64,000 bases of DNA. Source: Sinomicrobium soli (GTDB lineage Bacteria > Bacteroidota > Bacteroidia > Flavobacteriales > Flavobacteriaceae). This document shows, one piece after another, positions 1-64,000 of this stretch. The stretch spans positions 1 through 64,000 of the forward strand of contig NZ_QLNV01000019.1 in assembly GCF_003285545.1 (NCBI RefSeq), in the 5' to 3' direction. Within the stretch, counting starts at the first letter, position 1; the number at the start of each line of letters is the position of its first letter. The translations under genes were made by a program, and so were the position numbers. Below the pieces are notes generated by a model that did no database searches, had not been told where the DNA came from, and was given only the letters and a program-made list of their open reading frames with translations.

Positions 1-51
1 AGAGCTGAAGGTAAAGACATTGCTTTTACAACCCAATACGAAGAAGAGTAA
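1..51 (+). CDS. C-terminal end of an unidentified protein (partial)
   Basis: Frame 1 is open from the window edge to a TAA at 49-51 and encodes 16 residues ending in QYEEE. The stretch is too short to assign a family. It lies 134 bp upstream of the DUF6520 gene on the same strand, so the two could be co-transcribed. That it is coding rests only on the open frame and its position. Confidence 0.45.
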   Translation, partial: RAEGKDIAFTTQYEEE

Positions 52-185
52 CCAGGTGTAATTGCCCGGACGGATACACCGGACTTCTGCGATAACCAAA
101 ATATTTTGTTGCGCAACAAAAGCAGGGAAAGCTGAAAACCTGATGTAACAGAGTAAGCAAGTATAAACCTTAATACTTAGAAATC

Positions 186-518
186 ATGAAAAAATTTAAG
201 TTTATTTTACCTGTTGTGGCCTTTGTAATGGCTATTGGAATGTCTTTTGCATATGTGAAAGTTAGTGAAAATGTTGCCTTAATTGAAGTCATAGAAAGAG
301 GTGGTGCATATTGGCAGGTTGACGTTCAGTGTAACGATATCGTGCCTGATTGTCAAGTTCAGCTTACAGATGACTCCGGTGTTGATTTACCAGGTGAATT
401 ATACCCTGTCTTCATTTATGACACTGCAACCGGTAATACAGTTCCTGCACTAGATTCAAGCGGCATTCCTAAAAAGTTCCGGGAATCTGATCTTGAATTT
501 GTAGCTATAGCTAATTAA
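186..518 (+). CDS. DUF6520 family small exported protein
   Basis: This 110-residue protein starts with a basic N-terminus and a hydrophobic segment (about residues 5-23, ending near FAYV) that looks like a signal peptide or membrane anchor. A Cys pair follows near residues 49 and 56 in a short QCNDIVPDCQ segment. Length, leader and spaced cysteines match the DUF6520 proteins common in flavobacteria, whose function is unknown. The ATG follows a purine-poor leader, normal for this phylum. A hairpin with the look of a terminator follows at 566-595. The gene is AT-rich like locus A beside it. The family call is from recognition of the pattern; no role is inferred. Confidence 0.7.
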   Translation: MKKFKFILPVVAFVMAIGMSFAYVKVSENVALIEVIERGGAYWQVDVQCNDIVPDCQVQLTDDSGVDLPGELYPVFIYDTATGNTVPALDSSGIPKKFRESDLEFVAIAN

Positions 519-565
519 CATATTGATTTTAATAAATTTACACACACAGAGTAGATTAATTTATT

Positions 566-598
566 AGGCCGTCCTATCTTATTAATGGACGGCCTTTA
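566..598. terminator. Hairpin between convergent DUF6520 and M16 genes
   Basis: AGGCCGTCC (566-574) pairs perfectly with GGACGGCCT (587-595) around a 12-nt loop, and is followed by TTTAAAATTTT. It sits between two genes that converge, which fits a terminator usable from either side, although the T-run is short. Confidence 0.6.
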
Positions 599-655
599 AA
601 ATTTTAAAAAAGTTTTTTATTTTGAACTAATGCTGCCATTGGCAACATTCTATAT

Positions 656-3577
656 TTATTTGTTATTCTTTAACACAAACTCATATTTGTTTTCCTTTAC
701 AAAGTATTTTCTTGCTGTTTCCTGCATATTTTCTGGAGTTAAGGAATGGATAAAACGATTTCTTTCCCTTTTATCAAATAGGGGGATATTATACCTGTAA
801 TAATCAAATATTTCGTCATCGGAGAGCTGTTCACTTTTTTCAGTTATATATCTCGGGTAAATATCATTTTTACAGACTATCTTAAACTCTTTCTTACCAA
901 TTGGTTTGTCTATAAGCTCTTGAATAATATTTTCACATTCCTTTCTTAGCCCCTCTAACTCTTCTGCCTCTGTATCAAAATTAATCCTGAGTTCGCAAAC
1001 TTTTAAAGCTGGATTAAAGATTGAATAAACATAAATATCATACAATGCAAATCTGTTCTTAAATCTCAACTGATCAACTCTGGAACTTATAAATTCACTA
1101 ATCATTTTAAGTCTTTCATTGTCTTTCCACCAATCATTCATATCATCAACCTTACATCTATAAACCAGCTCATATTGTGGGCCATACATCTTATAACCAG
1201 GATTTAAATCTTCCAGAAAAAACTCCTTATATACAGGACCAGAGGGAACTAGTCTTTGTATCCGGCCCATCTGTTTGACAATTTTGTTTTTGTTCGGAAG
1301 ATTTCCAAGATATTTCTGCAATAAAGGAAGGATGGCCTTTTTGGAATAAACTCCATTAATTATAAAAGTAAATTCAGCGGCATGACCAAAAAGTTGATTA
1401 TAAATGTCATATGATTTCTTTTTGTCTGTTTTTCCGATTCCATAAAAACGTTTAGTCGAAAATATACTGGGGTAAACCGTACCTCTTTTAATTCTATCAC
1501 CTAAAAAGTCTTTCTGGGCTTCAATAAAGTCACGATAACTTACCGGAACATAAGAATCAAAATAGTTAAAATTAGATTGCTCTATCCAATTCTGTTCAGC
1601 TTCCATTGTTATTTCTCTGGGTTGAGATATGTATAGGTAGATCAACTGCATTATTTCTTCTGCACTTATTTCTCTACCCGTAATTTTTATACCTGATGTA
1701 TTGTTATTGATATAAGTTATTTCTTGTTTTTGACGGCCAACACGAAACAAATTCTGACCTAGTTCTTCATTACTCATATTTCCTATACCTGCGTAATGTA
1801 CCAAACTTGGAGCATTCAAAGCAGAATAATAGCTTGATTCTTTGAAGAGATCCGCACCACCATGCCTATATCCATGTATACTGATATAGCCTTTAGTATT
1901 TGTTTTAGATTCCTCTCCATTTAAAATCAGTTTTATTCCATTTTGAAGGGTGATAATTTCAGATTTAGTTATAGAGTCAAAAGCTTTTCTTTCAATACTA
2001 ACCGGCTTCAATTGTTCAGCTTGCTGCCGTGACATTATAGTTGGAGTCACTTTTTTTTCTTCAAAATTTGCTTTTTTAGCATCAGGCTTATAATCGTCAA
2101 TTGGTTTTGATAGAACATTTTGAATCCACTCCCTCACCTCCTTCTCTGAGTAAGAAAAGGCCTTATGCCCTGACGGTGCAACCATTGTAATATCATCTGG
2201 TATTATACCCATATTATTTTTGACATATCTATTAATGTCTTCTATAGTCAAAGACATAAGTATTTGTTTTAGAAAATCTTCCTTGTTATCTGGAAAAGCC
2301 CTTCCTAAAACAAAATGTTGTTCAATTTGATAGTACCAATACCTTCCCGAAGTTGTGTCCTTACTTTCAAGTTGTTCGATCAGGCTGTTTCTTACCTTTA
2401 TCCATTCCTCTGAAGTAAAACCTTTGTTTTTTATGCTTGACAATAATTGTGTAATCCGCTGAATTCTTTGTTTCTCCTTATTTTTTCCTTCTTTAAAATG
2501 TATTTCATAATATGGCAGTCCTTTATCCAACCAGTTTGATTGTATAAAGCTTGCTGCAATTTCATCATGATTTAACCTATACTTCAAAAGATTCTGCAAA
2601 CTTTCTTGTAATAAGTCGGCTTGAATTTTATCTTTGCCATATCCTTTTTTCAGGTTACTATCTTTTATTCTGTAATTTAAGAATACTTCCAATGGTCTTT
2701 TATCTTCAGGGATTACGTTTCCCTCCCACTTTATTTCTACAATACCAAAATTAGAAGAACTATTCAGATAGGATTCCGTACAAATATTAATAGGTAGCGG
2801 GGAGGAAGGCAGTGGTATATCTGAAAAGGTATTCCTCACTTTCCTTTCAATTATTTCAGTCTTTTTTATATTTCCAATTACAGCTAACCCCATTAAATCA
2901 GGACGATACCATTTCTGGTAAAACTTAGTAACTCCCTCTGAAGATATATTGTCGAAAAAATCAGAAAAATCATTAAGAACCTCATTCAAACATGGAAATA
3001 CAATAGAACGACGTTTATATTCTGCAAAAAAATATGAAGAAGAAGGTTTACGTGTTACTCTTTTAAATTCCTGTTTGAGAATGTTTGCTTCTTTTCGGAC
3101 ATCGGAGGGAGAAATATCTAGATCGCTAATATCCCGAAACCATAACAATAAGGAATCCAACAACTCTTGATTCAGATTATCATCAGATATACTCAATTGA
3201 TATTCAGTTCGATAATAACCAGTCCCTGCCTCGCTTTTTACACCATATGGTTTAAATGCAGGGTGGTATTCAATAAAGCCCCCCGGAAAATTCTTGGTTC
3301 CATTATGAGGTAAATGCTCTATTAAATGTGCTGCAAGAGATTCCCCCTTTAATTGATTAGCCCCTCCGGCCTTTACCCATAGATAGATCGTAATATTGGG
3401 AGCCTCCGGTACAGGTTTTATATAGTAGGTAAAACCATTGGGTAAAATGTCATGTACAACAGTGGAATTTAGCGGAAGGGAATCTCCATGTGATTTGTTA
3501 ATTCTTAATGATATAGCGAATGTATAATTAACAAACCCCAAAAAAAAGAGTGATATTACAATGCGGTAAAATTTCAT
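656..3577 (-). CDS. M16 (insulinase/pitrilysin) family zinc metallopeptidase, exported
   Basis: This 973-residue protein begins with a signal peptide (about residues 1-22). The inverted zinc motif HxxEH is present as HLIEH at residues 84-88, and the third ligand region has Glu163 and Glu170, at the spacing usual for M16 enzymes. A second, non-catalytic M16-like half starts near residue 550. The length fits two-domain periplasmic M16 peptidases, which cut peptides held in a closed chamber. It is the last gene of the sigma-FecR-SusC-SusD locus A, 65 bp below susD, so the locus may import peptides or a peptide-bearing ligand that this enzyme trims. The gene is clearly AT-rich, like susD and the 3' part of susC. 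Family confidence is high; substrate is unknown. Confidence 0.9.
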   Translation of the reverse strand: MKFYRIVISLFFLGFVNYTFAISLRINKSHGDSLPLNSTVVHDILPNGFTYYIKPVPEAPNITIYLWVKAGGANQLKGESLAAHLIEHLPHNGTKNFPGGFIEYHPAFKPYGVKSEAGTGYYRTEYQLSISDDNLNQELLDSLLLWFRDISDLDISPSDVRKEANILKQEFKRVTRKPSSSYFFAEYKRRSIVFPCLNEVLNDFSDFFDNISSEGVTKFYQKWYRPDLMGLAVIGNIKKTEIIERKVRNTFSDIPLPSSPLPINICTESYLNSSSNFGIVEIKWEGNVIPEDKRPLEVFLNYRIKDSNLKKGYGKDKIQADLLQESLQNLLKYRLNHDEIAASFIQSNWLDKGLPYYEIHFKEGKNKEKQRIQRITQLLSSIKNKGFTSEEWIKVRNSLIEQLESKDTTSGRYWYYQIEQHFVLGRAFPDNKEDFLKQILMSLTIEDINRYVKNNMGIIPDDITMVAPSGHKAFSYSEKEVREWIQNVLSKPIDDYKPDAKKANFEEKKVTPTIMSRQQAEQLKPVSIERKAFDSITKSEIITLQNGIKLILNGEESKTNTKGYISIHGYRHGGADLFKESSYYSALNAPSLVHYAGIGNMSNEELGQNLFRVGRQKQEITYINNNTSGIKITGREISAEEIMQLIYLYISQPREITMEAEQNWIEQSNFNYFDSYVPVSYRDFIEAQKDFLGDRIKRGTVYPSIFSTKRFYGIGKTDKKKSYDIYNQLFGHAAEFTFIINGVYSKKAILPLLQKYLGNLPNKNKIVKQMGRIQRLVPSGPVYKEFFLEDLNPGYKMYGPQYELVYRCKVDDMNDWWKDNERLKMISEFISSRVDQLRFKNRFALYDIYVYSIFNPALKVCELRINFDTEAEELEGLRKECENIIQELIDKPIGKKEFKIVCKNDIYPRYITEKSEQLSDDEIFDYYRYNIPLFDKRERNRFIHSLTPENMQETARKYFVKENKYEFVLKNNK

Positions 3578-3612
3578 AATATAATGAGTGTTAAAATTTA
3601 TATATCGACGAG

Positions 3613-3639
3613 AGCGTTGCCATATAATGAGACAACGCT
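3613..3639 (-). other. Intercistronic hairpin between susD and the M16 gene (locus A)
   Basis: AGCGTTG (3613-3619) and CAACGCT (3633-3639) can form a 7-bp stem with a 13-nt loop in the 65-bp gap. It could be a processing or attenuation point lowering expression of the M16 gene relative to susD. No conventional T-run follows on the coding strand. Confidence 0.35.
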
Positions 3640-3642
3640 ATT

Positions 3643-5058
3643 TTAATATCCTTGGTTTTGCCCCAAATTGGGGTTTTTCTGTCGTTCTTCATCCGGAATA
3701 GGATACCATGCATCTATTGCCTGCCAGGTCGGTGAATTAGAAAATTCTTCTTCGATAGCTCCTATCCTTTTTAAGTCAAACCATCTGTGTCCGAACTCTC
3801 CGAAAAACTCCCGTTTACGCTCTAGCATTATACTATCCAATAATTCCTCCTGATTCAATTCTCCGGGATACGCACTAAGTAGATTGATATTAGCCCTACT
3901 TCGAATTACATCAAGATCAGATATGGCTAAATCAATTTTTTTTAAATGAGTACGTGCCTCCGCACGGATAAGATATTGTTCAGCTAATCTGAGAACTACC
4001 GTAGCTTCTTTGTTATTCACAGAAGAAAGGTTTTCCTTATACTTATAAATATAATTGTATTCCTCCCCTCCCTGTTCATACGCTCCTATCCATTTCTCTA
4101 AACGCTGATCATCATGTTCAAAATTCAATATAAAATGATCTGCAAGCAACGCTATTCCCTGAACATGGGTAAATCCGGGAAATGTCAATACTAATATTGC
4201 GAATGCCTTTCCTTCAGCGGTAACAATATTTGTTGCATACCCTCCCATTGGATCGATCTGCCAAATAGCTTCCCGGTTGTGTGCCATAAAAACCTGGTCC
4301 AAATCGTCCAGAATTTCAAAATCAGTTGTTTGTTCAATAAGCATACTACTATATTCTTCAGCCTTGTCCCAAAGCTGCCTATATAGGTATACTCGAGACA
4401 ATAGTGCCAGAACTGCGTGGTGTGTAACATAAAATCTTTCTTCTTCGGGATATGCTGTCTCATTTTTCAGAAGGTTCATGCTCTCTAGCAGATCTGTTTC
4501 GATCTGATCCCAGACGATCTCCTGATTATCTATAGACGCCAATGCATTTATCTTGTAATTTGTAGTAAGTAACAGAGGGACATCTCCATAGATATTTACT
4601 AAATAAAAGTACGTAAATGCCCTAATAAACATGGCTTGTCCCCTCAGGCTATCTTTAAATTTCTCTGATAAATTTTCCGAATTGTTTATTCCTTCCATAA
4701 GACTATTACAGAGGTAAATTATATTATACGCACTACTCCAAATATTCAAGTTTGTGGTAGCATCCGGACTATTTGTAGCGCTTAGCTCATGCTGCCAAAA
4801 TGCATCATAGATCTCATGTGATATTCTCGGACGAATTAAATTCCCTGAAAAACCTGCATATACACTTATTCCTCCTATAAAAAATGAAGGACGTAATTGG
4901 TTGTATATTCCTTTGATTGCTACACGGGCTGTCTCTTCATTAGCAAATATATCAGTACTTACCATTTCGAAATTAGGTGTATCTATTTCTACAAAATCCT
5001 CACAAGAGCATAAAAAAAAACTATATGCTAATACCGGTATATATATATATCTTTTCAT
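3643..5058 (-). CDS. SusD/RagB-like outer-membrane nutrient-binding lipoprotein (locus A)
   Basis: This 471-residue lipoprotein carries the lipobox LCSC with Cys19, followed by acidic residues (ED), typical of surface lipoproteins of the phylum. The body has the SusD pattern: an N-terminal segment about ETARVAIKGIYNQLR and FIRAFTYFYLVNIYGDVPLL, TPR-like helices in the middle (LLSRVYLYRQLWDKAEEYS), and a C-terminal RAEA/DVIRSRA region ending in ERKREFFGEFGHRWFDLKR and NPNLGQNQGY. SusD proteins form the lid over the SusC barrel. The gene starts 10 bp after the susC stop, so the pair is translationally linked. It is AT-rich compared with the sigma and fecR genes of the same locus. The ligand cannot be read from sequence; the downstream M16 peptidase hints at peptides. 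Confidence 0.93.
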   Translation of the reverse strand: MKRYIYIPVLAYSFFLCSCEDFVEIDTPNFEMVSTDIFANEETARVAIKGIYNQLRPSFFIGGISVYAGFSGNLIRPRISHEIYDAFWQHELSATNSPDATTNLNIWSSAYNIIYLCNSLMEGINNSENLSEKFKDSLRGQAMFIRAFTYFYLVNIYGDVPLLLTTNYKINALASIDNQEIVWDQIETDLLESMNLLKNETAYPEEERFYVTHHAVLALLSRVYLYRQLWDKAEEYSSMLIEQTTDFEILDDLDQVFMAHNREAIWQIDPMGGYATNIVTAEGKAFAILVLTFPGFTHVQGIALLADHFILNFEHDDQRLEKWIGAYEQGGEEYNYIYKYKENLSSVNNKEATVVLRLAEQYLIRAEARTHLKKIDLAISDLDVIRSRANINLLSAYPGELNQEELLDSIMLERKREFFGEFGHRWFDLKRIGAIEEEFSNSPTWQAIDAWYPIPDEERQKNPNLGQNQGY

Positions 5059-5068
5059 AATAAATCAG

Positions 5069-8000
5069 TTAAAGTGTTAGTTGCACACCTCCTGTGACCA
5101 TCCGTAAAGGTGGTAATGCTATAAGTGGAGGAGACTCCAGGTTCACTCCCGGATATGACGTTATTGTTATCAGGTTTTGTGCTGAGATAAATATTCTTAA
5201 GGCACTTATTCCAGAATTGTCTAACCAAATCTTGGGTAAATCATAACTTAAAGACAAAGTTTTAAGTCTTATAAATGATGAATCTACCCATCCTAAAACA
5301 TCACTCCTATTTGCTATTAAATAAGTAGAATAAAAGGCTGGTGAATCTTCTATATACATTTCTCCATTCTTCCAAGCCTCATATTCCTGTATAGAGCGGT
5401 TGTTGTACCAACCAGAAACACCGGGAGCACCATCTGTGAATGGTAAACCTTTATGATTTTTTTGCTTAATAAAATCTATTAAGAAATTACATTGAAATCC
5501 TTTATAAGAAATACTATTACTTATCCCTCCATAATATTGTCTTCCCCTCGTTTTCCTTATTATCATATCTTCCTGATCATATCTTCCATCTTGATTGACA
5601 TCTTCAACCTCATAAAAACCGGTTTCCGGATTTGTTCCTATAAATTTGAAACGAGGAGTAGTTTCTAACGGATAACCAACCATATATAAAGAAGCATAAG
5701 AAGACTGTTCTATATTTGGAAAACTAATTAACCTATTTTTAGAAAAGCTGATATTAAATGCAGTATGCCACCTTAAGTTTTTATTTTGGATATTTAAAGT
5801 GGATACTTCCATTTCCCAACCTGTGTTCTGGACAGTTGCAGGTGAATTGGCAGTTACCGACGTAAAACCTGTCATTGCTGGTAAAGGGTAATTGATTAAT
5901 TGATTAGAAGAGCGATTGCGATACCAACTTAAACCAATATTAATATGATCTTTGAAAAAACCCAATTCAATAGCAGCTTCAAGCTTACGATTTTCTTCCC
6001 AAACAAAATCTGGATTAAATAATCTTGTTGGGTATAGTCCTCCAGGGCCATCAGTAGATTGGTATGCATCCAGATATTGATAATCTCCGACATTGTCACT
6101 CCCCGTCGTCCCATAACTACCACGTAGTTTTCCAAAACTCAAAAACGGCAAATAGTTTTTTACAAACGGTTCTTCAGTAAATATCCACGCGCCCCCTATA
6201 GCCCAGAAGTTAGAAAAGCGTCTGCCTGGACCAAAACGGGAAGAGCCATCTCGACGACCTGTAAAATTGATCAAATATTTCTTTTGATAATCATAACCAA
6301 TACGTCCAAAAATAGCATTATATTTATATTCATTTGAACCGACCCCCGTAATCATATAAGATTCTGCAGATCTCAAATCACCTACTAAAGATTCCGAAGC
6401 AAATCCTGTTCCCACGACTCCGAAACGATCACTTTCATTCTTCTGGAATGTAACACCTACCAAAGTGTTAAGAGTTCCCTCTCCCAATGTTGTTCCATAA
6501 GTAATTTGCGGTTCAATGATCCATGATAATCTTTTTTGAAAACCTTTTCTCATTACATGGTCTGCACCTTCTCTTAATGGTGGAGCTAAACGGTCTATGA
6601 AGTTCTTACCTAAAATTTCATTTGTCATTCGGGTATATCCAAAACTACTCTTAACAATAAATCCTTGGAATAACTTATATGAAACCATTAGATTACTTAT
6701 TATATTATGTGTTTCCGTATTGACAGGAGAATGTTTTCCAGCCAGCGGATTATCCATGTTCAACAATAGCCATTCTTCCCAATGCAAACTACCATCTTCA
6801 TTATATAAGGGAGGCGCATTCGGCAGTAATTTATAAGCAGCATTTACTATATCATTTACAGCCATAGATTCATTTAATCCAATACCATAATTGATTTTTA
6901 AATCCAAGCCCAATTTCTTGTTTTCAGAACGTTGACTGATACTAGCCCCTACAGTGAGCCTTTTATTACGCATTTCTTCAGGAAAGACATTTCCTTGTGA
7001 TTGCAGAGATCCATTTATACGAAAAGAGGTAGTAGAGTTTCCTCCGTAAGCAGAAAGATTAACATTATTAATAGAGGCTGTTCCTCCTAATAATTCTTCC
7101 TGCCAATCTGTGTAACGGTTGGTATTCCATAATATTATATCAGGAGCATTTGTTCCATCAGGTATCTTTTCAGCGTTTGTCATAGCTGCTTCTCTTATTT
7201 CCACATATTGCTCTGTATTCAACAATTTCATCTTCCTTTCTACCTGTCCAATCCCAGTATACCACCTGGCTTCAATCTGTGTTTTTTTATTCCATCCTAT
7301 TCCTCTTCGGGTAGTAATCAAAATCACTCCGTTCGCTCCCCTTGAACCATAGATGGCAGTAGCATCTGCATCTTTCAAAACCTCTACACTCTCTATATCT
7401 GATATATTTAATGTGCTTAGGGGGTCCAAATTATTCATTAGTAAATTACCTTGACGAACCCCTATATCCGTTTCAATAGGTTTTGAATTTACAGGAACAC
7501 CGTCGATAATATACAAGGGATAATTACCATCATCCCTTAAGCTGTTCCGCCCTCTTATTCTTATAATAGGGGCACTTCCCGGCATACCGTCCTGCTGGGA
7601 GATCTCTACTCCGGCCATTCGCCCATATAGAGTTTCCAACGGACTCACAATTGGTTGTAACTCTATGTCCTCCCCACTAACCCTCGCTATACTCCCCGTC
7701 CTTTCCCTATCCTTAACCTTATAATACCCCGCATTCACCACCACCTCATCCAGCGTATTCACATCCTCCTCCATCACCACGTCCAGGGTATTGCTTTGTT
7801 CCACCATATATTCCCGGGTTTTAAACCCCACAAACGAAAACACCAGGATCTCCCCAACTGCGGCCCGGATGCTCCACGCCCCGTTTTCGTCCGACATGGT
7901 GCCGTGGCCCCGGTCTTTTACGATGATATTTACCCCGGGCAGGGGCTGGCCTTCGGTGGTGGTTACCGTACCGCTGACCAATTGCTGGGGTGGTAGTTCA

Positions 8001-8416
8001 TCGGCCTTTGCTGCCGGGACGATATGGGCCTTGCCCTTAACCGTTTCGGGTTTTGCGGAGAGTACGATCTGCCGGTCCAGCAGCCTGAAGGTGATGGGGG
8101 TATTTTCGAATAAGGTGGCCAGGATGGTTTCCAGTGACTGTTTACGGGCCCGGATGGTCACCTTGCGCTGCAGGTCGAGGTCTTTTTCGGAATAGAGGAA
8201 ACGGAAGTCGGTCCGTGACTCTATCGCTTCCATCACGGCCAGTACCGTAACGGATTCCATGTTCAGGGTAAGCTTTGCGTTCTGGCGGATATGGTCATGG
8301 GCCTGTACCCGGAATATGGCCATAAGGAACAGCAATACAAAACCGGTAAGCCGTATTGCCGGTCCCCGTAATTCCACAGGGGCGGGTATTCGAAGGATTG
8401 AGATACTTTTCATCAT
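5069..8416 (-). CDS. SusC/RagA-like TonB-dependent transporter with STN signalling domain (locus A)
   Basis: This 1115-residue protein has a signal segment (about 20-40), an STN domain (about 50-125, LTLNMESVTVLAVMEAIES onward), a carboxypeptidase-regulatory-like beta domain (about 145-215, SGTVTTTEGQPLPGVNI), the DEVVVNAGYY segment near 225, a plug (about 240-370, with LYIIDGVPVNS and ATAIYGSRGANGVILITT) and a C-terminal barrel. STN domains contact the anti-sigma factor, matching the fecR and sigma genes just upstream. The gene is a compositional mosaic: roughly 7,760-8,416 (STN and beta domain) is GC-rich like fecR, whereas plug and barrel are AT-rich like susD and the M16 gene. That suggests the transport part was replaced while the signalling part stayed. 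Confidence 0.94.
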   Translation of the reverse strand: MMKSISILRIPAPVELRGPAIRLTGFVLLFLMAIFRVQAHDHIRQNAKLTLNMESVTVLAVMEAIESRTDFRFLYSEKDLDLQRKVTIRARKQSLETILATLFENTPITFRLLDRQIVLSAKPETVKGKAHIVPAAKADELPPQQLVSGTVTTTEGQPLPGVNIIVKDRGHGTMSDENGAWSIRAAVGEILVFSFVGFKTREYMVEQSNTLDVVMEEDVNTLDEVVVNAGYYKVKDRERTGSIARVSGEDIELQPIVSPLETLYGRMAGVEISQQDGMPGSAPIIRIRGRNSLRDDGNYPLYIIDGVPVNSKPIETDIGVRQGNLLMNNLDPLSTLNISDIESVEVLKDADATAIYGSRGANGVILITTRRGIGWNKKTQIEARWYTGIGQVERKMKLLNTEQYVEIREAAMTNAEKIPDGTNAPDIILWNTNRYTDWQEELLGGTASINNVNLSAYGGNSTTSFRINGSLQSQGNVFPEEMRNKRLTVGASISQRSENKKLGLDLKINYGIGLNESMAVNDIVNAAYKLLPNAPPLYNEDGSLHWEEWLLLNMDNPLAGKHSPVNTETHNIISNLMVSYKLFQGFIVKSSFGYTRMTNEILGKNFIDRLAPPLREGADHVMRKGFQKRLSWIIEPQITYGTTLGEGTLNTLVGVTFQKNESDRFGVVGTGFASESLVGDLRSAESYMITGVGSNEYKYNAIFGRIGYDYQKKYLINFTGRRDGSSRFGPGRRFSNFWAIGGAWIFTEEPFVKNYLPFLSFGKLRGSYGTTGSDNVGDYQYLDAYQSTDGPGGLYPTRLFNPDFVWEENRKLEAAIELGFFKDHINIGLSWYRNRSSNQLINYPLPAMTGFTSVTANSPATVQNTGWEMEVSTLNIQNKNLRWHTAFNISFSKNRLISFPNIEQSSYASLYMVGYPLETTPRFKFIGTNPETGFYEVEDVNQDGRYDQEDMIIRKTRGRQYYGGISNSISYKGFQCNFLIDFIKQKNHKGLPFTDGAPGVSGWYNNRSIQEYEAWKNGEMYIEDSPAFYSTYLIANRSDVLGWVDSSFIRLKTLSLSYDLPKIWLDNSGISALRIFISAQNLITITSYPGVNLESPPLIALPPLRMVTGGVQLTL

Positions 8417-8565
8417 AAATAAATGGTATTTCGGTTGATTAATATGAGTTAGCCGGTTATGGGCGAAAAGTTGTAAAACCAGGGTAAATACATTTTTTTA
8501 AATATTGAAAAACAGCATATTAAAATCATATCTAAAACTTTTTTTACCGTATTTCCGTCATTTTC

Positions 8566-8595
8566 TTTATTTTTACGGTTAACCGTAAAAATAAA
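8566..8595. promoter_or_regulatory. 30-bp perfect palindrome upstream of susC (locus A)
   Basis: The half-site TTTATTTTTACGGTT (8566-8580) is followed without spacer by its exact complement AACCGTAAAAATAAA. It lies between fecR and susC, about 150 bp upstream of the susC start, and an extra ACCGT half-core occurs nearby at 8546-8550. A spacer-free symmetric site with core ACGGTTAACCGT reads as an operator for a dimeric regulator. It could alternatively form a cruciform, or an AT-rich hairpin ending the fecR transcript. Confidence 0.55.
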
Positions 8596-8664
8596 AATGT
8601 ATATACCCTGTCATCAAGTGTAAATGTCTACTTCATGTACCAGTGTTTTTTTGTTCATATTATG

Positions 8665-9876
8665 TCAGGGGGCAGTAATCACGATGGTATTACCATTGCG
8701 GGTATACCGGAACGGGGTGTGTAACCGGTAGGCATTCAGTATTTGTTCGAGGGTTTCTCCACGGAAGGTTGCGGTAAAGGGGATATGGTCGAGTTCGGGA
8801 TAGCGGCTTTCTATGGCAACGTTAAAATGCCGTTCGAGTTTTCGCATGACCAGGCCGAAGGGATCATTCTGAAAATAGAGTTCCCCGCGGGTCCAGGCGG
8901 TATACTTCTCGACATTCACCGTCTCTACTTCTATATGCCCCTGGTCGTACAGGGCACGCTGGCCGGGCGCTATGGTTACCATGCCGTTCCCGGCATCCTC
9001 CCCGGAATACACTCCTACGCTGCCTTCCTCCAGTACCGTATAGGCCTGTTGTTCGTTTTTATAGGAGGTAACATTAAACCGGGTGCCCAGCACCCGGGTC
9101 TCCATCTCCTGTGTGATCACGGTAAAAGGGCGGGAGGTATCCCTGCTCACCTCAAAGAACGCCTCGCCGTCGAGATAGACATTACGGGGCGTGCCCCGGC
9201 TGAAAGCCACCGGGTAGTGCAAGGAGGAACCCGCGTTGAGAAACACCCGGGAACCGTCAGACAGGGTAATCCCGAACCTTTTTCCATAGGGTACCTTAAG
9301 CAGGTTATAATCCGGCTTGCCTTCCGGCTCTTCCCCGCGGTCATACACCAGCATCTGTTGCTGCTGGCTTCCTACCCGCTGCCCTTTTTCCGTGGTGATC
9401 TCGGCAGTACGGCTCCCGTCGATCACCTGTTCACTGCCATCCTGCAATTGCAGGGTGACCTGCGGGACGCCGCTATCGGATGGTTCGCCGCCGAACCATC
9501 CCATATACCACGCCCCGAGTACCATAAACAGGGCTATTGCTGAAAAACCGGCAGCCATCCCGATACGGGAAAAAGACAGATGACGTACTCCGGGCTTATC
9601 ACTCCCCGATGTCTTTCCCGCCCCGGCATGGTGACGCAGTTTATGCAACATTCCGGTCCTGTGTTCCTTCGACAGCCTGCCGGGCTCCCCACCGAGATAC
9701 CACACACATTCCATGGCTGCCGTAACAGTATCCTCCATATGGGGATACTCGCGCTGTAATTTTTCCCAAAAAATATCGGAGTCCCTGTCCGGCCTGCAAC
9801 ACCACTGTATAAAGTAGTCGTCCCGAAGCAATTGCTCCACATCGTATGCCTTATACCTTCTCAAACGGTTTTTCAT
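8665..9876 (-). CDS. FecR-family anti-sigma factor (locus A)
   Basis: This 403-residue membrane protein has a cytosolic N-terminal part, one transmembrane helix (about 105-128, GMAAGFSAIALFMVLGAWYM), a periplasmic FecR domain (about 190-290, with VPYGKRFGITLSDGSRVFLNAGSSL split over two strands) and a C-terminal DUF4974/STN-like domain (about 325-398, ending in FRYTRNGNTIVITAP). FecR proteins hold an ECF sigma factor and release or activate it when the STN domain of the partner transporter is loaded. It lies between the sigma gene (157-bp gap) and the STN-bearing susC (248-bp gap), the standard order. The gene is GC-rich, unlike the genes further down the locus. Confidence 0.93.
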   Translation of the reverse strand: MKNRLRRYKAYDVEQLLRDDYFIQWCCRPDRDSDIFWEKLQREYPHMEDTVTAAMECVWYLGGEPGRLSKEHRTGMLHKLRHHAGAGKTSGSDKPGVRHLSFSRIGMAAGFSAIALFMVLGAWYMGWFGGEPSDSGVPQVTLQLQDGSEQVIDGSRTAEITTEKGQRVGSQQQQMLVYDRGEEPEGKPDYNLLKVPYGKRFGITLSDGSRVFLNAGSSLHYPVAFSRGTPRNVYLDGEAFFEVSRDTSRPFTVITQEMETRVLGTRFNVTSYKNEQQAYTVLEEGSVGVYSGEDAGNGMVTIAPGQRALYDQGHIEVETVNVEKYTAWTRGELYFQNDPFGLVMRKLERHFNVAIESRYPELDHIPFTATFRGETLEQILNAYRLHTPFRYTRNGNTIVITAP

Positions 9877-10014
9877 ATCAATGACTTTGTTTTGGGGGAG
9901 TCGGTTTAATAAGCCTCTGTTATATAAGTGACACCGCGGGAACTTTATTCCAGGAAAAAAATGAAGTTTTTTTTGAAAATATTTTTAAAACACTGGGAAA
10001 CAAATTATTGAGAG

Positions 10015-10035
10015 TCACAGGTTACAGGTTGCAAT
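10015..10035 (+). repeat. GGTTACA-type heptamer tract
   Basis: CACAGGT, TACAGGT and TGCAATC follow one another with a 7-bp period just past the sigma gene stop. The same period-7 motif recurs at other gene borders (13325, 19397, 22325, 46684). Confidence 0.5.
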
Positions 10036-10697
10036 CAACAAACTCTCATTCTCCCCAGGCACCTGCGGAAGAGGGTAAACATAAACAGTTCCTTTTTCAG
10101 TACCTTAAGCAGGTCGATGGCGCGGTTCAGGTGATAATAGACGGTTTTCTTTTTGACGCCGGTAATGGTGACGATCTCCCTGACAGGCAGTCCTTCGTAG
10201 AAACGGAGGTGGATGATCTGCCGCTGTGCAGGGCTCAGCCGGGCGAGGGCAGTTCTTATATGGCTGCGCAGCTGGTCGTCCTGCTGCTCATCCTCAAAGC
10301 GGCTGTCGTGTGTGACCAGTTCGTCACTCTCCAGCTGCTGCAGGTCTTCGTCCACCATATAGAGCAGTTTCCGCTCCCTGACCGCGGCGCGAAGCAATTT
10401 GAAGCGCAGCGCACTGTAAAAATAAGACCGGATATTGCGTACCTGTCCCAGGTTTTTACGCCTGTCCCAGCTTTCGCGGAAGAGTTCCTGGATAATATCA
10501 CGGACAAATTCGGGGTCCCTGACCAGGGTGATACCGTAACTGAAAAGTCCGTCTATATGCTCCACATAAATATCGCGGAAAGCATCTGTATTGCCCCGCT
10601 GGAATTCTTCCCAGAGCCTTATATCGCGATGTTCTGCCGGGGCCCCGCCGTTGTCCAGATCACTGAAGGTACGGTTGTCCTTTTTTTTATCCGTCAT
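10035..10697 (-). CDS. ECF RNA polymerase sigma factor (locus A)
   Basis: The protein has sigma region 2 (FRDIYVEHIDGLFSYGITL, then DIIQELFRESW) and region 4 (LARLSPAQRQIIHLRFYEG, then a helix-turn-helix ending in KKTVYYHLNRAIDLLK). Region 1 and most of region 3 are absent, as expected for ECF factors. I use the internal ATG giving MTDKKKDN (220 residues); an in-frame ATG ten codons upstream (10727) is equally possible. It heads locus A and should direct transcription of the susC-susD-M16 genes when FecR signals. A heptamer tract (10015-10035) touches its 3' end. Confidence 0.92.
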   Translation of the reverse strand: MTDKKKDNRTFSDLDNGGAPAEHRDIRLWEEFQRGNTDAFRDIYVEHIDGLFSYGITLVRDPEFVRDIIQELFRESWDRRKNLGQVRNIRSYFYSALRFKLLRAAVRERKLLYMVDEDLQQLESDELVTHDSRFEDEQQDDQLRSHIRTALARLSPAQRQIIHLRFYEGLPVREIVTITGVKKKTVYYHLNRAIDLLKVLKKELFMFTLFRRCLGRMRVC

Positions 10698-10727
10698 AGT
10701 GCCAAATAAATTAGATGCGGAACACAT

Positions 10728-11326
10728 TGTCCCGCGTATAAAACCTCAGCCGGTAAGGTCATGAACAGAAAAGATATAGGGGACATTGACGGATGCGACA
10801 TCGGTGAAGGGTGTTTGCGCAAACCTGGTTGTTCCGGACAAAAAAGACGAACACGCCTGGATTCAAATTTAGCAATTTCGATGAACAAAATACAAAAAAA
10901 TATTTGAACGGCGGATGTTTTGAAATCCGCTTTTCCCCTTCTTTTCCCGAATGATCGTTACAGTATTCCGGTCGGATTACATGCCCCTGTATATCAGCAC
11001 AATAAAAACACACGCCCCAAAAAGGGTGGGCGCGGTACTCACCCATCGATCTGAGGTACTGGCATACCCACGCACGAATAAGTGAGCCCACGCCCGGGTC
11101 GTGAGCTGTCTTCACTTATGTCCCGTGCGTATGAAAAGTGCCAGTTTTCAGATCGAGACCTCAAGCGAATAGCTTCCAATATTTTTTGCTTTCAGAAGTA
11201 TCGCAAATATAGCAATATGTCGTATGCTACAACAACTGCCAGACAAATATATAAAACAAACTTGTGAACAACAAAAATTAATGTTAAACTATTTACCGTT
11301 GTCCGTTTTATCTTTCTATTTGGTAT
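10728..11326. other. 600-bp intergenic region with a long imperfect inverted repeat
   Basis: No convincing gene is present. The only longer open frame (10759-11115, minus) has no recognisable domain and odd composition, so I do not call it. The notable content is the inverted repeat at 11046-11156. The last ~150 bp before the XRE gene are AT-rich and probably hold its promoter. Confidence 0.6.
11046..11156. repeat. ~110-bp imperfect inverted repeat
   Basis: The left arm (about 11046-11085) begins TCGATCTGA, then ACTGGCA, CACGCACG and ATAAGTGA. The right arm (about 11112-11156) carries their complements in reverse order: TCACTTAT, CGTGCGT, TGCCAGT and TCAGATCGA. Arms of 40-45 bp match in blocks with small bulges, around a central ~26-bp GC-rich loop containing CCCGGG. 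It could be a small mobile element remnant, a structured RNA, or a regulator site. No transposase is nearby. Confidence 0.6.
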
Positions 11327-11788
11327 ATGTCGCTATATGTTAACAGGAAAGTATTAAAGCTTATCGGGCAGAGGATAGAGGAGCAAAGAGAGAAGAAAAA
11401 GCTCGATGTTTCAGACGTAGCCTACATGACCGGTTTTTCGGATAATACCGTCCGGAATGTCGAAGCCGGCAAGGATACTACGGTTTCTTACCTGGTGGAA
11501 GTATGTATAGCGGTAGGGCTGCACCCGAAAGATCTCTTTGATATGGAGCTGGAGATGAAACCGAGGTTCGAGCTCTCTCCCGAACGGAAAAACAAGAAGA
11601 AACTGACCCTGCGCATCCGGGAATATATCCGGGAAGGATATTTCGACACTTCCCGTTCTGCAAAGGATGTGGTCCTGAAGCTTGAGGAAGACGGTATACG
11701 TACAAGCTCGGCCGTGCTTTCCAATATCCTGCCCAGATGGCTGAAGACCACAAAAAAGGGCCGTCGGAATTCGTACAGGAGTAAATAG
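11327..11788 (+). CDS. XRE-family helix-turn-helix transcriptional regulator
   Basis: This 153-residue protein has an N-terminal XRE/Cro-like domain (about residues 8-68): IGQRIEEQREKKKLDVSDVAYMTG, then the recognition helix DNTVRNVEAGK, then YLVEVCIAVGLHPKDLF. A basic C-terminal half (about 88-150) has its own helical, possibly winged DNA-binding look (VVLKLEEDGIRTSSAVLSNIL) and ends in a Lys/Arg-rich tail. It stands alone between the inverted repeat and a cluster of MITE-like repeats. Targets are unknown; the AT-rich upstream DNA may include an autoregulatory site. Confidence 0.8.
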   Translation: MSLYVNRKVLKLIGQRIEEQREKKKLDVSDVAYMTGFSDNTVRNVEAGKDTTVSYLVEVCIAVGLHPKDLFDMELEMKPRFELSPERKNKKKLTLRIREYIREGYFDTSRSAKDVVLKLEEDGIRTSSAVLSNILPRWLKTTKKGRRNSYRSK

Positions 11789-11795
11789 CCGCCTA

Positions 11796-11862
11796 AACCG
11801 GACCAAAGGGACTTCAACAACATAATGGCTAAAAAGAGATTCCTCCCAAGGTCGGAATGACA
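11796..11862 (+). repeat. MITE-like repeat, partial copy (right end)
   Basis: This is the right half of the family: GGACCAAAGG-type core, AACAACATAA, then GAGATTCCTCCCAAGGTCG and the end GAATGACA (11855-11862). The left end TGTCATTC is missing. It begins directly behind the XRE stop codon. Confidence 0.65.
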
Positions 11863-11866
11863 ACAA

Positions 11867-11964
11867 TGTCATTCAGAGCGAAGCGAAGAATCTCGACCCC
11901 GGACCAAAGAATCTTCAACAGCATAACCGGAAGGCCGGAGATTCCTCCTATCGTCGGAATGACA
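11867..11964 (+). repeat. MITE-like repeat, full copy
   Basis: The outer ends TGTCATTC (11867-11874) and GAATGACA (11957-11964) are perfect inverted repeats. An inner pair GAATCTC/GGAGATTC gives a nested structure. A family core (CCCGGACCAAAGAATCTTC, then AACAGCATAA) lies between. Confidence 0.8.
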
Positions 11965-11970
11965 ATATCC

Positions 11971-12077
11971 TGTCATTCAGAGCGAAGCGCAGCGGAGGGA
12001 AGAATCTCCAACCCGGCGCAAAGCAAATTCAACAGCATAACAGCTCAAAAGAGATTCCTCCCAAGGTCGGAATGACA
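11971..12077 (+). repeat. MITE-like repeat, full copy
   Basis: A second tandem copy, 6 bp after the previous one, with ends TGTCATTC and GAATGACA. It includes the GCGAAGCGCAGCGGAGGGA insertion typical of the longer subtype and the inner pair AGAATCTCC/GAGATTCC. Confidence 0.8.
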
Positions 12078-12162
12078 ATATTACAATAGGTACTCGTTGC
12101 AAACGAGCACCAGAGCCGGAAAAAAATACTGTAAATAAGTTTTACGGACTGCCCTTAAATAG

Positions 12163-12170
12163 TATTTTTG
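12163..12170 (+). promoter_or_regulatory. TAnnTTTG promoter box of prfB
   Basis: TATTTTTG matches the Bacteroidota -7 consensus TAnnTTTG and lies 46 bp before the prfB ATG. No clear TTG -33 element is visible at the usual distance. Confidence 0.45.
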
Positions 12171-12216
12171 CGGTTAAACTTAATACGGGGCTTACACCCG
12201 GAAGACCTTATAATAT

Positions 12217-13315
12217 ATGATCACAACAGAACAGGTCAAAGACCTTTTTGAACGCCTTGGCGCGTTAAGGAGGTATCTTTGACATAGATGCCAAACGCAT
12301 AGAAATACAGAACGAGGAAGAAAAGACCTTTGCCCCCGATTTCTGGGACAATCCCAGGGAGGCGGAAAAGCTGATGCAATCGCTCCGGAGTAAGAAAAAA
12401 TGGGTAGAGGGCTATGAAGAGGGCAAGACCCTTGTGGCCGACCTGGAGGTGCTGTACGATTTTTACAAGGAGGGCGAAGCCGAAGGTGACGAACTGGAAG
12501 CACAATACGCACAGGCACTTTCTCATATAGAGCAGCTGGAATTTAAAAACATGCTGTCTGAAGAGGGTGACGCCATGAGCGCCGTACTGCAGATCACTGC
12601 CGGGGCCGGGGGCACCGAGAGTTGTGACTGGGCCTCCATGCTGATGCGTATGTACCTGATGTGGGCACAGTCGCAGCACTACAAGGTAAAGGAACTCAAC
12701 TACCAGGCAGGCGATGTGGCCGGGATAAAGACGGTAACACTGGAGATCGAGGGAGAGTTTGCCTTCGGATGGCTCAAGGGAGAAAACGGGGTACACCGCC
12801 TGGTGCGTATATCCCCGTTCGACAGCAATGCCAAACGGCATACCTCTTTTGTCTCGGTATATGTGTACCCGCTGGCGGACGACAGTATAGAGATCGATAT
12901 CAACCCTGCCGACATCAGCTTCGAGACCATGCGGTCCAGCGGGGCGGGCGGACAGAATGTCAACAAGGTGGAAACCGCCGTGCGGCTGCGCCACCACCCT
13001 ACCGGTATCGTGATCGAAAACTCCGAAACCCGCTCGCAGCTCGACAACAAGACCAAGGCCATGCAGCTTCTCAAATCCCAGCTCTATGAGATCGAGTTGA
13101 AAAAACGGCAGGAAAAACGTGCAGAGATCGAGGCCGGAAAGATGAAGATCGAATGGGGCTCACAGATACGCAACTATGTAATGCACCCTTACAAACTGGT
13201 CAAGGACGTGAGAACATCGAAGGAATCTACCGATGTAGACGGCGTGATGAACGGAGAGATAGATCCCTTCCTCAAAGCTTATCTCATGATGATGGGGCAG
13301 AAAGAGGAAGAATAG
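12217..13315 (+). CDS. prfB: Peptide chain release factor 2, with programmed +1 frameshift
   Basis: RF2 recognises UGA and UAA stop codons and triggers peptide release. Translation starts at ATG 12217 and reads 21 codons to an in-frame TGA at 12280-12282. The context is AGG AGG TAT CTT TGA C, the classical RF2 autoregulatory shift site with a Shine-Dalgarno-like AGGAGG (12268-12273) just before the slippery CTT. Skipping T12280 resumes at GAC 12281 and gives 365 residues in total, the same length as E. coli RF2. The codon-recognition tripeptide SPF is at about residues 199-201 and the catalytic GGQ at about 244-246. The gene must be joined across the shift, or it will be mis-annotated as starting near 12374. 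Confidence 0.97.
12268..12283 (+). promoter_or_regulatory. RF2 programmed frameshift site
   Basis: AGGAGGTATCTTTGAC holds an internal SD-like AGGAGG three bases upstream of CTT-TGA-C. When RF2 is scarce the ribosome pauses at the UGA and shifts +1, restoring RF2 synthesis. Confidence 0.95.
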
Positions 13316-13324
13316 GACGGGAGT

Positions 13325-13345
13325 GCAGGTTGAAGGTTGCCGGTT
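13325..13345 (+). repeat. GGTT-type heptamer tract
   Basis: GCAGGTT, GAAGGTT and GCCGGTT are three consecutive period-7 units between prfB and the arsC-like gene. They belong to the same class as those at 10015 and 19397. Confidence 0.5.
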
Positions 13346-13373
13346 GAACTCATAACTGTTTAAATGCATAACA

Positions 13374-13715
13374 ATGATCAAGATATATCACAATCCGCGT
13401 TGCAGCAAATCCCGGCAGGGGCTTGCCATCCTGGAAGCCTCAGGGAAGGATTTCGAGGTGGTCAGGTACCTGGAAGATGTGCCTTCGGAAGAGGAATTGC
13501 GAGGGATCATCAGACTCCTCGGGATACGCCCTGCAGAACTGGTGCGTACCGGCGAGAGCATCTGGAAAGAACAGTACAGGGGCAAGGACCTGTCTGACGA
13601 TGAAGTGATCAGGGCCATGGTCGCACATCCGAAACTGATAGAGCGGCCCATCGTGGTTTCAGGCAAAAAAGCCGTTATCGGACGGCCGCCGGAAGCTATT
13701 GAAGGGGTTATTTAG
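13374..13715 (+). CDS. arsC: ArsC-like arsenate reductase (glutaredoxin-dependent type)
   Basis: This 113-residue thioredoxin-fold protein opens with MIKIYHNPRCSKSR, placing the catalytic cysteine at Cys10, and ends with the substrate-side arginines Arg91 (ERPIVV) and Arg104 (VIGRPPE). These match the ArsC family that reduces arsenate with glutathione/glutaredoxin; related proteins (Spx, YffB) share the fold but usually differ at these arginines. The start follows a heptamer tract after prfB. No ars transporter or ArsR lies nearby, so the in vivo substrate is not certain. Confidence 0.85.
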   Translation: MIKIYHNPRCSKSRQGLAILEASGKDFEVVRYLEDVPSEEELRGIIRLLGIRPAELVRTGESIWKEQYRGKDLSDDEVIRAMVAHPKLIERPIVVSGKKAVIGRPPEAIEGVI

Positions 13716-13747
13716 GGTTACAGGTTGAAAGTGCTTAGGTCGTGGGT

Positions 13748-13801
13748 GGAGATTCCCTGCCTGCCGGCCGGACAGGCGGGTTCGCTTCGCTCTGAATGAC
13801 A
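13748..13801 (-). repeat. MITE-like repeat, partial inverted copy
   Basis: Read on the minus strand it starts TGTCATTCAGAGCGAAGCG and ends in GGAATCTCC, so only the left half is present. A palindromic CCTGCCTGCCGGCCGGACAG insert lies within. It sits between the convergent arsC-like and hydrolase genes. Confidence 0.65.
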
Positions 13802-13855
13802 GGGGAATGTCCGACCGTAGTCGCTGTCCCGACCCCTGGTCGGGCTTTCGGGATG

Positions 13856-15250
13856 TCAATACAGGGTTTTAAGTCCGTTCTCTTCCAGGATATCGCTGTA
13901 TTCGGGCAGAATACGGAGGAGGGCGATATCTTCCATGGCATTGAGCCGGGCCACATCGGTAAAGCCGTTTTTCAATAACTGTTCCAGGTAAAACAGGGCC
14001 ATTCCATATTCACTGTTTTTTGTGCTGTACCTGATCACTTCCAGGCAGGCATCCTCCGCTTCCGGGTCCAGCAATACCAGGAAAGCATTGGCAAACAGCA
14101 GCTGATTATCTTTCAGCTCCCCTTTCGCTATGGTAGCTTCTATCGCTGCTTCCAGCATATTCCTTATCCTCCTGGCCATTTTACGCCTGGGGATATTACC
14201 CTCTTTACCGGGTTTGTCAAGGGCGTTCAGTTCTCCTTCCCATGAAGGCAATTGCCCGGTATCCCCGGTGAGTATATCTGCCGATAGAAAAGAGATGTAA
14301 TCTTCCATATAGAACGTCTCTTCTTCTTCAATCCCGTAACTGTCCCTGCGTTGTTTGCGGAAAGTATCATTTTTCCGGAGTGTTTTTTTCCGTTCCTTCA
14401 GCACATCCTTAAACCTGTCTTCCGGGTAATGCTCCCGCATGCTGCCGAGTTCATCAAAGGCATTCAGGGCCCTGCCCTGCCCCTCCAGCCATTTATTGTA
14501 AACCATATCCGCTTCAAAGAGAGAGTCCTTAAGTACCGAGGGCACCGCCCCTTTGGCCATCGACTGCAGGGTCAGTATCCGCAGCGCCCGGTCGGTATAA
14601 CGGGCGTCCGGGTAATGCCCGTTTCCATCGTAAACCACCATCCGGGCCTGGAATTTCCGCGATTCAAGCAGGCTTATTGTGCCCTGCATTTCCCGGTAAT
14701 AGGTCGATTCGTCTCCGGCCATCCCTACAAAGACAAAATCATTCTTGACAGGAACATATGACGAATGTCCCGGTATGGCACCACCAACGGCCAGTACCCC
14801 GTCTACATCATCAGACAGCACGGCCACCGCCGTGGCCAGCCGGCCTCCTTCCCCGAATCCGGCCGTGTATATTCTTCCCTTATCCACCGAAAAACTCCGG
14901 AAAACCAGGTCGAACAGTTTTTTGGCCACATAAAAATTAGCTTCGTAAGACTCCTCCGTAAGCTGGTCAGGAGCTATAAGTATCGCCTGTCCCGCCCCCG
15001 GAGCCTCTAAAAGAGCATTGATGGCTCCTGTACTTCCTCCTTCCAGATCAAAGACAAAAAATAACGGCCATTTCTTCGCTGTGCTGTAATCGTCGGGCAG
15101 ATAGACCGAATAACTCAGCAGCTCGGTTCCGGGTACCGCAACCGAATCGTTTACCGTCCCTTTCCGCAAATGGAGGTCCTGGGAAAAAATGTGTAATGAT
15201 ACCGTAAGGCACAGGGCCACAAGACCGTATTTCAACGTATATTTCAGCAT
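13856..15250 (-). CDS. Exported alpha/beta-hydrolase-fold protein lacking the nucleophile serine
   Basis: This 464-residue protein has a signal peptide (about 1-23, ending IFSQ), then an esterase-like segment: SYSVYLPDDYSTAKKWPLFF, an oxyanion-side FVFDLEGG, and a nucleophile elbow where GxSxGG is expected. The elbow reads AGFGEGG (residues 130-136), so position 133 is Gly instead of Ser. The C-terminal half (about 225-464) is helical and repeat-like (MEDYISFLS, LEQLLKNGFTDVARLNAMED) and may be TPR-like. The protein may therefore be a binding or scaffold protein, or use another catalytic residue. It stands alone on the minus strand. The fold assignment is fair; the activity is unknown. Confidence 0.65.
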   Translation of the reverse strand: MLKYTLKYGLVALCLTVSLHIFSQDLHLRKGTVNDSVAVPGTELLSYSVYLPDDYSTAKKWPLFFVFDLEGGSTGAINALLEAPGAGQAILIAPDQLTEESYEANFYVAKKLFDLVFRSFSVDKGRIYTAGFGEGGRLATAVAVLSDDVDGVLAVGGAIPGHSSYVPVKNDFVFVGMAGDESTYYREMQGTISLLESRKFQARMVVYDGNGHYPDARYTDRALRILTLQSMAKGAVPSVLKDSLFEADMVYNKWLEGQGRALNAFDELGSMREHYPEDRFKDVLKERKKTLRKNDTFRKQRRDSYGIEEEETFYMEDYISFLSADILTGDTGQLPSWEGELNALDKPGKEGNIPRRKMARRIRNMLEAAIEATIAKGELKDNQLLFANAFLVLLDPEAEDACLEVIRYSTKNSEYGMALFYLEQLLKNGFTDVARLNAMEDIALLRILPEYSDILEENGLKTLY

Positions 15251-15331
15251 ATTATTTTATTGAAAAGCAGGTACAAGATACGGCAAAATCCAAAAAATAC
15301 CATTAGGAAAACTAAACAAAAGAATTATCAG

Positions 15332-15339
15332 TACCTTTG
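15332..15339 (+). promoter_or_regulatory. TAnnTTTG promoter box of the toxin-antitoxin pair
   Basis: TACCTTTG matches the -7 consensus and lies 16 bp before the ATG at 15356, giving a very short leader. This supports the later start for the antitoxin gene. Confidence 0.5.
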
Positions 15340-15355
15340 TAAAAAGATCAAAGAA

Positions 15356-15595
15356 ATGACACACGCAGAGCGACATATCGTAGAAACATATTCGGGACTT
15401 TTCGAGGGCTTGAGCGCAGTCAGTAAATTAGAATTACTCGAACGGCTTGTAAAGTCGATCAAAAAAGGTAAAAAGTCAAAAGAAAAAGAATTTTTCAGTT
15501 CGTTCGGGGCATTTGCTTCTGAAAGACCGGCCGAAGAAATCGCCAAAGAAATCCGGGAAAGCAGAAAGTTCAGAAAAAGAGACCTTAAACTTTAG
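15356..15595 (+). CDS. Putative antitoxin of a VapC-type pair
   Basis: I start this 79-residue protein at ATG 15356 (MTHAERHIVETY) instead of the frame opening at 15260, because a promoter-like box lies at 15332-15339. It is helical and highly charged: LSAVSKLELLERLVKSIKKGKK, then FFSSFGAFASERPAEEIAKEI, then a basic tail. The segment with FGAF..E.PAEEI..EIR resembles toxin-binding tails of antitoxins paired with PIN-domain toxins. It ends 3 bp before the toxin ATG, so the two are one operon. I do not recognise a named antitoxin DNA-binding family. Confidence 0.7.
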   Translation: MTHAERHIVETYSGLFEGLSAVSKLELLERLVKSIKKGKKSKEKEFFSSFGAFASERPAEEIAKEIRESRKFRKRDLKL

Positions 15596-15598
15596 CTA

Positions 15599-16003
15599 AT
15601 GCAATATTTGCTCGATACAAATATCTGCATATTTTTTCTTCGTGGAATGTTGGACTTTGACGACATCATCAGGCAAAAAGGTCTTGATAACTGTTTTATA
15701 TCGGAACTTACGGTTTTTGAACTCAAATATGGAGCGGAAAACAGCGACAACCCGAAAAGGTCTCATCAAGCCGTAGACAAATTTATCAAAGGATTGACCG
15801 TAATCCCTATTTTCGGGATAGTAAAGGAATATGCCGAAACCAAAGTCTATTTGAGAAAAAACGGAACACCGCTTCACGACGAATTTGACTTAATCATAGG
15901 TGTTACAGCTCTTGCCAACAAACTGACTTTAGTAACCGACAACACAAAAGATTTCCGGTTTATCAAAAACCTGAGACTTGAAAATTGGTTCACCCGAAAA
16001 TAA
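15599..16003 (+). CDS. vapC: PIN-domain ribonuclease toxin (VapC-like)
   Basis: This 134-residue protein fits the VapC family, Mg-dependent RNases that cut tRNA or rRNA. The acidic metal-binding residues are Asp6 in LLDTNI, Glu41 in ELTVFELKYG, Asp97 in HDEFDLIIG and Asp114 in LVTDNTKDF. It follows the antitoxin by 3 bp. The pair is moderately AT-rich against its neighbours and lies between two minus-strand genes, which suggests a mobile two-gene insertion. Confidence 0.88.
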   Translation: MQYLLDTNICIFFLRGMLDFDDIIRQKGLDNCFISELTVFELKYGAENSDNPKRSHQAVDKFIKGLTVIPIFGIVKEYAETKVYLRKNGTPLHDEFDLIIGVTALANKLTLVTDNTKDFRFIKNLRLENWFTRK

Positions 16004-16028
16004 ACTACTTATAACAACGGTAACGATG

Positions 16029-16604
16029 CTACTGTGAGATCCTGATCCCTATAACCCTTAAAAATTCCCGTATCCACGCCGGGTGTCCGGGCCATGCCGG
16101 GGAAGTGACCAGGTTGCCGTCTACTACGGCCTCTGTGGGAGGCACCTCCCTGTAATTCCCTCCTGCCAGTGTTACTTCCGGTCCTACGGCAGCATAGGCC
16201 GTAAGGGTGCGCCCTTTTACAACTCCTGCGGTGGTCAGTATCTGTATCCCGTGACAAATGGCGGCTACGGGAAGGTCTTTATCAAAGAAATACCTGACGA
16301 TTTCCAGTACTTTTTCATTGAGGCGCAGATATTCCGGCGCCCGGCCGCCCACAATGACCAGCCCGGCATAATCTTCGGGATTTACCAGGTCGAAGGTATA
16401 GGTGAGCTGAAACCGGTGCCCGGGTTTCTCCGAATAGGTCTGATCGCCTTCAAAATCGTGAATCGCGGTTTTTACCGTGTCTCCTTTCTTCTTGCCGGGA
16501 CAAACGGCATGTACGTCATATCCTACCATAAGCAACATCTGGTAGGGCACCATAGTCTCGTAATCCTCGGCATAATCACCGGTAAGCAAAAGTATTTTTT
16601 TCAT
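16029..16604 (-). CDS. DJ-1/PfpI family protein
   Basis: This 191-residue protein has the class I glutamine-amidotransferase-like fold of DJ-1/PfpI: a beta start [15 protein letters not shown] with Glu16 near the active site, [12 protein letters not shown], and the nucleophile elbow [10 protein letters not shown] with Cys117-His118. Family members act as glyoxalases/deglycases, peptidases or chaperones; the sequence alone does not choose. It is the last gene of the minus-strand YceI-pirin run, whose members are often linked to redox or carbonyl stress. A hairpin (16655-16681) separates it from YceI, so it may have its own promoter. Confidence 0.88.
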
Positions 16605-16654
16605 GGGTTTGGTTTTTTACGTCTTTTGTGTATTAAAGATACTCAAAAACAGGG

Positions 16655-16681
16655 AAAGTACGGTGAGGCATACCGTACTTT
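16655..16681 (-). terminator. Hairpin downstream of the YceI gene
   Basis: AAAGTACGG (16655-16663) pairs with CCGTACTTT (16673-16681) around a 9-nt loop. On the minus strand it is followed by CCCTGTTTTTG. It probably ends or attenuates the transcript coming from the YceI gene. Confidence 0.5.
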
Positions 16682-16690
16682 AACCTTACT

Positions 16691-17227
16691 TTAATTCCTG
16701 GTGTATTGCAGGTTGAGGATCAGTTTTACCTCATCGCCTACCACGACACCCCCGGCTTCGGTAAGTCCGTTCCATTCCAGTCCGAAGTCCTTCCGGTTCA
16801 GTTTACCGCTAACCTCAAATCCGGCCTTGGTATTGCCATAGGGATCTTCTGCGGTACCACCGTATTCTGCCTCCAGTACTATGGATTTTGTATTTCCGCG
16901 AATAGTGATGTCGCCCGTCACTTCGAAGGTGTCATCGCCGGTTTTCCTGAAACCCGTAGAGACAAAAGTAAGTTTAGGGTGGTTTTCCGCATCAAAGAAA
17001 TCGGCCGATTTCAGGTGGTTGTCCCGGTCGGCATTATTGGTATTGACACTGTTTACCTCGGCTTCGAATACGGCTTTTGCATGTTCAAAACCATCGCCAT
17101 CCGTCTCAAGCCCACCCGAAAAGGAGGTAAATTGCCCGGTTACCGTTGAGATCACCAGGTGCTTTACTTTAAACTGTACTTCGGAATGTGCCGGGTCTAT
17201 GCTCCAGCTTGTTTTTCTTGTTTCCAT
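16691..17227 (-). CDS. YceI family lipid-binding protein
   Basis: This 178-residue protein matches the YceI lipocalin-like barrel: TSWSIDPAHSEVQFKVKHLVIS at the start (given in part), FSGGLETD, AEVNSVNTNNADRDNHLKSADF in the middle and VVGDEVKLILN at the end. YceI proteins bind isoprenoid or other amphiphilic molecules. This version shows no signal peptide, so it is likely cytosolic. It follows the first pirin gene by 73 bp in a minus-strand stress-type cluster. Confidence 0.9.
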   Translation of the reverse strand: METRKTSWSIDPAHSEVQFKVKHLVISTVTGQFTSFSGGLETDGDGFEHAKAVFEAEVNSVNTNNADRDNHLKSADFFDAENHPKLTFVSTGFRKTGDDTFEVTGDITIRGNTKSIVLEAEYGGTAEDPYGNTKAGFEVSGKLNRKDFGLEWNGLTEAGGVVVGDEVKLILNLQYTRN

Positions 17228-17300
17228 GTTCTTTCAGATTTATATGATGTTATTTTTCAGTAATTTGTTCGTGTATGCCTGCGGAATACCAGCCTGCCAT

Positions 17301-18170
17301 TCAGGGCAGCGGAATATAGGTATCATCTCCCGGCACTTCCGGAAAACGGCGGGCCTTCCAGTCGTCCCTGGCCTTTTCTATTTTTACCGGATCAGAAGAT
17401 ACGAAATTCCAGTAAATATGCCGTTCCTCTTCCAGGGGCTGCCCCCCGAAGAGCAGCAGATGCGACCCTCCGGCCACCTGTAATGCACATTGGTCATTCA
17501 GCTTGGAGACCAGCATATTCCCTTTACCGACCTCTTCCCCGCAGGCGTTGACCTTGCCTTCCACCACACAGATCCCGATCTCTCCTTCGAGGTTCCCGGC
17601 AATATCCAGGGCATAGTCCTTCCCGGTTTCCACCGATACCATAAAGAGTTCGGAATGCGCCGGTACCGGTGAGGTTTTCCCGAATCCCTTTCCGGCCACC
17701 AGGGTAAAGGAAGCCCCGTCTTCGGTCCAGGAAGGGAGGTCTTTGCGGTCTATGTGATAAAATTCCGGAGCCATGTCTTCCAGCTCCCGAGGCAGGGCTA
17801 TCCATATCTGGTACCCGTGCACGAGCGATTCTTTTCCTCCCCGAAGTGCTTCAGGGGTACGTTCGGTATGGGCCACTCCTTTTCCGGCCACCATCAGGTT
17901 TACCGACCCGGGGGTTATTTTCTGAGCCGTCCCCATACTGTCCCGGTGCATGATCTCTCCTTCGAGCAGGTAGGTCAGTGTAGACAGCCCTATGTGCGGA
18001 TGCTGGTCGACATCCATATATTTTTCCGGGCCTACTTTTTCCGGGCCCATATGGTCGATAAAGATAAAAGGGCCCACCATGCGTTTCTTGCGGAAAGGAA
18101 TTAGCCTCCCCACCAGGAAATCCCCGATATCCCGGCTTCGTTCTGCGATAATCAGACTGGTATTGGACAT
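17301..18170 (-). CDS. Pirin family protein (first copy)
   Basis: This 289-residue bicupin protein has the pirin signature region GPFIFIDHMGPEK, then DQHPHIGLSTLTYLLEGE, HRDSMGTAQ and GVAHTERTP. The metal ligands are expected among His residues near 57-60 and 101 and a nearby Glu. Pirins are iron-binding proteins; some have quercetinase activity and others act as redox-sensing co-regulators. It is one of two pirins in the run. The second cupin half ends with LLLFGGQPLEEERHIYWNFVSS, typical of the family. Confidence 0.92.
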   Translation of the reverse strand: MSNTSLIIAERSRDIGDFLVGRLIPFRKKRMVGPFIFIDHMGPEKVGPEKYMDVDQHPHIGLSTLTYLLEGEIMHRDSMGTAQKITPGSVNLMVAGKGVAHTERTPEALRGGKESLVHGYQIWIALPRELEDMAPEFYHIDRKDLPSWTEDGASFTLVAGKGFGKTSPVPAHSELFMVSVETGKDYALDIAGNLEGEIGICVVEGKVNACGEEVGKGNMLVSKLNDQCALQVAGGSHLLLFGGQPLEEERHIYWNFVSSDPVKIEKARDDWKARRFPEVPGDDTYIPLP

Positions 18171-18235
18171 TGTTGCTGTTTTTAATGTGATTAATTAGTT
18201 TTTTACTCGAAGCTCGGAGAAAGGTTCTTCGGGCT

Positions 18236-18526
18236 TCAGGCCAGAACGTCCTGCCAGTCCGTATTCCTTTCAAACATCGCCTTGGCAAAAGGACAGAGCG
18301 GCACCACCTTTATACCGTTTTCCCGTACATGATCCACCAGGGCCGCCTGTAGTTTTTTACCGACACCCTGCCCCTTGAGCGACTCGTCCACACCGGTATG
18401 CTCGATAATCATTTTCTCCCCACCGGCCATGACATAGGCCATTTCCGCCAGGCGCTTCCCGTCTTCTGTATAAGTAAAAGCCCCTTTGCTATTGTTGTGG
18501 ATATGCTTTATTTCTCCCATGGTCAT
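18236..18526 (-). CDS. GNAT-like N-acetyltransferase (YjdJ/GTLF3-type small acetyltransferase)
   Basis: Using ATG 18526 the product has 96 residues (MTMGEIKHIHNN onward). The frame opens further upstream, but that extension has no homology pattern. The CoA-binding loop is visible as VDESLKGQGVGKKLQAALVDH, and the end VVPLCPFAKAMFERNTDW is typical of the small GNAT group (Acetyltransf_CG) that lacks several GNAT strands. The substrate is unknown. It lies between the two pirin genes on the same strand. Confidence 0.85.
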   Translation of the reverse strand: MTMGEIKHIHNNSKGAFTYTEDGKRLAEMAYVMAGGEKMIIEHTGVDESLKGQGVGKKLQAALVDHVRENGIKVVPLCPFAKAMFERNTDWQDVLA

Positions 18527-18620
18527 AATGTTTTGTATAAATTTAAGAAACCTCAGTTTCTTTACTGTTAAAAATGCTTTAAATCCCGGAAGCAAAATAA
18601 TACACCCCTGCTCCCCCATC

Positions 18621-18641
18621 CCCCGGGCAAGCTGCCCGGGG
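18621..18641. repeat. GC-rich perfect hairpin
   Basis: CCCCGGGCA (18621-18629) and TGCCCGGGG (18633-18641) form a 9-bp stem with a 3-nt loop, between the second pirin and the acetyltransferase. No T-run follows, so it may be a transcript-stabilising or pausing structure instead of a simple terminator. Confidence 0.5.
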
Positions 18642-18651
18642 CGGAATATCC

Positions 18652-19365
18652 TTAAAGGGTCATCGGCACTTCCATCAGCAGAAAACGGGCTTCGCTCTCC
18701 GCCTTTACGGTAAATGCACCGGTATCCGAAATTCCTATGGCATCCCTTTTTTCGAGTACTTCTCCGTCGACACTCACACTGCCTTCCATCACAAAGAGAT
18801 AGACACCGTTACCTTTTTTCCTGAGGGTATAGGAGGAGGTGGTACCCCCGTCAAAATCACCGAGAAAAAACCAGGCGTCCTGGTGTATCCAGGTACCCTG
18901 TGCCCCTGCATCGGGAGACACCACCTGGTAGAGTTCGTTCTTCCGGTGATATTCTCTTATGGATATCTGGTCATATCTCGGTGTTACATTTCTCTTATCC
19001 GGCATTACCCATATCTGCAACAGGTTTGTTTCCCGGTCGGGATCAGGGTTGTACTCACTGTGAAATACTCCTGTCCCGGCGCTCATAACCTGTATTTCAC
19101 CACTCTTTATACGGCCCGTATTTCCCATGCTGTCTTTGTGTTCCAGGTCGCCCCTGAGCGGTATGGTAATGATCTCCATATTGTCGTGGGGGTGCATCCC
19201 GAACCCCATACCACCACTTATGATATCGTCGTTAAGTACACGAAGCACCCCGAAATTCATACGTTGCGGATTGTAGTAATTGGCAAAACTGAAACTGTGA
19301 TGGGCGTTGAGCCACCCGTGGTCGGCATGGCCCCTGCTGTCTGCCCTGTGAACGATTGTTTTCAT
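18652..19365 (-). CDS. Pirin family protein, YhhW-like (second copy)
   Basis: This 237-residue pirin has the short bacterial YhhW layout: RGHADHGWLNAHHSFSF at the start, GFGMHPHDNMEIITIPLRG, HKDSMGN, then GVFHSEYN, and a C-terminal cupin half. Metal ligands are the two His of HPHDN, a His of the HSEYN segment and a nearby Glu. YhhW and close relatives oxidise quercetin in vitro. It is first in the minus-strand stress-type run, with an AraC regulator upstream and a GGTTACA heptamer tract in between. Confidence 0.92.
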   Translation of the reverse strand: MKTIVHRADSRGHADHGWLNAHHSFSFANYYNPQRMNFGVLRVLNDDIISGGMGFGMHPHDNMEIITIPLRGDLEHKDSMGNTGRIKSGEIQVMSAGTGVFHSEYNPDPDRETNLLQIWVMPDKRNVTPRYDQISIREYHRKNELYQVVSPDAGAQGTWIHQDAWFFLGDFDGGTTSSYTLRKKGNGVYLFVMEGSVSVDGEVLEKRDAIGISDTGAFTVKAESEARFLLMEVPMTL

Positions 19366-19396
19366 ACGAATAAATTTAAAAGTTATTCCCGTATAG

Positions 19397-19417
19397 GGTT
19401 ACAGGTTACAGGTTGCG
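19397..19417 (+). repeat. GGTTACA heptamer tract
   Basis: GGTTACA, GGTTACA and GGTTGCG are consecutive period-7 units 30 bp upstream of the second pirin gene. Confidence 0.5.
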
Positions 19418-19541
19418 TGCAAATGTTCAACCTGTCTGCCCCGTACTTCACCCTTCTTCCTTTGTCCATACAAAATTGACCATAAAAACAGTACGGGAAC
19501 ATACGAGAATACGGGAAAGCCTTATAAAAATACGATATGCC

Positions 19542-20402
19542 TTATCTTCTGAAGTGCGAAGGGGAATCTCCGGTACATTTTTTAAAGAAGCTGCTGAAAT
19601 GTGCCGGTTCGGCAAATCCCAGGGCATAGGCGATCTCTTTTTGTGAAGTATCGGAAAAATACAACATGCGCCTGGCCTCGGTAGTAATACGCGATTGCAG
19701 GTACTCCTTGGCCGTTTTTCCTATAAGGGCCTTTACGGTACGGTTCAGGTGGTCTGGCGTTATATGAAGGGCTCCGGCATAACGGGATACCTGGTGCCAT
19801 TCTTTAAAATGAGCTTCCACCAGTGACTTATAATCGCGCAGCAGGCTGCCGCCGCCCTGTAATTCCTGCAGGTTATCCCCGTGCAGACTACATACATTGT
19901 TACAGCTTATCAGGAACAACCGCAGCAGGGAAGCCAGGCCCTGCAACCGGAACCTGACCGGGGTATGACTCCACTCATTCATCTGCCGGCAATAGCTCTC
20001 AAGCTGCTGTTCCTGCGCCTTCTCCAACGGCAGCGGCGGGGATTCCCCGTAATCGTGAAAGAGGTTTATATCGTCGATAAAACAGGGCTCTATCTGGTTT
20101 TCTGCCATAAACCGGGAGGAAAAACTCAATACGTACCCTTCGGGTTTTTCGTCATCCCTTACCTGGTGTACCTGTCCTGGACTGATAAAATAAACCTGGC
20201 CGCCCGAAAGGGAATATCGGTTAAAGTCTACGGTATGCACTCCTTTTCCCCGGAGTACGAGCATAACGATATAATAATCGTGCCGGTGGGGCATTCCGGC
20301 TCTTCCCTCCCTGTCCTTATACATTTGTCCCATATCCTGTATACGGAACTCCATACGGCTATCCGAAGGATTTACACTGGCATATGTTTTTATGAGGGAC
20401 AT
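19542..20402 (-). CDS. AraC-family transcriptional regulator
   Basis: This 286-residue protein has an N-terminal cupin sensor (about 35-110, HRHDYYIVMLVLRGKGVHTVD and GGQVYFISPGQVHQV) and a C-terminal double helix-turn-helix (about 185-285), ending DTSQKEIAYALGFAEPAHFSSFF then GDSPSHFRR. It is directly upstream of and in line with the pirin-YceI-DJ-1 run, so it is the natural candidate regulator of that run. The effector is unknown. Confidence 0.92.
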   Translation of the reverse strand: MSLIKTYASVNPSDSRMEFRIQDMGQMYKDREGRAGMPHRHDYYIVMLVLRGKGVHTVDFNRYSLSGGQVYFISPGQVHQVRDDEKPEGYVLSFSSRFMAENQIEPCFIDDINLFHDYGESPPLPLEKAQEQQLESYCRQMNEWSHTPVRFRLQGLASLLRLFLISCNNVCSLHGDNLQELQGGGSLLRDYKSLVEAHFKEWHQVSRYAGALHITPDHLNRTVKALIGKTAKEYLQSRITTEARRMLYFSDTSQKEIAYALGFAEPAHFSSFFKKCTGDSPSHFRR

Positions 20403-20495
20403 CGCGATGGGGGAAAATTTTGAATTATAATTCCGTCAGCCGGGTTTTTAATGGAACAGAGGCCGGAAGCCCGAGGTACAAACCTGCAACCAAGG

Positions 20496-21959
20496 CTACT
20501 GCTTCTCCGGGATATCTTCGAGGATGGCGCGCAGGAATTTCCAGAATTTCTTTACCGAGGTAACGCTGGCCCGCTCATCGGGCGAATGGGCCCCGCGGAT
20601 GGTGGGACCGAAACTGATCATGTCCATTTTCGGGTAATGCTGCCCCAGGATGCCGCATTCCAGTCCGGCATGGCAGGCGGCCACCTCCGGTTTTTCCCCG
20701 AAGAGTGCCTCATATTTTTCCCGGAGTATCTTAAGCACGGGCGAATCCAGGTAAGGTCTCCAGCCGGGATAACTTCCGGAGAATTCCACTTCGCAACCGG
20801 AAAGTTCAAAAGCAGCCCTTAGCGCATGGGCGAGGTCCATCTTGGAACTTTCCACCGACGAGCGGGTAAGACAGGACACTTTTATCTGTCCTTCCCCTAT
20901 TTCCACACGGGCTATATTGTTGGAAGTCTGGGTGAGCCCCTTCATTTCGGCACTCATACGATATACCCCGTTATGGGCCGCATATACCGAACGCAGTATA
21001 CCCTCCTGTACCCCCAGTTCCATCACCCGTTGTGGCATTTCAGCGGGCTCAGCCACAATTTCCATAGACGGTTCCATGGTCTGGAATTCCTTCTTGATAT
21101 CCCTGCCCATTTCGCCGAACTCATAGATAAAGGCATCCTTATGGGTTTTATCTACCACCACCAGGGCTACGCTCTCCCTGGGTATGGCATTGCGCAGGCC
21201 TCCTCCGCTCAGGGAAGCGATGCGCAATCCGTAACTTTCAAAACCGTCAAACAACAGGCGGTTCATGATCTTATTGGCATTGGCCAGCCCCTTGTGAATA
21301 TCCATTCCGCTGTGTCCGCCTTGTAATCCTTTTACAACAATACGATAGGCTTCCACCCCTTCCGGCACATCTTTTTCCTTATAGGCCCTGTGAGCCGTAA
21401 CATCGATGCCTCCGGCGCAGCCTATTCCTATTTCGGTATCTTCTTCGGTATCGAGATTCAGCAGTATTTCTCCCTGCAAAATCCCGCCTTCCAGTCCCTG
21501 TGCCCCGGTCATCCCCGTTTCTTCATCTACGGTAAACAGGGCTTCCAGCGCCGGGTGAGGGATCCCGGTACTTTGCAGCAGGCCCATGATGGCCGCCACT
21601 CCCAGGCCGTTATCGGCCCCGAGGGTAGTACCGCGTGCCTTGACCCAGTCGGCATCCAAATACATCTGTATGCCCTGGGTATCAAAATCAAAATCGGTAT
21701 CGGTATTCTTCTGGTGTACCATATCCAGGTGCGATTGCAGCACTACGGTCTTTCTGCTCTCCATACCCGGAGTAGCCGGTTTCCGGATAATCACATTCCC
21801 GGTTTTGTCCTTATAGGTTTCCAGGCCCAGTTCTTTACCGAAATCCAGTATAAAGGCAATCACTTTTTCTTCCTTCTTCGAAGCGCGGGGAACGGCATTG
21901 AGCGCAGCAAAATTACTCCATACTTCCTTCGGCTCCAGGGTGTGTATTTCTGTATTCAT
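20496..21959 (-). CDS. pepD: Aminoacyl-histidine dipeptidase (M20C, PepD)
   Basis: This 487-residue zinc peptidase shows the M20 order: LQSHLDMVHQ with His and Asp metal ligands, ADNGLGVAAIMG with the bridging Asp, TVDEETGMTGAQGL with the catalytic and binding Glu residues, the dimerisation-domain segment GLQGGHSGMDIHKG, and the C-terminal SFGPTIRGAHSPDE with the last His ligand. Length and motifs match PepD, which cleaves Xaa-His dipeptides such as carnosine in the cytosol. No signal peptide is seen. The 5' side carries heptamer and MITE-like repeats. Confidence 0.93.
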   Translation of the reverse strand: MNTEIHTLEPKEVWSNFAALNAVPRASKKEEKVIAFILDFGKELGLETYKDKTGNVIIRKPATPGMESRKTVVLQSHLDMVHQKNTDTDFDFDTQGIQMYLDADWVKARGTTLGADNGLGVAAIMGLLQSTGIPHPALEALFTVDEETGMTGAQGLEGGILQGEILLNLDTEEDTEIGIGCAGGIDVTAHRAYKEKDVPEGVEAYRIVVKGLQGGHSGMDIHKGLANANKIMNRLLFDGFESYGLRIASLSGGGLRNAIPRESVALVVVDKTHKDAFIYEFGEMGRDIKKEFQTMEPSMEIVAEPAEMPQRVMELGVQEGILRSVYAAHNGVYRMSAEMKGLTQTSNNIARVEIGEGQIKVSCLTRSSVESSKMDLAHALRAAFELSGCEVEFSGSYPGWRPYLDSPVLKILREKYEALFGEKPEVAACHAGLECGILGQHYPKMDMISFGPTIRGAHSPDERASVTSVKKFWKFLRAILEDIPEKQ

Positions 21960-22024
21960 GGTGTCGTGCTTAGTTGTTTGTTACAAAATTACCACAAACT
22001 TTTGTTTTGGCATAGTTTAGTTTA

Positions 22025-22052
22025 TTAGTTCTTAGTTGTTAGTTCTTAGTTA
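22025..22052 (+). repeat. TTAGTTC heptamer tract (four copies)
   Basis: TTAGTTC, TTAGTTG, TTAGTTC and TTAGTTA follow in perfect register. This is the reverse-complement type of the AACTAAG tracts at 53410, 54280 and 58994, and it directly adjoins two MITE-like repeats. Confidence 0.8.
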
Positions 22053-22057
22053 GCAAA

Positions 22058-22165
22058 TGTCATTCAGAGCGGAGCGCAGCGGAGGGAAGAATCTCCATCC
22101 CGGCCCAAAGGAACTTCAACAACATAACGGAGAGCCCGGAGATTCCTCCTATCGTCGGAATGACA
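22058..22165 (+). repeat. MITE-like repeat, full copy
   Basis: The ends TGTCATTC (22058-22065) and GAATGACA (22158-22165) are inverted; the inner pair AGAATCTCC/GGAGATTCC is also inverted. It is nearly identical to the next copy. Confidence 0.85.
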
Positions 22166-22171
22166 AAGCCC

Positions 22172-22302
22172 TGTCATTCAGAGCGGAGCGCAGCGGAGGG
22201 AAGAATCTCCATCCCGGCCCAAAGGAACTTCAACAGCATAACGGAGAGCCCGGAGATTTAACTGCGTTGAGCCCTTCGGGGTTCTCCTATCGTCGGATGA
22301 CA
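22172..22302 (+). repeat. MITE-like repeat with internal insertion
   Basis: This tandem copy starts TGTCATTC. Its right part carries an extra segment TTAACTGCGTTGAGCCCTTC (also found in the copy at 57365), and it ends GGATGACA with one A missing. Together the two copies fill the 440-bp space between pepD and the DUF3810 gene. Confidence 0.8.
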
Positions 22303-22324
22303 AAGCCACTGCACCCGGGATTGA

Positions 22325-22348
22325 AACCTGCAACCTGCACCTAACAAC
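22325..22348 (+). repeat. AACCTGC heptamer tract
   Basis: AACCTGC, AACCTGC and ACCTAAC are period-7 units, the complement type of the GGTT tracts, downstream of the repeat pair. Confidence 0.45.
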
Positions 22349-22386
22349 TTCCGGGGCCTTACTGCCGTATATACCGTATATTTTCC

Positions 22387-22394
22387 TAATTTTG
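22387..22394 (+). promoter_or_regulatory. TAnnTTTG promoter box of the DUF3810 gene
   Basis: TAATTTTG fits the -7 consensus but ends only 4 bp before the ATG at 22399. If used, the message would be leaderless or nearly so. Confidence 0.4.
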
Positions 22395-22398
22395 ACCC

Positions 22399-23466
22399 AT
22401 GTCGGAAAAAGCGAAGAACCTGCTGGCGCTTTCCATTGTGCCGCAGGTATTACTGGTCAAGGTCCTGGCCGGGTTCCCGGAGGTTGTAGAAGCGTATTAC
22501 AGTAACGGAATCTATCGTTTTATAGCTTCCGGGTACCGCTATGCCTTCGGGTGGGTCCCCTTTTCCGTAGGAGATATTTTCTATGCGCTTGCCGGTATCA
22601 TGATCCTCCGTTTTATATGGCGTAAAGTAAGATCTGTATCCCGAAAACCCTGGCCTTTTTTCAGGGAAATACTCCAAACCCTGTCTTTGGCATACCTTTT
22701 TTTCTACCTGTCCTGGGGGCTCAATTATTACCGCCTGCCCCTGCACCGCAGCCTGGGGATCGGTGCCGAATACACCACGGAGGAGCTGGTATCCTTTACC
22801 GAAAAGCTTATAGAGCGTACCAATACCCTGCATACCACACTGGCTGCCAGCGATTCTTCTGCCGTAAACATCCCGTATTCCCGCAGGGAGATCTATCAAA
22901 GGTCAATAGAAGGCTACGCCCGGCTGGCGGAGAGAAGTCCGCACCTGGCCTATAGCCCCGCAAGCATTAAAAGCTCTCTTTTTTCCCTGCCCCTCAGCTA
23001 TATGGGGTACGGGGGCTACCTGAACCCGTTTACCAACGAGGCCCAGGTAAACAGCATGCAGGTCGATTACCGCTATCCGCTGGTCACCTGCCACGAAGAA
23101 GCCCACCAGATCGGGTACTCGGCGGAGAACGAGGCCAATTTTATCGGTTACCTGGCCGCTACGGCCAACCCGGACCCTTATTTCCGGTATTCGGGCTATG
23201 CCTATATGCTGCGTTACTGCCTTAACGAAACGTACCGCAGAGACCGGGATACCTATGCCCGCCTGGTAGCCACCCTGCACAAGGGAGTCCTCGAAAACTA
23301 CCGGGAAGCCGCCCTTTTCTGGAAAAAATATGAAAACCCGCTGGAACCGATTTTCAAGAACACCTTCAACGCCTATCTCGAAGCCAACAACCAGGCAGGC
23401 GGGATAAAGACCTACAGCTATGTGGTGGCCCTGCTGGTCAATTATCACAGGAAAGAGGCCTTGTAA
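22399..23466 (+). CDS. DUF3810 membrane protein with HExxH metallopeptidase motif
   Basis: This 355-residue protein has three N-terminal membrane segments (about 8-27, 50-72 and 92-112) and a soluble C-terminal part. The soluble part contains HEEAH at residues 232-236, then QIGYSAENEANFIGYLA, so a second Glu sits about ten residues further on. This is the layout of a zinc metallopeptidase (HExxH plus a downstream Glu). Substrate and role of DUF3810 are unknown to me. It is a single gene between a repeat cluster and an AraC regulator. Confidence 0.85.
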   Translation: MSEKAKNLLALSIVPQVLLVKVLAGFPEVVEAYYSNGIYRFIASGYRYAFGWVPFSVGDIFYALAGIMILRFIWRKVRSVSRKPWPFFREILQTLSLAYLFFYLSWGLNYYRLPLHRSLGIGAEYTTEELVSFTEKLIERTNTLHTTLAASDSSAVNIPYSRREIYQRSIEGYARLAERSPHLAYSPASIKSSLFSLPLSYMGYGGYLNPFTNEAQVNSMQVDYRYPLVTCHEEAHQIGYSAENEANFIGYLAATANPDPYFRYSGYAYMLRYCLNETYRRDRDTYARLVATLHKGVLENYREAALFWKKYENPLEPIFKNTFNAYLEANNQAGGIKTYSYVVALLVNYHRKEAL

Positions 23467-23638
23467 TAACACACCTCCTTCCGCGATTATCTCTTGCAGG
23501 CGGTACCAGGTTTAGGATCGTGTAATGCACGTCTGCAAAAGGATTTATATACATGCTGAACCACCACAAAAACAAATGCAGAAATAGTCCCGCACCTCTA
23601 TTTCCGATGTTATTTTTTTATTTATTACAATTATAAAT

Positions 23639-23646
23639 TATATTTG
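23639..23646 (+). promoter_or_regulatory. TAnnTTTG promoter box of the AraC regulator
   Basis: TATATTTG fits the -7 consensus within an AT-rich stretch, 77 bp before the ATG at 23724. Confidence 0.45.
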
Positions 23647-23723
23647 ACCCGTAGTAAATCAGGGACTTATAAATCGGTAATACCCGGAAGTCCCTCATTT
23701 CACGATTAAACAAAAGCATCACG

Positions 23724-24698
23724 ATGGCATTCAGGATTCACAGTTCGGACTTCAGCGATTTCATAGCTGCCGGCCCCGATGGCCTTACAGCCACGGACAA
23801 GAATGCCAGCAGCATACGGCTGCAGACCCCGAAAGGGGATATCCGGTACCGGGAGCTGTTGCCGGTGAGGTATGTCTCCATACTCCAGGGGTCATATCAC
23901 ATGGAGGAGGACGTGATTATTTCGGGGGAAGGAACAACAGCCCTGCTCGAGATACAACTGAATCTTTCCGGAACCGGTATTGCATACCGGGACAAATTAA
24001 AAAAAATACATACCGCACCGGCCATGACCGGAAATATAGCCTACCTGTCTGCCGATGAGAACCAGGCCGAGATTTTCTTTAACCGCAATACCGCCTATCA
24101 GACTTTTGATATTCATCTTCCGTTGTCTTTTCTTGAAAAATACGCAGGCATCTCACCAAAACTGGATGGTTTTATCCGGGATATATTTCGCGGACATAGC
24201 AGTAAACTCTCGGAAAATCCCATAGGGATAAATCCCGGTATCTACAATGCGGTTCAGGACATTAAAAACTGTACGTTTGACGGGCTTACGCGAAAAATAT
24301 TCCTGGAGGCCAAGGTTTACGAACTGCTTGCACTGCTCTACGAAAGTGCCGAAAGTAAAAAAACGGGGGTGAAATTGCATGCAAGTGACCTGGAACGCAT
24401 ACACCACGCCGCTTTCCTGATCCGGGAAAACCTCGAATGTCCCCTCACCATTATAGCCCTTTCCAGGACCGTCGGCATGAACCAGACCAAACTGAAGCAT
24501 CTCTTTAAACAGGTTTTCGGCAAAACCCTTTTCGGGTACCTGCAGGAGATACGGATGCACCAGGCCAGGAAATACCTGCTGGGCACTTCCCTGACCATAC
24601 AGGAAGTAAGCCTGAAAGTCGGTTACCAGAACGCCTCCAATTTCAGTATCGCCTTTAAAAATGTATACGGATATTCCCCGGGACAACTAAGGCCCTGA
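23724..24698 (+). CDS. AraC-family transcriptional regulator
   Basis: This 324-residue protein has an N-terminal region of the PchR/YpdC kind (SILQGSYHMEEDVIISGEG, then a beta-rich sensor) and a C-terminal double helix-turn-helix (about 225-324): ECPLTIIALSRTVGMNQTKLKHLF, then LTIQEVSLKVGYQNASNFSIAF and YGYSPGQLR. Homologues often respond to siderophores or other small ligands, but no uptake gene lies directly beside it. It converges with the GH92 gene, whose 3' end is 88 bp away. Confidence 0.9.
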   Translation: MAFRIHSSDFSDFIAAGPDGLTATDKNASSIRLQTPKGDIRYRELLPVRYVSILQGSYHMEEDVIISGEGTTALLEIQLNLSGTGIAYRDKLKKIHTAPAMTGNIAYLSADENQAEIFFNRNTAYQTFDIHLPLSFLEKYAGISPKLDGFIRDIFRGHSSKLSENPIGINPGIYNAVQDIKNCTFDGLTRKIFLEAKVYELLALLYESAESKKTGVKLHASDLERIHHAAFLIRENLECPLTIIALSRTVGMNQTKLKHLFKQVFGKTLFGYLQEIRMHQARKYLLGTSLTIQEVSLKVGYQNASNFSIAFKNVYGYSPGQLRP

Positions 24699-24786
24699 CC
24701 CCGAAGCCCGGAATATACCAAAGCCACCGCGTTGAAGGTCTGATTATCCCCACCACAGCAACTTCCGACTTCAACCTTCAAAGCCA

Positions 24787-27096
24787 CTATTCCCGGTTAG
24801 ACAGGGAATAAGGATAATCCTTTTTCCGGGTTCCCCTCCGGGTATCCGGGTCGGGAGACATTTCAAAATCCAGCCGTGCCCCTTTTTTCAGCAATCCGAA
24901 ATCCAGGTAGTTTGCAGTGTGTTTTCTGCCGTTTACCTTCAAGCCGGATATATAGCGGTTTTCGTCACTGTTTTCCGGAGCTGTGATCGTTATGGTCTTT
25001 CCGTTATCGAGGTGTATCCAGGCATTCCGGAACAGCGGTGCTCCCAGTACATATTCGTCTACGCCGGGGCATACGGGGTAAAAGCCGAGTGCGGAGAACA
25101 CATACCAGGCCGAGGTCTGCCCGTTATCCTCGTCACCGCAATACCCGTCCGGTGCGGGCGTATACATGCGGTTGAGTGTTTCCCTTATCCAGTACTGGGT
25201 TTTCCAGGGCTGTCCTACGTAATTGTACAGGTAGATCATGTGTTGTGCCGGCTGGTTGCCGTGGGCATACTGCCCCATATCGGCAACCTGCATTTCCCGC
25301 ATTTCGTGAATAATAGGCCTTCCGCTCTTCCGGGGAAGAATGGTTGAGGGCGAATGGAATACGGTGTCCAGCTGCCTGGCAAAGGCTTCTTCTCCCCCGA
25401 GAAGGTCTATATACCCCTGTATATCGTGAAAGACGGACCAGGAGTAGTGCATACTGTTCCCCTCGGTAAAATCGCGGCTCCAGTCGATGGGGTTAAATTC
25501 CCTGCGAAAACGGCCGTCTTTGGCCCTGGGCCGCATAAAGCCGGTTTCAGGATCGAAGAGGTTCCTGTAGTTCAGGCTTCTTTGCCTGTAGTGTTCCACA
25601 ATGCTGTCCGGCTTGTTCAGGGCCCTGGCCAGCCGGTAGATCGTAAAATCATTATAGGCGTATTCGAGGGTACGCGACACGTTCTGGTTAATACCCGAAT
25701 CGTAAGGCAGATATCCCAGGTCGTTGTAATACGGGGCACCTTTCCTGCCCACGGCATCCAGGGGCCCCTCGTTATGGGCACCGTTTTCCAGCGCCTCGAA
25801 CAGGGTATTGATATCATAGGTATGATCCTCGTGCAGCTTGTAATAACCATCGGCCACTACGGAAGCCGAATTGTTCCCGATCATGATATTCCGCAATCCC
25901 GGGCTGGCCCATTCCGGCAACCATCCCGATTCCTTATAGGCATTGACCAGCCCTTGCTGCATTTTCGCAGCCATGTCGGCATAGACGAGGTTCATCATGG
26001 GAAACAGGGCGCGGAAGGTATCCCAGAACCCGGTATCGGTAAACATATATCCCGGAAGCACTTTTCCGTTATACGGGCTATAATGGATGGGATCTCCGTT
26101 CCCGTCGTATTCGTAAAACTTCCTCGGGAACAGCAGGCTGCGGTACAGGCATGAATAGAAGGTTTTCACCTGGTCTTCCGAACCGCCGGAAACCTGTATT
26201 TTTCCGAGGACCCTGTTCCATTCCTCCTTCCCCTTGTCCGCCACCTGGTCGAACGAAAGGTCTTTTACCTCTTCCAGGTTTCTTTCCGCCTGTTCGGCAC
26301 TGATAAAGGAAGAAGCGACCTTTAAGGCTACCACATTGCTCTTTCCTGAGGTCCTGAACCTGACCACCGCCCCGGCGTGGTTGCCCTCAAACGAAAGCCC
26401 GGACTGTAGGCTGTCTCCGTCAAAAGTCTGTGCCGATGCGATATCGCGATCAAATTCAAGGACAAAATAATTCCTGAAATTTTCCGGTACGCCCCCGCTG
26501 TTCTTTGTAGTATACCCGATAATCCTGCGCTCCTCCGGGATCACCTTTACATAAGACCCCTTGTCGAAGGCATCCAGTACGAGGTAAGCCGCATCGGTAT
26601 TCCTGTAATGAATGCGGAAACACGCCGCCCGCTCCGTGGGCGTTATTTCCGTAGTAATATTGTGGTCGGCAAGGAATACCTTGTAATAGTAAGGTGTTGA
26701 GACCTCGGCCTTATGCGAGAACCAGCTTGCCCGCTCTTCTTCGGTAAACCGCAGGCTGTCGGACACGGGCATGATGGAAAACTGCCCGTAATCGTTCATC
26801 CAGGGCGAAGGTTGATGGGTCTGTTTGAAACCCCTTATTTTACGGGCATTATAGGTATAGGTCCACCCGCTTCCCATCTCCCCGGTCTGGGGAGTCCAGA
26901 AATTCATACCCCAGGGCAGGGCTATGGCCGGGTATACATTACCGGTAGACAGGTCGAAGTCGGAATCGGTTCCCATAAGGGGATTTACATAATCTACAGG
27001 GGTTTCGGTAAATGCCGGGGTTTCCGGGGCCGGTTGCTGTGCTCCCAGCACTGCCGAAAGGAATACACAAAACAAGGTCGCTGTTTTTCTGATCAT
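24787..27096 (-). CDS. GH92 family exported mannosidase with Gln at the catalytic-acid position
   Basis: This 769-residue enzyme has a signal peptide (about 1-19), the N-terminal GH92 beta domain (VDYVNPLMGTDSDF at 34-47, then GNVYPAIALPWGMNFW) and the (alpha/alpha)6 catalytic domain from about 285. Conserved features include DTGFWDTFRALFPMMNL (354-370) and GDEDNGQTSAWYVFSALGFY (654-673), with the base-type Asp655 and Asp657. GH92 enzymes are Ca-dependent inverting exo-alpha-mannosidases. The motif usually read as GNEP, whose Glu is the general acid, is here HGNQPAQHMIYLYNY with Gln615. From memory, a characterised GH92 acting on mannose-1-phosphate-6-mannose has the same Glu-to-Gln change, since phosphate leaves without acid help. 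The EEP phosphatase and GH130 genes nearby fit that reading. Confidence 0.93.
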   Translation of the reverse strand: MIRKTATLFCVFLSAVLGAQQPAPETPAFTETPVDYVNPLMGTDSDFDLSTGNVYPAIALPWGMNFWTPQTGEMGSGWTYTYNARKIRGFKQTHQPSPWMNDYGQFSIMPVSDSLRFTEEERASWFSHKAEVSTPYYYKVFLADHNITTEITPTERAACFRIHYRNTDAAYLVLDAFDKGSYVKVIPEERRIIGYTTKNSGGVPENFRNYFVLEFDRDIASAQTFDGDSLQSGLSFEGNHAGAVVRFRTSGKSNVVALKVASSFISAEQAERNLEEVKDLSFDQVADKGKEEWNRVLGKIQVSGGSEDQVKTFYSCLYRSLLFPRKFYEYDGNGDPIHYSPYNGKVLPGYMFTDTGFWDTFRALFPMMNLVYADMAAKMQQGLVNAYKESGWLPEWASPGLRNIMIGNNSASVVADGYYKLHEDHTYDINTLFEALENGAHNEGPLDAVGRKGAPYYNDLGYLPYDSGINQNVSRTLEYAYNDFTIYRLARALNKPDSIVEHYRQRSLNYRNLFDPETGFMRPRAKDGRFRREFNPIDWSRDFTEGNSMHYSWSVFHDIQGYIDLLGGEEAFARQLDTVFHSPSTILPRKSGRPIIHEMREMQVADMGQYAHGNQPAQHMIYLYNYVGQPWKTQYWIRETLNRMYTPAPDGYCGDEDNGQTSAWYVFSALGFYPVCPGVDEYVLGAPLFRNAWIHLDNGKTITITAPENSDENRYISGLKVNGRKHTANYLDFGLLKKGARLDFEMSPDPDTRRGTRKKDYPYSLSNRE

Positions 27097-27293
27097 GGTG
27101 TTTTCTTATTGAATATCTCAGAGCTTGTATAAATTGATTTGATTGTAGTCAAAAATGATAGCTAAAAGGTTTTGGCACTAATATAAGAAATATATTTTTA
27201 CCTGCATAGTCCCGGGGTTCTTATTGCCGATATTCACCGTTCCATACTCAAAGTCTGTTAAAAGTCCAAGTTTATATTCCATATATTTTGTGT

Positions 27294-27301
27294 TATGTTT
27301 G
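27294..27301 (+). promoter_or_regulatory. Possible TAnnTTTG promoter box of the YegP gene
   Basis: TATGTTTG fits the -7 consensus about 100 bp before the ATG at 27403. It lies in the 306-bp divergent region between GH92 and YegP, in which I see nothing else I can define. Confidence 0.35.
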
Positions 27302-27402
27302 CGCCCTTTCGGGAAATCTGCCAATGGATTACGGGGCGACCCGGACCACAGGTAATACCCGGCAACTTAGTCTTTAAGCTGAAACAATAAACGGAATTCT
27401 TT

Positions 27403-27759
27403 ATGGCACTGTTCGTCATCAGTAAACAGGAGAGCGGAAATTACAGATTTACTTTTACCCTCAGAAAGGGAAACCCGGTGCTCACCGGCATCAGCTGCAG
27501 GGAAAAACCGGATTGCGAAGCCATCATTGCTGCGATGAAGGAACATATCGGCCTGTTTACCGTAACCCGCAAGCACACTCCTTCGGGGCGGTATTTTTTC
27601 CGCCTGTCCAGGGGCGGCCTGGTATTGGCCACAAGCCGCAAATTCACCACCCTGCTCAGGCTGTCCAAGGCCATCGAGAACGTAACGGAACAGATTGCCG
27701 AAGCAGAGATCCTGGATTTTTCCGGGAACGAGGATGTTTTTGCCGGTAGCAGTCGGTAA
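27403..27759 (+). CDS. YegP family protein (DUF1508)
   Basis: This 118-residue protein contains two YegP-type units of about 50 residues: GNYRFTFTLRKGNPVLTG followed by a helix (CEAIIAAMKEH), and GRYFFRLSRGGLVLATSRKF followed by a second helix (LLRLSKAIENVTEQI). The family folds as small alpha/beta repeats; its function is not settled. It is transcribed away from GH92 and stands as a single gene. Confidence 0.85.
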   Translation: MALFVISKQESGNYRFTFTLRKGNPVLTGISCREKPDCEAIIAAMKEHIGLFTVTRKHTPSGRYFFRLSRGGLVLATSRKFTTLLRLSKAIENVTEQIAEAEILDFSGNEDVFAGSSR

Positions 27760-27972
27760 TCAAATATCATTCAGAAGGAAGTCCCGTCAGACATTTTTTG
27801 TATAATTCTTACACATAAAATACCGTTTACCTGATAAATTACACAGTTAATCGGTTTGTGAAATATATTAAAACACTGTATTACAGCAGTTTAAAAAAAA
27901 ACATGGTTCATGGCATAAAGTTTTCTGTATATAAGACAGAAACAAAAGTTAAACATTAAAACATTATTAGTC

Positions 27973-28266
27973 ATGAAAAAGATATTGTTGGCTTCGGCCC
28001 TGATTTTAGGAGGATTTGCTGCACATGCGGTTACTACAGTAGAAAGCAATGATGCAGTTGTTGTGATCAACCAGGAAGAGTTCACTGAAATTACAGTAGA
28101 CGAAGTTCCTGAGGCTGTTACCGAGGCTCTCGAAAGGGATTTTGCAGGTGCAACCATAGACAAGGCCTATACTAATGAGGCCAAGGAATACAAGCTGGAG
28201 ATTACCATGGGAGAACAAACCGGGGTACTCTATGCCAATGAAAACGGTGAATGGATTCAAAAATAA
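27973..28266 (+). CDS. Small exported protein with PepSY-like domain
   Basis: This 97-residue protein has a clear signal peptide (about 1-19, ending AAHA). The mature part is short and acidic, with the PepSY-like pattern: a helix VPEAVTEALERDFAG, then strands with IDKAYTNEAKEYKLEIT and VLYANENGEWIQ. Such proteins are periplasmic and of unknown role in Bacteroidota. A strong terminator follows 30 bp after the stop, so it is probably a monocistronic, well expressed gene. Confidence 0.75.
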   Translation: MKKILLASALILGGFAAHAVTTVESNDAVVVINQEEFTEITVDEVPEAVTEALERDFAGATIDKAYTNEAKEYKLEITMGEQTGVLYANENGEWIQK

Positions 28267-28296
28267 CAGGGCATAGCCCATCCATTATATATTTTT

Positions 28297-28334
28297 AAAA
28301 ACCCCCGCAGAAATATTTTCCTGCGGGGGTTTTT
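28297..28334. terminator. Rho-independent terminator
   Basis: AAAAACCCCCGCAG (28297-28310) pairs perfectly with CTGCGGGGGTTTTT (28321-28334) around a 10-nt loop. The 14-bp stem with A and T flanks can act in both directions, serving the PepSY-like gene and possibly the convergent EEP gene. Confidence 0.92.
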
Positions 28335-28350
28335 AGATTTTACCCCCTAA

Positions 28351-28400
28351 TTATCCCATTATCTCATTATCCCATTATCTCATTAACACATTAACACATT
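28351..28400 (+). repeat. Octamer tandem tract
   Basis: TTATCCCA, TTATCTCA, TTATCCCA, TTATCTCA, TTAACACA and TTAACACA follow in perfect 8-bp register and end exactly at the stop-codon side of the EEP gene. It is a different period from the heptamer tracts elsewhere. Confidence 0.8.
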
Positions 28401-29315
28401 CTAATAACCAAGTACCACCAACACCGGGTAATGGTCAGACGGCAGCCTGGTTTCGGTGGCGTAGAGGGCTATTTCCTTCGGATAGTTACCGGTATTGGCC
28501 AGTTTGTCCAGTTCCTTTTTATCCGTCTTATAGGAATCGGTCAGCACCCCGTGTTTCTCCACCTTGAAATCCCCGGTAACAAAGATATGGTCTATACGGC
28601 TGTCGGAGCGGCTGTCGTGCTTAAAGCCGTTATAAGTGCCCGAAGACCCGTAGCGCAATGCCGCCAGTTCATAAGTGTCGGAAAGTTTATCGGAATCGTG
28701 CAGTACCTTATAGCTGGGACTGTCCTGGTCTACATTGAAATCGCCCGTAAGGATGGCGGGAATATCATCGCCGAATTCCCTGATCTTGTCCAGGATAAGT
28801 TTTGAACTTTCCTTCCGGGCTATCTTGCCCACATGGTCGAAGTGGATGTTAAAGAAATAAAATTCAAAACCGGTATCCTTTACCTTAAAATGGCCCCAGG
28901 AGCAGATACGCGGCAATACCGCATCCCAGCCCTTATTGGGTTTGCCCGTATCTTCAGACAGCCAGAAATCGCCCTTGTCCAGCAGTTCGAATTTATCCGT
29001 TTTGTAAAAAATGGCCGAATGTTCCCCGGCATCCTTTCCGTCATCGCGTCCCACCCCGGTATACTCATACCCGGGAAGGTCGGATTTGAGTTGTTCCAGC
29101 TGGTGTTTGAGCCCTTCCTGGGTACCGAATATTTCAAAATCGTGAAACCGGATCAGTCCGGCCACTGTTTTTTCGCGGTATTTCCAGTTGTCCAGGGAAT
29201 CACCAGGATTGTCGTTTCGCAGGTTGTAGCTCCCTACACGGAGTTCCTGGGCAGACACTACGGCCCCCGCCAGTAACAACACTATTAACACGGTAATATT
29301 TTTTAATCGTATCAT
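28401..29315 (-). CDS. Exported endonuclease/exonuclease/phosphatase (EEP) family hydrolase, copy 1
   Basis: This 304-residue protein has a signal peptide (about 1-23, ending VVSAQ). The full set of EEP active-site motifs is present: SYNLRNDNPGD, GTQEG (metal Glu), GRDDGKDAGEHSAIFYK, NIHFDHVG, LTGDFNVD, SRIDHIF and PSDHYPV. EEP enzymes are Mg-dependent phosphodiesterases or phosphomonoesterases; an exported one in a glycan locus suggests a phosphorylated sugar or phospholipid head group, not DNA. It is 94 bp below the GH130 gene in locus B. About 300 bp of this gene (28948-29249) recur nearly identically at 44599-44900. Confidence 0.92.
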   Translation of the reverse strand: MIRLKNITVLIVLLLAGAVVSAQELRVGSYNLRNDNPGDSLDNWKYREKTVAGLIRFHDFEIFGTQEGLKHQLEQLKSDLPGYEYTGVGRDDGKDAGEHSAIFYKTDKFELLDKGDFWLSEDTGKPNKGWDAVLPRICSWGHFKVKDTGFEFYFFNIHFDHVGKIARKESSKLILDKIREFGDDIPAILTGDFNVDQDSPSYKVLHDSDKLSDTYELAALRYGSSGTYNGFKHDSRSDSRIDHIFVTGDFKVEKHGVLTDSYKTDKKELDKLANTGNYPKEIALYATETRLPSDHYPVLVVLGY

Positions 29316-29409
29316 GATGTTTGTTTTAACATGAAGCCTGATTATAATGCTATTTCCGGAACACTACAAAAGGACATACAAGGTTTTTTAGATATATCAC
29401 AAAGATATA

Positions 29410-30570
29410 TTACTTCAGCACTTTATCCGACTCTGCCACGGCAATTTTCGAATCGGCGGTTCCGTAATACATTAACCATTTTCCCTTAAAACGGGCCAAT
29501 CCCTCCAGGAAACAAACATTATTAACCTGACCTGTAACTTCATACGATTGATCCGGGGTCATAAACCAGTTGTCGGTACGGTAAAGTAATTTAGAAGGAT
29601 CATTACTATCCGTGATCACCTGTCCGGCTGCATATGTCCCTTCTGCCAGGGAGCTATCTCCTGTCTTAGCATCATTCTTGCTGTTGTAGACAAATACTAT
29701 CCCGCTCTCTGTCAATATGGCGGGGGGACCGGGTTCGACAAGAGCACTGTCAAACTTACCCTTGCGGGTAGAAAACAGTATTTTAAATGCAGTTGTATAT
29801 CCTCTCATGGTATCCAGTTCCTGTTTACTTTCATCTTCTTCCAGTATGGGCGTCCAGTTGATAAGGTTATCGGAAGTGGCCATGTAAATATTCGATTCTC
29901 CCCAGTACATCCAATATTTGCCATCGATACGAGTGGCTACCATTCTACCATCTTTTTCCTTACAGACCACAGAGCCCGATTTAGACCACATATCCACATA
30001 TTCCTCCCCGGCCTTTTCAAATACAGAACCGTGCTTTTCCCAGTTCAACAGGTCTTCTGATGTAGCTACAAACAGCCTGGCTTTATCACCGTCATAAGCA
30101 GTATAGGTCATATAATATGTACCTGTCTCATCTTCCACTATCCTGGGGTCTTCACATCCGCCTTCCCATTCATATTTTTTAAAACGGTCGTTATCAGGGT
30201 ACAATACCGGAGTGTCCCGTTTTTCAAAATGATATCCATCGGTACTGTATGCCAATCCTATACGTGATGTACCCTTATATTTCCCTACACTGTCTTCAGC
30301 ACGATACAGCAGGAAAAGGGAATCATTCCTGACGACAGTGGCAGGATTGAATACGTCCTTTTCTTCCCAGTACACCGTATCCTGACGCACCGGACAGTAA
30401 AACACTGTACCACTTTCAGGAAGTAGTACGGGATTTTCTGTCAGTTTTTTGGTAAAAGGAACGAGATAACCGGGCTTTTTTTCCTTAATTTCGGGCCTAT
30501 TCCCACATGAGGTCATCACAGCTACACAGGCGACTGCCCATAAAATTCGGTTGCGTTTCATAGCATTCAT
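29410..30570 (-). CDS. GH130 family mannoside hydrolase/phosphorylase, lipoprotein
   Basis: This 386-residue protein has a lipobox MTSC with Cys22. It carries the five-bladed propeller signature of GH130: FNPATVVRNDSLFLLYRAED, then SRIGLAYSTDGYHF, and WEGGCEDPRIVEDE with the key Asp near residue 141, then YYMTYTAYDG. GH130 members are beta-mannoside phosphorylases (cytosolic) or beta-1,2-mannosidases (often exported). A lipidated exported protein fits a hydrolase, since phosphorolysis needs cytosolic phosphate. It is next to a sugar porter and EEP in locus B, which points to a beta-mannose-containing glycan. Confidence 0.82.
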   Translation of the reverse strand: MNAMKRNRILWAVACVAVMTSCGNRPEIKEKKPGYLVPFTKKLTENPVLLPESGTVFYCPVRQDTVYWEEKDVFNPATVVRNDSLFLLYRAEDSVGKYKGTSRIGLAYSTDGYHFEKRDTPVLYPDNDRFKKYEWEGGCEDPRIVEDETGTYYMTYTAYDGDKARLFVATSEDLLNWEKHGSVFEKAGEEYVDMWSKSGSVVCKEKDGRMVATRIDGKYWMYWGESNIYMATSDNLINWTPILEEDESKQELDTMRGYTTAFKILFSTRKGKFDSALVEPGPPAILTESGIVFVYNSKNDAKTGDSSLAEGTYAAGQVITDSNDPSKLLYRTDNWFMTPDQSYEVTGQVNNVCFLEGLARFKGKWLMYYGTADSKIAVAESDKVLK

Positions 30571-30592
30571 TCAATTAAAAAATTATGTATTA

Positions 30593-31918
30593 TTATTTGA
30601 TAAATTGTTCTTCCAGCTCCTCCAGGCTTTTCCCTTTGGTCTCGGGCATAAGGCGTATTACGAACAACAATTGCAATACCATCAGTCCCCCGAACACGGA
30701 AAACACCACTTCCGGGGAAAACTTGTTGATCAATACCGCTCCGAAAAGTGTGACCAGCGAGGCACATACCCAATGTGTTGCACTTCCCCACGACTGTCCG
30801 TAGGCCCGAACTTTGCTGGGAAAAATTTCAGAGATAAATACCCATATGACGCTGCCCTGCCCTACGGCATGAGATGCTATGAACAAGAGTATAAAAACGA
30901 GCTTGTAAATAGCTGAAGCCCCCGTATAAAAACACAGAGCCACCGAAAACAGGCTGATAATATAACCGGCAGAACCGAAAAGCATAAGCTGCCTCCTACC
31001 CATGCGATCTATTAAATACATACCCAGGAAAGTAAAAACCAGATTTACCACTCCTATGGATACAGAACTGAACAGAGACTCTGACGAACCGAACCCGGCC
31101 TTTTGCAATATTTCAGGAGCATAGTACAGTATAAAATTAATTCCTGAGAACTGGTTAAACACGGCAATAAGAAATGCCAGGACCAGGGGAAAACGGTATT
31201 TTTTTGCAAAGATCGTCTCCGTAGTTCCGGTATTTCTGACATGATCATCATGCATGACACCCAACATTCTGACCGCTTCCTCTCTTCCACATGTCTTCTC
31301 CAGCGCTTTCAGGGCCTGTTTTTCATTGCCCTTATGAATAGCCAGCCACCTGGGGCTTCTGGGCACCCCGAACATAAGTACCGTATAACACAAGGCAGGT
31401 ATGGCCTCAACACCGAGCATCCACCGCCAGTCGTTGGCACCGTCAAATCCCTTGAGGAAGTAATTGGACAGGTATGCTATAAGAATACCCAGTACAATAT
31501 TGAATTGGTATAGCACTCCCAGCTTTCCCCGGTTATCAGGACGGGATATCTCCGAAATATAGGCCGGGGCAGCAATAGAGGATGCCCCTACTCCCAATCC
31601 GCCGATAAAACGGTAGAATGAAAAAATATATGGCTCTGCGGCTATGGCAGAACCTAAGGCCGATACGAAATAAAGCACCCCGATAACAATAAGGGTGTTT
31701 TTACGCCCCAGGATATCTGTCGGATATCCGCCCAGTAAGGCCCCGGCAACAGTCCCCCACAGTGCCATAGACATGATAAAAGTACCGTGGAACCAGTCCG
31801 ACATGGGCCACAATGCCTTGATTGGCATATTCGCTCCGGAAATCACTACAGTGTCGAACCCGAATAAAAAGCCTGCCAGAGCAACCACAAGGGCATAATA
31901 AAATAATCTGATCTTCAT
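30593..31918 (-). CDS. MFS sugar porter (sugar:proton symporter type)
   Basis: This 441-residue inner-membrane protein has about 12 helices and the sugar-porter motifs: DILGRKNTL after helix 2, RFIGGLGVGASSIAAPAYISE in the first half, DRMGRRQLML in the second half and the C-terminal PETKGKSLEELEEQ. It resembles XylE/GLUT-type monosaccharide carriers. It lies 22 bp from the GH130 gene and likely carries the released monosaccharide (mannose by context) into the cytosol. Confidence 0.93.
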   Translation of the reverse strand: MKIRLFYYALVVALAGFLFGFDTVVISGANMPIKALWPMSDWFHGTFIMSMALWGTVAGALLGGYPTDILGRKNTLIVIGVLYFVSALGSAIAAEPYIFSFYRFIGGLGVGASSIAAPAYISEISRPDNRGKLGVLYQFNIVLGILIAYLSNYFLKGFDGANDWRWMLGVEAIPALCYTVLMFGVPRSPRWLAIHKGNEKQALKALEKTCGREEAVRMLGVMHDDHVRNTGTTETIFAKKYRFPLVLAFLIAVFNQFSGINFILYYAPEILQKAGFGSSESLFSSVSIGVVNLVFTFLGMYLIDRMGRRQLMLFGSAGYIISLFSVALCFYTGASAIYKLVFILLFIASHAVGQGSVIWVFISEIFPSKVRAYGQSWGSATHWVCASLVTLFGAVLINKFSPEVVFSVFGGLMVLQLLFVIRLMPETKGKSLEELEEQFIK

Positions 31919-31937
31919 AATACCTCAATTTCCTTTT

Positions 31938-33296
31938 CTATTGCTCGTAAATCTTACGAATGCGATGGTTCCAGTAATCCGCTACGTACAGTGCCCCGTC
32001 CAGACCAAACTGCAGCCCTTCAGGATGGTTGAACTCTGCTGTTTCTATAGGGCCGTCAACAAGTCCGGATAATCCACCTCCCTTTCCGGCATAGGTTGTC
32101 ACCACGCCATCAGGTGTGATTTTCCGGATACAGTGATTTTTCCTGTCGGCCACATACAGGTTCCCTTCCCGATCCAGATCAGCCTGAGAAGGTTCGTCAA
32201 AGCTGGCAGCAGTTCCCATACCATCGGCATATCCTGCTTGCTCATAGGTACCGGCCAGTATAGATATCCCTGAAAACGTTCCGGATAACATATCGTAATT
32301 TCCCTTATAGATGACATTTTTTGCTTTGGATACTATATATACCCCGGTTCCCGATGTATCAAACACGATACTGTTTATATTTCCCTTATCCGAAAAGGTA
32401 CCTTCCGTATCAGCGGGAAGACGGACTACGGGATTAAAACTGCCGTTTTCATAACGGTATATCCACGCATCGGAATGATATCCGACAAATATTTCTCCCG
32501 TTACGGGATGGCTCACTACCGAGGTAATCCCACTCTGATCCCAAAGGGAGGTAAGTCCGGAAAAATCTGCTCCGCCACTACCGGTCATGATACCGACTCC
32601 CATAGAGCCACCTGCATTGGTGTCATTGGCAATAAACAGACTGTCTTCAGTGCCGGAAAGTGCCACCGCACGGATACGCTGTACCAGGGAAGACTGCGAA
32701 CCTTTCAGCAAGGTAGATACCTGGTTACCGGAAGCGTAACGGATGCTTGAATACCCGGTGGCAGAACTGTTTCCTTCCTCAATAATATACAGCCCCCCAT
32801 TCCTGTTCCACAAAAGATACCTGGGTTTGGTGAACGAGGCTTCCTCAAAAGAACCGTCCTCCTTACCTCCCACGGCTTCATCACCCGGCACCCCGAGATA
32901 GGTGGCCACCATCATCCTGGTCTTATAGTTAAAACCGTTACCATAGGTAAACTCAACAGCCTCTTCTCCCTCTCCCACGATCACCTTCACCTCTCCTGAC
33001 CCCGATCCTTCGGCTATTCTGGCAGTTATAAGATTCCCGGTAGTATTGGTCACTTCTGCCAAAACCCCGTTAACAGTAACCCTGATCCGGCTGATATCCG
33101 TTCCGAAATGGCTTCCGTACAACGACAGCACCGTCGATTTTCCTCCTTCTGTCGGAGTGTAATAAGTAATGGAAGGAATCCCCTCCGTAATCTCCGGTGT
33201 CACATCGACATGCTCGTCATCTGAACATGAAAATATCACAAGACAGCACACTACCAGGGTAACATACCGTACTATTTGTTCTTGAAGTGTATTCAT
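31938..33296 (-). CDS. IPT/TIG and NHL-repeat surface lipoprotein (putative glycan-binding protein)
   Basis: This 452-residue lipoprotein (lipobox IFSC, Cys24, then SDDE) has an IPT/TIG immunoglobulin-like domain (about 40-125, PSITYYTPTEGGKSTVLSLYG). NHL-type propeller repeats follow (ASFDEPSQADLDREGNLYVADR, then HCIRKITPDG and FNHPEGLQFGLDGALYVADY). Such proteins are often encoded in SusC/D loci as accessory surface binders. It sits between EEP copy 2 and the sugar porter on the same strand. Ligand unknown. Confidence 0.85.
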   Translation of the reverse strand: MNTLQEQIVRYVTLVVCCLVIFSCSDDEHVDVTPEITEGIPSITYYTPTEGGKSTVLSLYGSHFGTDISRIRVTVNGVLAEVTNTTGNLITARIAEGSGSGEVKVIVGEGEEAVEFTYGNGFNYKTRMMVATYLGVPGDEAVGGKEDGSFEEASFTKPRYLLWNRNGGLYIIEEGNSSATGYSSIRYASGNQVSTLLKGSQSSLVQRIRAVALSGTEDSLFIANDTNAGGSMGVGIMTGSGGADFSGLTSLWDQSGITSVVSHPVTGEIFVGYHSDAWIYRYENGSFNPVVRLPADTEGTFSDKGNINSIVFDTSGTGVYIVSKAKNVIYKGNYDMLSGTFSGISILAGTYEQAGYADGMGTAASFDEPSQADLDREGNLYVADRKNHCIRKITPDGVVTTYAGKGGGLSGLVDGPIETAEFNHPEGLQFGLDGALYVADYWNHRIRKIYEQ

Positions 33297-33324
33297 AATA
33301 TTGTATTTTAAGTCCTATATCTGT

Positions 33325-34149
33325 TCATTGACTATCGTGCATTACAAACGTGGCCACCACCGGAAAGTGATCGGATTCTGAAAAAGCGTCATAAAACACT
33401 CCGTATTCTACAGGTGTTATCCTGCCTTCCGGTGCATACATCAGGTAATCTATGGCTTTTGAAGGTTGGGGTGTTCCCGTGGTAAGCCCGCAGTTTCCCT
33501 CTATACATCCGAGTGTGAACGTCTGTAACAGGGAATTGAGGGGGTCACTCCCCTGCAAGGCATTAAAATCACCAGCCATGATCATCGGAGCATCCAGCCC
33601 GGAAGTGTACTCCAGTATTTTCCCTACCTGGTGATTGCGGTTGGTATCATCAGACAGGTGATCGAGATGAGTATCTGCAAAATAAAAGGTTTTCCCTTCC
33701 TTTTCCACTTCCACTATCCCGATAACCCGTGGATAGGAACCTTCTTCCACCAATACACCGAGCTGGTGGGTAACTCCCTTTTTCACGGGATATTTAGACA
33801 GTATGAGATTTCCGTATTCTCCCGGGTTCAGGTCATGGGTTCTGGCATAATATGCATATTCCATATCCGTGAGTTCGAGAAAACGATCTACTACGTCAAA
33901 AGGTACCTTCCCCGACACGGATTCCACTTCCTGCAATCCTACGATATCCGGATCTGCCTTATTGATAACTTCTGCTATAGCAGGAATCCCTTTTAATTGT
34001 CCACTATAAATATTATAGGACATGGCCTTTATCATTACACCTTCCGAAACCACTTCAGGGTTCTGTACGGTTTGGTCATCATCTGACTTACATCCGGTAA
34101 GGACAGTCATGATCAGGGATATGAAAAGATAATACATTGTTGATTTCAT
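33325..34149 (-). CDS. EEP family phosphatase/phosphodiesterase lipoprotein, copy 2
   Basis: I choose the ATG at 34149 (MKSTMYYLFIS, 274 residues), because it begins a lipoprotein signal with LTGC; the frame opens 31 codons further up without any signal feature. The EEP motifs are complete: SYNIYSG, GLQEVE, DTHLDHLSD, MAGDFNALQG, KAIDYLM and SESDHFPVVA. This copy is closer to the metal-dependent hydrolase type with a lipid anchor, and is diverged from copies 1 and 4. It lies in the PUL operon after DUF3823, so an extracellular dephosphorylation or phosphodiester-cleaving step is likely. Confidence 0.9.
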   Translation of the reverse strand: MKSTMYYLFISLIMTVLTGCKSDDDQTVQNPEVVSEGVMIKAMSYNIYSGQLKGIPAIAEVINKADPDIVGLQEVESVSGKVPFDVVDRFLELTDMEYAYYARTHDLNPGEYGNLILSKYPVKKGVTHQLGVLVEEGSYPRVIGIVEVEKEGKTFYFADTHLDHLSDDTNRNHQVGKILEYTSGLDAPMIMAGDFNALQGSDPLNSLLQTFTLGCIEGNCGLTTGTPQPSKAIDYLMYAPEGRITPVEYGVFYDAFSESDHFPVVATFVMHDSQ

Positions 34150-34234
34150 TGGTTTGTTTTTACGATATACCCCACGCCCCGGAAGAAAACCGGAAGCCTG
34201 AAGCTTTTTCTCTCTGGTTATTTTTTCCGTTCGC

Positions 34235-34966
34235 CTACCCATCTATGTTCAGGGTAATTTCCATCACCTTGCTGTAGTTCACTATTCCGTTTACGGTAGC
34301 TGCCACCCTTACATAGAGTTTTCCTCCGTTGTTCCGTATTTTATAATGGTTCTCTATAAAGGCCTTATCGCTTTCCAGGTCAAATACATAGCTTCCTTCT
34401 TCCTCATCTCCCATCGATCTTTTTCCCGCATAGTTGGAAGTATTGATATCCACACCCCGGGTTATATTCCAAAGTAATTGTATTTCTGAAAGATCAAGAG
34501 ATTCATCGGCCTTATCTACCTTATAGGCCACTGTCAGTTTATTACTTTCCGCAATAAGGGCTTCTGTAGTGATCCTGGATAGCGGAATGGCATACAGGGC
34601 TACCTCCGTCTGGCCGCTTACACGAACATCTCCTTCGCATACTCCCACGAAAGGACCGGCCACCACTACCCTGTAGTCCCCGTTAAAGACCCTGCCGTTT
34701 ACAAAAGTTCCGTCCTGCCGGGCCCTGAAATCCACAGACTCGGTAGCGTTTACATTCTTTTCGTAAAGACTAACCATTGCACCGCTGTTTCCTTCTACCG
34801 GCAGTGGAATAGGCTCTTCCGTCTGCTTGTCGTACACCGTTCCGTGAATACCTCCGTCGGGAGCGTCATAGTTGTCCAGCTGGTTTTCGCAGGAAACTAC
34901 CAGACATAAAAGTACAGTCATGAACAAAAACCGTCGTACCTGTTTAAAATATCTTTTAGTTACCAT
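34235..34966 (-). CDS. DUF3823 lipoprotein of the SusC/D locus
   Basis: This 243-residue lipoprotein (lipobox VVSC, Cys26) has a beta-rich N-terminal domain starting DGGIHGTVYDKQTEEPIP, a carboxypeptidase-regulatory-like fold, and a C-terminal fibronectin-like segment with LRVAATVNGIVNYSK-like strands. This matches DUF3823 proteins found after susD in many loci, thought to be surface accessory binders. Its start overlaps the end of susD by 11 bp, so translation is probably coupled. Confidence 0.87.
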   Translation of the reverse strand: MVTKRYFKQVRRFLFMTVLLCLVVSCENQLDNYDAPDGGIHGTVYDKQTEEPIPLPVEGNSGAMVSLYEKNVNATESVDFRARQDGTFVNGRVFNGDYRVVVAGPFVGVCEGDVRVSGQTEVALYAIPLSRITTEALIAESNKLTVAYKVDKADESLDLSEIQLLWNITRGVDINTSNYAGKRSMGDEEEGSYVFDLESDKAFIENHYKIRNNGGKLYVRVAATVNGIVNYSKVMEITLNIDG

Positions 34967-36851
34967 ATCCGGGATTTTGAATGAGTTTAGAATTAGTACT
35001 CAGATCACTGGGGTTAAGCCTGGTGTAATAGCTTCGTTCCAGAAACAATCTTTTCTGTTTTGGCGGTTCGGTACCGATCTCAAAAGTGTACTTCCCACTT
35101 TGCAGATTATACCAGGGATAAAGTGCAGTTCCCCTGAAATTAGACAATCCGCCTTCCGAGACATCCCGATGCGCTATTCTCCAACGGATCATGTCCCAGA
35201 TACGGTGCTTTTCAAAAGCCAGTTCCACCCTGCGCTCATGCCGCACCTGTTCCAGCGAAACGCTTCCCAGTTCCTGTATCCCCGCGCGCCTTCTGATGGC
35301 ATTGACAGCTTCGAGCGCCTCTCCTTCCTTTCCTCCGAGTTCCATACATGCCTCCGCCAGGTTCAGATAAATCTCTCCCAGCCGGAAAACTACCCAGGGT
35401 GTCTGTGAACGGTTCGCATCTATATTGGTCATGTCATCCAGGGTTTCATCAAAGAATTTTCTCTGGTAGAACCCGGTTTTCGAAGCATCTCCCACATCTG
35501 CCCCCCCGTCTTTTCCGGAAGCATTATAGTTTTCCCCGTCTATAATTACCGTATTGTCCTTGTCCGGCTGGTTCTGCGCCTGGTATTTCTGCCCGGAGCC
35601 ATTCTGTCCGTCAATAATGCCCCGAATCCATTGTACAGTACTGCCTTTCAGGGGAGATCCGGGAAGGTATACCGACCCGAAAAGCCGGGGGTCCTTATTT
35701 TCAAAAATATCGTACGGACTGTCATAACTTATGGGAATACCATGATTATCTCTGATCCGGAGTGTTCCGTCACTGTCATCGGTATATTCAAAGGCTTCCA
35801 CCAGCTCCAGTGTCGGGGCCATCCCGCATCCCCAGCCATCACCGCGGTATGAGAAGGGGGCATTCAGTTTATCCCAGGCATGTCCCTTTCCTCCGGCAAC
35901 ATTGTATTGTTTCTGAAAAATATACTCTCCGTTATTACCGTTCAGCTTATTGGAAAACAACTCGTAAAAGTTCTCTACCTTATCCGGGTTGCTGTCGTAC
36001 AGTTTATAAACACCATCCGTGATCAATGTTGTGGAAGCCTCATAACACGTAGTAAAAAACCGCTCTGCCTCAGATTGCGGAATACATACCAGGCCCCTGG
36101 ATACCGCTTCGCCCGACAGGCCAGCACCGGGAGAATACCTGGCTATGGTACCGGCATAAAGAGCGGCTCTCGACATCAGGGCCAGGGCAGCGCCCCGGGT
36201 AGCCCTGTATTCTCCCTCTGCACCCCGTACAGAAGGCAGTATTTCTGCAATTTCCCGGCATTCGTCAATGATAAAGTCATAGGTCTCCGCTTCTGTGTTC
36301 CTCGGGACCTGCAAAGCCTCCGTATCCCCCGTAAACTCCTGTGGTTCGGTAATCAGTGGCACCCCCCCGTAGCGTTTGGCCAGGGAAAAGTATTGAAGGG
36401 CTCTCAGGAAGCGTACTTCTGCAGACAATACATTTTTTTCCTCTTCCGTAAGCACTACGGCCTGTTCCAGCTGGTAGAGGAAGTCATTATTGCGGCGTAT
36501 GTGTACGTAACGGTCGGAAAACTTGTCTTCAAACACATATTCACTATAAGTCCACACCTCGGCTGCGTTACTGAACAGCCAGTCTTTCTGGTACGACCCC
36601 TGGGCCTCATCGGAGAGACTGGTAGCGTTTATGAGCCTCCAACGACTGCTGAACCACGTATCGAAATCATCCAGTTTAAGTCCGTCGTAAAGGTTTACCA
36701 GCACGGCTTCTATGGCCACGGGATTATCCCATATTTTATCCGGTGTTATAATACCGCTGGTGTCTTCGCGATCAAGATAGTTGTCACAGGCACTGCTCAA
36801 CGACAGTATCAGCATACAGAAAAACGGTTTTATGTAAGATCGAAATTTCAT
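34956..36851 (-). CDS. SusD/RagB-like nutrient-binding lipoprotein (locus B)
   Basis: This 631-residue lipoprotein has lipobox SSAC (Cys22) then DNYLDRED. The SusD pattern is clear: IWDNPVAIEAVLVNLYDGL, LRALQYFSLAKRYGGVPLI, LALMSRAALYAGT, GEIYLNLAEACMELGG, ERRVELAFEKHRIWDMIRWR and the final KLIQNPGYGN. It is longer than the locus A SusD, as is common for complex glycan binders. It starts 10 bp after susC and covers that barrel. Confidence 0.94.
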   Translation of the reverse strand: MKFRSYIKPFFCMLILSLSSACDNYLDREDTSGIITPDKIWDNPVAIEAVLVNLYDGLKLDDFDTWFSSRWRLINATSLSDEAQGSYQKDWLFSNAAEVWTYSEYVFEDKFSDRYVHIRRNNDFLYQLEQAVVLTEEEKNVLSAEVRFLRALQYFSLAKRYGGVPLITEPQEFTGDTEALQVPRNTEAETYDFIIDECREIAEILPSVRGAEGEYRATRGAALALMSRAALYAGTIARYSPGAGLSGEAVSRGLVCIPQSEAERFFTTCYEASTTLITDGVYKLYDSNPDKVENFYELFSNKLNGNNGEYIFQKQYNVAGGKGHAWDKLNAPFSYRGDGWGCGMAPTLELVEAFEYTDDSDGTLRIRDNHGIPISYDSPYDIFENKDPRLFGSVYLPGSPLKGSTVQWIRGIIDGQNGSGQKYQAQNQPDKDNTVIIDGENYNASGKDGGADVGDASKTGFYQRKFFDETLDDMTNIDANRSQTPWVVFRLGEIYLNLAEACMELGGKEGEALEAVNAIRRRAGIQELGSVSLEQVRHERRVELAFEKHRIWDMIRWRIAHRDVSEGGLSNFRGTALYPWYNLQSGKYTFEIGTEPPKQKRLFLERSYYTRLNPSDLSTNSKLIQNPGYGN

Positions 36852-36861
36852 ATTCCAGTAT

Positions 36862-39800
36862 TTACATCGTTATATTTACTCCCAAGTTGAATGTTCTAAG
36901 CTGCGGATAGTACCTCACCATACTGCTGCTGTTTTCCGGGTCTATATATTGCATAAGGCCCTCTCTTTTGGTAAAGGTGAGTACATTATTTCCGTTGAAA
37001 TAGAATCGTAGGCCCTGCAGTCCGAACGATTTTACCAGGTCTCCCGGAAGGGTGTATCCTATTTCTATGGATTTCAGGCGCAGATAATCTGCCTTGTGCA
37101 ACGACCAGGTATTTCCCGATCGATTGGCTTCCAGCCCCGTAACCCGGGCAGCAGGCATCTGTCCGGGGATCCACTCACTATAGGGATCTGACGGATCAGC
37201 CCGATGCCAGCGATCAGTCATCAATGCCAATCCGTTACCCAGCCCCTGTTGTATGAAAGGATCCAGGATATCCCCGTTGATATACATATCATGCCCGGCT
37301 GCTCCCTGGAAGAACATGTTCATGTCGAATCCCTTATAGGTTGCTCCCAGGTTTAAACCATAGTACATCCGGGGTGTACTGCCATGACCGATTACCGTAT
37401 CGTCTTTCCCGTCAATGACCCCATCCCCGTTGATATCGGCAAACCGGAGGTCGCCGGGAAGGAGCGATTTATTTCCGTTATTATCCTGAATAGGCGCATT
37501 GAGAATTTCTTCGTAAGAACCGAATTGTCCTATAACCTGTTTCCCCCAGCGGATGTCTTTATACCTGTCATTGGTATTATTGCGCCAGTTATCAAAACTA
37601 TTGGTGGGCAATGCTCTCTCGATGTAGTCATTTTTAATACGAGTCACGGAGAAATTTGCAGAAACATTATATTTAAGCGCACCTATTTCATTTTTATGGC
37701 CCAGCCTGAACTCAAAGCCGGTATTGATGTCGGAATTCAGATTTTCCTGGGGGAATGATTCTCCGAAAGTAGTAGGTAACGACCCCTGTCTGGAAGCCGG
37801 AAGTCCCGTTCGATGCCTCCTGAACCAATCAAATTCAGCGCTGACCAAGCCTCTCTTGTACGAGAATTCAAAGCCGAAATTCACAATCTCCGATTCATAC
37901 CAGGTAAGCCATGTATTGGGCATACCACTGTTGCGCAATCCTGTAGACAGCCCGTTGCTCCCCAGCACATACGACCCGGAATACTCATAACCGCTTAGGT
38001 ACTGGTAAGCATCGAAATCTCCTTCATCTCCTACTTTTGCATAAGATCCCCTGATCTTCAGGTTATCCATATCAGGCATGAGTTCCCGGAAAAACGACTC
38101 TTCAGAAAGCCTCCATCCGGCAGAAATCCCAGGGAAAAACCCCCAGCGTTTTTCTGTCATGAATTTGTACGACCCGTCATACCGGAAACTGAGTTCGAGC
38201 AGGTAACGGTTATTAAAGGCATAATTAAATTTTCCCACTAATCCGGCGTGGGCGGTTTCTACTGAACGCCCTCCGGTAGCCTGGTTTTCGGTATCACCGT
38301 AATCCAGATCATCAATCAATCCCATAGTAAAATCTTTGGCCCCCGAAAGCCATGTCAACCTATCATCGTACATCTCCCAGAGTACCATGGCTCCCACATC
38401 GTGAATCTCCTCAAAATTCCTGTTGTAATTCAGGGAAAACTGGTAGGTAGGCTTATAATAATTTTCAAATTTAGATTCCAGACGGGCCCTGGCACGAAGT
38501 ATTTTTTCTTCATAGATATCTGCTGCTGCATCATATGTGTATTCCGAAAGCTCTTTCTGCCAGGTTTTCCATTCCTTGTTGCGGTAGTCATAAGCCATCA
38601 TGGCCCTGGCTTTAAACCCTTCCACCCAGGGAATATTCCAATCGAGGGCCAGGGAACCGTTAAATTCTCTCCTCATCCTGTTCTCATACCCGGAATTGGA
38701 GCTATAAGATGTATGCACGGGGTTAGCCATGTCTCCCACAGCCTGCCAGTAGTTCGGGTTACCGTTGGCATATACACTGTAGGTAGGAACAGCCATCTGG
38801 GCCTGGCGGAAAAGATTATCCGCGTCATAGGGACGTTCGCGCTTATCGAATTGCCCGCTCAGTTTTAGTGAAACGGTAAGTCCTTTGGCTACTTCCATAT
38901 CTATGTTGGAACGCACATTATACCGCCTGTAATTCCAGTCTTCCGACTTAAGGATTCCTTCCTGGTCCAAAAATCCGGCAGAAGTAAAATATTTCACTTT
39001 TTCTGTCCCTCCGGTTACACTGAGATTATGAGCAGTCTGGGGGGCATAATCTCTGGTCATGGCATCCCACCACCGTGTACCCGTATGCCCGTTCCGGTAA
39101 GATTCAAGCTGTTCCACGGTGTAAGCCGGAATGCCCGTCCACGGATTGGTATTGTATATAGCTTCATTATAAAGAGAAGCGTATTCATAGGCGTTCATCA
39201 TTCCCGGATAACGGGTTACTTCCTGCAAACCGGCATAACCGTTATATTCAATCCTGGGTTTTCCAGGATTCCCTTTTTTAGTGGTAACCAGCAAGACTCC
39301 GTTAGAGCCCTTAAACCCGTAAACGGCTGCCGATGCATCCTTAAGAATGGAGATCGACTCGATATCATTAGGGTCAAGTTGAGAAAAATCGCGCTGTACC
39401 CCATCGACAATGACCAGCATGCCACCGTATCCCCTGATATCGATAGAAGCCCCGTCATCTCCGGGCGCCCCGCTGCGCTGTACAGCCCGTAAACCAGGTA
39501 ATCTCCCGGCCAGCATATTGGTTACATTGGGTACTTTTACCCGCTTGAGTTCTTCCGACCTGATAGAGGCCACCGACCCTGTCACCGAAGCTTTTTTCTG
39601 TACACCGTATCCCACTACCACGATCTCGTTGAGCGCCGTAACGCTCTCCTGCATTACAATATCGATGGCTTCACGGCTATTTACAGCATACTCGCGGGTT
39701 TCGAATCCTATATAAGAAAAAACCAGCGTACTTCGGGCATTTACATCACTTATGGAATAATGCCCGTCCATATCGGTTACCGTTCCCTTTTCAGGACTTT

Positions 39801-40017
39801 CCTTCAACATTACGGTCACCCCCGGCAGAGGTACCCCTACAGAGTCTGTTACGATTCCCGAAACAGCAAGAAGCTGTGAAGGTGTAGCGTCCTGCTGCGC
39901 CCGTAAATGCACAGAAAACGCAATCAATACAAGCCCAAGCAAAAGCCCCGGTCTGACATAAGGTGTGTTCAGAATGCACCCCAAACGCATGCATTCACTG
40001 TCTTTTGTAGTTCTCAT
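36862..40017 (-). CDS. SusC/RagA-like TonB-dependent transporter without STN domain (locus B)
   Basis: This 1051-residue protein has a signal region (about 20-40), a carboxypeptidase-regulatory-like domain (about 50-130, VSGIVTDSVGVPLPGVTVML), the NEIVVVGYGVQKK segment, a plug (SASVYGFKGSNGVLLVTTKK-like region; here AAVYGFKGSNG) and a barrel ending NLGVNITM. Unlike the other two SusC proteins it lacks the STN domain. That agrees with control by the hybrid two-component regulator just upstream instead of a sigma/FecR pair. It imports oligosaccharides across the outer membrane using TonB energy. Confidence 0.94.
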   Translation of the reverse strand: MRTTKDSECMRLGCILNTPYVRPGLLLGLVLIAFSVHLRAQQDATPSQLLAVSGIVTDSVGVPLPGVTVMLKESPEKGTVTDMDGHYSISDVNARSTLVFSYIGFETREYAVNSREAIDIVMQESVTALNEIVVVGYGVQKKASVTGSVASIRSEELKRVKVPNVTNMLAGRLPGLRAVQRSGAPGDDGASIDIRGYGGMLVIVDGVQRDFSQLDPNDIESISILKDASAAVYGFKGSNGVLLVTTKKGNPGKPRIEYNGYAGLQEVTRYPGMMNAYEYASLYNEAIYNTNPWTGIPAYTVEQLESYRNGHTGTRWWDAMTRDYAPQTAHNLSVTGGTEKVKYFTSAGFLDQEGILKSEDWNYRRYNVRSNIDMEVAKGLTVSLKLSGQFDKRERPYDADNLFRQAQMAVPTYSVYANGNPNYWQAVGDMANPVHTSYSSNSGYENRMRREFNGSLALDWNIPWVEGFKARAMMAYDYRNKEWKTWQKELSEYTYDAAADIYEEKILRARARLESKFENYYKPTYQFSLNYNRNFEEIHDVGAMVLWEMYDDRLTWLSGAKDFTMGLIDDLDYGDTENQATGGRSVETAHAGLVGKFNYAFNNRYLLELSFRYDGSYKFMTEKRWGFFPGISAGWRLSEESFFRELMPDMDNLKIRGSYAKVGDEGDFDAYQYLSGYEYSGSYVLGSNGLSTGLRNSGMPNTWLTWYESEIVNFGFEFSYKRGLVSAEFDWFRRHRTGLPASRQGSLPTTFGESFPQENLNSDINTGFEFRLGHKNEIGALKYNVSANFSVTRIKNDYIERALPTNSFDNWRNNTNDRYKDIRWGKQVIGQFGSYEEILNAPIQDNNGNKSLLPGDLRFADINGDGVIDGKDDTVIGHGSTPRMYYGLNLGATYKGFDMNMFFQGAAGHDMYINGDILDPFIQQGLGNGLALMTDRWHRADPSDPYSEWIPGQMPAARVTGLEANRSGNTWSLHKADYLRLKSIEIGYTLPGDLVKSFGLQGLRFYFNGNNVLTFTKREGLMQYIDPENSSSMVRYYPQLRTFNLGVNITM

Positions 40018-40188
40018 TGATGATTTTAATTAGTCATTAAGTATTTCTGACAAATCCGGTGTTTACATGAATCCCCGGATGATACCGGTATTATATAATC
40101 CCGGAACAGTTTATCGAAGACAAACAGTCGAGGAATGGAAAGAATAAATTTTCAGTTTTCATTTTGCTCAGGTTAGATTGATTTGTAG

Positions 40189-40209
40189 TTGTTAAAAAGT
40201 TCTTAACAA
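40189..40209. promoter_or_regulatory. Inverted repeat upstream of susC (locus B), candidate operator
   Basis: TTGTTAA (40189-40195) and TTAACAA (40203-40209) are perfect inverted repeats with a 7-bp spacer. They overlap the possible promoter box at 40207-40214. The site lies between the regulator gene and susC, where the AraC-type output domain of the regulator should bind. Confidence 0.45.
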
Positions 40210-40214
40210 ACATA
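40207..40214 (-). promoter_or_regulatory. Possible TAnnTTTG promoter box of susC (locus B)
   Basis: On the minus strand this reads TATGTTTG, which fits the -7 consensus, about 190 bp before the susC start. No TTG -33 element is at the expected distance, so an activator would be needed. Confidence 0.4.
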
Positions 40215-40300
40215 TATTTTTGAGCAAAAAAAAGAATATACTATTTCTTCAAGAATGTACACTAACAATGCAAAAACATGTATTACAGCATTTTAAACAC

Positions 40301-43300
40301 TTATTTATTCCTGATTTTATAATTTTTAGGCGATGTATTGTACATTTTCTTAAATTCCCTGAAGAAATAGGACCTGTTGTTAAAACCGGTGCGATAACAT
40401 ATCTCCGAAATATTCAAGGAACTTTCACGCAACAGGGTAGCTGCATATTTAAGTCTTACGGTCCGGATCAGTGTCCCAGGAGTTTGGTCGAACAATTCCC
40501 TTACTGTCCTGTAATAGGTAGAAGAACTCATGCCAAGTTCCTGCTCCAGGATTTCCGCAAGGTCTTCCCTGGCCATGTTTTCCCGGATTAGTTCAACAAT
40601 CCGTTCTGCCCTAGACTTTTCAGTTTCATCATCCGGTACCTTTATGCTGGTAATTACGGAAGGATTGTTGAGAAAATGGTCCCGTATCAGTTTGTTCCTG
40701 CTGAGTAGTTTCTCAATTTGTTCCATCAGGTAATCGGGATGAAAAGGTTTGGGGATATAGGCGTCTGCCCCACTTTCCAGACCTTCTGCCATGGTGGCGT
40801 AAGAATCCCTTGCAGTAAGCAATACAAAAGGGATCTGACAGGTCTCCACTTCACTTTTTACCATACGGCATAATGTAATACCGGACATTTCGGCCATCGA
40901 GATATCGCTTACGATAAGATCGGGATGGGATGCTTCCTTTAATTTCAGCAGGGCATCTTCACCACTATAGGCAGAAATCACATCATATTTCTCCCGGAGG
41001 AGCGACCGGATAAAGTGATGAACGTTGTACTGGTCTTCCACCAGCATTACCGTTTTCCGGTTCTCTTCTCCGGGTTTCAAGGTAACGGGTCTGGTAGCAT
41101 CGGGAAAATCTATATTGGTGTCAAATAAGTTTTTAAGATGAGAGGAAATATACACCGCTTCGGAAGAAACCTGTCGCTGCAGGGGGGTAAAGGAACTCCC
41201 TGCACAAGGCAGTTCTATGGTAAAGGTTGTTTTTTTATCTCTGACACTTTTAACCCGGATTGTCCCCTTCAGGGCGTCTGTCAGCTTTTTGATGTAAGCC
41301 AGGCCTATTCCCGTACGGACAATTTCATTTTCGGCACCGGGATAAATATCCTGTTTTTTTACAATATCAGTAGACGCAAAACGGTCAAACAGGGAGTCCA
41401 GCTTATCCCCGGGGATACCCTTTCCCGAATTCGAGACCTTGATCCTTATCCTTTTTTCTCCTTCGTCTATCATTCGTACTGCAAACTGTACATCACCTCC
41501 TTCCGGGGTATATTTGAAAGCATTGGAAAGGAGATTGAAAATGATCTTTTCCATCTTGTCTTTATCATACCATCCTTTCAATGGCTCGAGTATATTGACC
41601 TGATAACGGATATCTTTCTGTTTTGCCCATTCATCAAAGAGCCCGACAAGCTGTGACAACAGGCCGGCTGTATCAAATCTGCGAACCATGACCTCCAAGT
41701 GGCCGTATTCTGCCTTACGGAACTCCAGCAATTGCTGTATGAGGAACAACATCCTTGAAGCATTATTCCTGATCATATCCAGATAGCTGTGAGCTTTTGC
41801 CCCTTTGATAATCCCGGTAAGCTTATGGGCAGGCCCCATCATCAGGGTAAGTGGAGTCTGAAGTTCATGCGCTATATTGGTAAAGAAGGTCAGCCTGTTC
41901 TGATGGATCTCCTCTTCTCTTTTCTGGAACAGTATGTTTTGTTTCAACCTTTGCTTTTTTTGGTTGTAACTGTACAAAAACCACAAAAAAGCAGATATCA
42001 GCAGAACGTAAAAGACATAGGCCACATCGGTTTTCCACAGGGGGGGGTGAATCTTTAGCCGTATGGCTTCCACAGGCTCAGACCATATTCCATCCTCGTT
42101 GGTCCATTTTAACCATAAACCATAAGTCCCTGCAGGGATATTGGTAAAGGATATCTTCCCGGTATTTTCGATATGGTTCCAGTCCATATCGAATTCATTT
42201 AGGCGATAGGCGTACTGTATCTTATCATTCCGGATATAGCTCAGGGCAGATAAATATATATTCAAGAAATTCTGATTGTATTTAAGGTCGAGGTCGGCAA
42301 CATTTTGTGTTCCCGGTTTTACAAGGAGCGAACGGTAATAAGGTATGGATGTATTGGGCCCTGCGATCTTTTCGATATACAGATCGGGTATCGTGGCAGA
42401 AAGGGGGAGTATCTCGGAAGGATCAAAATAATTGAATCCTCTGATACCCCCAGCAAATATTTGACCGGAGTAGCGGTCATAAAATACGGCTCCGTCTGCA
42501 AATTCGTTATTCTGAAGTCCGTCTCCCTGGTAATAGTTCACGAACTTTTCCTCTTCTTTTATAAAATGAGACAATCCGAAATTCGTTGTAATCCAGAGGT
42601 TATCATCAGTATCCGGTACGATACCATGCACTGTATTATTGGCCAGGCCATCCCTGATGGTATATTTTTCAAATACCGGGGCCCCTTCCTGAAAACCGAG
42701 GCCGTTTAGTCCCAGACTGGTACCTATCCAAAGCTTTCCCCGACGATCGTTATAAAGATAAAGGATGTCATTGCTGGATATGGTATTGTCATTTCCGGGG
42801 TCGTGGGTATACACCTTAAAAGTTTCCCTGTTTTTATCAAAAAGGTGCAATCCGCCCAGACGGGTCCCTACCCATAACTGGTCTTCGTTCCGTTCCGTCA
42901 GGGCATAAATGATATTACTCTTGAGCCGACTGTTGTTCTGCGTATTAAAAACCCGGAGCACATCTGCAACGACACCGTTTCCTTGCCTGGAAAGACTTAA
43001 CTTTACCAGACCGTATCCGTTGGTTCCCAACCATATATACCCTTCATCATCCTGATATATAGCGTATACCGACCCAAAATAATATCCCTGTCTATCTCCG
43101 GATATCTCTTTCCATGGAATCACCTTCCCCCTTCGGATGTCGTATACCTGGATACCTTCTCCGTCAGAACCGATCAGGATCAAACCCTCATCTATGGCCT
43201 TAAGTGCATAGATAAAATTGTTTGCCCCGCTATTTTTGTTATTGAAAGTCCTATAGCTGCCTCCCGGCAGTTTCCGGAAATCACTTTCCGGGACTACAAT

Positions 43301-44485
43301 CAGTCCTTCTCCCTTAGTTCCTATACATAAATTATTCTGCATATCCCTCTCAAAAGCCCTTACGATAGATCGTTTTAACTGGCTGATGCCCTGGGTGTCC
43401 ACCTTATGAAAAACCTCATATTCTTCACGTACCTTCAGAACGCCGTCTCCATCGGTCCCAATCCATAATATATTGTCTTTATCCCGATAAATGGTATTGA
43501 CATTATACTTGTCGAGTAACTTCAGCCATGCAGGGATAACCATTCTCCTGTCATCAGTAAAAAGCAGGTATCCCTCATCTCCCTGCATGACCACCCCTTC
43601 TGATATCCTTCCCTTAAAACCTGATATACCGTTAAGTACCTTTTCTGGTTTCCTTCCGGATATTCTGAAATGCCGTACCATGCCGTCTTCTTCCAGCAGC
43701 AACATGTCATTTCCAGAGCGTTCAAACTCCTTTATGTGTTCTCCTACGGAAAGGCTTTGTGAAATTTCCATCTCCCCGGAAGCATTTTTGTGAACTGATA
43801 AAAGGTATAAGCTGCCGTTGTCCAGTAGCAAAGCCAGCATTCCTTCCTGTACAAATTCCATTTTTTTCACGGAATAGTGCTGCAACAGCTCATGCTGGAA
43901 ACTTCCCCTCTCATCCCGAATCCGGACAAAACGGGTTCCCGAAAAATATCCCAGTCCCCAGCCTTTGGCAGCACAAACTATCTGTTTTTCACTGTTTATG
44001 GCAAAATTATATTCTGGACGGGAGTGCGGTAAGGTATCTTCCTGCTGAAAGAAAAAGTGCTGAAACCGGTCCTCTTTTTTTATATAATGGTTGATGCCAT
44101 ACATGGTAAGTATCCACAGATTGCCTTTCTCATCTTCCCCGATTTTGAGAATAACCTGATTACTGATAGCATCCCGGTTTTGGAGAGAGGGAACGAATAT
44201 CCTTAATTCACGGCCGTTGAAAATATTGAGTCCGTCCCAGGTTCCCAGCCATAGCAGACCATCTGAATCCCGGAATATACAGTTTACGGAACTGTTTGAC
44301 AATCCCATAGAATTATCCATTGCCATAACCCTGTAATGTATGTCGGGCGAATCCTTATGCCAGATGGTCGTATCTGCTTCAACACCATTAATTAATAGGC
44401 CATTAGCCCCCGGAATCTTCCAGGCTATCAAAAGAAATACGGTGAAAAAAAGTAATCCGTTCCGGGTTGTACAGATACTATTCAT
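40301..44485 (-). CDS. Hybrid two-component system sensor/regulator (HTCS) of the PUL
   Basis: This 1394-residue protein has a signal/anchor (about 8-28), a periplasmic sensor of two beta-propellers built from Reg_prop repeats (for example DSDGLLWLGTWDGLNIF, DKDNILWIGTDGDGVL, DEGYIWLGTNGYGLVKL) and a Y_Y_Y domain (about 735-810). A transmembrane helix (about 816-838) leads to a histidine-kinase domain (NIAHELQTPLTL, His873), an ATPase domain with NLLSNAFKYTPEGG, a receiver domain (Asp1194 in VSDISMAEMSG) and a C-terminal AraC-type DNA-binding domain (about 1290-1394). HTCS proteins bind an oligosaccharide in the periplasm and switch on the adjacent PUL. It is upstream of and in line with susC. 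A run of eight G (42040-42047) lies within the coding region. Confidence 0.96.
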   Translation of the reverse strand: MNSICTTRNGLLFFTVFLLIAWKIPGANGLLINGVEADTTIWHKDSPDIHYRVMAMDNSMGLSNSSVNCIFRDSDGLLWLGTWDGLNIFNGRELRIFVPSLQNRDAISNQVILKIGEDEKGNLWILTMYGINHYIKKEDRFQHFFFQQEDTLPHSRPEYNFAINSEKQIVCAAKGWGLGYFSGTRFVRIRDERGSFQHELLQHYSVKKMEFVQEGMLALLLDNGSLYLLSVHKNASGEMEISQSLSVGEHIKEFERSGNDMLLLEEDGMVRHFRISGRKPEKVLNGISGFKGRISEGVVMQGDEGYLLFTDDRRMVIPAWLKLLDKYNVNTIYRDKDNILWIGTDGDGVLKVREEYEVFHKVDTQGISQLKRSIVRAFERDMQNNLCIGTKGEGLIVVPESDFRKLPGGSYRTFNNKNSGANNFIYALKAIDEGLILIGSDGEGIQVYDIRRGKVIPWKEISGDRQGYYFGSVYAIYQDDEGYIWLGTNGYGLVKLSLSRQGNGVVADVLRVFNTQNNSRLKSNIIYALTERNEDQLWVGTRLGGLHLFDKNRETFKVYTHDPGNDNTISSNDILYLYNDRRGKLWIGTSLGLNGLGFQEGAPVFEKYTIRDGLANNTVHGIVPDTDDNLWITTNFGLSHFIKEEEKFVNYYQGDGLQNNEFADGAVFYDRYSGQIFAGGIRGFNYFDPSEILPLSATIPDLYIEKIAGPNTSIPYYRSLLVKPGTQNVADLDLKYNQNFLNIYLSALSYIRNDKIQYAYRLNEFDMDWNHIENTGKISFTNIPAGTYGLWLKWTNEDGIWSEPVEAIRLKIHPPLWKTDVAYVFYVLLISAFLWFLYSYNQKKQRLKQNILFQKREEEIHQNRLTFFTNIAHELQTPLTLMMGPAHKLTGIIKGAKAHSYLDMIRNNASRMLFLIQQLLEFRKAEYGHLEVMVRRFDTAGLLSQLVGLFDEWAKQKDIRYQVNILEPLKGWYDKDKMEKIIFNLLSNAFKYTPEGGDVQFAVRMIDEGEKRIRIKVSNSGKGIPGDKLDSLFDRFASTDIVKKQDIYPGAENEIVRTGIGLAYIKKLTDALKGTIRVKSVRDKKTTFTIELPCAGSSFTPLQRQVSSEAVYISSHLKNLFDTNIDFPDATRPVTLKPGEENRKTVMLVEDQYNVHHFIRSLLREKYDVISAYSGEDALLKLKEASHPDLIVSDISMAEMSGITLCRMVKSEVETCQIPFVLLTARDSYATMAEGLESGADAYIPKPFHPDYLMEQIEKLLSRNKLIRDHFLNNPSVITSIKVPDDETEKSRAERIVELIRENMAREDLAEILEQELGMSSSTYYRTVRELFDQTPGTLIRTVRLKYAATLLRESSLNISEICYRTGFNNRSYFFREFKKMYNTSPKNYKIRNK

Positions 44486-44588
44486 AATTCGTTCCGGGTA
44501 TTAACAGGAAAGATTTGGCAGGTACCGTAAAGAACGTATTTTTTTTCAGCTTGTACAAAAAATGAAAAACAAATATATGTGGGAATGT

Positions 44589-44969
44589 CTACAAGCGTGT
44601 ATCTTCAGACAGCCAGAAATCGCCCTTGTCCAGCAGTTCGAATTTATCCGTTTTGTAAAAAATGGCCGAATGTTCCCCGGCATCCTTTCCGTCGTCGCGT
44701 CCCACCCCGGTATACTCATACCCGGGAAGGTCGGATTTGAGTTGTTCCAGCTGGTGTTTGAGCCCTTCCTGGGTACCGAATATTTCAAAATCGTGAAACC
44801 GGATCAGCCCGGCCACCGTTTTTTCGCGGTATTTCCAGTTGTCCAGGGAATCACCGGGACTGTCGTAGCGCAGGTTGTAACTCGCCACACGGAGTTCCTG
44901 CGAGAAAGCGGTAAGACTCAGGCAAAACAGCAGAACAGGCAATAAGCTTTTCTTTAATGTAATCATCAA
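44589..44969 (-). pseudogene. Truncated EEP family gene, copy 3
   Basis: This 126-residue reading frame has its own signal peptide (about 1-24, ending AFSQ), then the EEP start: RVASYNLRYDSPGD, GTQEG and GRDDGKDAGEHSAIFYK. It then ends abruptly at SEDTRL and a TAG. The later motifs (HFDH, GDFN, SDHxP) are missing, so it cannot be active. DNA 44599-44900 is about 96% identical to 28948-29249 of copy 1, with differences concentrated at the 5' side. The signal-peptide region is different. That pattern suggests a decayed paralogue that exchanged sequence with copy 1, or a recent partial duplication joined to another 5' end. Confidence 0.85.
44599..44900. repeat. ~300-bp duplication, second copy of 28948-29249
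   Basis: Both segments run in the same orientation and share long identical blocks, for example CGGATTTGAGTTGTTCCAGC. By eye about ten mismatches occur in the last two thirds, toward the 5' end of the gene. Confidence 0.85.
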
Positions 44970-45084
44970 TATTGGTTTTATAAATTATAAGTAGAATTAA
45001 ATGTTCCGTAACGGCCCGTAATTTATAAAAATAAGACCTGACAAACCGTATCGGGAGAAGTTAAATTTATACTCAAAATATTCG

Positions 45085-45092
45085 TACATTTG
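45085..45092 (+). promoter_or_regulatory. TAnnTTTG promoter box of the DUF4833 gene
   Basis: TACATTTG fits the -7 consensus. A transcript from here would start near 45100, which supports a DUF4833 start at 45132 or 45159 and excludes the TTG at 45090. Confidence 0.5.
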
Positions 45093-45158
45093 AAAAGGAT
45101 CACTTTCATTTGTCAAAAATTTATAAGACATATGGAATCGATAAAACCGGGTCGAATT

Positions 45159-45692
45159 ATGAAAATACCGCTTTTCCTGTATTCCCTTTTTCTCTTTATT
45201 TCCATACTCCCGGCACATGCCCAGGCCGATTATCCTGTTCCCGAAGCCACTCCTACCCGGCTTTTCTATATCCAGCACAGCAACAATCACAACACTTATG
45301 TCTACGATGCCAGGATGGATGGTAACAGGCTTGATAACAGCGACCCCGTAGAGGAATACCGGATCGTCTATACCCAGGGAGGCATAAAAAAGCCGCTTAA
45401 CCTCATTCAGAAAAAGCTCGCCTATGGCATGGTTGCCGATCTCCTGGAGCCCGGGCTTTTTGAGTTGCACCTGGCGGCTTCTAAAAAACCCAGGTTTTAC
45501 CTCACCCTGGATGCCGGTAAAAAACCGGAAGTTTACCTTACCGTCAACGACCGGAAAATGTACCTCGACCGGATGTTTGTACAACTCAGGGACAAGACCT
45601 CCGACATCAACGCCAAAGCCGACTATGTGCTCTTCGAAGGCCGGGATTTCAAGTCCGGCCGGAACGTCACTGAAAAGGTCGTCACCGACTGA
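45159..45692 (+). CDS. DUF4833 exported protein
   Basis: I start at ATG 45159 (MKIPLFLYSLFLFIS), which gives a standard signal peptide ending AHAQ and a 177-residue protein; ATG 45132 in the same frame is an alternative. The mature part has RLFYIQHSNNHNTYVYDARM, then EEYRIVYTQGGIKKPLN, matching DUF4833, and is rich in beta strands. The function is unknown. It is the only plus-strand gene between loci B and C and converges with EEP copy 4; AACCGG/CCGGTT arms near 45763-45792 could end both transcripts. Confidence 0.82.
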   Translation: MKIPLFLYSLFLFISILPAHAQADYPVPEATPTRLFYIQHSNNHNTYVYDARMDGNRLDNSDPVEEYRIVYTQGGIKKPLNLIQKKLAYGMVADLLEPGLFELHLAASKKPRFYLTLDAGKKPEVYLTVNDRKMYLDRMFVQLRDKTSDINAKADYVLFEGRDFKSGRNVTEKVVTD

Positions 45693-45814
45693 CACCGGCT
45701 TCGGGCATCTACAGCGCATTTGCGGCCTGTTCTTTATCAGGGCTCGACAGGGAAAGCAAAAAAACCGGCTGCAATTCGAATTACAACCGGTTATGCAGGT
45801 AACCTGATTACAGC

Positions 45815-46657
45815 CTATTCCCGGAAATAAACACGGGCCACAACAGGCAGGTGGTCGGAGGGATACCGTTGCTCCCTGAAATCCGTAAGGACGGCATATT
45901 GCGCTACTTTAAAATCCTTACTTACAAACACATAGTCTATACGGTTTTTCATGGGAGCGTTGAACCGGAACCCGTTGGTAGTCCCTACGGGGCCGTAAGG
46001 AGGGGTTTCCGTAGCAGAAAACGCATCCTGCAAAACGGCACTCATACGCCCGATCTGCTCCGTTTCCGGGGTGGAATTAAAATCTCCGGTACAGATCACA
46101 GGTGCATCCCCCGCAATTTCCGCTATCTTATCCACCATCAGTTTGCCCGACTCCTTTCGGGCCACAACACCCTGGTGATCGAAATGTACATTAAATACAT
46201 AGAAGGTTTTCCGGGTCTTTTTGTCTTTCAGCTTTACCCAGGAACAGATACGGTTACAACAGGTGGCATCCCATCCCTTTCCCGGAACATCCGGGGTCTC
46301 GCTCAACCAGAAATCACCGGAATCCTCTTTTTCAAAACGGTCCTTTTTGTAGAAAATGGCGGAATGCTCTCCCGCTTCCTTCCCGTCATCCCGTCCGGCC
46401 CCGGAATAATCGTATTCCTGCAGTTCGAGGAGGTCTTTCAACTGATGCAAAAAACCTTCCTGGGTACCGATGATATCAAAATCGTGATAGCGTATAAGTC
46501 CCCTTACGTTCTCCTTGCGATAGTTCCATGCATTCAGGCTGTCGCGGGCGGTATCCATACGCAGGTTATAGCTGGCCACCCGGATATCTTCCCTGTGCTG
46601 TGCAAACACGGGAAGGATCATTAAACAGAGAAAAAAAGCTGTTAGTTTATGTTTCAT
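45815..46657 (-). CDS. Exported EEP family hydrolase, copy 4 (locus C)
   Basis: This 280-residue protein has a signal peptide (about 1-19, ending VFAQ) and the complete EEP motif set: ASYNLRMDTARDS, GTQEGFLHQ, GRDDGKEAGEHSAIFY, NVHFDHQG, CTGDFNSTPE, NRIDYVFVS and PSDHLPVVA. It is related to copies 1 and 3, sharing the GRDDGK-AGEHSAIFY block, but is clearly diverged in DNA. It follows susD of locus C, so this locus too combines SusC/D uptake with an exported phosphatase-fold enzyme. Confidence 0.92.
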   Translation of the reverse strand: MKHKLTAFFLCLMILPVFAQHREDIRVASYNLRMDTARDSLNAWNYRKENVRGLIRYHDFDIIGTQEGFLHQLKDLLELQEYDYSGAGRDDGKEAGEHSAIFYKKDRFEKEDSGDFWLSETPDVPGKGWDATCCNRICSWVKLKDKKTRKTFYVFNVHFDHQGVVARKESGKLMVDKIAEIAGDAPVICTGDFNSTPETEQIGRMSAVLQDAFSATETPPYGPVGTTNGFRFNAPMKNRIDYVFVSKDFKVAQYAVLTDFREQRYPSDHLPVVARVYFRE

Positions 46658-46683
46658 GTGGATAAATTTTTTATGGTTTGTGG

Positions 46684-46711
46684 TTTACAGGTTAAAAGTT
46701 GCAGGTGGCTC
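46684..46711 (+). repeat. GGTTTAC-type heptamer tract
   Basis: GGTTTAC, AGGTTAA, AAGTTGC and AGGTGGC are degenerate period-7 units filling most of the 57-bp gap between EEP copy 4 and susD. Confidence 0.4.
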
Positions 46712-46714
46712 CTT

Positions 46715-48484
46715 TTACTCCCAGTCAGGATTTTGTCCCAGTCCGGGGTTTTGTTCCAGGTCGGACTGGGGGATGGGATAGAGGTATTTCCTGTCTTCCC
46801 ATTGCCGTTCGCCCGGATTGTAGATCAACTCGCCATGAGTCCCTTCCGAAAGCCTGCGCCTGCCTGATGACGAATCCGGGGAAACATCTATCATGACCAC
46901 CGACGAATTGGAAGGCTCGGGCCTGTTTCCCTGGTAGAAACACACGTCCATAATACCATCGCCATTCAGGTCCTGTTCCCCCAGTTCGGGAACATAGATC
47001 CCGTTCATGGAAGCTTCTTCAAAAAGTTCGCCGATATGCCAGCGCCTCAGGTCGTCGGGGCGCAGTCCTTCAAAAGTCATTTCCACGGCCCTTTCCCGCA
47101 TCACCTCCAGCAGTACCGGGTCTGTAAACTTCCCGAGGTAATAATCCACCAGGTACGGATCGGCTTCAGTGGGCATTGTTGTCAGAGAAGGACCGGTAAT
47201 TCCCGCCCTGGCACGCAGTGCCCCGATAGTCGCCGCCCATTCGGCATCGTTCATCTTGCCCAGTTCGGCAAGGGCTTCTGCCTTATTGAGCAGCACCTCT
47301 CCCCAGCGCATGACAATATGGGCGTTGTCATTACGGCTTTCGTCGTCGTACGGAAAACGTTCGTCATAACACCATTTGATGGGTTGATATCCTGTATAGG
47401 ACTGGCTGAGGCTGGGGGGAGCTATCACGGGTACCCCGTTCTCAGTACGGTGGTAATCACCCAGGCGGATCGTCTGCTTCAGACGCAGGTCCCGGTCCTT
47501 TACCTCTTCCCGGAAAGTCGTGGTCTCATAGCCGGCATCTGCAGTAAAGGGGGTTCCGTCCAGTTTCAGATAAGTATTCACAAACCTGCGGGTCAGCGAA
47601 GGACGGTCGCCATAGGTAGGGCTTATAAAACGCCGGTTTGCCGAACTGAATACCTGTAAAGAAGGATCCAGCGCCACGGCGAGTATGGTCTCGTCGGCAA
47701 AAGGGGCGGGCGTGATGAATATTTCCCGGTACGACCGTTCCTTATCAGCAGCTTCGTGCAGAGTAAAACCATTGATATTGTTGGCTTCGTCTATCACCTC
47801 CTGGTACCACACACCGGCCGTACCCTGCTGGCCGTACCCGGTATGATATTTCCTGAAAGAAGCCTCGTAAAGACAGATCCTCGTTTTATACGCCCTGGCC
47901 ACATTCCGGGTAATACGGGTACAGGAAGGATCGGTGGTCAGTGTAATATTTTCAATGGCATAGTTCAAATCCTCCAGCACATTTTCCATCACATCAAACC
48001 TGCTGTCTCTCGGAGCGTTAAGGGAAGTGGAATCATTGACATCGATGGTACGGTCTATCCAGGGAACATCTCCGAAACGCTTTACCTTATCAAAATAGAA
48101 CAGGGCTCGAAAAAACCGGGCCAGCCCGATATAATGATCTTTTTCCTCTACTTCGCTGGTCTCCGCATTTTCTATAAAATAATTGATATTTCTCAACTCA
48201 TCCCAGCCCCAGCCACTACTGGTTATCGGGTTCAGGGCATTGGGCACCAGGTAATCCCCCACCCCGTTACGGGCCACATAGTCTGAGGTATTATCTATAG
48301 CGAATATCCCGGTATCGGTTCCGGGCAGGTTATCGTAGAACGAATTGGCATACAGTTCCATCCCGCCGGCAGACCCGAATATGGCATCCCTGTCGGCAGT
48401 AGCCACGGGGGCTTCATCCAGGTTACAGGCTGAAAATGATAGCAGGATGAATGCAATGACTGTGTATATATATAACTTCATCAT
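46715..48484 (-). CDS. SusD/RagB-like nutrient-binding lipoprotein (locus C)
   Basis: This 589-residue lipoprotein has lipobox FSAC (Cys20) then NLDEAP. SusD-type features are GSAGGMELYANSFYDNLPG, LARFFRALFYFDKVKRFGDVPWI, YKTRICLYEASFRKYH, VLLNKAEALAELGKMND, ERAVEMTFEGLRPDDLRRW and the end PGLGQNPDWE. It starts 10 bp after susC. The pair forms the uptake complex of locus C. Confidence 0.94.
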   Translation of the reverse strand: MMKLYIYTVIAFILLSFSACNLDEAPVATADRDAIFGSAGGMELYANSFYDNLPGTDTGIFAIDNTSDYVARNGVGDYLVPNALNPITSSGWGWDELRNINYFIENAETSEVEEKDHYIGLARFFRALFYFDKVKRFGDVPWIDRTIDVNDSTSLNAPRDSRFDVMENVLEDLNYAIENITLTTDPSCTRITRNVARAYKTRICLYEASFRKYHTGYGQQGTAGVWYQEVIDEANNINGFTLHEAADKERSYREIFITPAPFADETILAVALDPSLQVFSSANRRFISPTYGDRPSLTRRFVNTYLKLDGTPFTADAGYETTTFREEVKDRDLRLKQTIRLGDYHRTENGVPVIAPPSLSQSYTGYQPIKWCYDERFPYDDESRNDNAHIVMRWGEVLLNKAEALAELGKMNDAEWAATIGALRARAGITGPSLTTMPTEADPYLVDYYLGKFTDPVLLEVMRERAVEMTFEGLRPDDLRRWHIGELFEEASMNGIYVPELGEQDLNGDGIMDVCFYQGNRPEPSNSSVVMIDVSPDSSSGRRRLSEGTHGELIYNPGERQWEDRKYLYPIPQSDLEQNPGLGQNPDWE

Positions 48485-48494
48485 ATTTTCATTA

Positions 48495-51400
48495 TTAAAA
48501 GTTGACTGATAATCCGAAAGAAATGGCTTTCAGCATCGGGTAATTATACCCGTCCCCGCTGTTCCCTCCGCTCAGGTCACGGTCTGAACCGTAAATATTG
48601 GTCACATCGGTATCCCTGGTCCATTTGTACAGGGAAGACCAGGTCCACAGGTTTTCTCCGGATATATATATCTTGGCCTCCGACGCCCCGAACCTGGACA
48701 CGAAATGTTCCGGCAGGGTATATCCCAGCTGAATATTTCTCAGCCGGATATAGGACACATTCTGCAAATAGCGGTCATTGGGGTGATCATTGAGCTGGCT
48801 GTACCCCACCAGCCGCGGAAGGTAGGCATCAAAATTCCCCAGTTCCTCGCGGAACATATTATTTTCATGCCAGGCCGGATACGGGTTATAAGGCCGGTTG
48901 TACTGCCCCCAGAAACGCGATTCGTTGGAAGGGAACCAGTCCTGTTTAAGCACGCCCTGGAAAAATGCGGAGAAGAAAATACCGTTCCAGTCGGCATCCA
49001 GGTTGATCCCGTAAATATATCGCGGTTCGGAATTACCGATAATCGTTTTATCCCCGGGATTATCCACCGTATTTTCCCCGTGATAGATAATATCGTCCCC
49101 GTCCAGGTTTTTATACCTGAGGTCACCTACATAATTTTTCCGGGTATTGGTACTTTGCAGGTTCGACTGGCTCGGGGCATTGGCTATTTCCTCTTCCGTA
49201 CGGAAAAGCCCTTCTACACGATACCCCCATATTTCACCGACCCGTTGCCCTTCATAATAATCGGTAAGGATCTTACGCTCGTTATTGTATTTGGTGATAA
49301 TGGCCCGGGAATCGGACATATTGACCCCTATGCCATAATTAAACGGTTTGGCATTGACATAAAAACGGTCTTTCCAGTTGACGGCAATTTCCCAGCCTGT
49401 AGTTTCGAGATCGGCATAGTTCCCTTTGGGTACGTCGGTCCCGAAAACGGCCGGCAGGGTCGGCCCCACGGTAAACATGTCCTTGGTCCACCTGCGGTAC
49501 AGGTCGCCCGTAAAACTCAGGCGACTGTCCAGCATGGAAAAGTCCAGACCTATATTCCCGGTAGTGGAGGTTTCCCAGGTAAGGCCGGCGGGAATAACTC
49601 CCGGCTGACTGGTCTGCTGCGGGCGGGCATCGTTAATGATACGGCCGGACTGACTGATGGAAAAGTTCTCCAGGAAGGAATACGCATCGATGTTCCCGTT
49701 GCCCAGGGAACCGTAAGAAGCCCTCAGTTTCAGGTTGGAAATAATTCCCTGGTCAAGCTTCCAGAACGGCTCTTCGGAAATACGCCATCCCACGGAAGCC
49801 GACGGAAAAAATGCCCATTGCTGATCGGTAGGAAATTTGGAAGAACCGTCATAACGGCCGTTGACCTCGAGCAGGTAACGCTCCCGGTAGTTGTAATTGA
49901 CCCTGAAAAAGCCCCCGGCTATTCTCCATTTCTGATACCCTCCTTCCGTAACCACACTTTGTCCCAGGGCGAGGTTAATGTCATTGGCATCTTCATAGAC
50001 AATACCATTGCGCCGCGCCAGGAGATTTTTGTAAAGTGACTGCTCATAATTAAACCCGGCCAGAAGGTGTACGTTGTGAACTTCCGAAAAAGTCCTGGTA
50101 TAATCGGCATACAGGTTGGTGGCTATATATTCGGTAGTCTGTCTTCGTTCTTCTATATCGTTGGTATTGGTCCCCGTATAACCGACAACACCCTCATAGC
50201 GGCTGTAAGGCACCTGTACCCGTATTCGTTTCTGCCCGATATCCGTAGTCTGATAGGTGAAATTTCCCCTTAATACCAGGCTTTTATCCAGGAATTCGGC
50301 TTTGGCCGAGATCTGGTTCTTCAGAAACCTCCGGTCGGTATCCGTACCATTACGCCCGATATAGTAATCCCCTACGGTATATGCCGCGGGAAACGACAGC
50401 GTACCGTCAGGGTTCGTCAGGGGCGCCAGCGGGTGTCCTTCATCGGCCATATTACGCCAGATACCGCTTCCCTCGCCGACATTGAGGGGCTGGTGGTAAT
50501 TCATCTTCGAGAATTCCATATTGTTCTCTACCGAAAACCAGTCGGTAAGCTGGATACTCCCTTTCGCCCTGAGGTTGTACATCTCGTAATCATCCGGGTT
50601 ATACCTGAACAACCCCTCCTGGTCATTATACCTTCCGCTCAGGTAAAACGCGGCCTTGTCGTTCCCCCCTGAAAAGGTAAGGTTGTGGTCCTGCGCCAGG
50701 AACCGGTCTTTCATCAGTACGTCGTACCAGTCTGTACTGTAAAAATACACATACTCCCCTGTTTCCGGGTCTATTTCATACCGGGGAAGCGACGGGTCTT
50801 CCCACCTGCGCTTGATCTCGGCCAGGTATTCGGGCGAGAAAGGCATGGTCTTGTTGATCGCGGTCGGTGTGTTCCCGTTGTCATTCCAGTTAGACCAGGC
50901 ATCGTTGAAATTCCGGGCCCAGGGGTAGGATTCCGTAATATTATCGGGTATGGTGGTAGGGGACTTGATCGAAAAATTGGTCGTATAATTAATGGAGGTC
51001 CTGCCCTCCTTTACCGATTTTGTAGTGATCAGTACCACACCAAATGCAGCTCGCGCCCCGTATATGGAAGCGGAGGCGGCGTCTTTCAATACCGATACGC
51101 TTTCGATATCATTGGGGTTCAGCATACGGGGGTCTCCTTCCACCCCGTCGATCAGTACCAGGGCATTCCCGCCCTGTCCTATGGAGGTCGTTCCGCGAAC
51201 GTTAAACTCGGGAGACTGGGTGGGTTTTCCGTCCAGCATACGGATATTGAGGTTGGGGATCACCCCTACCAGTCCCTGTGAAACATTGGGAACGGGACGG
51301 TTCTGAAATACCTCTTCCCCCACCTGGTCTACAGCACCAGTAAGATTTACTTTCCGCTGGGTGCCGTATCCTACCACCACCACTTCGTCCAGGGCGGTGT

Positions 51401-52019
51401 TGTTTTCCTCCAATGCGACACTCAGGTTTCGCTGTTCCCCGACAGGTACTTCCTGCTCCTGGTAACCGAGATAGGATACCTGGAGTACCGACCCTTCCCC
51501 GGATACCTTAATGCTAAAATTCCCGTCAAAATCAGTGGTTACCCCGTTATTGGTCCCTTTTTCCAGAACGGTGGCCCCGGGCAGGGGAACGCCGGACGCA
51601 TCGGTTACACTCCCCCTGATCTCTATCTCCTGTTGTACGGCCGGCACCGTTGCCGACGGTGCGGGATACAGGATGATCTGGCTGCCAAGCAGCTTGTAAC
51701 TGACATCAAAATCCTTAAAAAGTCTTTTCAATACTACGGAGAGAACCTCATTATCCGCTTTTACCGACACCTTCCTGGTGTAGTCCAGGTCGCTGTCGTC
51801 ATACATAAACTTATACGGTGTACGCGATTCGATACGGTGGAGTATTTTTTCCAGGGCAACGTGCTTATAGTGAAGCGTAATTTTCGTATTCTGCCCATAG
51901 GTGGAATTGGCGTGGATCTGACACAGGGAGACGGTCAGTAACAACAGGGTAAGTTTCATTTTCAAATGGCTCTTTAGCCTGAAAAGAGAATACTTTTCAG
52001 GCTTACACAGTTTTTTCAT
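48495..52019 (-). CDS. SusC/RagA-like TonB-dependent transporter with STN domain (locus C)
   Basis: This 1174-residue protein has a signal region (about 18-42), an STN domain (about 46-118, ITLHYKHVALEKILHRIES), a carboxypeptidase-regulatory-like domain (about 130-205, IRGSVTDASGVPLPGATVLE), DEVVVVGYGTQRK, a plug (LVLIDGVEGDPRMLNPNDIE and SASIYGARAAFGVVLITT) and a barrel ending AISFGLSVNF. The STN domain implies signalling to the FecR upstream. Composition is even along this gene, unlike the locus A homologue. Confidence 0.95.
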   Translation of the reverse strand: MKKLCKPEKYSLFRLKSHLKMKLTLLLLTVSLCQIHANSTYGQNTKITLHYKHVALEKILHRIESRTPYKFMYDDSDLDYTRKVSVKADNEVLSVVLKRLFKDFDVSYKLLGSQIILYPAPSATVPAVQQEIEIRGSVTDASGVPLPGATVLEKGTNNGVTTDFDGNFSIKVSGEGSVLQVSYLGYQEQEVPVGEQRNLSVALEENNTALDEVVVVGYGTQRKVNLTGAVDQVGEEVFQNRPVPNVSQGLVGVIPNLNIRMLDGKPTQSPEFNVRGTTSIGQGGNALVLIDGVEGDPRMLNPNDIESVSVLKDAASASIYGARAAFGVVLITTKSVKEGRTSINYTTNFSIKSPTTIPDNITESYPWARNFNDAWSNWNDNGNTPTAINKTMPFSPEYLAEIKRRWEDPSLPRYEIDPETGEYVYFYSTDWYDVLMKDRFLAQDHNLTFSGGNDKAAFYLSGRYNDQEGLFRYNPDDYEMYNLRAKGSIQLTDWFSVENNMEFSKMNYHQPLNVGEGSGIWRNMADEGHPLAPLTNPDGTLSFPAAYTVGDYYIGRNGTDTDRRFLKNQISAKAEFLDKSLVLRGNFTYQTTDIGQKRIRVQVPYSRYEGVVGYTGTNTNDIEERRQTTEYIATNLYADYTRTFSEVHNVHLLAGFNYEQSLYKNLLARRNGIVYEDANDINLALGQSVVTEGGYQKWRIAGGFFRVNYNYRERYLLEVNGRYDGSSKFPTDQQWAFFPSASVGWRISEEPFWKLDQGIISNLKLRASYGSLGNGNIDAYSFLENFSISQSGRIINDARPQQTSQPGVIPAGLTWETSTTGNIGLDFSMLDSRLSFTGDLYRRWTKDMFTVGPTLPAVFGTDVPKGNYADLETTGWEIAVNWKDRFYVNAKPFNYGIGVNMSDSRAIITKYNNERKILTDYYEGQRVGEIWGYRVEGLFRTEEEIANAPSQSNLQSTNTRKNYVGDLRYKNLDGDDIIYHGENTVDNPGDKTIIGNSEPRYIYGINLDADWNGIFFSAFFQGVLKQDWFPSNESRFWGQYNRPYNPYPAWHENNMFREELGNFDAYLPRLVGYSQLNDHPNDRYLQNVSYIRLRNIQLGYTLPEHFVSRFGASEAKIYISGENLWTWSSLYKWTRDTDVTNIYGSDRDLSGGNSGDGYNYPMLKAISFGLSVNF

Positions 52020-52070
52020 ACTTTTGAAGTGCTTTAAGTGATTAATTGGTTTTGATCACACTGTTTATCG

Positions 52071-52098
52071 ATCGGAAAATGTTGGCGCATTTTCCGAT
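52071..52098. other. Hairpin between fecR and susC (locus C)
   Basis: ATCGGAAAATG (52071-52081) and CATTTTCCGAT (52088-52098) form a perfect 11-bp stem with a 6-nt loop; a run of seven T follows on the plus strand. On the coding (minus) strand no T-run follows, so it may be an operator or leader structure instead of a terminator. Locus A has its own palindrome in the same interval. Confidence 0.5.
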
Positions 52099-52184
52099 TT
52101 TTTTATGATCATTGGTAACGATAGTTTTCTTACTATCCCTAAAATGGCAGGCGGTTATTTACATAGGCAATTGTCGGTTTGGTT

Positions 52185-53339
52185 TTATTCAATAATTATT
52201 TTATTTCCCTCCATACGGTATTTCAGTCCGTAACCGGAACCAAAAGCTTCCATCACCTGCTCAATGGTCTCCACATCAAAACTGGCGGTAAAGTTTTTGT
52301 CTTCAAACGCAGTATTCTCATTGACGATCACCACGTCGTAATGCCGTTCCAGCTTTTTGACGATATCCTCGAAAGGAGTATGCCTGAAAATGATCCGGCC
52401 ATTGATCCACGCGGTATGCAGATCGGCATCGGCCTCCCCCACCTCTGCCCTTTTACGCGCCTTATCCCATACGGCGATCTGTCCCGGTTGCAATACTACG
52501 GCCCTGGCCGTACTGTATTTTGTCCTGGCTTCGTATATACTTACGGCCCCTTCTACAAGTACGGTATTGATACTCTTGTCTTCCGGGTAAGACGACACGT
52601 TGAATTCGGTGCCCAGCACCCTGATATTCATATCTCCCGAATTTACCACAAAAGGGTGTAAACTGTCCTTTGCCACCCTGAAATAGGCCTCTCCCTCAAG
52701 GGTCACCTCCCGTTTTCCTCCCGGAGCAAAACGATCCGGATAGGTGATGGAAGTCCCCGAGTTCAGGGTGATCCGTGTGCCGTCTGAAAGCACGAGATCA
52801 AACGTTTTGGCATAAGGCACCGTAAGGGTATTTAAACGGGGCCTGTGATCTGCACCCGCAGAAGGGCCACCGGTATACACCAGCTGTTTGCCTTGTTGTT
52901 TTCCCACTACATTTCCGGCAGGATCTTCTACCACGACACTGCCGTCTTCCCGTATGATCTTTACGTTACCGTTATCCAGCCGAAGGGTAATGGCCCCTTC
53001 CGGGATGTCTTCACCCTGCTGCCGTTCCTGACCGGTACCGGAAAGATGTGTATAGGCCAGGGCACCCAGCCCCAGCATGACGACAAAAACAGCCGCATAG
53101 CGGAGTATATGAAAAGCAGCCCTTTTGCGAAAGGTAACCGACCGTTGCAGAACCTGCCATTCCCTGTCCATATCCGCCTCTCCGGAAGAATCCGGAAACC
53201 GCGAAGCCACATATGCCGCCTTTACGCGATAGAAATAATCCCTGTTGGCTTCCGAGCGGTTGACCCAACGCAGTAGCTCCTTCTTTTCTTCTTCAGAAGC
53301 CAATCCCCTAAGATAATGTAGTATCTTTTCTCTTTCCAT
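52185..53339 (-). CDS. FecR-family anti-sigma factor (locus C)
   Basis: This 384-residue protein has a cytosolic N-terminal part with DREWQVLQRSVTFRKR, one transmembrane helix (about 78-97, ILRYAAVFVVMLGLGALAYT), a FecR domain (about 170-270, LTVPYAKTFDLVLSDGTRI then GEAYFRV) and a C-terminal DUF4974 domain ending GSGYGLKYRMEGNKIIIE. It lies between the sigma gene and the STN-SusC gene and should couple the two. Confidence 0.93.
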   Translation of the reverse strand: MEREKILHYLRGLASEEEKKELLRWVNRSEANRDYFYRVKAAYVASRFPDSSGEADMDREWQVLQRSVTFRKRAAFHILRYAAVFVVMLGLGALAYTHLSGTGQERQQGEDIPEGAITLRLDNGNVKIIREDGSVVVEDPAGNVVGKQQGKQLVYTGGPSAGADHRPRLNTLTVPYAKTFDLVLSDGTRITLNSGTSITYPDRFAPGGKREVTLEGEAYFRVAKDSLHPFVVNSGDMNIRVLGTEFNVSSYPEDKSINTVLVEGAVSIYEARTKYSTARAVVLQPGQIAVWDKARKRAEVGEADADLHTAWINGRIIFRHTPFEDIVKKLERHYDVVIVNENTAFEDKNFTASFDVETIEQVMEAFGSGYGLKYRMEGNKIIIE

Positions 53340-53409
53340 ACGTTATCGCGATACGCTGCTATCTGTTAACAGTTTTGCAGTTCGTAGTTTATGGTTTATA
53401 GTTTGAATC

Positions 53410-53456
53410 AACTAACAACTAAGAACTAAGAACTAAGAACTAAGAACTAAGAACTG
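53410..53456 (+). repeat. AACTAAG heptamer tract (six copies)
   Basis: AACTAAC is followed by five AACTAAG units and a partial unit, in perfect register. The preceding 53381-53409 stretch (GTAGTTTATGGTTTATAGTT) is a degenerate period-7 continuation. It lies between fecR and the sigma gene of locus C. Confidence 0.9.
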
Positions 53457-53511
53457 TATATATAATAAACGACTAAAAGGAAGAGGATACGTAACGGAAG
53501 GGTAAAAAAAA

Positions 53512-54087
53512 TCAGAATAAAGTCATGAATTCCCTCAGCTGGAACCGCATAAACTTGATGGCGAGATGAATATGGGTATCGACAGTTCTTTTCGAAATTC
53601 CCATATCTTCGGCTATTTCCCGGTTTTTCATGCCTTCGAACCGGCTTTTCACAAAAACCTGGCGCTGTTTGTCGGGAAGGGCCGCAATGCTCTGCCGGAT
53701 CTTGTGCTCCAGTTCCTGCTGAAGTATCTCTGAAGCCGCTTCGTTCTGCACAAATTTCACCGGGTCGGACAGTTCCCTGTCGTAGATATCTCTTGATTGC
53801 TCCAGGACTACCTTGCGGTGTTTCAGGTAATCCAGGCATGCGTTCCTGGTAATGGTATACAAAAAGCTGCTCGTTATCCTGTGGATATCTTCCCTCTTCT
53901 GCCAGAGCTTGCAGAACACATCCTGTACGATCTCCCTGGCGTCTTCCGGATCTTCCGTATACGCCCCGGCCAGATGGTAAAGCTTGTCGTAATACAACCT
54001 GAAAAGAATTTCAAAGGCCCTCTTATAATCCTTTTTCAGAAGATCGTTAAAGGCCTCCCGGCTTATATTTATATCTGTTTTCTTCAA
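53512..54087 (-). CDS. ECF RNA polymerase sigma factor (locus C)
   Basis: This 191-residue protein has region 2 (AFEILFRLYYDKLYHLAGAY, then DAREIVQDVFCKLWQKRE) and region 4 (SIAALPDKQRQVFVKSRFEG, then IAEDMGISKRTVDTHIHLAIK). It is the usual length of a Bacteroidota ECF factor. It heads locus C and likely controls susC-susD-EEP. The locus A sigma differs clearly in region 4, so cross-recognition is unlikely. Confidence 0.94.
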   Translation of the reverse strand: MKKTDINISREAFNDLLKKDYKRAFEILFRLYYDKLYHLAGAYTEDPEDAREIVQDVFCKLWQKREDIHRITSSFLYTITRNACLDYLKHRKVVLEQSRDIYDRELSDPVKFVQNEAASEILQQELEHKIRQSIAALPDKQRQVFVKSRFEGMKNREIAEDMGISKRTVDTHIHLAIKFMRFQLREFMTLF

Positions 54088-54136
54088 GGTAGCATTTTAG
54101 GAATCCGGATGTTAAATTAAGTAAAACTTATCAAAA

Positions 54137-54144
54137 CAAAAATA
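54137..54144 (-). promoter_or_regulatory. TAnnTTTG promoter box of the locus C sigma gene
   Basis: On the minus strand this reads TATTTTTG, matching the -7 consensus about 50 bp before the sigma ATG at 54087. Confidence 0.45.
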
Positions 54145-54211
54145 TAACTCCTGAAAAATGACTAAATGATGTTATGGTTAATAATGTTTTAAGAATATGT
54201 TAGGGAGGTGG

Positions 54212-54230
54212 CCGGTGGCTGAGTGCCGGA
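54212..54230 (+). repeat. CCGGTGGCTGAGTGCCGGA repeat, copy 1
   Basis: This 19-bp sequence is identical to 60696-60714. Here the sequence continues into a segment ending GAAGCCCCCGG, which partly pairs with GGTGGCT, so it can form a hairpin. Confidence 0.6.
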
Positions 54231-54279
54231 ACGCAGTGATCGGTATATCGAAGCCCCCGGCTTACAAGTACAGACTACG

Positions 54280-54300
54280 AACTAAGAACTAAGAACTAAA
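54280..54300 (+). repeat. AACTAAG heptamer tract (three copies)
   Basis: AACTAAG, AACTAAG and AACTAAA lie 80 bp upstream of the amidohydrolase start, in the divergent region between it and the sigma gene. Confidence 0.8.
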
Positions 54301-54383
54301 AAGTTAAATTCCCCCCTTCATTGCGGAAATAGTAAGAGTTATAGTATTTTTAGGGCAGCAACTAACACTAATTCAAGTAATCC

Positions 54384-57356
54384 ATGAAAAAACGATTACC
54401 CCTCTTCTTAATGGCAGTGCTGTGCTCGATAACTATTTATGCGCAGGAATACTTCCCGAAAAACGACGGTGTCAGGACCACCGACAACAGTTATACGGCT
54501 TTTACCAATGCCACTATCTACGTAACCCCCGACAGGGTTATCGAAGGAGGCACCCTTCTTATCCACCGCGGAAAGGTTGTGGCTGCCGGCAAAAAGGTAT
54601 CTGTTCCGGATAACAGCCTGATTACTGACCTGGACGGCAAGTACATTTATCCTTCTTTTATCGATATCTACAGTGATTTCGGGGTACAGAAACCCTCCCG
54701 TCCCGCGTCCCGGGGGCGTACCCCGCAGTACGACGCTTCCCGAAAAGGGTATTACTGGAACGACCATGTAATGCCGGAAAAGGAGGCCGGTGATCATTTT
54801 ACCTTCGATAATGCCAGGGCACGTGAATTGATCAAATACGGGTTCGGAGTGGTCAACACACATGTTCCCGACGGTATCATAAGGGGCACGGGAATGCTGG
54901 TTGCACTGGATTCTGCCGATGCCTACGACCAGCGTATCCTGCAACAGAACACTGCACAGCACCTCTCCTTTTCCAAGAGTGTGGCCTCGGCACAGAACTA
55001 CCCGACTTCGCTTATGGGCGCCATGGCACTGATACGGCAACTGTACCGGGATGCGGAATGGTATGCCGGCGGACATGCCGATAACAGGGACCTCTCACTC
55101 GAAGCCCTGGTCCGCAACAGGACGCTGCCGCAGATCTTTGAAACGGGAAGTTACCAGAACGACCTTCGGGCCGCAAAAATCGCAAAGGAGTTCGGCCTGG
55201 AATACATCCTTAAAGGGGGTGTTGACGAATACCAGCGTATCGATGAGATCAAGGCTACGGGTGCGCGCTTTATACTTCCCCTCAATTTTCCCGATGCCTA
55301 TGACGTTACCGATCCCATGCTGGCACAGCGGGTGGCCCTGGCCGATATGCGGTTGTGGAACCAGGCCCCGGGAAATCCGGCCGCCCTGGCAGCACACGGT
55401 ATTCCCTTTGCCCTTACCTTAAACGGGCTTAAAAACACCTCCGGGTTCAAAACCAACCTGAAAAGGGCCATTGATTACGGCCTGGACAAGACTACAGCCC
55501 TCAAAGCGCTGACCACCGTACCGGCACAACTGCTCGGACAGGCCGGACATATCGGGCAGCTGGACAAAGGGAGTTATGCCAATTTCCTGATCACTTCCGG
55601 GGACATTTTTGATGAAAAGACCACCCTGTATGAGAACTGGGTACTCGGTCAAAAGCATATCATTACCGATATGGGCACCCGGGATATCAGGGGACAATAC
55701 CGGCTTTCGGTAGCCGGAGAGGAATACACCCTCACCCTGAAAGGCAGTATCGAAGAACCGTCTGCGGAACTGAAATCGGATACCACTGCACTGAAATCGA
55801 AAATAACCTATAAAAACGGCTGGATAAACCTGTTTTTTACCCCGGAAGACAAGGAAGGGTTTACCCGTCTTACAGGAAAAGTAAAAGATGAGAAGCAACT
55901 GGAAGGAAAGGCCATAACCGCCGGGGGCACCGAAAGCCGCTGGACAGCCGCGAGGCAGAAGCCCCATACTCCCGGGGACAAGGACAAAAAAGACAGTTTT
56001 ATCCCCCAACGCCTTCCCATAACTTACCCGAACAAGGCCTACGGTTTTACCAGGCTGCCTGAAACACAATCCGTATTGTTTAAGAATGCTACGGTATGGA
56101 CCAGCGAAGATACGGGGATACTGGAACAGACCGACGTACTGGTAAAAAACGGCAGGATCGCCCGTATCGGCAAAGACCTTCCGGCTTCCGGAGCCACGGT
56201 TATCGATGCGACCGGAAAACACCTTACGGCGGGAATTATTGACGAACATTCCCATATCGCCGCCGCATCGGTCAACGAATCCGGCCATAATTCGTCGGCC
56301 GAAGTGTCTATGGAAGATGTTATCGATGCCGACGACATCAATATCTACCGCAACCTGTCCGGCGGGGTGACCACCATACAGGTGCTTCACGGTTCGGCAA
56401 ACCCCATAGGCGGACGCTCGGCCATTATCAAACTCAAATGGGGACTTCCGGCCGATAGGCTTATCTATGAAAACGCCCCGGAATTCATCAAGTTTGCCCT
56501 CGGGGAAAATGTAAAACAGTCGAACTGGGGTTCCGCACAGACCGTCCGTTTCCCACAGTCGAGAATGGGGGTCGAACAGGTATATGCCGATTATTTTCAA
56601 CGGGCCCGGGAATATGCCGAAGCCAAAGAAAGCGGGAAGCCTTTCCGTTTTGACTATGAAATGGAAACCCTCGCGGAGATCCTTGACGGAAAGCGCTTTA
56701 TCACCTGTCACTCCTATGTACAAAGCGAGATCAATATGCTGATGAAAGTGGCCGAAAGATTCGGTTTTACCGTAAATACCTTTACCCATATCCTGGAAGG
56801 GTATAAACTGGCCGATAAGATGAAGGCCCACGGGGTACTGGGGGCTTCCACCTTCTCCGACTGGTGGGGCTATAAATTTGAGGTCAACGATGCGATACCT
56901 TACAATGCCGCCATTATGGAAAGCCAGGGACTGAACGTGGCCATCAATTCCGACGATGCCGAAATGTCGAGAAGGCTGAACCAGGAAGCGGCAAAAACCG
57001 TGAAATACGGCGGGGTACCTGAAGAGGAAGCCTGGAAAATGATTACCATAAACCCGGCAAAAATGCTGCACCTCGACCACAGGACCGGAAGTATCAAGGA
57101 AGGCAAGGATGCCGACCTGGTACTGTGGAGCGACCACCCGCTTTCGGTTTATGCCGTTGCCGAGAAGACGTATATAGAAGGAGTGCCCTATTACGATTAC
57201 TCCCTGATGCAAAAGGCGCAACAGGATATGGTACGCGAGAGAAATACACTTATCAACCAGATGATCGAGGCCAAAAACAAGGGCATGAAGACCCGGGCCC
57301 CGGAACAGAAGGCGGAAAAACACTTTCACTGCGATACCGAGGTGTATGGCCTTTAA
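54384..57356 (+). CDS. Exported amidohydrolase, two-domain
   Basis: This 990-residue protein has a signal peptide (about 1-20, ending IYAQ) and two amidohydrolase-type units. The first (about 40-440) has the N-terminal beta sandwich and the segment PSFIDIYSDFG where the HxH metal motif should be, so it appears to lack the metal site. The second (about 570-965) has the motif HSH with His622 and His624 in GIIDEHSHIA, then FITCHSYVQ, TFTHILEGYKLADK and NSDDAEMSRRL, and ends with KEGKDADLVLW. This second unit is likely active. Relatives include imidazolonepropionase-like enzymes and peptidase-like amidohydrolases; substrate unknown. It is followed by a second, single-domain member. Confidence 0.88.
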   Translation: MKKRLPLFLMAVLCSITIYAQEYFPKNDGVRTTDNSYTAFTNATIYVTPDRVIEGGTLLIHRGKVVAAGKKVSVPDNSLITDLDGKYIYPSFIDIYSDFGVQKPSRPASRGRTPQYDASRKGYYWNDHVMPEKEAGDHFTFDNARARELIKYGFGVVNTHVPDGIIRGTGMLVALDSADAYDQRILQQNTAQHLSFSKSVASAQNYPTSLMGAMALIRQLYRDAEWYAGGHADNRDLSLEALVRNRTLPQIFETGSYQNDLRAAKIAKEFGLEYILKGGVDEYQRIDEIKATGARFILPLNFPDAYDVTDPMLAQRVALADMRLWNQAPGNPAALAAHGIPFALTLNGLKNTSGFKTNLKRAIDYGLDKTTALKALTTVPAQLLGQAGHIGQLDKGSYANFLITSGDIFDEKTTLYENWVLGQKHIITDMGTRDIRGQYRLSVAGEEYTLTLKGSIEEPSAELKSDTTALKSKITYKNGWINLFFTPEDKEGFTRLTGKVKDEKQLEGKAITAGGTESRWTAARQKPHTPGDKDKKDSFIPQRLPITYPNKAYGFTRLPETQSVLFKNATVWTSEDTGILEQTDVLVKNGRIARIGKDLPASGATVIDATGKHLTAGIIDEHSHIAAASVNESGHNSSAEVSMEDVIDADDINIYRNLSGGVTTIQVLHGSANPIGGRSAIIKLKWGLPADRLIYENAPEFIKFALGENVKQSNWGSAQTVRFPQSRMGVEQVYADYFQRAREYAEAKESGKPFRFDYEMETLAEILDGKRFITCHSYVQSEINMLMKVAERFGFTVNTFTHILEGYKLADKMKAHGVLGASTFSDWWGYKFEVNDAIPYNAAIMESQGLNVAINSDDAEMSRRLNQEAAKTVKYGGVPEEEAWKMITINPAKMLHLDHRTGSIKEGKDADLVLWSDHPLSVYAVAEKTYIEGVPYYDYSLMQKAQQDMVRERNTLINQMIEAKNKGMKTRAPEQKAEKHFHCDTEVYGL

Positions 57357-57364
57357 TACAAGGC

Positions 57365-57535
57365 TGTCATTCAGAACAGCCTGTCCCGGGCATCGGGGGA
57401 GCGCAGCGGAGTCCGGCCATTCGGCCGGCAGGGATGAATCTCCGCCCCGGCCCAAAGGAAATTCAACAACAGTACCGAAAGCCCGGAGATTTAACTGCGT
57501 TGAGCCCTTCGGGGTTCTCCTGCGCCGGAATGACA
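57365..57535 (+). repeat. MITE-like repeat with internal insertion
   Basis: The left end TGTCATTC (57365-57372) and right end GAATGACA (57528-57535) are inverted. The copy includes GCGCAGCGGAG, a CCGGCCATTCGGCCGG palindrome, the core CGGCCCAAAGGAAATTCAAC and the same TTAACTGCGTTGAGCCCTTC segment as the copy at 22172. It fills the gap between the two amidohydrolase genes. Confidence 0.8.
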
Positions 57536-57560
57536 ATAAACCAAACTAAAAAACCAAACC

Positions 57561-58868
57561 ATGAATACGATCAATACGCTAAACATATTCTTTATACTGT
57601 GCGGCATGTCGCTGCTGCAGGCACAGCAGACCCCGGCGCCGGAACAACAAGGGGCCGTTCTCATTACCGGGGCTACGGCACATATAGGCGACGGTACGGT
57701 AGTAGAGAACAGCGGCATAGGTTTCCGGGAAGGCAAAATAATCTATGCGGGGCCGCTTTCCGGGGTAGCAGCAGGAGATTACGACCGGGTTATCGACGCT
57801 TCGGGCAAGCATGTCTATCCCGGTTTTATCGCGGTAAATTCCACACTGGGCCTGGTGGAGGTAGATGCGGTACGGGCCAGTGATGACGAGGCTGATGTGG
57901 GAGACTTTCTGCCTCATATACGCAGTCTTATTGCCCATAACACCGAATCCCGGATTATAGAAAGCTGCCGGCCCAACGGTATCCTGATGGCTCAGGTGGC
58001 ACCCCGGGGCGGAGTGATCTCCGGGACCTCCTCAGTAGTACAGCTGGATGCCTGGAACTGGGAAGATGCCGCCCTGAAAGCAGACGACGGCATACACCTG
58101 CACTGGCCGAATGCGTTCAGGTCTTCCGGACGAAACTTTGCAGGACCAACTGCTTACAGGCCCAATAAGGATTACGATAAGATTATCCGGGAAATCAACG
58201 GTTACTTTGCCGGTGCCCGAACCTATCTCAAAGGAGAGCGCTCCCCGGTAAACCTCCCTTTCGAAGCGATGGAAGGGCTGTTTGACGGCTCCCGCAAACT
58301 CTATATCAACGCTGATGGCGAACGGGAAATTACCGATGCCGTAAACTTTGCACTGGACCAGGGTGTAAAGTATATGGTGATCGTAGGAGGTAACGAAGCG
58401 TGGAAAGTAGCCGATATGCTTCGTAAGCACCAGGTCCCCGTAGCCCTCAGCAGGCCTCATCGCCTGCCCGTAGGAGAAGATGCGGATGTAAAGCAGCCAT
58501 ATAAACTTGCAGCCCTGCTGGCCGAAAAAGGCGTGGTTGCGGGACTGGAAATGAGCGGCGCCATGGAGCGTATGAATACCCGGAACCTCCCTTTCTATGC
58601 AGGCACCTTTGCCGCATACGGACTGGACCGGGAAAAAGCGGTACAGATGATCACCCTCAACAATGCCCGGATACTCGGTATAGACAGGATAGCCGGTTCG
58701 CTGGAAACCGGGAAAGATGCCACGCTGTTTATTTCAGACGGGGATGCCCTGGACATGCGTACCAATATACTCTCCCACGCCTTTATTCAGGGCAGGGAGA
58801 TCAGCCTGGAATCGCACCAGACTGCACTCTGGAAACGTTATACGGAAAAATATAAGACCGAACAATAA
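57561..58868 (+). CDS. Exported amidohydrolase-like protein, metal motif missing
   Basis: This 435-residue protein has a signal peptide (about 1-22, ending LLQAQ) and an amidohydrolase fold: VLITGATAHIGDGTVVENSG, then KHVYPGFIAVNSTLGLVEV. The expected HxH is absent there (the position reads AVNSTL). The later segments VAGLEMSGAMERMNTRNLPF, KAVQMITLNNARILGI and LETGKDATLFISDGD are typical of the fold's end. It pairs with the two-domain amidohydrolase upstream, separated by a repeat. It could be a non-catalytic partner. Relatives are common as a pair in flavobacteria. Confidence 0.83.
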   Translation: MNTINTLNIFFILCGMSLLQAQQTPAPEQQGAVLITGATAHIGDGTVVENSGIGFREGKIIYAGPLSGVAAGDYDRVIDASGKHVYPGFIAVNSTLGLVEVDAVRASDDEADVGDFLPHIRSLIAHNTESRIIESCRPNGILMAQVAPRGGVISGTSSVVQLDAWNWEDAALKADDGIHLHWPNAFRSSGRNFAGPTAYRPNKDYDKIIREINGYFAGARTYLKGERSPVNLPFEAMEGLFDGSRKLYINADGEREITDAVNFALDQGVKYMVIVGGNEAWKVADMLRKHQVPVALSRPHRLPVGEDADVKQPYKLAALLAEKGVVAGLEMSGAMERMNTRNLPFYAGTFAAYGLDREKAVQMITLNNARILGIDRIAGSLETGKDATLFISDGDALDMRTNILSHAFIQGREISLESHQTALWKRYTEKYKTEQ

Positions 58869-58873
58869 ACACA

Positions 58874-58982
58874 GTTCATTCTGAGCGAAGCGCAGCGGAG
58901 TCGAAGAATCTCCGCCCCGGCCAAAGGAAATTCAACAACAGCACTGAAAGCCCGGAGATTCTTCACTGCGTTCTGAATGACA
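58874..58982 (+). repeat. MITE-like repeat, diverged copy
   Basis: It reads GTTCATTCTGAGCGAAGCG at the left and ends GAATGACA (58975-58982). The inner pair AGAATCTCC/GGAGATTCT and the core CCAAAGGAAATTCAACAACA are present, but the left terminus is altered. Confidence 0.7.
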
Positions 58983-58993
58983 TTTTATGCCCA

Positions 58994-59028
58994 AACTAAC
59001 AACTAACAACTAAGAACTAAGAACTACA
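58994..59028 (+). repeat. AACTAAC/AACTAAG heptamer tract (five units)
   Basis: AACTAAC, AACTAAC, AACTAAG, AACTAAG and AACTACA follow in register, 12 bp after the MITE-like copy and just upstream of the methyltransferase promoter box. Confidence 0.85.
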
Positions 59029-59039
59029 CCAAAGATTCG

Positions 59040-59047
59040 TATTTTTG
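59040..59047 (+). promoter_or_regulatory. TAnnTTTG promoter box of the methyltransferase gene
   Basis: TATTTTTG matches the -7 consensus, 16 bp before the GTG start at 59064, so the leader would be short. Confidence 0.45.
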
Positions 59048-59063
59048 CGCAAAAGCCGGTAAA

Positions 59064-59891
59064 GTGAAAACCATAAGCAGCGTACAGAACCCCCTGGTAA
59101 AACAGGCGGTACAACTCCAGGAAAAGGCAAGGACAAGAAAATCTTCGGGATTATTTGTCCTGGAAGGGAGAAGAGAACTTTCCCTGGCCCTTAAAGGAGG
59201 GTTTGATATCACCACCGTCCTGGTTCATGAAGCCATCTGTGACCCCGAAGAGGTTGCGGCATTGTGGAAAGACACCGGTGTCCCCGTTCCGGAGTGTATC
59301 GGTATTTCTGCCGGGGTATACCATAAGCTGGCCTACCGCGACACTACCGAAGGGGTCGTGGCCATAGCCCGAAGCAGGCGCCACACACTGGATACGCTGC
59401 GGCTACACAGCAAAAATCCGCTGATACTCGTAGCCGAAGCCCCGGAAAAACCGGGCAATATAGGCGCCTTGCTGCGTACGGCCGATGCCGCCAATGCCGA
59501 TGCGGTGATCATCGCCAATCCCAGGACCGACCTCTATAACCCCAACATCATACGTTCCAGCGTGGGTTGTGTGTTTACCGGAAATATTGCAACGGGAACC
59601 ACGACAGAAGTCATCGCTTTTCTGAAAGACCGCAATATTCATATGTACGGAGCAGCACTCACTGCCTCGGTACCCTATCATACGGTAGATTTTACAGGGG
59701 CCTCGGCCATTGTGGTAGGTACGGAAGCTACCGGGCTCAGTGAGGAATGGTTACGAGGTACGGACCGGAATATTGTTATTCCCATGGAAGGAGAGATCGA
59801 TTCCATGAATGTCTCGGTAAGTGCCGCCATTCTTATCTTCGAAGCTAAAAGGCAGCGGGGGTTCGGAGGCCAGGCACACCTCAATCGATAA
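59064..59891 (+). CDS. TrmH/SpoU family RNA 2'-O-methyltransferase
   Basis: This 275-residue protein starts with GTG. It has an N-terminal substrate-binding domain (QNPLVKQAVQLQEKARTRKS, then LFVLEGRRELSLAL) and the knotted SPOUT methyltransferase domain with the three SpoU motifs: APEKPGNIGALLRTADAANA with ANPRTDLYNPNIIRSS, then AIVVGTEATGLSEEW, then IPMEGEIDSMNVSVSAAI. Such enzymes methylate ribose in rRNA or tRNA; the exact target cannot be told. Its 3' end overlaps the convergent CI-like regulator gene by 11 bp. Confidence 0.92.
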   Translation: MKTISSVQNPLVKQAVQLQEKARTRKSSGLFVLEGRRELSLALKGGFDITTVLVHEAICDPEEVAALWKDTGVPVPECIGISAGVYHKLAYRDTTEGVVAIARSRRHTLDTLRLHSKNPLILVAEAPEKPGNIGALLRTADAANADAVIIANPRTDLYNPNIIRSSVGCVFTGNIATGTTTEVIAFLKDRNIHMYGAALTASVPYHTVDFTGASAIVVGTEATGLSEEWLRGTDRNIVIPMEGEIDSMNVSVSAAILIFEAKRQRGFGGQAHLNR

Positions 59892-60582
59892 AATCCTGAA
59901 AGATGATATTGGTGGCTTTCCAGATCTCAATGATCTCATCTTCGGGCATCCCTACCTTGCTGAGCATGATCTTACTATCGTTCATGATCACATTTACGGC
60001 ATGGGGCCTGTTGACCTCTTTTTCTACCCTTCCTATAAAAATACCCCTTTCGCGATTGACCAGTACATAGGTGTCCCCGAAAATGACTTCATCCATACGG
60101 GATACCGGTTCTCCTATCACATAGGAAATCCCCCTGAAGGCGAAAGAATACACCATATCGGTAGCCTGAAAGGCGCGGGACCCCGGTTGAAACTGGAACG
60201 GGAAACGATACCGGGGCAGGCTTTTTAAAAAAACTTCATTGTCCCGCTTGGTGACATACTGGTATTGCAATTCTTTGGGTACGGTAATAATTCCCCGTAA
60301 ATCAGTAGTTTCTGCGGCATTATTGAAAAACAGCCGGTTGAGGTCTATGCTGTATTTTCTGCCGATCTCGATAAGGCGCGCATAATCCAGGCTGTTTCGC
60401 TTCTTCCAGGTAGAAATGGTGTTGGCCCTAACCTCCAGCAGGTCGGACAGCTCCTTATTGGTCTTTAACCCCAGTTCCAGTTTAAGGTTGTCCAGGATTT
60501 CCTCCACACCGGGTTCCGTTTCGCTATCCGCGTGATGAAAGGGTTTATCAGTATTCAGGTTGTTTGTTTTATTGCGCTTCAT
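59881..60582 (-). CDS. CI-repressor-like helix-turn-helix regulator, first copy
   Basis: I start at ATG 60582 (MKRNKTNN, 233 residues), which lines up with the paralogue's start; an ATG six codons upstream is possible. The N-terminal domain (about 25-90, LKLELGLKTNKELSDLLEV then NTISTWKKRNSLDYARLIEI) matches the phage CI repressor helix-turn-helix. The C-terminal part (about 120-233) resembles a LexA/CI S24 peptidase domain, but the catalytic Ser is not evident: the segment reads PGSRAFQATDM, and the expected Lys position is FIGRVE with Arg. It is probably not self-cleaving. No phage genes surround it. Targets unknown. Confidence 0.82.
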   Translation of the reverse strand: MKRNKTNNLNTDKPFHHADSETEPGVEEILDNLKLELGLKTNKELSDLLEVRANTISTWKKRNSLDYARLIEIGRKYSIDLNRLFFNNAAETTDLRGIITVPKELQYQYVTKRDNEVFLKSLPRYRFPFQFQPGSRAFQATDMVYSFAFRGISYVIGEPVSRMDEVIFGDTYVLVNRERGIFIGRVEKEVNRPHAVNVIMNDSKIMLSKVGMPEDEIIEIWKATNIIFQDFID

Positions 60583-60695
60583 TTTATTCACCTCGATCAA
60601 AGATATCCACAGATTTCAATCCGTGAATAAAAGTTAGTAATATCATTAACGGGGGTATGGGATTCTTAGTATCCGGATATGCAGAATATTACGAA

Positions 60696-60714
60696 CCGGT
60701 GGCTGAGTGCCGGA
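60696..60714 (+). repeat. CCGGTGGCTGAGTGCCGGA repeat, copy 2
   Basis: Identical 19 bp to 54212-54230, followed here by CAGGCGGAAG. It lies in the 242-bp gap between the two CI-like genes and may be a degraded copy of a longer repeat. Confidence 0.6.
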
Positions 60715-60824
60715 CAGGCGGAAGAAGGAGTTTTGTGTAAACTTATCAAATTTGATCTATGAAGACAAAAACGTCATCTCCATGTATGCGGTTGCTTAAA
60801 CGTTAGTTGGGATGACAAATTTGT

Positions 60825-61520
60825 CTATCCGATCAAATCCTGGAAAATCATATTGGTAACCTTCCATCGCTCCATGATCTCGCTTCTGTCCATCCCGATG
60901 CTGTTCTTCATCATCTCGTTGTCCCTGGTAATGACATTGATCATGTTCCTGCTTCCCTGCTGCTGCTCTACCCTGCCTATAAACAGGCCTCTTTTTTCAC
61001 TGACAATCACATAGGTTTCCCCGTATTGCAGTTCTTTTTCGATGAGATCAGGTTCGCCTATCACATAAGAGACTCCCCGGAAGTTAAAGGAATGAGTGGC
61101 ATCTGCCATTTGAAATGCCCTGGCGTTTTCGCTGTACCGGAAGGGAAACCGGTATCGCGGCAATGTTTCGAGGAAGGCGTTCTCCCTTCTCCTGGTGACA
61201 TACTGGTATTGCAGTTCGCGGGGGACCGCAATAATATCGTTGTGCTGCGGGCTGGCAATATTATTCAGGAAAATCCGGTTCAGGTCCATACCGTATTTTT
61301 TTCCTATCCCGATCAGGCGGGCATAATCCAGGCTGTTGCGCTTTTTCCAGGTCGATATGGTATTGGCCCTCACTTCAAGCACATCGGATAACTCCCTATT
61401 GGTCCTGACACCAAACTCGGTTTTCAGATTGTTCAATACGGCTTCTGCACTGGGCATTCCGTCAACATAATCGCAATGATCCGTGCTGACGGACTGCTTG
61501 TCTGCTTCAAAACGTTTCAT
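60825..61520 (-). CDS. CI-repressor-like helix-turn-helix regulator, second copy
   Basis: This 231-residue protein is a clear paralogue of the downstream copy. The helix-turn-helix domain is nearly the same (TNRELSDVLEVRANTISTW then KKRNSLDYARLIGIGKKYG) and the C-terminal S24-like domain aligns along its length (LPRYRFPFRYSENARAFQMA, SYVIGEPDLIEKELQYGETY, GLFIGRVEQQ). Here too the Ser and Lys of the S24 pair are not evident. Almost identical recognition helices suggest the two share or compete for operators, or form heterodimers. It lies downstream of the OmpA gene on the same strand. Confidence 0.82.
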   Translation of the reverse strand: MKRFEADKQSVSTDHCDYVDGMPSAEAVLNNLKTEFGVRTNRELSDVLEVRANTISTWKKRNSLDYARLIGIGKKYGMDLNRIFLNNIASPQHNDIIAVPRELQYQYVTRRRENAFLETLPRYRFPFRYSENARAFQMADATHSFNFRGVSYVIGEPDLIEKELQYGETYVIVSEKRGLFIGRVEQQQGSRNMINVITRDNEMMKNSIGMDRSEIMERWKVTNMIFQDLIG

Positions 61521-61585
61521 TATATCAGGTTGTTTCAGATCATCCGCAGTCCGTAGAGGGGTGTTACTACAGGTATCGGGTGTAA

Positions 61586-63511
61586 TTATAATTTCATAAC
61601 AATAAACTCACTTCTTCTGTTTAGCTGATGTTCTTTTTCACTACAGGTCACGCCATCGGCACAGCCGTTTACCAACCGGGTCTCTCCGTAACCTTTACCA
61701 CTGACCCGATCCGGGGAAATACCTCCCTTTTCCAGGATATAGTTTATCGTCGATTTTGCCCTTCGTTCCGACAAGGCCTCGTTATAGGCATGACTGCCCC
61801 GGCTATCGGTATGTGAACGGACATCTACCCTGAGCTCGGGGTACTTCTTTAATACCGCAATAACCTTGCCAAGTTCTATTTCCGACACCTTGCGGATAGA
61901 CGAACCGTCGAAGTCGAAATAGATCGGTTTCAGTCCGAGTTTTTCGGTAAGATCGTCTCCCGTGGTAAATTCTGTCCGGTCTTTTACCAGCTCTACCAGC
62001 AATTCCCTTTTCTCTTCATTCCCAAGGGGCGTTACCCACTGCTCCCTGGTCAGGTAATCTGTTTGTGTTGTTCTCAGGTTATACCCTTCAAAAGGCCATA
62101 CGGGAACGCAGAAGCGTCCGTCCGCATCACTGCTTACCGTGGCCAGGATCTCGTTATCCTTATCCCTTATACCTATTTCGGCCCCTGCCACGGGCGTACG
62201 GCGTACACTGTCTATCACCCGCCCGCAAAGGGTAGCCTCCAGGCTTATCGGTGCCCCGGACACGCTGTAAATATTGTCGAAACCGCTTTTTTCGCCCCTG
62301 TTGGAAGAGAGAAACCCTGTTCCGTCCTTACGCATGACAAAGCCGAAATCGTCCCGTTCGGTATTTACGGGGGGGCCAAGGTTTACTATACGGGATTTCC
62401 CGAAAGGCCCTTCCAGTACGGTAAACACATCGAGCCCGCCAAAACCGCTATGCCCGCCGGAGGCAAAGTACAACTGCCCCTCTTCGTCCAGGTAGGGAAA
62501 GGTTTCCTTACCGGGCGTATTGATCTCTTCTCCGAGGTGCTCCACGGTGCCCAGACTGCCGTTCTCTTCTATACCGACCCTGAAAATATCCGTATCCCCC
62601 AGGCTTCCCGGCCGGTCGGACACAAAATAAAGATGGGTTTCATCGGCGCTGAGTGCGGGGTGTGCCGTAGAATAGGCATCGTCGTTGATTGGCAGGTCCT
62701 CGACGCCGGTCCATTTCTTTCCGTCGAAAGTAGCCCTGTAGATCTTCAGGTGATTGGTACCGTCTTCATCCTTGCCGAAATTCCCCCTGCGGTAATTGTT
62801 GCGGGTAAAATACATGGTCTTCCCATCACGGGTCACTGCAGCCGTGGTCTGATGGTATTTCGAGTTGACCCCGCCCCTTATTTTCTGCGGGTTGCTCAAG
62901 GTGCCGTCTTCATTGATATCGGCGGTATAGAGTTTAAGGAAGGGCATGACATTCCATTTATGCCTGCGTTTTACAAGTACCCCGGTATCCCGGGCCGAAG
63001 ATATGACCACCTGACCGTCGCCGTAATAGGCCGTACTGAAATCGGCATAACCGGTGTTGATCCCGGCGTCCTGCAAACGATACCTCGCCGAACCGTCGGC
63101 AAGGGTGGCAACAGCGCCGGTAAGTGCGGTAACATCTTCCGGGCTCTGCCCGGTCTTTTCATAAAACCGTGCGATATACCTGTCCGCTTCCGCTTTCCTG
63201 CCCGACACACGCAAACACTGTCCGTAGCGGTAGTAATACTCATCCGGGATCTCTGTTTCCCCGTAGGAAAACATCTTTTCATAATGTTTCAGCGCTTCTT
63301 CATACCGCGCATTGAAATAATAGGTATCCGCCAGTTTACCGTACAGGCCTGCAGATCCGAAACCCTGTTCCACAAGTGCCTCGTACATCTCGCCGGCACT
63401 GATATAGGCATACTTCCCGTAATCTTTATCGGCTTTCTCCTTACGTCTTTCCTGGGACCAGGCAGAAACGGCAAACACGGCCAATACGATAGTAAGTAAA
63501 CGTCTGTTCAT
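61586..63511 (-). CDS. OmpA family protein with TPR, PD40 and beta domains (PorE-like)
   Basis: This 641-residue protein has a signal peptide (about 1-19, ending SAWSQ), TPR-like helices (about 30-130, YEEALKHYEKMFSYG), a PD40/WD40-like propeller (about 145-420, for example GRKLYFVSDRPGSLGDTDIF-type blades reading THLYFVSDRPGSLGDTDIF), a carboxypeptidase-regulatory-like domain (about 430-500) and a C-terminal OmpA peptidoglycan-binding domain (about 525-641, PIYFDFDGSSIRKVSE, VRSHTDSRGSHAYNEALSERR). This order matches the T9SS-associated PorE-type proteins that anchor the secretion complex to peptidoglycan. It follows the PorP/SprF gene by 17 bp, a typical pair. Confidence 0.9.
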   Translation of the reverse strand: MNRRLLTIVLAVFAVSAWSQERRKEKADKDYGKYAYISAGEMYEALVEQGFGSAGLYGKLADTYYFNARYEEALKHYEKMFSYGETEIPDEYYYRYGQCLRVSGRKAEADRYIARFYEKTGQSPEDVTALTGAVATLADGSARYRLQDAGINTGYADFSTAYYGDGQVVISSARDTGVLVKRRHKWNVMPFLKLYTADINEDGTLSNPQKIRGGVNSKYHQTTAAVTRDGKTMYFTRNNYRRGNFGKDEDGTNHLKIYRATFDGKKWTGVEDLPINDDAYSTAHPALSADETHLYFVSDRPGSLGDTDIFRVGIEENGSLGTVEHLGEEINTPGKETFPYLDEEGQLYFASGGHSGFGGLDVFTVLEGPFGKSRIVNLGPPVNTERDDFGFVMRKDGTGFLSSNRGEKSGFDNIYSVSGAPISLEATLCGRVIDSVRRTPVAGAEIGIRDKDNEILATVSSDADGRFCVPVWPFEGYNLRTTQTDYLTREQWVTPLGNEEKRELLVELVKDRTEFTTGDDLTEKLGLKPIYFDFDGSSIRKVSEIELGKVIAVLKKYPELRVDVRSHTDSRGSHAYNEALSERRAKSTINYILEKGGISPDRVSGKGYGETRLVNGCADGVTCSEKEHQLNRRSEFIVMKL

Positions 63512-63528
63512 TGATCTCTGGTTTTAGT

Positions 63529-64000
63529 TTAGAAGAATCGCGGATAGATCATACGGCTTTTCAGGGAGGTAAAATCGAACCTGATAAAGATCTCATGAGA
63601 TCCCGAATTGTAATTTCCCAGGCTGTGGGTATCGCGGTCGTAAGCATACCCGATCTGTAACCCGGGGGTCACTTCAAACCCGGCCAGGGCGCTCACTGCG
63701 GCATCCCACCGGTATGCAGCCCCGAGGGTAAGCCTGTCATACAGCAGGAAATTGGCCGTAAGGTCTACCGACAACGGGGCCCCGGAAACAGCCTTGACCA
63801 TGGTGGCCGGCTTGAATTTGACGGTATTGCCCAGGTCAAATACATACCCCCCTATAAGGTAAAAGTGCATCCGTTCCCTGGCTACCGACTGCTTTACATC
63901 GTCATAGAAATGTGTTTCCAGCATGGCCGGTACCGAAAGCCCTACATACCACTTCTCCGAATGCAGGTAGGCCCCGGCCCCGAAATTGGGCGAGAACTTG
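63529..64000 (-). CDS. PorP/SprF family type IX secretion system membrane protein (partial)
   Basis: The frame runs off the window edge; the N-terminus is missing. The visible part reads KFSPNFGAGAYLHSEKWYVG then LSVPAMLETHFYDD, continues as beta strands (YLIGGYVFDLGNTVKFKPAT, LSVDLTANFLLYDRLTLGAA) and ends IGYAYDRDTHSLGNYNSGSH then EIFIRFDF. This is the typical PorP/SprF outer-membrane barrel. Members associate with T9SS components or deliver specific large cargo proteins; the linked OmpA gene agrees. An upstream adhesin-like cargo gene may lie beyond the window. Confidence 0.92.
   Translation of the reverse strand, partial: KFSPNFGAGAYLHSEKWYVGLSVPAMLETHFYDDVKQSVARERMHFYLIGGYVFDLGNTVKFKPATMVKAVSGAPLSVDLTANFLLYDRLTLGAAYRWDAAVSALAGFEVTPGLQIGYAYDRDTHSLGNYNSGSHEIFIRFDFTSLKSRMIYPRFF

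Follow-up and report, generated by a model that had tools for sequence, protein, structure and literature searches.

Gene content of locus A

The DNA analysed here (the window) consists of positions 1–64,000 of one contig of the 4.6 Mb draft genome of Sinomicrobium soli. Locus A lies at the contig end and comprises genes for an ECF sigma factor, a FecR-type regulator, a SusC protein, its SusD partner, an M16 peptidase and a small DUF6520 protein (Table 1). The SusC protein scores 676 bits with TIGR04056 (cut-off 368) and has both a Plug domain (PF07715) and a TonB box. The susD gene lies directly downstream of susC, and the N-terminal STN domain together with the upstream FecR and ECF sigma genes gives the locus a Fec-type transducer layout. 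By sequence, the best solved relatives of the locus A protein are the SusC homolog 8aa4 and RagA (6sli). The S. soli genome contains 119 plug-domain matches, and locus A belongs to a SusC subfamily that is distinguished by NAGYY where the usual SusC protein has GYGTQ after the TonB box.

Table 1. Features of locus A (window coordinates)
Feature	Position	Strand	Evidence and remarks
ECF sigma factor, signalling module	10035–10727	−	Pfam Sigma70_r4_2; NCBIfam TIGR02937 above cut-off; GC3 0.63
FecR-type anti-sigma regulator, signalling module	8665–9876	−	Pfam FecR, FecR_C; GC3 0.63
AT-rich FecR–susC gap	8417–8664	−	27% GC; 18-bp inverted repeat pair
susC, 1115 aa, mosaic	5069–8416	−	TIGR04056; change-point; tree conflict
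SusC residues 1–140, signal region and STN, signalling half	7997–8416	−	r with FecR 0.69–0.81 (50-residue windows)
STN domain, SusC residues 72–122	8051–8203	−	Pfam
Beta domain (CarbopepD_reg_2, 'NTE'), SusC residues 147–227	7736–7978	−	Pfam; putative exchange zone tied to neither module
NAGYY, SusC residues 228–232, adjoining the DEVVV TonB box	7721–7735	−	Invariant in 12/12 aligned subfamily members
GC3 change-point interval, in the plug at QDGMPGSAPIIRIRGRNSL	7531–7588	−	Change-point analysis
SusC plug (237–364) and barrel, transport half	5069–7708	−	GC3 0.26 past codon 279; r with SusD 0.83
susD partner	3643–5058	−	Pfam SusD_RagB, SusD-like_3; GC3 0.31
M16 (pitrilysin-type) peptidase, transport cassette	656–3577	−	Pfam Peptidase_M16, M16_C; GC3 0.28
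DUF6520 small protein, signal-like N terminus, convergent with M16	186–518	+	Pfam PF20130; GC3 0.26
IS66-family element end, at the contig end	1–77	not assigned	Sequence shared with other contig ends

SusC/RagA TonB-dependent transducers under ECF sigma/FecR control have been described in Bacteroidota, and their STN and NTE domains have been discussed (PMC7782687). Locus A resembles these systems in having sigma, FecR, STN, NTE, TonB box, plug, barrel and SusD. The paper states that the NTE precedes STN in all cases, whereas in the locus A protein this order is reversed, with STN (residues 72–122) before the NTE (residues 147–227; together window 7736–8203). Its discussion of these domains does not deal with the SusC halves being inherited separately.

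A DUF6520 gene is found on the opposite strand near approximately 10 of 26 loci and recurs toward the end of such cassettes; its product might be secreted and serve the M16/SusCD cassette as partner or substrate. Some cassettes (L118:18–2071 and L124:10761–14652) extend with MauE, a thioredoxin-like protein and DUF6520, and these also encode a protein of 350–372 residues that has no Pfam match. In the window, an XRE-type helix-turn-helix gene (11327–11788) is situated between locus A and prfB, and no counterpart of it was found beside prfB in five congeners.

The gap between the FecR gene and susC contains a pair of 18-bp inverted repeats (8480–8497 and 8593–8610) with one mismatch, arranged around 95 bp, and the palindrome TTTTTACGGTTAACCGTAAAAA lies inside this pair. 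Inverted repeats reached at most 12 bp in shuffles of the gap and at most 12 bp in the other gaps of the family that were tested. An invertible promoter and a regulatory site are both possible roles for the 8480–8610 repeat. The gap was also considered as a multi-copy MITE, and this was rejected, as no full-length second copy is present in six genomes.

On its far side, the AT-rich block stops at an IS66 end, which coincides with the end of the contig, and locus A thus adjoins an unassembled repeat. Positions 1–77 are 100% identical to the ends of contigs C40, C18 and C8 (the sequence is common to four contig ends) and show an 88% match next to a complete IS66 gene set in another genome (G001). 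No conjugation or mobilisation genes were seen on the assembled side of locus A, the far side being unassembled.

Base composition along susC

The initial annotation placed a compositional break inside susC, and our analysis confirms that this break is real. GC content along the window rises from 0.35–0.38 (6500–7500) to 0.52–0.56 (7500–8250), and the GC3 of susC is 0.65 before codon 279 and 0.26 after it, within one reading frame. The single GC3 change-point at codon 279 has a support interval of codons 276–295 and a delta lnL of 64.6, compared with a maximum of 9.9 in 500 permutations. With a head-minus-barrel difference in GC3 of +0.39, the locus A gene has the largest step among the 61 SusC genes of the genome and is a clear outlier from the remaining 60 (mean −0.03, SD 0.074, maximum +0.21). 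The next three biggest steps belong to SusC genes of the same subfamily.

Several STN-headed members of the subfamily in congeners have a weaker step in the same direction (+0.1 to +0.2); in most members that lack STN, and in most from other genera, the step is small or absent. Part of the gradient is therefore common to the subfamily, and composition alone could not prove a swap at locus A. The first plug segment (residues ∼ 228–279) has raised GC3 in many relatives as well as in locus A, which would explain why the change-point lies inside the plug.

These values also refine the extent of the two compositional blocks. The break had been assigned to the DEVVVNAGYY linker; the GC step is in fact situated about 50 codons downstream, but the onset of the transport module, as judged from phylogeny (see below), does coincide with the linker and lies within 7620–7800. 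The stretch 7,760–10,730 had been described as GC-rich throughout, which holds for the sigma factor, FecR and SusC head but not for the FecR–susC gap. Similarly, plug, barrel, susD, M16 and DUF6520 genes are AT-rich as proposed (GC3 0.26–0.31), with the exception of the first plug segment.

Histories of the SusC halves

We correlated pairwise protein distances over a main set of 21 loci that have STN, FecR and SusD. The loci were chosen by SusC similarity, the assemblies are drafts, and trees were calculated with FastTree and fast IQ-TREE. FecR distances correlate with those of STN (r = 0.79) and barrel distances with those of SusD (r = 0.83; p = 0.0005 for both). Between the two groups, the values are 0.01 (FecR–barrel), 0.03 (FecR–SusD) and 0.18 (STN–barrel). 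The M16 peptidase follows the barrel (0.87) and not FecR (−0.05; n = 12 loci), and the sigma factor follows FecR (0.69) and STN (0.66) and not the barrel (−0.01; n = 12). The distance correlations thus bear out the expectation that SusD and M16 move together with the transport half, and FecR and sigma with the signalling half.

Head and barrel do not share one phylogeny. AU tests reject the tree of the other module with a delta lnL of 520–1790, and trees from inside one module differ by 33–139, FecR and STN being not identical and barrel and SusD likewise. Linkage within the modules is thus strong, not perfect. Decoupling is weaker when the nine class II loci are taken alone (FecR–barrel 0.50). 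When head types are mapped on the barrel tree (72 genes), a minimum of 17 changes is required, 13 of them inside the genus.

In 50-residue windows along SusC, the correlation with FecR is 0.69–0.81 up to residues 91–140 and close to zero from residues 121–170 onwards. The correlation with SusD reaches 0.47 at residues 211–260 and then remains mostly at 0.5–0.67, with a few weaker windows. The beta domain (147–227), which had been grouped with STN in one module, follows neither module (r with FecR ∼ 0, with SusD 0.04–0.25). Since the first plug segment groups phylogenetically with the barrel, the transport module begins at the NAGYY linker. We therefore place the seam between the STN/beta-domain linker and the TonB box (window ∼ 8010 to 7720).

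Two pairs of relatives reveal such junctions in DNA. Loci L118 (genome G003) and L227 (G001), which belong to two congeners, are ∼ 94% identical through the mobilisation genes, sigma region, FecR and STN (one alignment spans 5.4 kb, and the identity reaches 7.9 kb upstream from the STN region), and identity falls to 44–60% inside susC past STN, at about codon 100–120. The two loci differ in beta domain, barrel, SusD and M16. Near prfB, the background identity of the two genomes is only 73–83%, indicating that the head segment moved recently. The converse case is provided by the S. soli paralogs L056 and L051, in which DNA homology starts at codon 221, close to NAGYY, and extends over 4.4 kb through susD, although the head classes differ. 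One head is thus found before different cassettes, and similar cassettes are found behind different heads. Where inheritance is intact and vertical, it is recognised as such: the conserved pair L075/L172 is evenly diverged (∼ 20%) in all parts.

Mobilisation genes (a coupling protein and DUF5712) are linked to both L118 and L227. On G001:C32 and G003:C222 (L310, L309), the coupling protein gene (PF02534) and DUF5712 lie directly upstream of the sigma/FecR/SusC locus, which suggests that the SusC loci of these two contigs ride on conjugative or mobilisable elements. In the S. soli genome, a TraM-bearing region is located ∼ 20 kb from L056.

The proposal of a cassette swap behind a signalling module is thus supported by the different histories of the halves and by L118/L227, but the exchange is recurrent and not a single event. 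Alternative cassettes exist in congeners. The signalling module had further been regarded as native and kept. This is not shown at locus A, as the whole locus, including sigma and FecR, is absent at prfB in five congeners; comparison with a syntenic locus in close relatives therefore yields no counterpart, and neither half is shown as resident.

No donor or pre-swap allele of the locus A susC gene was found. The nearest barrel is that of L105 (60% identical), followed by that of L106, and since both have class I heads, as does locus A, the swap may be old or may concern only finer head types. The next barrel in closeness, L110 from another genus, is without STN and has a barrel GC3 of 0.26. 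A recent gene-conversion donor of the locus A head within its own genome was considered and rejected, as only 72% matches over 228 bp are present.

The decoupling is also seen in other sets of loci. For 27 other SusC loci of S. soli, r is 0.49 for FecR–STN, 0.70 for barrel–SusD and −0.10 for FecR–barrel, with the seam likewise placed. The corresponding values are 0.44, 0.71 and 0.10 for Chitinophaga niastensis (17 loci) and 0.70, 0.82 and 0.03 for Mucilaginibacter dorajii (16 loci). Histories of head and cassette are therefore uncorrelated in the genus and in two distant genera, albeit in a small sample, and by extension the decoupling may hold across the phylum.

Origin of the mosaic and its bearing on SusC regulation

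We conclude that the SusC protein of locus A is probably a recombinant of two evolutionary modules joined in one reading frame, with cassettes exchanged by recombination. The first module (sigma–FecR–STN) would form a trans-envelope signalling relay. The second (plug/barrel–SusD–M16 peptidase, in some cases with DUF6520), which is AT-rich at locus A, would represent a substrate-specific uptake cassette. The modules would be joined by homologous recombination among the many paralogous susC genes, some of them presumably delivered by conjugative elements, and the crossovers would fall in conserved stretches near the TonB box and plug. An AT-rich flavobacterial lineage is a plausible source of the locus A cassette, which might have arrived directly or via a relative. 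The SusCD pair would serve import, with peptides as a possible substrate to judge from the M16 peptidase. By analogy with TonB-dependent transducers (PMC7782687), STN would signal occupancy to FecR, and sigma would then transcribe the operon. A cassette swap would in this way place a new substrate under an existing switch.

Several other origins have to be weighed against recombination of modules. The whole locus, from sigma to DUF6520, might have been acquired as a unit with an inherited GC gradient (AT-rich barrels and GC-richer heads caused by selection or codon use) and no swap since. We regard this as unlikely but of some weight: gradients of like sign, if weaker, occur in other STN-bearing members of the genus, five congeners lack the whole locus beside prfB, and the nearest barrels (L105, L106) also have class I heads. 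Against it, head and cassette trees conflict very strongly across the family, the barrel tree requires 13 head changes within the genus, no other step in the genome is much more than half of the +0.39 found at locus A, and the step is slight or lacking in the majority of members without STN and of those from other genera. Acquisition as a unit can account for the latest event at the locus A site, not for the origin of the mosaic. It is extremely improbable that saturation, or noise in the alignment of diverged sequences, has created the decoupling artificially. Protein distances are indeed large (medians ∼ 0.7 in controls), but the same data recover the FecR–STN, barrel–SusD and M16–barrel correlations, the seam is sharp in sliding windows, and the AU tests are extreme; the L118/L227 junction, which is visible in the DNA, largely refutes this reading. 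Insertion of the AT-rich block by the adjoining IS66 element as a composite transposon would agree with the IS66 end at window 1–77, which adjoins the block. The other edge of the block, however, lies inside the intact susC frame with no IS end there, making such an insertion highly improbable.

In B. fragilis, susC/D pairs of region EE (a susC/ragA shufflon) are inverted through repeats that overlap the start codon, so that entire susC genes are exchanged behind a fixed promoter; chromosomal (conjugal) transfer can also replace SusC/D variants in this region (PMC5729914). Common to both cases is the exchange of SusC/D variants behind a common expression control. At locus A, in contrast, the seam falls within the susC reading frame, past STN, such repeats were not found, and the change is evolutionary. 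A programmed site-specific shufflon, in which DNA inversion would exchange SusC halves inside one strain, gains something from this precedent and from several subfamily loci that are 10–25 kb apart, one pair of them tail to tail (G003 C222). Nevertheless, we consider it very unlikely. No long inverted repeats were found flanking the susC seam, and there is no excess conservation of a DNA crossover site at the NAGYY codons (same-codon fraction 0.47; mean 0.41, SD 0.06). Junction positions vary between locus pairs, from approximately codon 100–120 (L118/L227) to codon 221 (L056/L051). Together, these observations favour ordinary homologous recombination over a programmed shufflon. In addition, no recombinase or invertase was seen among the ORFs read on the assembled side of locus A, the other side being the contig end.

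In Proteobacteria, domain-swapped TonB-dependent transducers such as the PupA/PupB chimeras are laboratory constructs. Locus A resembles them in that the N-terminal signalling domain is separable from the transporter, and differs from them in that the recombination is natural and recurrent and each module comes with its partner genes. A literature search for exchange of SusC heads and cassettes, with preprints and most subscription journals outside its coverage, found no report.

As a wider and more tentative proposal, to which we give slightly less than an even chance, SusC transducers throughout Bacteroidota may be freely recombining fusions in which any sigma/FecR/STN head can be combined with any plug–barrel/SusD cassette. 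The NTE would then serve as both structural adaptor and exchange zone, with conjugative elements supplying cassettes, and uptake would be re-wired to new switches by intragenic recombination.

Bacteroidota take up nutrients mainly through SusC/D systems, and the sensed and imported substrates of a SusC protein are often assumed to be the same. If the histories of sensor and importer are uncorrelated, predicting the substrate of the regulator from the SusC barrel, or the reverse, would be unreliable from one locus to another, and a phylogeny built from whole SusC proteins would blend two histories. The question of whether heads and cassettes can be exchanged at the TonB-box seam with signalling retained thus becomes directly testable, and the natural junctions of L118/L227 and L056/L051 provide ready-made design points for laboratory transporters.
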